Notes under the pieces: generated by a model | What the model was told of the DNA's origin: nothing | What the model saw: only the letters and a program-made list of their open reading frames with translations | Databases searched by the model: none | Shown: in pieces, positions 1 to 28,934 of the stretch | Position numbering within the stretch: the first letter of the stretch is position 1 | Layout of the letters: each line of letters starts with the position of its first letter | Virus record (IMG/VR): IMGVR_UViG_3300021960_000363 | Location: 1-28,934 of that record | DNA: 28,934 nt | Direction: 5' to 3' (one strand) | Source: a virus | Program-made: the position numbers and the translations under genes

Positions 1-387
1 ACGCACGCGCGCAACAAGGCCGACCCGTGGGAGGGCGTCCCAGCGCTGAGCGCGCTGTTTGAAAACGGGAAGGTGATTATACCCTCGCGCACGGACACCG
101 ACCGCGAGCGCGTCGAGCCGCTGATACATGAGCTCTTTTCACTTGGAAAAGAGCGGCATGATGATTGCGTTATGAGCTTATGGATAGCTGAAACTTGGCT
201 GAGAAAGAGCAGTTTTACATATTCTCTCAGCTTTGGCGATGGGGGCGAGATCACCGGCACCAGCGACGAGCGCCTAGCGGGCGGCGCAGATGATGAGCTC
301 GACACGCACGAGCAGATAGAGGCTCGCGCAAATGAGCGCGATAGTGATAGAATATGGACGAGCTTGCCAGGCTATGGACGCCATTAA
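1..387 (+). CDS. terL: Terminase large subunit, C-terminal fragment (5' end outside window)
   Basis: The frame is open from base 1 and ends at TAA 385-387, giving 128 residues of a gene that starts before the window. The segment RHDDCVMSLWIAETWL matches the last conserved motif of the RNase H-fold nuclease domain of large terminases: an acidic HDD pair followed by an amphipathic helix. The upstream stretch KVIIPSRTDTDRERVEPLIHEL also fits that domain. This domain cuts concatemeric DNA during packaging into the prohead. The ATPase domain is not in the window. Internally, 130-235 is less GC-rich than the surroundings and contains a perfect hairpin (132-154). Assignment by family motif is strong; a holin or other gene is not plausible. 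Confidence 0.88.
   Translation, partial: THARNKADPWEGVPALSALFENGKVIIPSRTDTDRERVEPLIHELFSLGKERHDDCVMSLWIAETWLRKSSFTYSLSFGDGGEITGTSDERLAGGADDELDTHEQIEARANERDSDRIWTSLPGYGRH
132..154. repeat. Perfect inverted repeat inside terL
   Basis: GCTCTTTTC (132-140) and GAAAAGAGC (146-154) are a perfect 9-bp inverted repeat around a 5-base loop ACTTG. A second, weaker pair follows: GCTGAGA 198-204 with TCTCAGC 225-231. Both sit in a locally AT-richer part of the terminase coding sequence. There is no following T-run, so they are not obvious terminators. A packaging-site or RNA-processing role is only a guess. Confidence 0.5.
345..353 (+). promoter_or_regulatory. Possible extended -10 element (TGATAGAAT)
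   Basis: TG-A-TAGAAT lies 50 bases before the ATG at 403 and differs at one position from the TGATATAAT elements at 1025 and 22816. No -35 hexamer is visible at 15-19 bases upstream. It lies within the end of terL. Weak on its own and listed because of the repeated match. Confidence 0.3.
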
Positions 388-402
388 CCGAAGGGTTAGA
401 AC

Positions 403-726
403 ATGATCGAGACGCACATTTTTACAGCCGCGGGCGGCGCCGACCTCCGCGTAGAAAAGCACCACCTAAAGGGCCAGGGGCTCGCGGACTTTTACAGAAA
501 CGCGCAGATCAGCGCCGAGGGGCTGAGCGGCGGAACCTTCAGCGTTTATTACCGCGTGCCAGGCGGGAGCACTTGGCGCGCCCATGTAGAGGGCGCGACT
601 GAGAACGATGTTATAGTGATGAGCGGCGACCGCGGGCCCCTCGCGGAGGCGCTGCTAGTCACTTTCGCGGGCGTGGGCGGCGCAGATGTGCGGGTGATCA
701 TTAACCTCTCAGCGCGGGGGCTTTGA
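403..726 (+). CDS. Hypothetical phage protein, probable virion accessory
   Basis: This 107-residue protein follows terL by 15 bases. It is rich in Gly, Ala and Val with alternating beta-type segments (GTFSVYYRVPGGSTWRAHV, DVIVMSGDRG, DVRVIINLSARGL). It has no signal peptide, membrane segment or catalytic motif that I recognise. Its place at the head of a fibre block suggests a small beta-rich structural protein. The last sense codon and stop read CTT TGA (721-726), and the next gene starts one base later in the +1 frame. A +1 slip would therefore fuse the two products into 206 residues (see findings). Function unknown. Confidence 0.75.
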   Translation: MIETHIFTAAGGADLRVEKHHLKGQGLADFYRNAQISAEGLSGGTFSVYYRVPGGSTWRAHVEGATENDVIVMSGDRGPLAEALLVTFAGVGGADVRVIINLSARGL

Positions 727-727
727 T

Positions 728-1024
728 ATGGCCACGCTCACCGGCGACCTAGTTATCGCGGGCGGCGGAGATGTAGCGCTCAATACCCAGATTGAGAGCT
801 TCACCATCGCGGCGCCCCCCTCCAACACCTACACGCTCACGGACAGCCCCGCCGCGGACACCACCGGCGACCTCATCATCACGCTTACTCTAAACGGGTG
901 GACAGCGGAGCAAGGGCGCGACTACAGCGTAAGCGGCGCGGTGATTACTTGGAGCTCGCCCGATGTGGCGCTAGAGGCGGGTGAGCGCCTAGTAGCTGTT
1001 TATCAGCCTCGCCTCACCCCTTAA
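728..1024 (+). CDS. Hypothetical beta-rich phage protein, probable fibre accessory
   Basis: 98 residues beginning at ATG 728, one base after the TGA of the preceding gene, with GGGGG at 716-720 as a likely ribosome-binding site. The sequence alternates short hydrophobic and Thr/Gly-rich segments (DLIITLTLNGWTAEQGRDYS, AVITWSSPDVALEAGERLVA). This resembles small beta-sandwich modules of phage fibres, where a phrase like GRDYSVSGAVITW is common. It ends at TAA 1022-1024, directly before a promoter-like TGATATAAT. It is probably co-translated with the gene at 403. No specific function can be assigned. Confidence 0.75.
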   Translation: MATLTGDLVIAGGGDVALNTQIESFTIAAPPSNTYTLTDSPAADTTGDLIITLTLNGWTAEQGRDYSVSGAVITWSSPDVALEAGERLVAVYQPRLTP

Positions 1025-1033
1025 TGATATAAT
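1025..1033 (+). promoter_or_regulatory. Extended -10 promoter TGATATAAT
   Basis: TG at 1025-1026, one spacer base, then a perfect TATAAT at 1028-1033, in the gap directly after the stop of the 728 gene and 40 bases before the ATG at 1073. No good -35 box is seen, as is usual for extended -10 promoters. The same nonamer occurs at 22816-22824. Transcription would start near 1040, at the edge of a ten-C run. Confidence 0.6.
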
Positions 1034-1040
1034 CAGCACA

Positions 1041-1050
1041 CCCCCCCCCC
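1041..1050 (+). repeat. Homopolymeric C10 tract in the leader of a fibre gene
   Basis: Ten consecutive C, preceded by CACA, lie between the TATAAT at 1028-1033 and the ribosome-binding site AGAAGGAA (about 1057-1064) of the fibre gene. The tract is at or just past the predicted transcription start. Confidence 0.85.
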
Positions 1051-1072
1051 TCTACAGAGAAGGAACCGCACA

Positions 1073-2218
1073 ATGGCACTCATTAAGGGCAAGCAGCTTG
1101 CAGGGCAGACAATCGACACCCGCGAGCTAAAGGACTCGGCCGTCACCCTCGCGAAAATCGCGGACACGCAGATTACAAGCGCTAAGCTAAACATCGACGG
1201 CCAGGCCTGGGATTTTAGCGCCTCTAGCGCTTTCAGCGTGCCGGAGCCGTCGAGCTCCGCGCACGCCGCGTCTAAGGGCTACGTTGACGGGCGCATTAAC
1301 GGCGCGGTGCAGGGCCTCGATGTTAAGGCTTCTGTGCGCCTCGCTTCTGTTCTAGGCGACCTCGCCAGCTTCACCTATAGCGGCGGCGTGCTAACGCAGC
1401 AGGTTCTAGCCGCTATCACCATTGACGGCGTGACCCCCGCGAGCGGCGACCGAATTCTAGTGCGCCACATGAGCACCGCCAGCGAGAACGGCATTTACAC
1501 CATCTCGCAGGTGGGCGACGGCTCAAGCGTGGCGTGGACGCTCACCCGCGCCGCGGACTTTGACAGCAGCGCGGAGGCCTCGCCGGGCTCATTTACCTTT
1601 GTCGAGGAGGGTAACACCCTAGCCGATACGGGGTGGGTGATGAGCGAGGACGGGCCTATCACGCTCGACACCTCCGATATCACTTTTACGCAGTTCTCTA
1701 GCGCGGGTGTGGTCAACGCCGGCGACGGGCTAGGCAAGACGGGCAATGATCTATTTGTGAAGGTCAAGAGCGACGGCGGCCTAGAGATCACCAGCGACGA
1801 GCTCAACATCAAGCTAAAGAACAGCTCAGTCCTCACGGACGCGAGCGGGCTTGAGGTGGGCCTGAACGCTGAGGGCTCTATCGCGATCAAGGGCGCCGCG
1901 GGCCTCGCCGCGCCGATCATGCGCCCCCAGGCGGGCCTTGCCGTCGCCTCGACCATCTCGACCGACGACACCGATAGCGGGCTCAGCCTCGCCGCGACGC
2001 CCCCCGCGGGGGGCTTTGTGCAGGTGCTAATCAACGGCGTGATGATCGAGCTAGGCGACGGCGCAAAGGATAAGGACGGCTATTTTACGGGCGACAACGG
2101 CACCACCGCGCGCGCGCATAACGCGCTTGCGAGCGGTGATAAGTTCTTTTGGAACGGCTCAAGTGTTTTCGCCCTAGAGACTAGCGACCGCGTCGATTTC
2201 CTTTTCTCGCGCATTTAA
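1073..2218 (+). CDS. Phage tail/head fibre protein
   Basis: 381 residues, ATG 1073, preceded by AGAAGGAA. The N-terminal part (IDTRELKDSAVTLAKIAD, QITSAKL) is the heptad-like repeat common at the start of phage fibres. ASKGYVDGRI (about residues 66-75) is a hallmark fibre motif. Residues about 120-210 (ENGIYTISQVGDGSSVAWTL, RAADFDSSAEASPGSFTF, then VEEGN, DTGWVMS and a DITFTQF segment) match a widespread fibre module. The protein is thus a trimeric adsorption or head-decoration fibre. By eye it contains no ATA isoleucine codon, unlike most genes here but like the capsid and scaffold genes, and it has its own promoter-like element, suggesting high expression. It could be a head fibre rather than a tail fibre; the exact place in the virion is not visible. 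Confidence 0.85.
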   Translation: MALIKGKQLAGQTIDTRELKDSAVTLAKIADTQITSAKLNIDGQAWDFSASSAFSVPEPSSSAHAASKGYVDGRINGAVQGLDVKASVRLASVLGDLASFTYSGGVLTQQVLAAITIDGVTPASGDRILVRHMSTASENGIYTISQVGDGSSVAWTLTRAADFDSSAEASPGSFTFVEEGNTLADTGWVMSEDGPITLDTSDITFTQFSSAGVVNAGDGLGKTGNDLFVKVKSDGGLEITSDELNIKLKNSSVLTDASGLEVGLNAEGSIAIKGAAGLAAPIMRPQAGLAVASTISTDDTDSGLSLAATPPAGGFVQVLINGVMIELGDGAKDKDGYFTGDNGTTARAHNALASGDKFFWNGSSVFALETSDRVDFLFSRI

Positions 2219-2331
2219 GGGCGCGCTAGACTGAGGGGGCGCTGAGCCCCTCAAACCCCGCGAGGGGGGGCGGCGCAGAGCGCTAGAAGCGCGAGCCGCA
2301 GACCTCGACCAATCGCACCAGGAGCCCCCGA
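2219..2331 (+). other. Intergenic leader with three consecutive hairpins
   Basis: This 113-base gap holds three adjacent potential hairpins: TGAGGGG 2232-2238 with CCCCTCA 2247-2253; CCCC 2256-2259 closing a GCGA (GNRA-type) tetraloop with GGGG 2264-2267; and GCGCT 2280-2284 with AGCGC 2288-2292 around a 3-base loop. No T-run follows, so a classical intrinsic terminator is not supported. The ribosome-binding site AGGAG (2320-2324) lies after the hairpins. It may attenuate or process the transcript between an abundant fibre and the next gene. Confidence 0.5.
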
Positions 2332-3201
2332 ATGAGCCGCATAGCTGCTAAGCAGGTTAAACTAACGAACCCCGCCCCAAGCGGCGCCGGCGCCGTGCTC
2401 TACACGGAGGGCGCGGGAATAGCCGCGAACGCCGCGCTATGCTTTGACGACACGAGCGGACAGCCCCGTCTAGGTGTGGGTGTAGTAGCGGCGCCTCAGG
2501 CGCTGCTCCACCTCCAGGCGGACGAGAGCAACGAGGGCGCGCTAATCATCGAGCAAAATAACGCCTTTGCGGACGGGCCCGACATTACTTTTAGAAAGAG
2601 CCGCGGCACGCCGGCGAGCCCCGCGGGCGTAAACACGGGCGACAGCGTGGGCGGGATAGGCGCGCTAAAGTACACGGGCAGCGCCTACCAGAACATAGGC
2701 GGCTACAGGTGGACAATATCAAGCGCGACGGCGAGCGCGTTTAGCCTACAGACACAGACGGGCAGCGTTACAGACACGCGCCTAGAGATCACCGACGCGG
2801 GCGCCTTGCGCCTCGCGCAGAGCTACACGCTACCCACGGCGGACGGCACCGCGGGCCAAGTGCTCACGACCGACGGCGCGGGCGCTGTTAGTTGGGGCGC
2901 GGGCGGAGGCGGCGGGGGGGGCGTCTCATGGACATATGAGCGAAAGAGCGCAGACTTTACAGCCGTCGCGGGCTACCACTACAGCATAGACACAACGGGC
3001 GGCGCCGTAGCGGTGACGCTGCCCGCGAGCTCGACGGCGGCCGCCGCGATACGCTTTAAGCTGCGCGCGGGCTCTAACGCTATCACGCTAACGCCAGACG
3101 GCAGCGACACCATAGACGGCGCGAGCAGTTACACAATCAGCAACCCCGCCCAGGCTAACGAGCTTGTGGACAGCGGGCTAGGCGCTTGGGAGGTGTTTTG
3201 A
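2332..3201 (+). CDS. Phage fibre-like structural protein
   Basis: 289 residues, ATG 2332 with AGGAG seven bases upstream. The middle segment TLPTADGTAGQVLTTDGAG followed by AVSW (about residues 167-188) is a widespread phage fibre motif that links the shaft to a C-terminal head. A Gly run (GAGGGGGGG, about 190-198) then forms a flexible linker to a beta-rich C-terminal domain with repeated short strands (GGAVAVTLPASS, ITLTPDGSDTIDGASSYTI). This last part resembles a small head or tip domain. The Gly linker is coded partly by eight consecutive G (2914-2921). The gene ends one base into the ATG of the next. Probably part of the adsorption apparatus; receptor unknown. Confidence 0.78.
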   Translation: MSRIAAKQVKLTNPAPSGAGAVLYTEGAGIAANAALCFDDTSGQPRLGVGVVAAPQALLHLQADESNEGALIIEQNNAFADGPDITFRKSRGTPASPAGVNTGDSVGGIGALKYTGSAYQNIGGYRWTISSATASAFSLQTQTGSVTDTRLEITDAGALRLAQSYTLPTADGTAGQVLTTDGAGAVSWGAGGGGGGGVSWTYERKSADFTAVAGYHYSIDTTGGAVAVTLPASSTAAAAIRFKLRAGSNAITLTPDGSDTIDGASSYTISNPAQANELVDSGLGAWEVF

Positions 3202-3551
3202 TGTTTACGACACAGAAGATAACAGCGGCCCACGCCGTGGGCTCAATAGTAGCCTTTGATGAGGCGCTAGGCGCGTGGGGGCTCGCACAAGATAGCAGCG
3301 CCCTTGTGGGTGTGGTGAACGGCGAGCCCTTTGAGCACGAGGGCGCCCTTTATGCACCCGTGACCTTTGGGGGCGTCGCTTTTGCGCTTGCAGCGCGCGA
3401 CATACCGCCGCAGGGCGGGGGCCTCGCAATCGAAAACGGGCGCGCCTATGTGGGCCCGCTCGCGCTCGACCGCGCGGGCGAGGTGGCCCCGCTCTCTTTT
3501 GACCAGGCGCCACCCTCCGCGGGTGACCTGATATTAATTTTCTTGCGATAA
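3201..3551 (+). CDS. Hypothetical small phage protein (possible virion accessory)
   Basis: 116 residues from ATG 3201, which overlaps the preceding TGA by one base. This ATG is preferred over an in-frame TTG at 3186 because GGGAGG (3188-3193) sits just upstream. The protein starts MFTTQKITAAHAVGSIVAFD and contains GVVNGEPFEHEGALYAPVTF and ALAARDIPPQGGGLAIENGR. These short beta segments resemble the small capsid-decoration or fibre-assembly type, with LVGVVNG reminiscent of surface-exposed beta-barrels. There is no membrane segment. Translational coupling to the fibre gene before it suggests a partner or chaperone of that fibre. Function not recognised. Confidence 0.7.
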   Translation: MFTTQKITAAHAVGSIVAFDEALGAWGLAQDSSALVGVVNGEPFEHEGALYAPVTFGGVAFALAARDIPPQGGGLAIENGRAYVGPLALDRAGEVAPLSFDQAPPSAGDLILIFLR

Positions 3552-3563
3552 GAGAGGGCGCCC

Positions 3564-4214
3564 GTGAGCTACAACGCGCACAAGATAAATAACAAGGCGC
3601 CAACCGCCGCGGGCGCTGTTTCGCTCGCCGTGGACGACTTGAGCGATGTTGACACAACAGGAATAACGAGCGGAGAAACACTAGCCTATAACGCCACCTC
3701 GACAAAGTGGGAGCCTAGCGCTATGCCAACGGGCGCGCAGGGCTATATCTTTATGGGCACCGATATAAATAACTACAGCACTACAGCCTCACCAAGCACC
3801 TACACCAGCGGCGCCCAGCTCTATTTTCAAAACACCAACGCGCACAACACAATCAGCGGCTCCACAATCAGCCTCGCCCCTAGCTCTTCAATATGGTACG
3901 GAGATATTGAGCTACCCGCGGGTAAATACTCGATTATGAGCAATAGCGGCGCGCTATTCTCATCTACGGGCTATATGGCCTTTTCATGGAAGCGTACCGA
4001 CACGGGCGATACAATATCAAGCATAGGCGTTAAGGGCGCAGACATAACAACCTACCCCGCCGCAGAGGGGAGCTGTTTAGGCGCTTTTATATTGAGCGCC
4101 ACTACGACTATTAGATGTACTATTGACGGCGTAACGGGCTTAAGCGTGAGTGCCACGCAGACAAACGGCCAGGCGATAGTGCCGAGTTTTGTTTTAATCC
4201 GTAAGGTGACATAG
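3564..4214 (+). CDS. Tail fibre/receptor-binding-like protein, paralogue A
   Basis: 216 residues from GTG 3564, with AGAGAGGG upstream; stop TAG 4212-4214. The N-terminus has VSLAVDDLSDVDTTG and GETLAYNATSTKWEPS (residues about 20-52), a standard fibre motif of the DLSDV...G..L.Y....W type. The rest is a beta-rich domain with SSSIWYGDIELPAGKYSIMS, which resembles the C1q/TNF-like jelly-roll heads at many fibre tips. Its N-terminal 55 residues resemble those of the next gene. GC is lower and codons such as AAT, ATA and TTA are more frequent than in flanking genes, consistent with recent acquisition of a receptor-binding head. C1q-like is inference from pattern only. Confidence 0.75.
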   Translation: MSYNAHKINNKAPTAAGAVSLAVDDLSDVDTTGITSGETLAYNATSTKWEPSAMPTGAQGYIFMGTDINNYSTTASPSTYTSGAQLYFQNTNAHNTISGSTISLAPSSSIWYGDIELPAGKYSIMSNSGALFSSTGYMAFSWKRTDTGDTISSIGVKGADITTYPAAEGSCLGAFILSATTTIRCTIDGVTGLSVSATQTNGQAIVPSFVLIRKVT

Positions 4215-4217
4215 AAA

Positions 4218-4874
4218 ATGGCACACAACGCGGGCGCCGTTAACGCTCTAGCCCTCACAGAGCAAACAACAATCGAGCTCAACGACCTAATAGGCGGCAC
4301 GCTCACGGGGGGGAATGTATTAATAGCACAGGGGGGCGGCGCGTGGACAGCGGCCCCCGTGCCAACAGGGGGCGACGAGACACGGGGCGCAGCGCTCACG
4401 GCAACGGCGCCAGGCACGGGAACCGACCCCTCAGTAGCCTCAAATAACTCAGTCCGCTCATACCCGTTTTATATAAACGCGGGGCAAAACCTAAACACGA
4501 ACGGCGTAACTTATTTAGGGAGCGAGAGCATTTTCGGGGCTGAATGGAACACGCAATTTAGAATAGACACGGCGGGCGTATGGCTTATAGTGGCGCAATT
4601 ACCTTTTAATCAAACATCAGCAACAACCGCGTTTTACTCGGTAACAATCACAACGGCCTTAACAGGTACGCCCTCAGCATCTACAACGAAGGGCCCGCTT
4701 TACTCTCAAAAACTCGACCAATACAAGCGCCCAGGGCTTTACGCCGCAGTTTTAAATATAACGAGCGTCCCCTTTTCTTTTCGCTTTGCTAATTATAATG
4801 TAATTTCAGTTGTAAAAAATGTGCAGCCTTCAAGGGCACAGCTACAATACTTAGAAATCACGCGCCTAGCGTAA
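4218..4874 (+). CDS. Tail fibre/receptor-binding-like protein, paralogue B
   Basis: 218 residues, ATG 4218 three bases after the previous stop. The first ~55 residues (MAHNAGAVNAL, IELNDLIGGTLTGGNVLIAQ, GGAWTAAPVPTGG) keep the pattern of the preceding gene's N-terminus: M-x-x-NA, a DL in the same position, a G..L step, a W and a final P-x-PTG. The C-terminal ~150 residues differ. FRIDTAGVWLIVAQLPF and LYAAVLNITSVPFSFRFANY look like a C1q/TNF-type beta sandwich. GC is again lower than in neighbours. Most simply, a tandem duplication of a fibre with an exchanged head, possibly broadening receptor range. Confidence 0.72.
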   Translation: MAHNAGAVNALALTEQTTIELNDLIGGTLTGGNVLIAQGGGAWTAAPVPTGGDETRGAALTATAPGTGTDPSVASNNSVRSYPFYINAGQNLNTNGVTYLGSESIFGAEWNTQFRIDTAGVWLIVAQLPFNQTSATTAFYSVTITTALTGTPSASTTKGPLYSQKLDQYKRPGLYAAVLNITSVPFSFRFANYNVISVVKNVQPSRAQLQYLEITRLA

Positions 4875-4886
4875 GGGGCCGCGCCC

Positions 4887-5177
4887 ATGTTTGACATTAA
4901 GACGCTACTCAGCCCGCCGCGCTTGTGGTGGGCGCTCGCCGGTGTGGGGTGCGTGCTCGCGCTCGCGCTATGGCCAACGCGCGCGGAGCCCGTGGCGCTG
5001 ATAGCCGCGATGATGGGGGGGCTCATACGCGACGCCAAGCGGGAGCAGCGGCGCGCGGCTGAGCGCGGCGAGCAGCTCGACGGGGGCGAGGTGATCACAA
5101 CCACCCAGACGGCGCGCGAGGTCGAGGCGGCGCGCGCTGAGGGCGAGAAGGAGGCGCGGGCGTGGCTCGATCAATAA
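4887..5177 (+). CDS. Holin-like membrane protein
   Basis: 96 residues with two closely spaced hydrophobic segments: about residues 13-29 (LWWALAGVGCVLALALW) and about 35-47 (PVALIAAMMGGLI). A strongly charged, Glu/Arg-rich C-terminal tail follows (about 50-96). Small size, two membrane helices and a charged tail fit a class II-type holin. Such a protein forms the inner-membrane lesions that release the endolysin at the end of infection. The neighbours support this: a coiled-coil membrane-associated protein overlaps its 3' end and a CHAP endolysin follows. No family was recognised by sequence, so the call rests on topology and context. Confidence 0.7.
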   Translation: MFDIKTLLSPPRLWWALAGVGCVLALALWPTRAEPVALIAAMMGGLIRDAKREQRRAAERGEQLDGGEVITTTQTAREVEAARAEGEKEARAWLDQ

Positions 5178-5608
5178 TATTAGCGGCGAGCGCCTTAAGC
5201 GGGCTATGGACACTCAGCGACGGGCGCCAAGAGCGGCGCCCCTGCCCCCCGCTGAGCGCTTACGCGGACGGGGGCCCCGTGAGGGTGCCCGAGGGCTGCA
5301 CGGCAGAGCGCGCGGGTGTGTGGGTGGCGCCCGCGCGCTATGTAGAGGGCGCGGGCGAGCTCGCGGCGTTGAGGGCTGAGGTGGAGGGGCTCAAGCGCGA
5401 GCGCGACGAGGCGCGCGCGGCGCGTCGAGAGCTCAGCGAGCAGCTAAACGACACGCTCGCCGCCCAGGTGGAGCGCTTGAAGCTGATAGAGGCGCTATGC
5501 GCGCCGCGCGCGCCCGAGCCCTGCCCCGTATGGACACCGCGCGGCGAGGGGGCGCTAGTGGGGGGGCTAGTGTGCGGCGCGCTTTATCTAGGCGATAAAA
5601 TCCGCTAA
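5162..5608 (+). CDS. Coiled-coil protein of the lysis cassette, possibly spanin/Rz-like
   Basis: 148 residues from GTG 5162, overlapping the holin gene by 16 bases. It has a short hydrophobic N-terminus (MARSIILAASALSGLWTL), a central heptad-rich charged stretch (about residues 60-115, with EGLKRERDEARAARRELSEQ) and a hydrophobic C-terminus (GALVGGLVCGALYLG). An N-terminal anchor plus a periplasmic coiled coil is the usual design of an i-spanin (Rz), and its place between holin and endolysin agrees. I see no lipobox and no embedded Rz1 frame, and the hydrophobic C-terminus is unusual for Rz. If it is a spanin, the host is Gram-negative. A lysis-regulator role is the alternative. Confidence 0.5.
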   Translation: MARSIILAASALSGLWTLSDGRQERRPCPPLSAYADGGPVRVPEGCTAERAGVWVAPARYVEGAGELAALRAEVEGLKRERDEARAARRELSEQLNDTLAAQVERLKLIEALCAPRAPEPCPVWTPRGEGALVGGLVCGALYLGDKIR

Positions 5609-5641
5609 TATCGCGCCGATAGCCACGAAGGAGGCGCACCC

Positions 5642-6220
5642 ATGCAGAGCCCTAAGACCACAGCGCCCGCGCCCATCGAGGCGCCCGCTCACCAGACCGC
5701 CGGCGAGCGCGCAGTAGAGCGCGCGCTGATCGAATGGCGCCAGGACATACGCGAGCCGCGCGGGAAGGTGGCCGACGGCCCGATACTCACGCGCTATATC
5801 CGCGAGGGGCTAGGGTGGACTTGGATTGAGGACTACCAAAACCGCGCCTTTGAGTGGTGCGGGGCTTTTGCGGCGTGGGCGTGGCGCGAGGCGCTGAGCG
5901 CTGAGGTGAGGAAGAAGCACATCGCGAGCACATACCGCCTCAGAGAATGGGCGCGGAACACCTCGCGCGAGGTGGGGGGGCTGAGCGCGGCGCGCCCCGG
6001 TGATATTGCCGTAGTAGGCGAGCGTAAGGCGTGGGGTGATCATATAACGCTCATCGAGCGCGTTGAGGAGGACGGGAGCGGCGCATGGACAATAGAGGGC
6101 AACGCGACGGGCGAGGGCCCCACGCCAGGCGCTAAGATGGAGGGCGTTATAAGGCGCTTTAGGCCCGTCGAAACGATCCGCTTTATCTATCGCCCCCTAG
6201 CGATTGACGCGGAGCATTAA
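5642..6220 (+). CDS. Endolysin, CHAP/NlpC-P60-type peptidase
   Basis: 192 residues, ATG 5642, with a strong AAGGAGG (5628-5634) seven bases upstream. The domain begins near residue 40 and shows the order expected for CHAP-type cysteine peptidases. FEWCGAFAAWAWR carries the likely nucleophile Cys73, ARPGDIAVVG leads into the central sheet, WGDHITLIERV carries His134, and WTIEGNATGEG supplies a polar third residue (Asn154). These enzymes cut peptidoglycan peptide bonds or the amide to muramic acid. There is no signal peptide, so export would depend on the holin-like neighbour. There is no clear separate wall-binding domain; the N-terminal ~25 residues are Pro/Ala-rich. A virion-associated lysin is less likely given the lysis context. 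Confidence 0.85.
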   Translation: MQSPKTTAPAPIEAPAHQTAGERAVERALIEWRQDIREPRGKVADGPILTRYIREGLGWTWIEDYQNRAFEWCGAFAAWAWREALSAEVRKKHIASTYRLREWARNTSREVGGLSAARPGDIAVVGERKAWGDHITLIERVEEDGSGAWTIEGNATGEGPTPGAKMEGVIRRFRPVETIRFIYRPLAIDAEH

Positions 6221-6223
6221 GCC

Positions 6224-7708
6224 ATGAGCCTAAAGATTGACCCCGCGGAGCTCGACGCGCTGATTAAGGCGACGCGCCGCCCAGAGACACAAGAGCCCGA
6301 GCCTAAGAGCTACGACCTCAACCCCTACGACCTCGACAACCTGAGCGCGGGCGCGGGGGGCTACCTCAGCGGCGACACGCACCAGGGCACCACAACGGGG
6401 CTGAGCTATGCAGCCCTCCGCGCGCTCTCGCGGGTGCCGCTGATCAGCGCGATCATACAGACACGCATTAACCAAATAGCCGAGTTCGCGCGCCCTCAGC
6501 CCGACCGTTACAGCCCGGGCTTTGTGATACAGCGCAAGGACAGCAAAGAGCTAGACGACGCGACGCGCGCGCAGATAGACGCGCTCAGCCGGTGGCTGAT
6601 GAGTTGCGGCGACGCCGACCTCATAGGCGTGACGACGCTAGAGGCGCTTGTACGCCAGGTAATGCGCGACAGCCTCACCTTTGATCAAGCATGTTTTGAG
6701 GTGATCCACGGCGCGGACGGGCTGCCCGTCGCAATTAAGCCCGTGGACGCCTCGACGATACGCCGCGCCGCCGTGAGCGCTGAGGAGCGGGCGAGCGGGC
6801 GCCGCGACCCCGCGCGCGCTGCCTTTGTGCAGGTGATAGACGGGCGAGTAGTGGCGCACTTTACGGCGCGCGAAATGGCGTGGGGCATACGCCGCCCGCG
6901 CGCGGAGCTCGCAGCGCACGGCTACGGCTTCCCAGAGCTTGAGGAGGCGAGCAGCACGATTATAGACATAGTGCACAGCAAGGCCTACAACAGCGCCAAC
7001 TTTACGCACGGGCTACACCTGAGCGGGATACTTGCCGTTAAGAGCAAGATGAGCCCCGCGCTGTTTAGGGCGTTTAGGCGTGAATTCTACTCTATGCTCA
7101 GCGGGCCCGCCGGCGCGAAGAAAACGCCCATTATTCAGCTCGACCCCGAGCAAAAAGAGGAGGTTAGCAGCGTTAACCTCTCAAATAACAATAGAGATAT
7201 GGAATTTAGCGCGTGGCTCAACTTCCTCATTAAAGAGGTGTGCGCGCTCTACCAGCTCGACCCCGCGGAGATAGGTTATCTGTTTGGGAATGAGGGGCAG
7301 AGCAACAGCCTAAACGCGAGCGGGCCGAGCGAGCGCATACTACACAGCCGCGAGAAGGGGCTAAGGCCGACCCTCCGCGCGCTTGAGGGGTGGCTGAACA
7401 GGTGGGTAATAGACGCTTTCGCACCTCACCTAGAGATCTCTTTTGTGGGCATAGAGGCCGACAGCGAGGAGCGGCGCGTGAAAGCGACCGCAGACAAGGT
7501 GAAGGCCTTCCTCACGATCAACGAGGCGCGCGCCGCCTTTGACCTGCCCCCGCTTGAGCAGGGCGGCGACCTCATACTAGATAGCGCGTGGATCAACCAC
7601 CAGAGCCAGCAGGGGGGCGCGGGCGCGGACACGGGCGACGAGGGCGAGGAGGACATAGACCCCGCCGATTATTTTGAGCGCTCAATCCGCATAAAGGCGC
7701 GCTTTTAG
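6224..7708 (+). CDS. Portal protein
   Basis: 494 residues, ATG 6224 with GGAG at 6211-6214; stop TAG. The length and motif order match dodecameric portal proteins of HK97/Mu-type phages. LISAIIQTRINQIAEFARPQ (about residues 75-94) matches the N-terminal wing. DSLTFDQACFEVIHGADGLP (about 148-167) and PVDASTIRR match the core. HLSGILAVKSKMSP and LDPAEIGYLFGNEGQSNSLN (about 345-364) precede the stem and clip helices. The portal nucleates prohead assembly, is the DNA entry channel and docks the terminase. It is separated from terL by ~5.8 kb of fibre and lysis genes and from the remaining head genes by the RNR-helicase insertion, which is an unusual order. Confidence 0.92.
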   Translation: MSLKIDPAELDALIKATRRPETQEPEPKSYDLNPYDLDNLSAGAGGYLSGDTHQGTTTGLSYAALRALSRVPLISAIIQTRINQIAEFARPQPDRYSPGFVIQRKDSKELDDATRAQIDALSRWLMSCGDADLIGVTTLEALVRQVMRDSLTFDQACFEVIHGADGLPVAIKPVDASTIRRAAVSAEERASGRRDPARAAFVQVIDGRVVAHFTAREMAWGIRRPRAELAAHGYGFPELEEASSTIIDIVHSKAYNSANFTHGLHLSGILAVKSKMSPALFRAFRREFYSMLSGPAGAKKTPIIQLDPEQKEEVSSVNLSNNNRDMEFSAWLNFLIKEVCALYQLDPAEIGYLFGNEGQSNSLNASGPSERILHSREKGLRPTLRALEGWLNRWVIDAFAPHLEISFVGIEADSEERRVKATADKVKAFLTINEARAAFDLPPLEQGGDLILDSAWINHQSQQGGAGADTGDEGEEDIDPADYFERSIRIKARF

Positions 7709-7822
7709 CGGGTGAGCTTGCGAGGGGGGCGGGCGCGGGGCTATGCTCGACAATCCGCGCGCCCGCCAGGCTGAAGGGGGGGCGGCGCGCGCCCAAGCAC
7801 CCCCGCCCCCCTTAGAGGCCCT
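7709..7822 (+). promoter_or_regulatory. Structured GC-rich leader upstream of the RNR gene
   Basis: This 114-base gap between portal and nrdJ can fold extensively. AGGGGGGCGGG (7723-7733) pairs perfectly with CCCGCCCCCCT (7802-7812). Inside, GCGCGCCCGCC (7757-7767) pairs with GGCGGCGCGC (7781-7790) with one bulged C. The 3' arm of the outer stem abuts the TAGAGG ribosome-binding site (7813-7818). A 9-base direct repeat CTATGCTCG occurs at 7741-7749 and 7821-7829, the second copy containing the nrdJ start codon. I see no B12-box-like element and no convincing -35/-10 pair. A translation-controlling structure is an inference. Confidence 0.4.
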
Positions 7823-9835
7823 ATGCTCGCTGAGTATGTTTTCAAATCCAAATACGCCCGCCACAACGCAGCCGCGGGGCGCCGCGAGACTTGGCGCGAG
7901 GCGGTAGAGCGCACCGCAGCCATGCACCGCGCGCGCTTCCCCCACGAGCTCGCGCAGGTGGCCGAGGTGCAGGACGCGCTAGAGGCGCGCCAGATACTCC
8001 CCTCTATGCGCGGGCTGCAATTCGCCGGCGCGGGCGTGACCCGTAAAAATATGAGGCTCTATAACTGCACCTCAAGCTACTGCGACCGCCCGCGCTTCTT
8101 TGCGGAGGCGCTTTGGCTGCTGCTCGCGGGCTCAGGTGTGGGCTTCAGCGTACAGCGCCACCACATCGCGCGGCTACCCTCGATCAAGCGCCCGCGCGAC
8201 CGCGCCGAGGTCTATACAATACCCGACTCTATCGAGGGGTGGGCAGAGGCTACACACCGCCTCTTTAGCGCGTACATGGAGCCCGACCGCGGGCGCCCCG
8301 TATTTGATTATACGCTGATACGCCGCGCGGGCTCGCCCCTCAGCGTGGGCGGAACGGCACCAGGCCCCGCGCCCCTCAAGCAAGCGCTAGAAGGGATTGA
8401 GGACATATTGAGAGGCGCCATAGGGCGACGCTTGCGCCCCGTGGAAGCCTTTGACGCTACAATGTTCTTAGCCGACTGCACGCGCACCGCGGGCACCAGG
8501 CGCAGCGCGACCATCGCGCTCTTTAGCGCAGATGATCGAGAGATGATCGAGGCCAAGACCGCCGCGGGGTGGTGGGAGACACACCCGCAGAGGGCCCGCG
8601 CTAATATCAGCGCTGTTATCACGCCGGACACGCCGCGCGAGGTTTACGCGGGGCTATTCGCAGCGGCGCGCGCGTATGGCGAGCCAGGGCTAGTGTACCT
8701 CGACTCGACCGAGTGGGCGGTTAACCCTTGCGTCGAAATTTTAATGTGCCCGACGCTGATCAAGCGCGACGGCGAGGCGGTCGAGCGCTACACCCTCGAC
8801 CTACTCGACCCCGCGCGCCGCGCCGAGAATGAGGCGCAGGGCTACAGCTACGCGAGCGGGTGGAGCGCTTGCAACTTGACCAGCGTAAATGTGGAGGCGG
8901 CGCGCGACGGCGCCCACCTCGCGGAGCTCGCGCGCCTCGCCTCGCGCTTAGGCACCTACCAGGCAGCCTACACGGACACGGGATATTTAGGGCTAGTGAG
9001 CCGTGAGATTATCGAGCGCGAAGCGCTGCTAGGTGTGAGCCTTTGCGGTATGGCCTCGCGCCCCGACCTCACGCTAGACGCGGACACGCTACGCGCCGCG
9101 GCGCTCGCCGCCGTCGAGGAGAACCGCGAGACAGCAGCGCGCGTAGGTATCCGCCAGGCGTCGCGCGTGACTTGTGTTAAGCCCGAGGGCACCGCGAGCC
9201 TAGTTTTAGGCACCTCAAGCGGGATACACCCCGCACACGCGCGCCGCTACCTCCGACGGGTGCAAGCGAGCGAGGCGGAGCCCGTATTTAGAGCGTTTAG
9301 AGATGTTAACCCCCACGCCGTCGAGCGCTCAGCGTGGGGCAGCGATTACGCCGCAGTATTCGCTTGTGAGGGGCGCGGAACGACGCGCGACGAGCTCAGC
9401 GCGCTAGACCTACTCGCGCGCGCCCGCCTCGCGCTGAGCGCGTGGGTGAAGCCAGGCACGGCGCGCCCCTCGCGCCTTGTGGGCGCGTGCCACAATGTGA
9501 GCCTCACGGCGAGCGTTAGACCCGATGAATGGGAGGCCGTGGAGGCTGATCTATGGGAGCACCGCGCAGCCTATCGAGGCGTAAGCCTACTAGGCGCGAC
9601 GGGTGACTATGATTATCCTCAAGCGCCTTTTCAGGCGATCTACACGGACGAGGAGATTGACGCGCAGAACCCCACGCCAGAGCGGCGCGCCGAGATGATT
9701 AAGGCGCGCGAGATGTGGGCGCTGCTCAAAGCGACCTCGCGCCCCGTGGACTATGAAGCGCTCGACGAGGCCGCGGACACGACCGCGCCCCTAGCCGTGG
9801 ACGCTTGCGCCGGTGGTATGTGCGAGCTCAGATGA
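7823..9835 (+). CDS. nrdJ: Adenosylcobalamin-dependent (class II) ribonucleotide reductase
   Basis: 670 residues from ATG 7823. Reduces ribonucleotides to deoxyribonucleotides through a thiyl radical generated from adenosylcobalamin, supplying dNTPs for phage replication. Conserved elements appear in order: PSMRGLQFAGAG (about residues 53-64), YNCTSSY with Cys82 as the substrate-reducing cysteine partner, GSGVGFSVQRHHI, PDSIEGWAEA, NPCVEI with the likely thiyl Cys303 and Glu305, CNLTSVN, and PEGTASLVLGTSSGIHP from residue 454. The C-terminus ends CAGGMCELR; Cys662 and Cys667 form the usual shuttle pair. The lack of an ATP cone, the length and PSMRGLQFAG favour the monomeric RTPR-like subgroup. 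No small subunit or glycyl-radical site is present. It sits inside the head module and overlaps the helicase gene by ATGA, so the two are coupled. Confidence 0.93.
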   Translation: MLAEYVFKSKYARHNAAAGRRETWREAVERTAAMHRARFPHELAQVAEVQDALEARQILPSMRGLQFAGAGVTRKNMRLYNCTSSYCDRPRFFAEALWLLLAGSGVGFSVQRHHIARLPSIKRPRDRAEVYTIPDSIEGWAEATHRLFSAYMEPDRGRPVFDYTLIRRAGSPLSVGGTAPGPAPLKQALEGIEDILRGAIGRRLRPVEAFDATMFLADCTRTAGTRRSATIALFSADDREMIEAKTAAGWWETHPQRARANISAVITPDTPREVYAGLFAAARAYGEPGLVYLDSTEWAVNPCVEILMCPTLIKRDGEAVERYTLDLLDPARRAENEAQGYSYASGWSACNLTSVNVEAARDGAHLAELARLASRLGTYQAAYTDTGYLGLVSREIIEREALLGVSLCGMASRPDLTLDADTLRAAALAAVEENRETAARVGIRQASRVTCVKPEGTASLVLGTSSGIHPAHARRYLRRVQASEAEPVFRAFRDVNPHAVERSAWGSDYAAVFACEGRGTTRDELSALDLLARARLALSAWVKPGTARPSRLVGACHNVSLTASVRPDEWEAVEADLWEHRAAYRGVSLLGATGDYDYPQAPFQAIYTDEEIDAQNPTPERRAEMIKAREMWALLKATSRPVDYEALDEAADTTAPLAVDACAGGMCELR

Positions 9836-11826
9836 ACCCGACGCGCCCCGCCCCGACCATAGACCGCCCGCCGCTATGGACGGCGTTAGACTTCTCAGCG
9901 CTCAGAGGCGCAGGGGCGCAGGACGCCCTAGAGCGCTTAGGCGTGCTCAGGGCGCTAGGTTACGCGCACACGCGCCAGAGCGCCCTAGCGCTGTTAGAGA
10001 GAGCGGGGCGAGGGGTGAGGCTCAGCCCCGCCGAGGAGGAGCGCATAGCGCGCTTAGCGACGCGCTTAACGGATATGTGGGCGGCGTGGACAGACGCAGA
10101 GCGCGATGAGTTTAGCGCCGCCTACCTCGACCACGCGCGACAGCCTCACGCGGCGCGCCCCGTATGGGTGGAGGCCTACCAGGGCACGCCCGAGGCGCTC
10201 ACCTCGCCTTATACGCCGCACCTCTACCAAGCGCGAGCGATAGCCTTTAGCCTCGCGCACCCGCGGGCGCTGCTCGCGCTTGAGATGGGGCTAGGAAAGA
10301 CGCTCATAGCGCTCTACGCGGCGCATGAGCTACTAGCGCGGGGCGAGGTGGCGCGGGTGATCATCGCGGCGCCTAAGAGCGCGCACGGGGCATGGAGGAA
10401 GCATTTAGAGATGAGCGCGCGCCCCTCTCAGGTACTCACAGGGGCGACGCCCGAGAAGCGCGAGCGGGCCTATACGGCGCTCTATTACGGGCGCGTTGAG
10501 CTGTTAGTGATCACCCACCAGACACTAGCGCTCGATTACGCTTACTTTGAGCGCATACTGAGCGCGGCGCCGGGGCTGCTGATACTCGACGAGGCGCACA
10601 AGGCTAAAGCGCAGGACGGACAAATAGCGCGGGCCTTTGAGGCGCTCGCGGAGCGCGCCGCGCGGGTGTTAGGGCTCACCGGCACGCCGGCGCCTAACCG
10701 CGTTGAGGACTTCTATTTTGTGATCGACCGCATAGCGCCAGGGGCGCTAGGTGATTATCAAGACTTTTGCGCCCGATACACTTACAGAGTTTATGACGCT
10801 TGGAGCTCAACGCAGGGCGCGAGCTACACCGCGGGGGCGCTGAGAGCAGACACGCTAGGCGAGCTGCACGAGCGCCTTAAGCGCGTGCTGTTTGTGCGGA
10901 CGGCGACAGACCCCGACGCCAGGCTAGACCTGCCCCCGCGCGTTGACCTCGCGCCGCGCGTGGAGCTCGACGAGATACAGAGGCGCATACTGCGAGCGCT
11001 CGCGCACGCCCAGATAGAGCGCGAGGAACACCCCGACGCGCACGCCGAGGCGCTGAGCGGGGCGCGTGGACACCTCGCGCAGATAGCCGCGGAGGGGGCG
11101 ACGGCTAACGCAGCGGCTCTAGGCGTGAGGATCGAGCAGCTAGGCATAAGCCCCGCGCTATTCTCACCCGCCTTTGCACGGCTCGCGCCCGAGTACGAAG
11201 CGCCTAAGCTAACGCTGATAGCCGACCAAATAGCGGCGCACCTAAGCGCAGACCCCGACGCGGGCGCCGTGCTGTTTTGCGAGTACACGGGCGCGCTTGA
11301 GCTCGCGCGGGCTGCACTTGTGCGGCGAGGTGTGCCCCCCGACCTCATCGCGCTCTACACCGGCGACACGAGCCCCACCAGGCGCGCCGAGATCGAGCGG
11401 GGCCTTAACAGCGGCGCCCTCCGCGTAGTGTGTGGACAGACGCGGGCGCTTGAGACGGGGGCAAACCTACAGGAGCGCGCCGACTTTGTAGCGCACCTCT
11501 CGACGCCCTGGAGCCCCGACACGCTCGCGCAGAGTACCGCGCGCGTTTACCGCCAGGGGCAGCGGCGCCCCGTTAAAGTATTAAGACCCTCAAGCACGCC
11601 GTTAGAGGAGGCAAAAAACGCCGCTCTAACAGCTAAGATAATGCGCGCCGCCGCCCTCACGGGGGCGCTCACCGACGCCGACGCGCGGATTATCGAGACA
11701 AGCGCCGACCCCAGAAAGCGCAGAGCACAACGCGCCTTGTTTGAGCGCGGCGCCTACTCTTATGCTATCATTACAGAGCTTTTAGACCTACCCACACCGC
11801 GAGAGGGGGGGCCGTGTACCGCATAG
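9832..11826 (+). CDS. SNF2-family (superfamily 2) DNA helicase/translocase
   Basis: 664 residues from ATG 9832, which overlaps the RNR stop as ATGA; an in-frame ATG at 9805 lies within the RNR gene and is not preferred. Both RecA-like lobes are present: EMGLGKT (Walker A, Lys156), DEAHKAK (Walker B, Asp253-His256), LTGTPAPN (motif III), then in lobe 2 GANLQERADFVAHLSTPWSP (motif V) and QSTARVYRQGQRRP (motif VI, arginines 571 and 574). The Q..R..R.GQ motif VI is diagnostic of SNF2/SWI2 enzymes. These use ATP to translocate on double-stranded DNA. About 130 residues precede the Q/Walker region, without a domain I recognise. Role in the phage is unknown: replication restart, transcription or displacement of host proteins from incoming DNA are possible. 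Confidence 0.92.
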   Translation: MNPTRPAPTIDRPPLWTALDFSALRGAGAQDALERLGVLRALGYAHTRQSALALLERAGRGVRLSPAEEERIARLATRLTDMWAAWTDAERDEFSAAYLDHARQPHAARPVWVEAYQGTPEALTSPYTPHLYQARAIAFSLAHPRALLALEMGLGKTLIALYAAHELLARGEVARVIIAAPKSAHGAWRKHLEMSARPSQVLTGATPEKRERAYTALYYGRVELLVITHQTLALDYAYFERILSAAPGLLILDEAHKAKAQDGQIARAFEALAERAARVLGLTGTPAPNRVEDFYFVIDRIAPGALGDYQDFCARYTYRVYDAWSSTQGASYTAGALRADTLGELHERLKRVLFVRTATDPDARLDLPPRVDLAPRVELDEIQRRILRALAHAQIEREEHPDAHAEALSGARGHLAQIAAEGATANAAALGVRIEQLGISPALFSPAFARLAPEYEAPKLTLIADQIAAHLSADPDAGAVLFCEYTGALELARAALVRRGVPPDLIALYTGDTSPTRRAEIERGLNSGALRVVCGQTRALETGANLQERADFVAHLSTPWSPDTLAQSTARVYRQGQRRPVKVLRPSSTPLEEAKNAALTAKIMRAAALTGALTDADARIIETSADPRKRRAQRALFERGAYSYAIITELLDLPTPREGGPCTA

Positions 11827-12977
11827 ACATTAACGGCACTCGCGCAGCGCTTAGCGACCCTCTAACGCTGTGGGAGATCACGCGCCAGCTATTGAGCCAC
11901 CGCGGGCGCCGCGGGCCTATCAAGATCAGCGCGGGCGGGGTGAGCGGCGCGGTAGACCTCGAGCCCGGCGCGCCAATAATGCCCATCATCGACCTACTCA
12001 AAGCGCGAGGGCGTGGGGGCGAGGTCGAGCTAGTGCGCGAGCTCGCGGAGGAGATGGGCGCCCGCTTTGAACGCCGCGCCGACACCCTCGCCGACGACCT
12101 CGCCGCGCTACTGCTCGACGCGGCGCCCGCGCCGGTGCAGAAGGCGATAGACACCGACGACGACGGGCGCAGCCACCCCGCCAAATACTTTACAGGGCTC
12201 GACGCTAAGACGCGCGCCGCGCGTGAGCGGGTGATAGAGGCGCGACAAGATGAAGGGATAACGGGGCGCGAGCTCTACGCCGACCTACCAGGCGACGAGG
12301 AGCCCACGCGCCCATCGCAGTACACGCGCACAGAGATAGCCGCGCGGGTGCGCGATGAGATGAAGGGCCCAGGTAAAGAGGCCTTCTTAAGAGCCGCCGC
12401 CGAGGTGGGAGGGGTGCGCCGCGGGCTGCTGAGGCAGGTTTACGACCGCGGGCTAAAGGCGTGGGCGACCAGCGGACACCGCCCAGGCGCGACCGCTGAG
12501 CAGTGGGCCATAGCGCGCGTTTATAGCTTCCTCTCAGGCGGCAAGACGCGCACGACAGCGGACGCCGACATAGCGCGCCAAGCGGACGCCGACGCGCTCA
12601 GCAAGGCGGGGCTGCCCCCAGGGCTCACGCGCCCCCCCGAGAGCGTAGCGCGCGAGGCGCGGCGCGGGCTCGCGCTGAGGCGGAAGCACAAGCGCGGAGG
12701 GCTGAGCACTCAAGAGGCGGGCGCCCAGGGCATAGGCTCAGGCGTGCAGCGCGCTGTTAACCTCGCGCACCGCGACCCCCTCAGCGTGGACACGCTCAAA
12801 ATGATGAGGGGCTTCTTTTCCAGGCACGAGCGCAACGCGCGGGGCACTCACGCCGACGGGGGCCCGAGCGCGGGCGCTATCGCTTGGCTGCTGTGGGGAG
12901 GCGACGCGGGGCGCGCGTGGGTGAACCGCACGCTAGACACCATCGAGCGCCTAGAGGCGCAGGAGGCCAAGAATTGA
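11814..12977 (+). CDS. Multi-domain phage accessory protein (DUF-type domains, PAKYFTGL / GGDAG motifs)
   Basis: 387 residues from GTG 11814, overlapping the helicase by 13 bases; a seven-G run just upstream may serve ribosome binding. I recognise three small recurring phage modules without known chemistry. SHPAKYFTGLDAKTRAARER with a following PSQYTRTE (about residues 120-180) is a short basic module. GHRPGATAEQWAIARVYSFL with SGGKTRTTADADIA (about 220-258) is the second. MMRGFFSRHERNARG and PSAGAIAWLLWGGDAGRAWV (about 325-375) form the third. Such modules turn up fused to phage head proteins, proteases and polyvalent proteins in other phages (from memory of the families). The first ~100 residues are unrecognised. 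Translated in a chain with the DdrB-like gene downstream; probably a virion or ejected protein. Confidence 0.75.
   Translation: MYRIDINGTRAALSDPLTLWEITRQLLSHRGRRGPIKISAGGVSGAVDLEPGAPIMPIIDLLKARGRGGEVELVRELAEEMGARFERRADTLADDLAALLLDAAPAPVQKAIDTDDDGRSHPAKYFTGLDAKTRAARERVIEARQDEGITGRELYADLPGDEEPTRPSQYTRTEIAARVRDEMKGPGKEAFLRAAAEVGGVRRGLLRQVYDRGLKAWATSGHRPGATAEQWAIARVYSFLSGGKTRTTADADIARQADADALSKAGLPPGLTRPPESVAREARRGLALRRKHKRGGLSTQEAGAQGIGSGVQRAVNLAHRDPLSVDTLKMMRGFFSRHERNARGTHADGGPSAGAIAWLLWGGDAGRAWVNRTLDTIERLEAQEAKN
12961..12976 (+). promoter_or_regulatory. Ribosome-binding site and TTG start deciding the 816-aa gene
   Basis: AGGAGG at 12961-12966 is followed eight bases later by TTG 12974-12976, which overlaps the stop TGA (12975-12977) of the gene before. 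The resulting N-terminus MIFSDLIKAAQHKYIKRVP fits the family. An ATG further upstream at 12884 would add ~30 residues of out-of-frame-like sequence lying wholly within the previous gene. Confidence 0.75.
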
Positions 12978-15424
12978 TATTCAGCGACCTGATCAAAGCC
13001 GCACAGCACAAATACATTAAGCGCGTACCGAAGGCGGGCGGTAAGGGCTATCAATACTTTTACAGCGAGACGGGGGGCGGGGGCGTCGCGCTAGAGCAGC
13101 ACATGAAAGAAAAGGCCGCTTTTAGGCTCACCCATAAGGGCCAAGAGGGCCACTTTCACATCACCGCAGTTAACGGCGACCTGGTGAGCGTGAAGCACGA
13201 CGAGAGCGGCGCGACTGCTGAAATGACACGCGCGGAGCTCGCCGCGCTGCTGAGGGCGCACCACGCGCCAGCGCTGAGCGCCCATGTAGAGCGCGCGGAG
13301 AAGCGCGCCGCGCAGGCCGCCTCACAGCTCGCCGCGGCTAAGCGCGCCGCGGGCATGAAAGAGGCGCCCGCGCCCGCACCCGCGCCGGCGCCCGCAGCCA
13401 AGCGCGAGAGAGAGAACAATTTTGAGACAATGCCAGAGAGCGAGGGCGCCGGCTACACGGCCGTGGACAAAGCGCTAGGCAAGGCGGCGCGCGCCGCCCT
13501 CCGCGCTGATCTCAGCAAGGCGCTAGTGGACGGCGACGCCGCGCGCGTTGAGCAGCTCTATATGCGCCAAGACGCGGACGCGGCGCACACGGGCGACGCG
13601 CCCGTTGACGCGCTTATAAGGGGGCTCATCTACGCGGCGCCCGCTTCACAGGACATAGACGGCAGCCGCAGACGCCAGGCGCGAGGGAAAGAGCGCGCTG
13701 ATATGCGGAAGGCGCTTGAGGCGGCGACCGCGAGCGGCGCGCTACGCGAGACGACCACAAAGAACGGCGCGAAGGTTTACACGCCAGGGCCCGCGAGCGC
13801 CTCGCGCTCACCTAATAGCGCGTGGAGCCTCGCGCTACTCGGCGGGCGCTATGAGTTCACCTTTGACGACTTCTCACAGCCCAACGAGCACAACGGCACC
13901 CCCGCGACCTCTTACGAGGAGCTCAGCGAGGAGGATCAGCGCGAGCCCGCGCAGAAGGACGCCGCAAAGGTCAACGACCTACTCGACCAGATTAGCGCGC
14001 TTGTAAAGGCTAACCCCGCCCTCGCCAACGACCCCCGCGTTATCGCGCTGCTAGGCTCCACGGGCGAGCCTAAGCGCGAGGGGCGCGAGATGGAGATTAT
14101 TCTAGCGGGGCTGCCAGGACAGAGCGAGCGCCAAAAGGCGCGCTATGTGCTCATCGAGGCGGGCGACGCGATACCTTCACACGACCCGCTCAGCTTCTCG
14201 CCGCGCGCGGACTACCCCGAGGGCATACAAGAGCGCGCCTATCACCAGGACAAGGGCGAGCAACTAAAGGTGTTGCGCAACGCCTCAGCCTTTAACCCCG
14301 ACTTTATGATTAACACCAACCCCGACGCCACCAACGGCGCGCCCATCATCACCCCCGAGGGCGTAGTGTTAGGCGGGAACAGCCGCACAATGACACTACA
14401 GCGCGTTTACGCCAACCAGCCCGAGCACGCCGCCGCCTACAAGCGGAAGCTGAAAGAGGAGGCCGCCGCCTTTGGCTTCTCGCCCGCCGACATAGACGCT
14501 CTAAAGGCGCCTATGCTAGTGCGCGTTTACGACCCGCCGGCGGACGATACAAAGACGCTCGCCCAGATAGTGCGCGCCGCGAATGTTACTAAAATGCAAG
14601 GTATGGAGGGCCGCATTAAGGGGCGCGCCCTCGCCTCTCAGCTCAGCGAGGACACGCTAAGAACGCTCAAGAGCACTCTAGCGCGCGTGCCTTCTGATTA
14701 CTCAATCAACCGCTTCCTCACCAAGCCGAGCGGCGCGCTTACCGACTTCCTCACAGCTCTCAGGCGCGACAAGATCATCAGCGACCAGAACGCCGTTGAA
14801 TATATCCGCGAGGACGGAACGCTAAACGCCAACGGGCGCGAGCTAGTAGAGCAAACGCTGATAGGCTATGTGCTCAGAGACGAGGCGCTCTTAGCAAGCC
14901 TCGATTACTCCACATACGAGAACCTAACCATTGCCGTGGGCAAGCTCGCCGCCCAGGGGCTGAGCGAGCAGACGCGCAAGAGCCTAGCCGACGCCGTGGC
15001 GGTCTTTAATTACGCGCTCTCAAAGGACATTATCAAAGCACGCCAGACGCCCGAGAAGCGCGACGCGAATATTAGAGAAATGCTGTTTGGGCAAAGCACT
15101 TTTGACTTTGGAGAGCAGCGCGGCGAAACCCTCGCCTCCGCGCGCGATATTCGCAGCATGATTAACCGCGTGAGCGGCGACCCTCTAGCTAATAGCTTCC
15201 TAAAGCTTTTTGTGCTGAACCCCACGCCGCGCGCGCTTGAGGACAGCATTGACGAGTTTATCAGCCTTACGGAAGCGCCCGAGGTGGAGGATTTTTTTGC
15301 AGCGCCCCCGCTAGACTATAACGACGCCGCCGCCAAGCTAAGCGAGGCGCTCGCGGACAAGCACAGCCTACCCGACGAGGCGCGCGGCGCCTATCGCTCG
15401 ATAGACGACGCACAAGGAGCCTAA
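12974..15424 (+). CDS. Polyvalent-type protein with DdrB/ParB-like domain
   Basis: 816 residues from TTG 12974. The N-terminal module (about 1-115) begins IFSDLIKAAQHKYIKRVPKA and GKGYQYFY, a basic motif frequent at the start of phage and mobile-element proteins. A Pro/Ala linker (PAPAPAPAPA, about 133-142) and an unassigned middle follow. From about 410 the sequence matches the ParB-like domain seen in phage P1 DdrB and other polyvalent proteins. Its elements are SFSPRADYPEGIQERAY, FNPDFMINTNPDATNGAPII and EGVVLGGNSRTMTLQRVY (GGNSR at residues 467-471), then a helical region with VTKMQGMEGRIKGRALASQL. Such proteins are packaged and ejected with the genome and act on DNA soon after entry, often against restriction (known for P1). 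Whether this one is a nuclease, an NTP-binding protein or structural is not decided by sequence. Confidence 0.8.
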   Translation: MIFSDLIKAAQHKYIKRVPKAGGKGYQYFYSETGGGGVALEQHMKEKAAFRLTHKGQEGHFHITAVNGDLVSVKHDESGATAEMTRAELAALLRAHHAPALSAHVERAEKRAAQAASQLAAAKRAAGMKEAPAPAPAPAPAAKRERENNFETMPESEGAGYTAVDKALGKAARAALRADLSKALVDGDAARVEQLYMRQDADAAHTGDAPVDALIRGLIYAAPASQDIDGSRRRQARGKERADMRKALEAATASGALRETTTKNGAKVYTPGPASASRSPNSAWSLALLGGRYEFTFDDFSQPNEHNGTPATSYEELSEEDQREPAQKDAAKVNDLLDQISALVKANPALANDPRVIALLGSTGEPKREGREMEIILAGLPGQSERQKARYVLIEAGDAIPSHDPLSFSPRADYPEGIQERAYHQDKGEQLKVLRNASAFNPDFMINTNPDATNGAPIITPEGVVLGGNSRTMTLQRVYANQPEHAAAYKRKLKEEAAAFGFSPADIDALKAPMLVRVYDPPADDTKTLAQIVRAANVTKMQGMEGRIKGRALASQLSEDTLRTLKSTLARVPSDYSINRFLTKPSGALTDFLTALRRDKIISDQNAVEYIREDGTLNANGRELVEQTLIGYVLRDEALLASLDYSTYENLTIAVGKLAAQGLSEQTRKSLADAVAVFNYALSKDIIKARQTPEKRDANIREMLFGQSTFDFGEQRGETLASARDIRSMINRVSGDPLANSFLKLFVLNPTPRALEDSIDEFISLTEAPEVEDFFAAPPLDYNDAAAKLSEALADKHSLPDEARGAYRSIDDAQGA

Positions 15425-15429
15425 CCCCC

Positions 15430-15702
15430 ATGCCTTACCCCAACGAGCACGCCGCACGGCAGACCGACCCAAAGGGCTACAAGCAGTTTAGGCGCGGCGA
15501 GATAGCGCCAGGTATTGACGCCATTTACGGCATTACGCCCGACGGGCGCGCCGAGGTGCAAGCGCTGAGGGCAGACCGAAAGCGCTACAGCGTCGAGGCG
15601 TTTAGGGCGTGGCTCACTAAGACGGGATTTAAGCACGCGGACATAGAGCCCGCGACGGGCGACGCGCTCAGCAAGGCTATTCTGAGAGTGTTTAGGAAAT
15701 GA
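15430..15702 (+). CDS. Small phage protein of the MPYPNEHAAR type
   Basis: 90 residues, ATG 15430, with AAGGAG at 15413-15418 inside the end of the previous gene. MPYPNEHAARQTDPKGYKQF, IDAIYGITPDG and VEAFRAWLTKTGFKH form a small conserved domain that recurs in phage head regions, alone or at the N-terminus of prohead protease-like and related proteins. The pattern R-x-F-x-V-E-x-A-x-W-L near the end is typical. Chemistry unknown. Overlap by ATGA with the MuF gene and the head context point to a capsid-assembly or ejected protein. Confidence 0.75.
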   Translation: MPYPNEHAARQTDPKGYKQFRRGEIAPGIDAIYGITPDGRAEVQALRADRKRYSVEAFRAWLTKTGFKHADIEPATGDALSKAILRVFRK

Positions 15703-16748
15703 GGCTAGTAGAGGCCGAGATCAAGGCGCGCGAGCTCATACAAGCGCGCTTCGAGGGGCTGATAGTGGAGCTGCTAGGGCCTCGCGCCAGCGGGCTTAGC
15801 GCTGAGCGTATTGCTGAGCTCATCGAGCAAGGACACCTAGACCCCGCCGCGATCTACAACGCCGACGGCGAGCGGCGCGGCGAGCTGCCCCTAAACCCAA
15901 TCCTCTTTATTAGGCTCGCGGGCGCCCCGTACTTTGACGCGGACAACGCGACGCGCGAGCGCATGAGAGAGGCGACGCTACGCGAATGGGTGGAGCGCCT
16001 CGCGCCGGTGATCAGCGCCAGGGAGGAGGCGCCGCCCCCCAAGATCGACGCGACGGCGCCGTTATTCAAGATCGAGCGCCCCGCCGCCCCGGGCGACCTG
16101 CCCGAGCTGCCCCTAAACAGCGTGCCCGCGTGGCTGAGCCAGAGCGAGCGCGCGGGACTTGTGGAGGCCTACAGAAACGCGGGGGGCTATATCCGCGGGC
16201 TAGGCGTGGACTTTGCGGACGAAATCAGCGCCCGGCTGTTTGAGAGGTGGGGCGGCGCGCGGCTGCTCGACACGCCCGACCCCGCCAAGCGCGCCGCCGC
16301 GCTTGAGGTAATCCGCGCCGAGGTGGGCGCCGCGGTATTGACACACGACACCGCCGCCGAGGTGGCGGGGCGCATACGCCAGCGCACGGGCGACCTAGCG
16401 CGCAATTTTCAGCGCATAGCTGAGACGGAGCTACAAGCAGCCCACAACGAGGGGCAGCTATACCACACGCTCTATACAGGCGGCGAGGGCGCCAAAATGG
16501 CGCGCATACCTGAAACAACCGCGTGCAAGACTTGCCGCGCGCTGTTCCTCCACCCCGACGGCACCCCGCGCCTCTTTTCACCAGCGGAGCTCATCGCGGG
16601 CGGCGTGAATGTGGGGCGCCGCCGCGCTGATTATCGCGCCACAATCTACCCGCCGCACCCCCGTTGCAGGTGTGATACAATCACCATAAGACCAGGCCAA
16701 AAGGCGACGCGCGACGGGCGCATAATCGCAGACAAGGGGCAGCCATGA
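15699..16748 (+). CDS. MuF-like head morphogenesis protein
   Basis: 349 residues from ATG 15699 (ATGA overlap). The C-terminal ~130 residues hold the Mu gpF signature. NFQRIAETELQAAHNEGQLY (about residues 238-257) is followed by two cysteine pairs, CKTC (Cys276, Cys279) and HPRCRCD (Cys323, Cys325), which probably bind a metal. MuF proteins are minor head proteins near the portal and are needed for head assembly; some are ejected or carry C-terminal toxins, and no such toxin is present here. The N-terminal ~200 residues are helical and include a Pro-rich stretch. It ends in an ATGA overlap with the protease gene. Confidence 0.9.
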   Translation: MRLVEAEIKARELIQARFEGLIVELLGPRASGLSAERIAELIEQGHLDPAAIYNADGERRGELPLNPILFIRLAGAPYFDADNATRERMREATLREWVERLAPVISAREEAPPPKIDATAPLFKIERPAAPGDLPELPLNSVPAWLSQSERAGLVEAYRNAGGYIRGLGVDFADEISARLFERWGGARLLDTPDPAKRAAALEVIRAEVGAAVLTHDTAAEVAGRIRQRTGDLARNFQRIAETELQAAHNEGQLYHTLYTGGEGAKMARIPETTACKTCRALFLHPDGTPRLFSPAELIAGGVNVGRRRADYRATIYPPHPRCRCDTITIRPGQKATRDGRIIADKGQP

Positions 16749-17476
16749 AGCTAACAGGGAGCCTAGACATTATTAAAGGCGGCGCGCCCACCGACGAGGG
16801 CGAGCCCACGGCGCATATTCGCGGCGTTATCTCAACTGATAGCGTTGATCTACAAGGCGAGACTATCGCGCAGAACGGGCTAGACTTCTCTTATTTCCTA
16901 CGCAAAGGGTGGCTCAACCTCGACCACAAGCCAGGCGTGGAGAATGTGCTAGGCTATCCGCTCAGCGTGGAGACGCGCGGGCGCGAGACTTGGTTAGAGG
17001 GCGTGCTACTGCTCGACCGCCCAAAGGCGCGCGAGATATACGACACCGCGCGCAGCTTACAAAAGGCGGGCGGGGGGCGCCGCTTAGGCTTCTCGATAGA
17101 GGGCCAGGTGATCGAGCGCGACCCTAAGAACCCTAAGCGCGTGATTAAGGCGCGCGTGCTCAACTGCGCGATCACCCACAACCCGATTAACGCGGACACG
17201 ACACTAGAGCTCATGAAATCGCTGATTAGCGTGGGCTACCAGACGCCGAGCGCCGCGCCCAACGGCGAGAGCCTCGCGCCGCTTGTGCCTCAGCAGCTCG
17301 ACGGACATATAGCAAACGCCGCGGGCCCGTCAAATAATAAATTTTCTCACGATAGCGCTTTAGCTGATACAATTAGGGCGCTATACGCAACCTACCCCGC
17401 CGCCCCTCTCGCCGAGATACTTAAGGCGGCTCAACAAATGCAGGAGGCTAGGCGACTATGCGCCGAGACGACTTAA
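16745..17476 (+). CDS. Prohead protease (HK97/S78-like) with a capsid-like C-terminal motif
   Basis: 243 residues, ATG 16745. The fold is that of herpesvirus assemblin-like prohead proteases: AHIRGVISTDSVDLQGETI, then GWLNLDHKPG with catalytic His61, and RRLGFSIEGQVIERDP with catalytic Ser117. It matures the capsid by cutting scaffold and the capsid protein N-terminus. The catalytic part ends near residue 160. The tail of about 80 residues starts VGYQTP (163-168) and contains LAPLVPQQL (177-185), which recurs almost unchanged in the major capsid protein (residues 19-45). The rest is Ala-rich and helical (ALADTIRALYATYPAAPLAE). The scaffold-like gene overlaps its end by 19 bases. Confidence 0.9.
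   Translation: MKLTGSLDIIKGGAPTDEGEPTAHIRGVISTDSVDLQGETIAQNGLDFSYFLRKGWLNLDHKPGVENVLGYPLSVETRGRETWLEGVLLLDRPKAREIYDTARSLQKAGGGRRLGFSIEGQVIERDPKNPKRVIKARVLNCAITHNPINADTTLELMKSLISVGYQTPSAAPNGESLAPLVPQQLDGHIANAAGPSNNKFSHDSALADTIRALYATYPAAPLAEILKAAQQMQEARRLCAETT
17231..17299 (+). other. Capsid-like motif in the protease tail (VGYQTP ... LAPLVPQQL)
   Basis: Codes for residues 163-185 of the protease, which align with residues 19-45 of the major capsid protein (18100-18180). VGYQTP is identical and LAPLVPQQL differs at one position from LSPLVPQQL; the spacers are 8 and 12 residues. The preceding residues also match in pattern: LMKSL in the protease and LMADL in the capsid. Confidence 0.85.
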
Positions 17477-18033
17477 TTGATATGATGAAGGCCGCCGGCG
17501 TCGCCGCGGAGGTCGCGGAGGCCCGCGCCGACGCTACCCTAGCCGACGCCACCGCCGCGGACACCCTCAACAAGAGCCTTGAGGCCCTCGCCGATGTGGC
17601 CAGCGCCCAGGCGCTCGCCGAGGCGGAGCAGAGCGAGCGACTCGCAAAGGCCGTCGAGCAGGGCGAGCTTAGCCTTGCCGACGCTATCGCGCCCGCGCTT
17701 GACGCTATGCTAACCGAGCAGCGCGCGCAGAACGCCGCACTCGCAAAGGGCCTCACGGGCGCGCTTGAGCTCATTAAGGGCCTCAAGGCAGACCTCAAGA
17801 GCCTCCGCGACGCCCGCCCCGCGCCCGCGCCCGCGCCTATGGCCAAGAGCGTTGATTATATCCCCGCGCCAGGCGAAACCGCCAACGGCGCCACCGACGC
17901 GCGCGAGGAGCTCATTAAGGCCCTCTCGACCGCCTCGACCACCGACGCCAACCGCGCCTCTCAGCTCATGCACGCCGCCGCGCTGCTTGAGAGCGGCGCC
18001 GACCCCCTCGACATTAAGCGCCGTTTCTTTTAA
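17458..18033 (+). CDS. Putative capsid scaffolding protein
   Basis: 191 residues from ATG 17458, overlapping the protease gene by 19 bases. It is dominated by Ala, Glu, Lys and Leu in a long helical, coiled-coil-prone stretch (about residues 15-125; segments such as LADATAADTLNKSLEALADV and ALAKGLTGALELIKGLKADL). A PAPAPAPM linker (about 122-129) and a helical C-terminus ending ADPLDIKRRFF follow. Composition, size and position between protease and major capsid protein are those of a scaffold that lines the prohead and is degraded on maturation. It has no ATA codons by eye, as in the capsid gene. There is no sequence signature to confirm it. Confidence 0.7.
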   Translation: MRRDDLIDMMKAAGVAAEVAEARADATLADATAADTLNKSLEALADVASAQALAEAEQSERLAKAVEQGELSLADAIAPALDAMLTEQRAQNAALAKGLTGALELIKGLKADLKSLRDARPAPAPAPMAKSVDYIPAPGETANGATDAREELIKALSTASTTDANRASQLMHAAALLESGADPLDIKRRFF

Positions 18034-18045
18034 GGAGCCCACCAG

Positions 18046-19443
18046 ATGATGACCTCTCAGAACATCGCCGCTCTCATGGCCGACCTCCGCAAGGGTGAGG
18101 TGGGCTATCAGACTCCCCTAGTCCCCGCGGGCGGCTCGCAGACCGCCTCTAACCTCTCGCCCCTTGTGCCGCAGCAGCTTAGCAATACGCTGAGCGTGGC
18201 GACCTCTAGCATGGCTGACCTCAAGCTATGGCCCATGCTCAACAAGGTCGCCGCGATGAATACCATTGTGGAGTTTAACCGCGTGCTCTCGCACGGCGCG
18301 GAGCACTCGCCTTTTATCGCTGAGGGCGGCGTGGGCGCGCTCAACCGCGCCACCTACCAGAAGGTCGCTGTTCAGATTAAGTATCTCGCCGAGCGCCGCG
18401 AGATTACCGATGTGGCCTCTTTTGTGTCGCTTGTGGGCCCCTCGACCGACGCCCTAGCGCTTGAGACTCAGCGCGGCACCGAGGCCCTCTTGCGCCGCGT
18501 GGAGAAGGAGCTGTTTTACGGCGACAGCAGCGTTAACCCGCTCGCGTGGGACGGCATTATCAAGCAGATCAAGGACGCCGGCAACATCGCCGACCTCCGC
18601 GGGAAGGCTGTTACGCCTAACTATTTGCAGGAGGTGCTAGGCGCCCTCTACTCCGCGCCCTACTACGGCATGGCCTCGCATATTCTAGTCACGCCCCGCA
18701 CCCTCAGCGAGCTCATCAAGCAGAGCGTGACCTTTGGGCGTCATGATCAAGTGCAGTTCAACAACGGCACTCTTGGCTTTGGCTCTAACTCGATCACGAT
18801 CAGCGCCCCGTACGGCATGATCCCCGTTGTGGCGTGCCCCTTCCTTGAGCGCCACGACCGCGTCGCCCCCGCCGCGGGCGCCTCAGGTGTGTTTGACGGC
18901 TCAGTAGTCACCCCCACTATCAGCGTCGAGCCCGCCGCCGCCGCTAACGCCTCATCGCAGTTTGTGGCCGCGGACGCGGGCGCCTACTACTATCGCGTTG
19001 TGCCCGTGGGCCCCGCGGGCGTGGGCGTCGCCGTGGACACTGCCGCCGTGAGCGTGGCCGCAGATGAGAGCGTGAGCTTTACCATCGCGCAGAGCGACGC
19101 AAGCGCCAGCGTCTCGCACTATCGCATTTACCGCAGCGCCGCCGACGCCGCCAACGCTAACGGCGCGCTGCTTGTGCGCGAGATCGCCAACGCGGGCGCC
19201 ACGACCACCTTTGTTGACCACAACGCAGACCTCCCCGGCGCCTCGCCGATCCTGCTTGTGAACACGGGCGCCGACCATATGGCCTACTACCAGATGTTGA
19301 GCCTGATCCGCCGCCCGCTCGCGCAGATTAACAGCTCTTACCCCTTCCTGCTTATGATGTTTGGCGCGCCCGCCGTTATGTTGCCCTCTAAAATGTGGGT
19401 GATCAAGAACGCAGGCGTTAACCCCGCACAGGGCCTCCCCTGA
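18046..19443 (+). CDS. Major capsid protein with Ig/FN3-like insertion
   Basis: 465 residues, ATG 18046, with AAGGAG at 18033-18038 (a second ATG follows). The N-terminal ~50 residues (ALMADLRKGEVGYQTP to SPLVPQQL) resemble the protease tail. The core matches HK97-fold shell proteins: AERREITDVASFVSLVGPS, TEALLRRVEKELFYGDSSVN, GFGSNSITISAPYGMIPV and a C-terminal segment DHMAYYQMLSLIRRPLAQIN. Between about residues 290 and 400 lies an inserted beta-sandwich of the Ig/FN3 type (AGAYYYRVVPVGPAGVGVAV, VSHYRIYRSAADAANAN, TTTFVDHNADLPG), probably surface-exposed decoration. By eye the gene has no ATA and few CTA codons, in contrast to its neighbours. Alternative: the protein is a minor capsid paralogue, but no other capsid gene is in the window. 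Confidence 0.9.
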   Translation: MMTSQNIAALMADLRKGEVGYQTPLVPAGGSQTASNLSPLVPQQLSNTLSVATSSMADLKLWPMLNKVAAMNTIVEFNRVLSHGAEHSPFIAEGGVGALNRATYQKVAVQIKYLAERREITDVASFVSLVGPSTDALALETQRGTEALLRRVEKELFYGDSSVNPLAWDGIIKQIKDAGNIADLRGKAVTPNYLQEVLGALYSAPYYGMASHILVTPRTLSELIKQSVTFGRHDQVQFNNGTLGFGSNSITISAPYGMIPVVACPFLERHDRVAPAAGASGVFDGSVVTPTISVEPAAAANASSQFVAADAGAYYYRVVPVGPAGVGVAVDTAAVSVAADESVSFTIAQSDASASVSHYRIYRSAADAANANGALLVREIANAGATTTFVDHNADLPGASPILLVNTGADHMAYYQMLSLIRRPLAQINSSYPFLLMMFGAPAVMLPSKMWVIKNAGVNPAQGLP

Positions 19444-19467
19444 GCACAGAGCTAAGAGGTAGCTGAT

Positions 19468-19737
19468 ATGTGGCGCGCGCGTGGCTTTGCGAATGGCTTT
19501 ATCAACATCGCGGGGGGGCGCGTCGAGGTGCGCGAGCACCTGATAACGCACCCCGAGAGCCTCACGCCCGCCCAGGTCGAACACCTCAACCGCTCGCCCG
19601 CGTGGACACACATAGCGCCCGCGCCCGAGCCCATCGCCCCCATCGAGCAGCCCCCCGAGGCGCGCGAGGTGGAGGGCGAACAATCCCCCGAGCCCGCGCC
19701 CAAGCGACGCGGGCGCCCGAAGAAGGTTAGCCCATGA
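19468..19737 (+). CDS. Small phage protein with C-terminal AT-hook motif
   Basis: 89 residues, ATG 19468, with AAGAGGT about ten bases upstream. The N-terminal half (GFINIAGGRVEVREHLITHP and VEHLNRSPAWTHI) is compact; a Pro/Glu-rich linker follows (about 50-77). The end reads KRRGRPKK (residues 79-86), a canonical AT-hook core. Small proteins next to the capsid gene with such basic tails occur in other phages and could touch packaged DNA or join head to neck. I cannot name the family. It overlaps the next gene by four bases (ATGA). Confidence 0.72.
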   Translation: MWRARGFANGFINIAGGRVEVREHLITHPESLTPAQVEHLNRSPAWTHIAPAPEPIAPIEQPPEAREVEGEQSPEPAPKRRGRPKKVSP

Positions 19738-20687
19738 GCTCAGCGCTCGCCCTCCGCGGCTATGACGCCGCTTGGCTCAAAAGCACCTTCCTTTTAGGCG
19801 TTGACCTCACCCTAGACGACGGCACCCCTTACCCCGACGCCGTATTTAACGACGCGCTCGCCCAGGCTGAGCGCTCGATAGGCGACGAGCTAGGGCTAAC
19901 CCTCGCGGCGCAGACAATCCGCGAGCGCCAAGACCGCGAGCCAGGGCAGGGCGCCGCGTGGTACCCCATACGCACCCGTCACCGCCCGCTAATCGAGGTA
20001 CAAGAGCTCGCCGTAGTTTACGGGCGCAGCTCAACGCGCGCCGTACTGCCCACGGCGTGGGCGACGATACCCGAGCCCGTCGCGGGGCAGATACACATAA
20101 TCCCCACGACGGACGGGGCGAGCAACTACATAATCAGCGGGGGGCAGCCCGTTATTTTAGGCTTTGGTGGACTAGCCAGCGACTACTACATACCCGCCTA
20201 CTTTGACCTCACTTATAGCGCGGGCTTCCCCCTCTACACGGGCGCCGCGACTATCGCCGCCGGCGAGGTGAGCGTAGAGGCCCCTATAGGGCGCAACTTT
20301 GCCGACCTCTACACCGCGAGCGCCTCGACGGGCGCGAGCGTGAGCGCGAAGGGCTACGACAGCCTAACCCTCACCCGCACGGGCGCCGACACCTCAGCGC
20401 CCCTAGCCGTGACTTGGCAGGTGGACACGCTGCCCGCGCCGCTTGTGCGCGCCGTGGGGCTACAGGCCTCGACCCTCGCGCTAGGCGTGGCGGGCGACCT
20501 CATCGCGGGCGCGGGTATCGCAACGCAGAGCACGAGCCTAGACGGGCTGAGCCAGAGCATAGCGACGACGGCGAGCGCCACTAACGCTGGCTATGGCGCG
20601 CGCTTAGGACAATTCGAGCGCGAGCTAAAGGGGCTTATGAAAACGCTACGGGCCACCTATCGCGCGCTCCAAATGGCCGCGCTGTAA
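19734..20687 (+). CDS. Head-tail connector/neck structural protein
   Basis: 317 residues, ATG 19734. FNDALAQAERSIGDELGL (about residues 38-55) resembles the helical core of head-completion adaptors (gp6/gp15 type). A beta-rich middle (IEVQELAVVYGRSSTRAVL, QPVILGFGGLAS, YFDLTYSAGFPLY) and a helical end (LDGLSQSIATTASATNAGYG, ARLGQFERELKGLMKTLR) follow. The phrase YSAGFP and the SQSI..TAS.TNAGY..R end are patterns I associate with myophage neck proteins. Placed directly after the capsid genes, it probably binds the portal and closes the filled head. Moderate certainty about role, high about it being a real gene. Confidence 0.75.
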   Translation: MSSALALRGYDAAWLKSTFLLGVDLTLDDGTPYPDAVFNDALAQAERSIGDELGLTLAAQTIRERQDREPGQGAAWYPIRTRHRPLIEVQELAVVYGRSSTRAVLPTAWATIPEPVAGQIHIIPTTDGASNYIISGGQPVILGFGGLASDYYIPAYFDLTYSAGFPLYTGAATIAAGEVSVEAPIGRNFADLYTASASTGASVSAKGYDSLTLTRTGADTSAPLAVTWQVDTLPAPLVRAVGLQASTLALGVAGDLIAGAGIATQSTSLDGLSQSIATTASATNAGYGARLGQFERELKGLMKTLRATYRALQMAAL

Positions 20688-20696
20688 GGGGGCGCC

Positions 20697-21518
20697 GTGC
20701 TACTCCCATCGCGCCAGCCGCCCAAGCTAAACCCTCGCGCCGACTTCAAGCCCGAGGAGTTTAGGAAGCTGATATTTAGCCAGGGCCTCCGCGTAAGATG
20801 GGAGCTCTCAAGCGCGTGCCCGTGCAGCGCCCCCGCGAGCGCGAGCGGATTTAGCGCCACCCTCAGCGCCTCAAGCGCCGCGCCCACGCGAAACCGCCCC
20901 GACTGCCCCGCTTGCAACGGGCGCGGCTACCTCTACCACAGCGCCCAAGAGATACGCGCGCTCATCACGGGCGCGCGCCGCACCGATGAGCGTTTTAGCC
21001 AGGTGGGGGGCTCAGAGTACGCCGACGGGCTGATAGGGCTCTCGCTGCTACCCGAACACCTGCCCGCGATGGGCGACCGCTTCACGCTGCTCGACGCGGA
21101 GCTCTTGCACCGCGAGGTAATCACGCGCGGCGCGACGGACACCGACGCGCTCACCTACCCCATAGCGCAGCGCACCCACGACCTAGCGGGGGGCGCCGTC
21201 ACTTTTGGGGTGAGGTACGCGCGCAGCGCCAACACCGCCGGCGAGGTGAGCGGGGGGCGCGCTTACGCCGAGGGCGCCGACTTTGACGCCTCGACGGGCG
21301 CGCTTGTGTGGACAGCGCCCGACGCGCCGCCAGAGGGCGCCCGCGTAGCCGTTGAATACTACACCGCGCCCGCTTACATAGTGCAGGGGCAGCCGCACGC
21401 GATACGCGACGCCTACAGAGTATTTAAGGCGCCCGCGCCCTATCATATCTCACTCCCCATCTATGCAGAGGCGCGCCTTGAGCAGTACGGCGCGCCGCGC
21501 GAGGGGGGCGGGCTATGA
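20697..21518 (+). CDS. Neck/tail connector protein with zinc-binding Cys cluster
   Basis: 273 residues from GTG 20697, with AAGGGGG upstream. Four cysteines form CPC (Cys41, Cys43) and CPACNGRGY (Cys70, Cys73). The second is a DnaJ-type CxxCxGxG element, indicating a structural metal site in the N-terminal third. The C-terminal part is beta-rich (GGAVTFGVRYARSANTAGEV, VEYYTAPAYIVQGQPHAIRD). Similar proteins are found in the neck region of myophages between the adaptor and the tail terminator (from memory of genome order). Role in the virion is inferred from position; it could be a head-closure protein. Confidence 0.68.
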   Translation: MLLPSRQPPKLNPRADFKPEEFRKLIFSQGLRVRWELSSACPCSAPASASGFSATLSASSAAPTRNRPDCPACNGRGYLYHSAQEIRALITGARRTDERFSQVGGSEYADGLIGLSLLPEHLPAMGDRFTLLDAELLHREVITRGATDTDALTYPIAQRTHDLAGGAVTFGVRYARSANTAGEVSGGRAYAEGADFDASTGALVWTAPDAPPEGARVAVEYYTAPAYIVQGQPHAIRDAYRVFKAPAPYHISLPIYAEARLEQYGAPREGGGL

Positions 21519-22219
21519 GCCTCAGCACGGGCATAGACCAGGACAGCCGCCTAGCGCGCGCCTATCGCGTCGCCGAGGTAGTAGCCGCCGCGTGGAAAGC
21601 AGAGGCGCAGAGCTACGGACTCAGAAGCACGCTCAACATCTACAAGCGCGCCGTGCAAATCCGCGAGGTCAGCGCGAGCCATGTAATTATCTCGCTGAGC
21701 GGAATAGTGCCGCTCATGATCGAGAACGGAGTAGCGGCGCACGATATGAGGCGCTATCTACTGCACACGCAGCGCCCAGGCGCCGCGCCTATCCGCTATG
21801 TGAAAAGCGGGCCCCGTAAGGGCGAGCCTTACCGCTTTATCATGTTTGGGCGCACGCGGGCGGACATAGACACATACGGGGGGCGCGGCGCAGCACGGGC
21901 AGCGCGAGCGCTCGCGCCCTCGATGAGCGCGACGGGCGGGCGCCTACTGATAGGGGGGCGGTATCGCAACCCCTCAGCGCATTACATTAACAAGCTAGGT
22001 ATCCGCTCCACCTCACCCGCGCTAAGCGGAATGGTAAGGCTAGAGGCGACCACCACCACCGCAGCGGGCGCGCCAGGCACCAACACCACTTACGCGGCGT
22101 GGCGGACGGTCAGCACTAAGCGCGCGGACGCTTGGCAGCACCCAGGGCGCCCCGCCGCTAACCTCGCGGGGCGCGTCGCCGCTCAGATACCTCAGCTAGT
22201 GGAGGCAGCAGGGCTATGA
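21515..22219 (+). CDS. Tail-completion/neck protein (gp10-like)
   Basis: 234 residues, ATG 21515 (ATGA overlap). N-terminal helix LARAYRVAEVVAAAWKAEAQ, then IVPLMIENGVAAHDMRRYLL and the C-terminal phrase TYAAWRTVSTKRADAWQHPG (about residues 191-210). That last phrase is shared by many neck or minor tail proteins, of the FRTVS...WxHPG form. They help join the tail to the head. No enzymatic motif. Tightly coupled to the next gene by a 4-base overlap, as expected for consecutive neck components. Confidence 0.72.
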   Translation: MSLSTGIDQDSRLARAYRVAEVVAAAWKAEAQSYGLRSTLNIYKRAVQIREVSASHVIISLSGIVPLMIENGVAAHDMRRYLLHTQRPGAAPIRYVKSGPRKGEPYRFIMFGRTRADIDTYGGRGAARAARALAPSMSATGGRLLIGGRYRNPSAHYINKLGIRSTSPALSGMVRLEATTTTAAGAPGTNTTYAAWRTVSTKRADAWQHPGRPAANLAGRVAAQIPQLVEAAGL

Positions 22220-22818
22220 TCCACCACCACGCCCTAGCCGCTTTGCGCCCCGCGCTGAGCTACTACCTCACGCCCGCTAATCGCGCCGCGTGGCTTGAGC
22301 TGTTCACGGACACGGCGAGCGACACGACGCACCTAGAGGCGCTCTACGCGGAGCTCAGCGCGCAGCCGCCCGAGCTGAGGCCTTACGCCCAGGCGAGCCT
22401 TGCAAAACCCCCTTGTATTATCGCGCAGCTCACCGCGCGCCGCGTGACAGACCGCCCGCTAGGTGGCACCTACAACGGAGGCGAGAGCCTCATCAGCGAG
22501 CAGAGCGCGACGCTAGAGATACTCGCCCGCGGCGCCGACGAGGCCGACGCGCTCGCGCACACGACGATTAAGGCGCTGCAACAGGCGCGCGCCGACTTCC
22601 TCAAAAACGGATATATTTACATCGAGACGGGCACGCTAAGCGAGCTCGCGCCACATGAAACGCTCACCGCTGAGGAAATGGGCATTTTTGTTAGGCGCCT
22701 TGAAATCCGCGGGCGCGTTATGGAGGGCGCCGCCAGGCTAGGCGCGTGGGACACCACGCTAGGCCCCCTCACTTTAGGACTAACCCCAGAGGGGCGCGTG
22801 AGCCCCGCGCGCTTTTGA
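22216..22818 (+). CDS. Probable tail terminator protein
   Basis: 200 residues, ATG 22216. Mixed alpha/beta sequence with SATLEILARGADEADALAHT (about residues 96-115) followed by a helix and FVRRLEIRGRVMEGAARL. This resembles the sheet-and-helix layout of ring-forming tail terminators, which cap the tail tube before it joins the head. Its position, just upstream of the sheath and after the neck genes, is that of a tail terminator in Mu-like and T4-unrelated myophages. No specific motif was recognised. Its stop codon TGA is the TG of the sheath promoter. Confidence 0.6.
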   Translation: MIHHHALAALRPALSYYLTPANRAAWLELFTDTASDTTHLEALYAELSAQPPELRPYAQASLAKPPCIIAQLTARRVTDRPLGGTYNGGESLISEQSATLEILARGADEADALAHTTIKALQQARADFLKNGYIYIETGTLSELAPHETLTAEEMGIFVRRLEIRGRVMEGAARLGAWDTTLGPLTLGLTPEGRVSPARF

Positions 22819-22824
22819 TATAAT
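22816..22824 (+). promoter_or_regulatory. Extended -10 promoter TGATATAAT before the sheath gene
   Basis: TG 22816-22817 (within the TGA stop of the previous gene), one spacer base, TATAAT 22819-22824, 31 bases before the sheath ATG. Identical nonamer to 1025-1033. No -35 box is visible. GGAGG (22843-22847) is the ribosome-binding site. Confidence 0.6.
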
Positions 22825-22854
22825 AGGCGCACGCTCAACACAGGAGGCTAGACA

Positions 22855-24492
22855 ATGCCGAGCACCCTAACCCTAACCGGACTACCCGCCACCGCGCGCC
22901 CCGGTATCTATGCGCGCATAGACGCGAGCGCCCTTAGTGGCGGGGCCCCCGATAGCGGGCGGCTCGCGCTTGTGGGCGACTTCCCCACCTTCCCCACCGC
23001 CGAGCCCGTAGAGTTTACCTCACGGCGCGCGATGACCGCCTACGACAGCGGCGACAACGACCTAGCGCAGCTCGCCGCGCTTGGCTTTAGCCCCTCCAAC
23101 GACCCCGCAGCGAACCGCGGCGCCTCAGCGCTGCTAGTGGTGAACGCACGCGAGACTTGCACCGCGGCGAGCATTGATCTAGGGCCCGTTATCCTCACCT
23201 CGCGCATTTACGGCCCGCGCTCTAACCGCCTCACCTCTACGCTCACGATTAACGGCACCAGCTACAGCCTCACGCTAAACCGCGGGGGGCTGAGCGAGAG
23301 CTTTAGCGCGACGAGCTCGCCGCTATTCAACCTCGCCAACGCTACAGGCTCCAGCGTCACGCTCACCATCGCCGCGGGCGTTATCACCCTTACGGGGGGC
23401 GTGAACCTCACCATAGACAGCAACGAGGCGCCCGACCTCCGCGCCGCTATCGCGCTGCTCGACCAGGTGGAAGGGCTCAGCGCGACCCTTATAGAGCCCT
23501 CGCTGATCACCCTCGCGGAGCTCGATTACAGCACGACGACCATAACCACAGGCGCAAACGGCGACATCTCAGCGCCGGGGCTCGCTCTCGCGCGCGCCCT
23601 CAGCGCCTCGCGCCTTGTGAGCGTGGCGCAGGACACCACGAGCGCCGCGGGCACGCTGAGCGCGGGCACCGAAACCGCCACGGGCGGCGCGCAGGGAAGC
23701 GCGCTAGGGTGGGCCGACGCCCTCGCCGCTATTGAGGCTCAGAGCGTGCAGCTTGTTTGTTTGTTCACCACCGACGGCGCCGCGCAGAGCCTACTAGCGG
23801 GGCACCTCACGGCCGCCGCCCTCGCGGGCTATGAGCGCCAGGCGTTTAGCGCTGTTCCCTCGACGAGCAGCCTTAGCGCCGCGCGCACCGCCGCCGCCGC
23901 GATCAACTCGCCAGGCGTGGCGCTCGCCGCTCAGAGCGTGAGCCTCTACAACCCGCGCGGGCGCCTAGCGAGCCTCGACGCCCGTTATACTGCTCTTATG
24001 CTCGCGGGCATGAAGGCAGGGAGCGACATAGGCGAGCCTCTCACCCGTAAGCGCCCCGCGATCCTCTCAACCTCTCAGGTATGGGACACGCACGCGGACA
24101 TTGAGGCAGCGCTACGCGCGGGGCTTTGCGTGATCACCCGCGACCAGGTGGGGCCGCGCGTTGAGCGCAGCTTGACAACTTGGCTTGAGGACAATAACCC
24201 CGTTTACACCGAGGTTAGCGCTTATGAGAGCGTCTTGTTTAGTGTGCGCGACCTCCGCGCCGCCCTCGCTGATCAGATAGGGCGCCCGACTAAGGCTAGC
24301 CAGATGAGCCTTATTGAGAGCCGCGTTAACGCGCGCCTCGCCGCACAGGTGAAGGACGGGCGCATTAAGGCCTATCAGGGCGTGACCCTTGAGGATATGG
24401 GCGACCAGGTGGCGATCTCTTACCAGGTGGCGCCCGTCGAGCCTCTAAACTTCATAGCGATTACTGCAATCGCGCAGCGCCTCAGCGCCTAA
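22855..24492 (+). CDS. Tail sheath protein
   Basis: 545 residues, ATG 22855, with CAGGAGG upstream. RPGIYARIDASAL near the start (about residues 15-27) is the usual sheath opening, followed by LALVGDFPTFPTAEPVEFTS. A beta-rich inserted domain (about 100-220) is Ser/Thr-rich. The C-terminal domain is the most conserved part in the family: VITRDQVGPRVERSLTTWLE, TEVSAYESVLFSVRDLRAAL, DQVAISYQVAPVEPLNFIAI. Sheath subunits form the contracting outer tail that drives the tube into the cell, so this gene marks the phage as a myovirus. It has its own promoter-like element, fitting a high-copy protein. ATA codons are present, unlike in the capsid gene. Confidence 0.93.
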   Translation: MPSTLTLTGLPATARPGIYARIDASALSGGAPDSGRLALVGDFPTFPTAEPVEFTSRRAMTAYDSGDNDLAQLAALGFSPSNDPAANRGASALLVVNARETCTAASIDLGPVILTSRIYGPRSNRLTSTLTINGTSYSLTLNRGGLSESFSATSSPLFNLANATGSSVTLTIAAGVITLTGGVNLTIDSNEAPDLRAAIALLDQVEGLSATLIEPSLITLAELDYSTTTITTGANGDISAPGLALARALSASRLVSVAQDTTSAAGTLSAGTETATGGAQGSALGWADALAAIEAQSVQLVCLFTTDGAAQSLLAGHLTAAALAGYERQAFSAVPSTSSLSAARTAAAAINSPGVALAAQSVSLYNPRGRLASLDARYTALMLAGMKAGSDIGEPLTRKRPAILSTSQVWDTHADIEAALRAGLCVITRDQVGPRVERSLTTWLEDNNPVYTEVSAYESVLFSVRDLRAALADQIGRPTKASQMSLIESRVNARLAAQVKDGRIKAYQGVTLEDMGDQVAISYQVAPVEPLNFIAITAIAQRLSA

Positions 24493-24505
24493 AGGAGCTC
24501 ATAAA

Positions 24506-24934
24506 ATGCCAGCGAACAAAGCAATCAGCGGCGCCGCTTGTAAGGTCTATCTAGCCTCCACGGGGCAAGAGGTGGGGTGGGCTACGGGCGTTGATGTGAC
24601 GGAGACGATCCAAAACGCCCGCGTCGATGTTATAGGCGACCTCGACTCTCAAGAGATTACGCCGGTGCGCCGCGCCGTCACGATGAGCGTAGCGGCTATG
24701 CGAATTCAGCGCGCGCCGCTTGAGGCGCTAGGGGTGTGGAGCCAGGGCGACACGGCGACCATACTAGCGACGCCCGCGCTAGACTTTGCCGTGATCGACG
24801 ACACCACCGGCGAGACGCTTCTAACGCTGCAAGGGTGCAAGCCCTCAACGCGCACCTTCAGGCTAGACGCTCAGAGCCTTTTTTCTGAAAATCTTAGCTT
24901 TGATGTGCGCCGCATTATTTACCCGACCGCCTAA
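24506..24934 (+). CDS. Tail tube protein
   Basis: 142 residues, ATG 24506, with AAAGGAGC upstream. Starts MPANKAISGAACKVYLASTG and contains EITPVRRAVTMSVAAMRI and a LFSENLSFDVRRI end. These fit the beta-barrel tube proteins of contractile tails (XkdM/gpFII type). Its length and its place directly after the sheath are typical. Hexameric rings of this protein form the inner tube through which DNA passes. Confidence rests on both position and sequence pattern. Confidence 0.85.
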   Translation: MPANKAISGAACKVYLASTGQEVGWATGVDVTETIQNARVDVIGDLDSQEITPVRRAVTMSVAAMRIQRAPLEALGVWSQGDTATILATPALDFAVIDDTTGETLLTLQGCKPSTRTFRLDAQSLFSENLSFDVRRIIYPTA

Positions 24935-24938
24935 CGCC

Positions 24939-24967
24939 TAGACACTTAAAGACGCGCGCTTTATAGT
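24939..24967 (+). promoter_or_regulatory. Sigma70-type promoter before the tail chaperone
   Basis: TAGACA (24939-24944, five of six to TTGACA), a 17-base spacer, then TATAGT (24962-24967, five of six to TATAAT). This lies in the 65-base gap after the tail tube gene. It would drive the tail chaperone, tape measure and baseplate genes. AGGAG (24986-24990) precedes the ATG at 25000. Confidence 0.6.
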
Positions 24968-24999
24968 GGGGGGCCGCACACCCGCTAGGAGCTCGCGCC

Positions 25000-25446
25000 A
25001 TGTTTGCACACCTCAAGACCTCGCCCACCTCGCCCACCCCGCCCGCGCCAGAGCCGCCGACGGGGCTAGAGCGCGTGCTAAACATCGAGGCGGAGCTAGG
25101 CGGACAGGTGCGCCGCGCTACTATCACATCGCGCGTTATGGATATGGGCGCGAAGATAGCGCGCGACCGCCTCGCGGCTGAGCTCGCGGCGCCCTCGCGC
25201 TTTGATGACCTGCCCGCAGCGGCGCAGCTCAGGATATGGGCCGCCGCTACGCTCACCTACAGCCTCACCGACGCGCCCGCGTGGGTGGGTGAATGGGCGG
25301 GGCTCTATGACCCCCTCTTATTCGCGCTGTTTGAGGAGGTGACAGCGCACGAGCGCGCATTTTTTCGCGGACACATGGAGGAGGGCGCAGATACAGCGCC
25401 AGAGCCCCGCTTGGAAATTAAGCGCCTCTCTTTACCCGCGCTTTGA
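25000..25446 (+). CDS. Tail assembly chaperone, short form (gpG-like)
   Basis: 148 residues, ATG 25000, AGGAG upstream. After a Pro/Thr-rich start it is helical (GLERVLNIEAELGGQVRRAT, SRFDDLPAAAQLRIWAAATL, DPLLFALFEEVTAHERAFF). It sits between the tube and tape measure genes, the universal place of the tail assembly chaperone pair, which keeps the tape measure protein soluble while tube subunits are added. The zero-frame product ends CTT TGA (25441-25446). The downstream coding region in the +1 frame runs on to 25636, so a longer frameshifted form is predicted. Chaperones are not part of the mature tail. Confidence 0.8.
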   Translation: MFAHLKTSPTSPTPPAPEPPTGLERVLNIEAELGGQVRRATITSRVMDMGAKIARDRLAAELAAPSRFDDLPAAAQLRIWAAATLTYSLTDAPAWVGEWAGLYDPLLFALFEEVTAHERAFFRGHMEEGADTAPEPRLEIKRLSLPAL

Positions 25447-25447
25447 G
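25441..25447 (+). promoter_or_regulatory. Probable +1 programmed ribosomal frameshift site (CTT TGA G)
   Basis: The last codon and stop of the chaperone read CTT TGA. A +1 slip (skip T 25444) makes the next codon GAG 25445 and continues open for 63 codons to TGA 25634-25636. CUU-UGA is the shift sequence of the RF2 gene prfB. The -1 frame stops at 25494. No internal Shine-Dalgarno-like stimulator as in prfB is visible. The exact slip point could lie elsewhere in the overlap, since the +1 frame is open from 25343. Confidence 0.68.
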
Positions 25448-25636
25448 CCCTGCCCCCTCGACCCAACGCGCCCCAACGCGCACCCCGCCCAGGTGATCGA
25501 GCGGGGGCTAATGGAGCTCAGCGAGGAGGCTTTTAACGCGGCGCAGCCCGCCCAATGTGCTAAAATCAAGGCTAATCAGCCAGCTTTAACGGGCGTGGCG
25601 TGGATCGACGCACAAGAGCGCGAGAGGTACAAATGA
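25445..25636 (+). CDS. Frameshift extension of the tail assembly chaperone (gpT-like)
   Basis: Sixty-three codons in the +1 frame of the chaperone, starting EPCPLDPTRPNAHPAQV, then ERGLMELSEEAFNAAQ and ALTGVAWIDAQERERYK, up to TGA 25634. The codons have the same style as the neighbours. No plausible independent start with a ribosome-binding site exists: the first candidates are GTG 25493 and ATG 25511, both without a good site. Read through from the chaperone it gives a 211-residue fusion analogous to lambda gpGT, whose T part binds the tape measure protein. The stop overlaps the tape measure ATG (ATGA at 25633). Confidence 0.7.
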   Translation, partial: EPCPLDPTRPNAHPAQVIERGLMELSEEAFNAAQPAQCAKIKANQPALTGVAWIDAQERERYK

Positions 25637-27138
25637 GCTCAGAGGTAACAATCAAGGTAAACCTCGACGAGACGGGCGCAATTAAGGACATTGAAACCCT
25701 AAAGCGCCACCTCGACGACCTCGCGCGCCGCGCGTCGAATATCCCCACGGGCGCCGCACCCGCCCCCGCGCCAGGCGCAGCGCCAAGCGCAGCACCAAGC
25801 GCAGCGCCAAGCGCAGCGCCAAGCGCAGCGCCAAGCGCAGCGCCAAGCGCAGTACCAAGCGCAGCACCAGGCGGGAAGCCAGGCGATACACCCCCCAAAA
25901 AAAAGGCGCCCCCTTACGCGCAAGCGATAACGGGCCTAATGGGGCAGAGCGCGGGCGGCGTGATCAGTACAATAGGCGACCTCAGCAAAAACATTCCTTT
26001 TTTTGGCATACCCGCGAGCATTTATTTAGGCATTAAGGGGGCGAGCCTCCAAGCGCGCGAGGCGCTCGCGGGGCAGGCCGCAGGGCTAGAGGGGCTAGAG
26101 GCGACTCTAGCGGGCGCTGTTGATATGGGCGGCGAGGTAACTAAGACCGCCGCAGAACGCGCCGCCGCCTCTATCGCCTCGCTTGGCTTTGGAGGAGCTG
26201 AGGCGCGCCAGCTTATGAGCTCCACCGCGGGGGCCTTTGGGCTCGCGCAGACAATGAGCGACCTAGAGGGCACGCTAGGCGACCTCGCGACCGCTCAAAA
26301 GGCGGGGCTGAGCCCGCAGATGATCAGCAGCCTAGCGGGCGCTATCGCCCAGGCGGGCACGGGCGCCGACACTATAGGCGCGCGTGAAGCGTACAACCTC
26401 GCTTTTCAAATGCGTAACCTCGCCGAGACGGGGCTAGACCTCCGCGGCGCGGGCGTTAATCGCTTCCTCGCAGGTATGCAGAGCGCTATCGACACGCTCG
26501 CGGGGCAAGGTATCACCACGCGCGGCGAGGGCCTCGCGGCGACCACGCGCGCCGTGGCGGGTGCTACGGGGCGCACGGGGCTTAGGCCCTTACAGATCAC
26601 CCAGGCGCTAGGCGGCGCAGCGGGGGGCGCCCGCGCGGGCTTTGCGGGGCAGTTTGGAGGGCTAGTAAGCGCCGCGATACAGGCGGAAGCGTTTAGCAGA
26701 GCGCGCGACCCCCTACAGGCGCTGCAAATCATGGAGCAAATGCAAGCCGACCCGCGACAGGTGCAGACCGCCCTTAAGCGCCAGCTAGGCGGAGAGGGCG
26801 CCGCGCTAGGGCTCGCCTCGATCTCAGGCATAGGCGCGGGCGAGGCGCGCGACCTCGCGGGCGCCACACTCAGGGGGGGCGACGCGCTCGCGCTTGGAGC
26901 TCGACAGACGCGCGCGCAGGTCGAGGCGGGGCTAAAGGTGAGCGCAGCCCAGGCGCTGAGCGACCAGGCGCTAAGCACCGAGGCGCGGGCTAATGAGGAC
27001 TTACTAGTACAGCTCACGACAATAAGCACCGATATGAAAAAAGCCGTTTTAGCCTTCACCAACACGAGCGACCAAATAACCGCAATAGCGAGCGCGCTTG
27101 TAAAGACGCTAGACATTTTAGCCAGGTTTACGCCGTGA
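25633..27138 (+). CDS. Tape measure protein
   Basis: 501 residues from ATG 25633, which overlaps the frameshift product's stop and has GAGAGG upstream; an ATG 33 bases earlier would run through the chaperone extension. MSSEVTIKVNLDETGAIKDI and TLKRHLDDLARR give a helical start. A linker of repeated PSAA units follows (about residues 47-78), then hydrophobic segments (VISTIGDLSKNIPFFGIPAS) and a long Ala/Gly-rich helical body (LAEGTLGD-like, ARQLMSSTAGAFGLAQTMSD). Tape measure proteins set tail length at about 1.5 angstrom per residue, so about 75 nm would be expected: a short tail for a myovirus. The absence of a peptidoglycan-degrading domain is noted. Position between chaperone and hub is diagnostic. 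Confidence 0.85.
   Translation: MSSEVTIKVNLDETGAIKDIETLKRHLDDLARRASNIPTGAAPAPAPGAAPSAAPSAAPSAAPSAAPSAAPSAVPSAAPGGKPGDTPPKKKAPPYAQAITGLMGQSAGGVISTIGDLSKNIPFFGIPASIYLGIKGASLQAREALAGQAAGLEGLEATLAGAVDMGGEVTKTAAERAAASIASLGFGGAEARQLMSSTAGAFGLAQTMSDLEGTLGDLATAQKAGLSPQMISSLAGAIAQAGTGADTIGAREAYNLAFQMRNLAETGLDLRGAGVNRFLAGMQSAIDTLAGQGITTRGEGLAATTRAVAGATGRTGLRPLQITQALGGAAGGARAGFAGQFGGLVSAAIQAEAFSRARDPLQALQIMEQMQADPRQVQTALKRQLGGEGAALGLASISGIGAGEARDLAGATLRGGDALALGARQTRAQVEAGLKVSAAQALSDQALSTEARANEDLLVQLTTISTDMKKAVLAFTNTSDQITAIASALVKTLDILARFTP
25771..25866 (+). repeat. Eight tandem 12-bp units coding for PSAA/PGAA
   Basis: Eight units of the consensus CCAAGCGCAGCG (25771-25866), with variants at the first (CCAGG) and in the 7th and 8th (AGTA, AGCA endings). 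In frame they code for the tetrapeptide P-S-A-A (PGAA first; PSAV in the 7th). They lie in the N-terminal linker of the tape measure protein and could change in number without a frameshift. Confidence 0.95.
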
Positions 27139-28523
27139 AGATCACCCTATATACCGACACCGAAGCGCGCGACCTCACGCGGCACGCGACCGCGGTAGCG
27201 TGGACAACGAGCACGCGCGCCCCCTACCTCAACGCGAGCGTGACCCTCGCGGCGCCTTTTGCGCTGCTCGACGATCTCGCCCCCGCCGGCGAGGGCGCTT
27301 TGAGCCTCGACGGGTGGATAGCGGTCAGCGACACGCCGGAGGGCGAGGCGGTAGAGCGCGCGCTGTTTGTGGGCCCGCTCACGGGCGCCTCTTACACCTT
27401 TAGCGCCGAGAGCAGCGCGGGCATGGAGGGGCTAAGGCGCCTCGACGCGCTCACGCTCACGGCGGGCTCTATGCTGCACTATATGAGCGAGGCGCAGCTA
27501 ACGCTCAGCGCGCGCCCGACCGCGGCGCCGCCAGGACACATCTACACGCTCCAAACCTGGGCGGCGACTATGCGCGCCCTCATCACGGCGCCCTTTAGCG
27601 GGCCCTACATAGGCGCAGCGCTCGCGCGCACATTTAGCACGCTCGCGGCGCCGTATCGACTGCCCCGCACACTCGCGGGGGGGCTCAGCCTCTCAGCTAT
27701 CCCCATCGCTTACGACGCGGCGACCACCTCGACCCACGCGCCAGAGCGGGCGGGCGACGCGCGCGCGCTCACGGGCGCCGCCATTAACGCCGTATCAGCC
27801 GCCGCCGCCCCGAGCGGCTCGCCGTGGGGGCTGCTCACCTCTATATTTGACCCCGACCCCTCTATCGCTGAGCTGTTTCTGAGCTTAGAGCCCGACCCCA
27901 CCAAGCGCCACCCGCTAGGCGCCGCGCTCAACTCGCGCCCCGTGCTGCTTCACCGCTTTAAGCCTTTTGCGAGCGGCGCCCTCGCGAGCGGCGCAGCGCT
28001 TGGCGCCCTCGACGCGCCAGGGCACCCGACGACGCGCGCGCTACTGCTCGACGGCGTTATGAGCCTCCGCGCCGCGCAGACCGACGCCGACAGGATCAAC
28101 GGCGCATATATCAGCACGCCCCTCACAGCCTCGCGCGGCGTTGATAGCTTTGGGCTCATCGCCACCCCGCGCCTTGACCCCGTGGACATAGAGCGGGCGG
28201 GGCTGAGGCTATACCGCGCACAATGGCCCTACTTCCCACCAGGCAAGAAAGAGGGCAGCTACAGCGCGCACTCGCAATACCTAGTGGACATAACCGAGCA
28301 GATCACAGCCCATCAAGAGCGCTTTATGAACGGCGATATTCTCGCGCGCTACGCGCCCCACCTCCGCGCGGGTGTGTGGCTTAAGACACCTATTAGCGAC
28401 GGGCACCGCGAGCGGCTGCTTTACGCCTACGCGGAGAGCTTGAACCACACGATACAGATCAGCGACGGGGGGCTAATCACGCGCCGCACCTCGATCAGCT
28501 ACACAAGGGGCTTTTACGCATGA
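27135..28523 (+). CDS. Baseplate hub-like protein
   Basis: 462 residues from GTG 27135 (GTGA overlap with the tape measure stop). MKITLYTDTEARDLTRHATA and APYLNASVTLAAPFALLDDL are typical of the first beta domain of gp27/gpD-type hubs, which connect the tail tube to the spike. A helical middle (about residues 140-300) and YRAQWPYFPPGKKEGSYSAH with a final TIQISDGGLITRRTSISYTR follow. Position directly after the tape measure agrees. The hub sits at the distal end of the tail tube. Confidence 0.72.
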   Translation: MKITLYTDTEARDLTRHATAVAWTTSTRAPYLNASVTLAAPFALLDDLAPAGEGALSLDGWIAVSDTPEGEAVERALFVGPLTGASYTFSAESSAGMEGLRRLDALTLTAGSMLHYMSEAQLTLSARPTAAPPGHIYTLQTWAATMRALITAPFSGPYIGAALARTFSTLAAPYRLPRTLAGGLSLSAIPIAYDAATTSTHAPERAGDARALTGAAINAVSAAAAPSGSPWGLLTSIFDPDPSIAELFLSLEPDPTKRHPLGAALNSRPVLLHRFKPFASGALASGAALGALDAPGHPTTRALLLDGVMSLRAAQTDADRINGAYISTPLTASRGVDSFGLIATPRLDPVDIERAGLRLYRAQWPYFPPGKKEGSYSAHSQYLVDITEQITAHQERFMNGDILARYAPHLRAGVWLKTPISDGHRERLLYAYAESLNHTIQISDGGLITRRTSISYTRGFYA

Positions 28524-28934
28524 TCATTAAAGGCCCAACGGCGCGCGGCGCAGTCCTCGCCATTATGCGCGTTACCGCGCGCCGCGTGATAGACGGCGCG
28601 CCCTTCCTCGACCTGATAGACAGGGGCGGGCGCCTCTACACGGACGCCGAGATATTGAGCTTAGGCGGCGCGCCCCAGGAGCTCGCAGCCGTGCCCCCCG
28701 AGGGCGCCGATGTGCTCACCCTCACCACGCCCCAAAACGCGCCGCTTGTGCTAGGCACTTTCAGCACCTCGACCGACCGCGCCCTAACCGCAGAGCTCAG
28801 CGGGGCGGGCGAGTACCCCCCCGACGCGCTCGCGCTTGATCATGTAGCGCTCAGGAGCGGCGAGGCGCGCCTAATAGCCGCCGAGGGCAGCCTATACGCG
28901 GCGCCCGTGCTTAGAGTACAAGGGCGCCTAGAGG
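28520..28934 (+). CDS. Baseplate-associated protein, N-terminal part (runs off the window)
   Basis: 138 codons from ATG 28520, overlapping the previous stop as ATGA, with AAGGGGC at 28505-28511; open to the last base. Begins MIIKGPTARGAVLAIMRVTA, then DLIDRGGRLYTDAEILSLGG and VLTLTTPQNAPLVLGTFSTS, a beta-rich pattern like the oligonucleotide-binding-fold baseplate spike or assembly proteins that follow the hub (gpV/gp5 type). The 3' end and any spike repeat or lysozyme domain are outside the window, so this stays a positional guess. Confidence 0.55.
   Translation, partial: MIIKGPTARGAVLAIMRVTARRVIDGAPFLDLIDRGGRLYTDAEILSLGGAPQELAAVPPEGADVLTLTTPQNAPLVLGTFSTSTDRALTAELSGAGEYPPDALALDHVALRSGEARLIAAEGSLYAAPVLRVQGRLE

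Follow-up and report, generated by a model that had tools for sequence, protein, structure and literature searches.

The window analyzed here (the whole 28,934 nt of IMG/VR virus record IMGVR_UViG_3300021960_000363) very probably encodes the tail assembly chaperone pair G and GT of a contractile-tailed phage, with the long form produced by a +1 slip at TTT CGC (25363–25368). Sequence and comparison with homologues showed a conserved second frame, a conserved site, and a domain boundary.

Gene map and protein models

The chaperone gene sits between the tail tube gene (24506–24934) and the probable tape measure gene (ATG at 25633). Its 0-frame ORF has 148 codons (25000–25446) and terminates with CTT TGA (25441–25446). 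The +1 frame is open from 25343 (preceding stop at 25340) to TGA at 25634–25636, and the ATG of the next gene overlaps this TGA as ATGA. The next stop in the −1 frame is at 25494. A slip is possible at 35 codons of overlap between the 0 and +1 frames, not just at the last sense codon. A previous sequence-only reading had reported the CTT TGA end and the −1 stop at 25494, and both were confirmed. It had also described a coding +1 extension reaching the tape measure start; the extension is open, coding, and conserved as described, but it has 89 codons from 25367 rather than 63. The features are as follows.

22855–24492, + strand: tail sheath protein (contractile tail); PHROG 279 tail sheath, 5.6e-43; Pfam Phage_sheath_1, 2.9e-7
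24506–24934, + strand: tail tube protein; PHROG 985 virion structural protein, 1.3e-12; tblastn
25000–25446, + strand: tail assembly chaperone, short form (gpG-like), 148 aa; ORF, homologues, AlphaFold, Foldseek, position
25360–25362, + strand: TTT codon preceding the shift codon, in the E site at the slip; TTT, TTC, or TAC among relatives
25363–25368, + strand: predicted +1 frameshift site TTT CGC (UUU_CGN); conservation, substitution phase, other phage groups
25367–25636, + strand: +1-frame extension (T domain), 89 codons and TGA; conserved in relatives, fused translation, AlphaFold
25000–25365 joined to 25367–25636, + strand: predicted long form GT, 211 aa; fused translation
25441–25446, + strand: CTT TGA, end of the 0 frame, ordinary terminator; in 6/14 homologues, without Shine-Dalgarno
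25633–27138, + strand: probable tape measure gene; position and ORF, identity from synteny only

The tblastn matches of the tail tube protein were annotated tail tube or major tail proteins. The tape measure ORF matched no Pfam family and had one weak match, a PHROG of unknown function. Near its start lies a 12-bp tandem repeat (25768–25873, 8.8 copies) encoding PSAA repeats, and in the relative L001 another Pro/Ala-rich linker takes this place. Elsewhere in the window, genes for a B12-dependent ribonucleotide reductase-like protein (7823–9835), an SNF2-type helicase (9805–11826), and a ddrB-ParB domain protein (12971–15424) are placed between the portal gene (6224–7708) and other head genes. 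The contig of the closest relative, L011 (VGTA01000003.1), was binned in a Deltaproteobacteria metagenome-assembled genome, which hints, if weakly, at the host.

AlphaFold models were made separately for G and for the extension. For G, pLDDT values were 82–93 at residues 21–120 and below 50 at residues 126–148. The model is ordered to about residue 125, and the 0-frame tail beyond it is disordered. The last G helix (residues 104–122) stops at the second Phe of the shift site. The extension was modeled as six helices with a mean pLDDT of 77.7. These models suggested that the frameshift exchanges a disordered tail for a helical domain. G itself matched nothing in Pfam or PHROG. In Foldseek searches, its fold matched two BFVD models annotated as tail chaperones, from Bacillus phage JL and Lactobacillus 521B, with a probability of 1.00, and the match to the HK97 chaperone in the PDB (2ob9) was weak (E 1.6).

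Conservation, selection, and alternative explanations

Homologues were searched with the chaperone, tail tube, sheath, and extension as queries. The set comprised close (L001, L004, L005, and L006) and distant (L017–L023 and L087–L090) homologues; the extension alone as a query found no relative among phage records. TTT-C at the position of 25363–25366 was invariant in 14/14 homologues. It was followed by CGN in 12 of them and by CAY or CAR in the other two, and the site variants were TT[TC] TTT CG[CA], TAC TTT CGC, TTT TTT CAT, and TTT TTT CAA. The last two, from distant relatives, count against the proposed signal in that CGN is not absolute; the A-site requirement may be CRN instead. Where the +1 peptide T-W-x-R-A-(Q/K/R) starts, the 0-frame protein reads F-R in all homologues but two, which have F-H or F-Q. 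The codon right after TTT-C is the first of the conserved +1 peptide, ADTW.RAQ...EPCPLDPTRPN. The +1 frame is closed 14–23 nt upstream of TTT in 10/14 homologues and open downstream in all, and the −1 frame closes after 5–22 codons in the 14. The second frame is overlapping, conserved, and reachable only via a frameshift, as expected of a chaperone G/GT pair.

Codon differences were compared in five alignable sequences, and the counts ignore shared ancestry. Upstream of the site, there were 219 synonymous and 70 nonsynonymous differences in the 0 frame. From the site to the 0-frame stop, the synonymous and nonsynonymous counts were 16 and 49 in the 0 frame, versus 47 and 23 in the +1 frame. 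For the first 13 codons past the site, they were 1 and 30 in the 0 frame, versus 23 and 10 in the +1 frame. The synonymous phase flips from the 0 frame to the +1 frame at TTT-C, 26 codons (78 bases) before the stop. This flip indicated that the ribosomes that matter to selection are already in the +1 frame right after TTT-C. Neither CTT TGA nor CCC C (25405) can then be the main site, and a separate gene with its start at 25493 or 25511 was excluded as well. In-frame TTT CGN occurs twice in the 9186 codons of the window, and about 0.007 is expected by chance in the overlap, taken as a 34-codon zone. After the other TTT CGC in the window (4779), the +1 frame stays open for six codons.

The sequence-only reading had placed the shift at CTT TGA itself, as a prfB-type +1 slip paced by RF2, with a yield that could depend on termination efficiency late in infection. 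CTT TGA is present in the window, the four close relatives, and the distant contig L088, and the +1 frame is open across it. It is, however, missing from 8/14 homologues; the 0-frame ends of these are TCT TGA, CCT TGA, GCT TGA, TTG TGA, and TTG TAG. The stop position is probably dictated largely by the +1 peptide (F/L)-EPCPLDP. No Shine-Dalgarno sequence stands 3 nt upstream of CTT, where the window reads AGCGCCTCTCTTTACCCGCG, and TGA is followed by G instead of C. A tRNA moving from CTT to TTT would re-pair at two of three positions, and one moving from TTT to TTC would re-pair fully. Another window gene (403–726) also terminates with CTT TGA, so the motif is not distinctive. As +1-frame selection already acts 26 codons upstream, a prfB-type slip, with its 63-codon extension, is barely credible. 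The G/GT pair and the shift to the +1 frame survive from that reading, but its site and its mechanism do not. The homologue alignment kept the +1 extension and not CTT TGA. With the shift placed upstream of the stop, RF2 competition and a yield tied to late termination found no support. The predicted tryptic junction peptide becomes AFFADTWR instead of one across ...LPAL-EPCPL....

Two other places in the overlap could slip as well, TTT TTT and CCC C, and count against TTT CGC being the only candidate. CCC C (25405–25408) is a fully re-pairing tetranucleotide, and CCC is a known +1 shift codon in Listeria phage PSA. Yet CCA or CCG replaces it in L019–L023, and the 13 codons upstream are already under +1-frame selection, making a +1 slip there most improbable. 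A Mu-like −2 slip on TTT TTT (25360–25365) would reach the same frame with one additional Phe. The run of six T is found in the window and in most relatives of its family, and in the window the P-site TTT would re-pair perfectly after such a slip. The corresponding bases are TTC TTT in L017, L019, and L021 and TAC TTT in L088, and the ST4-like, Herelleviridae, and halovirus sites described below mostly have TCN or another codon before TTT and no T run. A −2 slip requires the two bases ahead of TTT to re-pair, as they can in the window but not at sites with TTC, TAC, TCC, TCT, ACC, ACG, AAG, or CGA as the preceding codon. These codons favor a +1 slip throughout, as judged from sequence, and leave a −2 slip very unlikely. 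The extension might also be a separate gene, as both GTG 25493 and ATG 25511 are in frame and a G-rich stretch precedes the latter. Neither start is conserved in the family, though, and both are preceded by about 42 conserved +1 codons, with no ATG, GTG, or TTG among them in the window. Separate initiation, which the sequence-only reading had named as its own possible refutation, is extremely unlikely.

The same junction in other virus groups

With the tail tube of the window as the query, Aeromonas phage ST4 and related phages were reached. In these ST4-like myophages, a +1-frame extension annotated as a separate hypothetical protein follows the chaperone, and the joint is TCC TTT CGC or similar. 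Profile comparison of the G proteins of the window family and the ST4-like group detected no significant sequence similarity. The ST4-like set comprised 39 unique genes, taken both from phages and from viral contigs (L036–L076, L012, and L029–L033). The Phe codon at the site was TTT in 39/39, all reading TTT CGN, whereas elsewhere in the same genes TTC outnumbered TTT 104 to 54. The codon before TTT was TCN in 31/39, which is close to the influenza context UCC_UUU_CGU. The Arg codons at the site were CGA (17), CGC (15), and CGT (7). CGA accounted for 44% at the site versus about 10% of the Arg codons in the rest of these genes, an enrichment that would fit a slowly decoded A site.

In ten Herelleviridae phages, the second ORF is also in the +1 frame, and the junction is TTT CGN, or TTT CAA in two. 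In six of the ten, the overlap is 17 nt and leaves 6 possible slip codons, among which TTT to TTC alone re-pairs fully. The phage K junction reads AAC TCC TTT CGT TAC TAA, again with 6 possible slip codons. Haloviruses HSTV-2, HF1, Serpecor1, and HRTV-8 have TTT CGC AGA. Across the groups, TTT CAT or TTT CAA replaces TTT CGN at four loci: L089:3994, L090:3994, L100 (SIOphi), and L104 (Alsa_2). Agrobacterium phage Milano was considered as an extra +1 case and rejected; its joined coding sequence is as long as a −1 shift would make it.

The +1 extension is annotated as RNA polymerase beta subunit or RNA polymerase (phrog_1316) in phages K (L093:1187-1783), Revolver, SAC12B, A9, P59, and Alsa_2. 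The K extension matched the PHROG named RNA polymerase beta subunit and also phrog_4988 (fused tail chaperone) at profile positions 135–307, and the K G protein matched phrog_4988 at positions 5–138. No Pfam family matched the K extension. Its polymerase name looks like an annotation error on this sequence evidence.

Taken together, UUU_C followed by CGN (sometimes CAN) is likely a general +1 chaperone signal in a large set of contractile-tailed bacterial and archaeal viruses. We also consider it probable that the joint shared by the window family, the ST4-like phages, Herelleviridae including phage K, and haloviruses is the prokaryotic equivalent of the PA-X signal of influenza and has been overlooked because annotators call two separate genes.

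Proposed mechanism and relation to known systems

We infer the slip itself, its +1 and not −2 direction, its rate, and its role in tail assembly as follows. Most ribosomes would read 25000–25446 and make the 148-aa G protein. In a minority, tRNA-Phe on UUU (25363–25365) in the P site, with CGC in the A site, would move one base and re-pair on UUC (25364–25366). Translation would then go on in the +1 frame with GCG (25367) GAC AC... until the stop at 25634, giving the 211-aa GT, in which an 89-residue helical domain would take the place of the disordered 0-frame tail. By analogy with lambda, G would coat the tape measure and the T part would recruit the tail tube. The ATGA overlap suggests coupling to tape measure translation. 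One point against the mechanism is that CGC is a common codon in the window, which gives no obvious reason for a hungry A site. Downstream RNA showed no significant fold (z = −1.0 and −0.2).

Programmed +1 frameshifting is known for few bacterial genes, and UUU_CGN has been documented mainly in eukaryotic viruses. For forward frameshifts, according to the PRFect paper, a general motif has yet to be identified (PMC10885494). Several distant phage groups sharing this joint would offer a bacterial system that is natural, easy to test, and suited to the study of P-site +1 slippage, and which as far as seen has no stop codon at the site, no Shine-Dalgarno sequence, and no RNA structure. It would also correct the annotation of common phages, such as the phage K extension labeled RNA polymerase beta subunit. 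We found no report of a UUU_CGN chaperone frameshift in bacteriophages in a literature search that covered few subscription journals, and such absence is not proof.

UUU_CGN is the +1 signal of influenza A PA-X, UCC_UUU_CGU, for which the shift was shown experimentally (PMC3498833), and a UUU_CGN +1 shift has been inferred for plant amalgaviruses (PMC5052127). In both, as proposed here, UUU in the P site moves to UUC with CGN in the A site, and no stimulatory structure is needed. The phage K site has the same nine bases as the influenza signal. The ribosomes there are eukaryotic, however, and the genes are unrelated. With prfB, the release factor 2 gene, the locus shares a +1 frame and the chance presence of CTT TGA; it differs in lacking a Shine-Dalgarno sequence, in having UGA-G, in the motif being unconserved, and in selection placing the shift upstream.

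Tail chaperones mostly use a −1 shift, Mu uses −2, and HSTV-2 very likely uses +1 (PMC5009743). Lambda gpG/gpGT and Mu likewise have a short and a frameshift-extended chaperone just upstream of the tape measure, but their slips (−1 and −2) and slippery sequences are different. The closest match is the HF1 group of haloviruses, for which TTT-CGn was proposed for the tail chaperones of six viruses (PMC7230728; HSTV-2 in PMC5009743). Gene position, +1 direction, and TTT-CGn are as in the window. The hosts are archaeal, and the site is two codons before the stop versus 27 here; there as here, the signal was proposed from sequence. The locus described here adds a member to a kind already proposed in haloviruses; of greater interest is how widely that kind is spread among bacteriophage groups.
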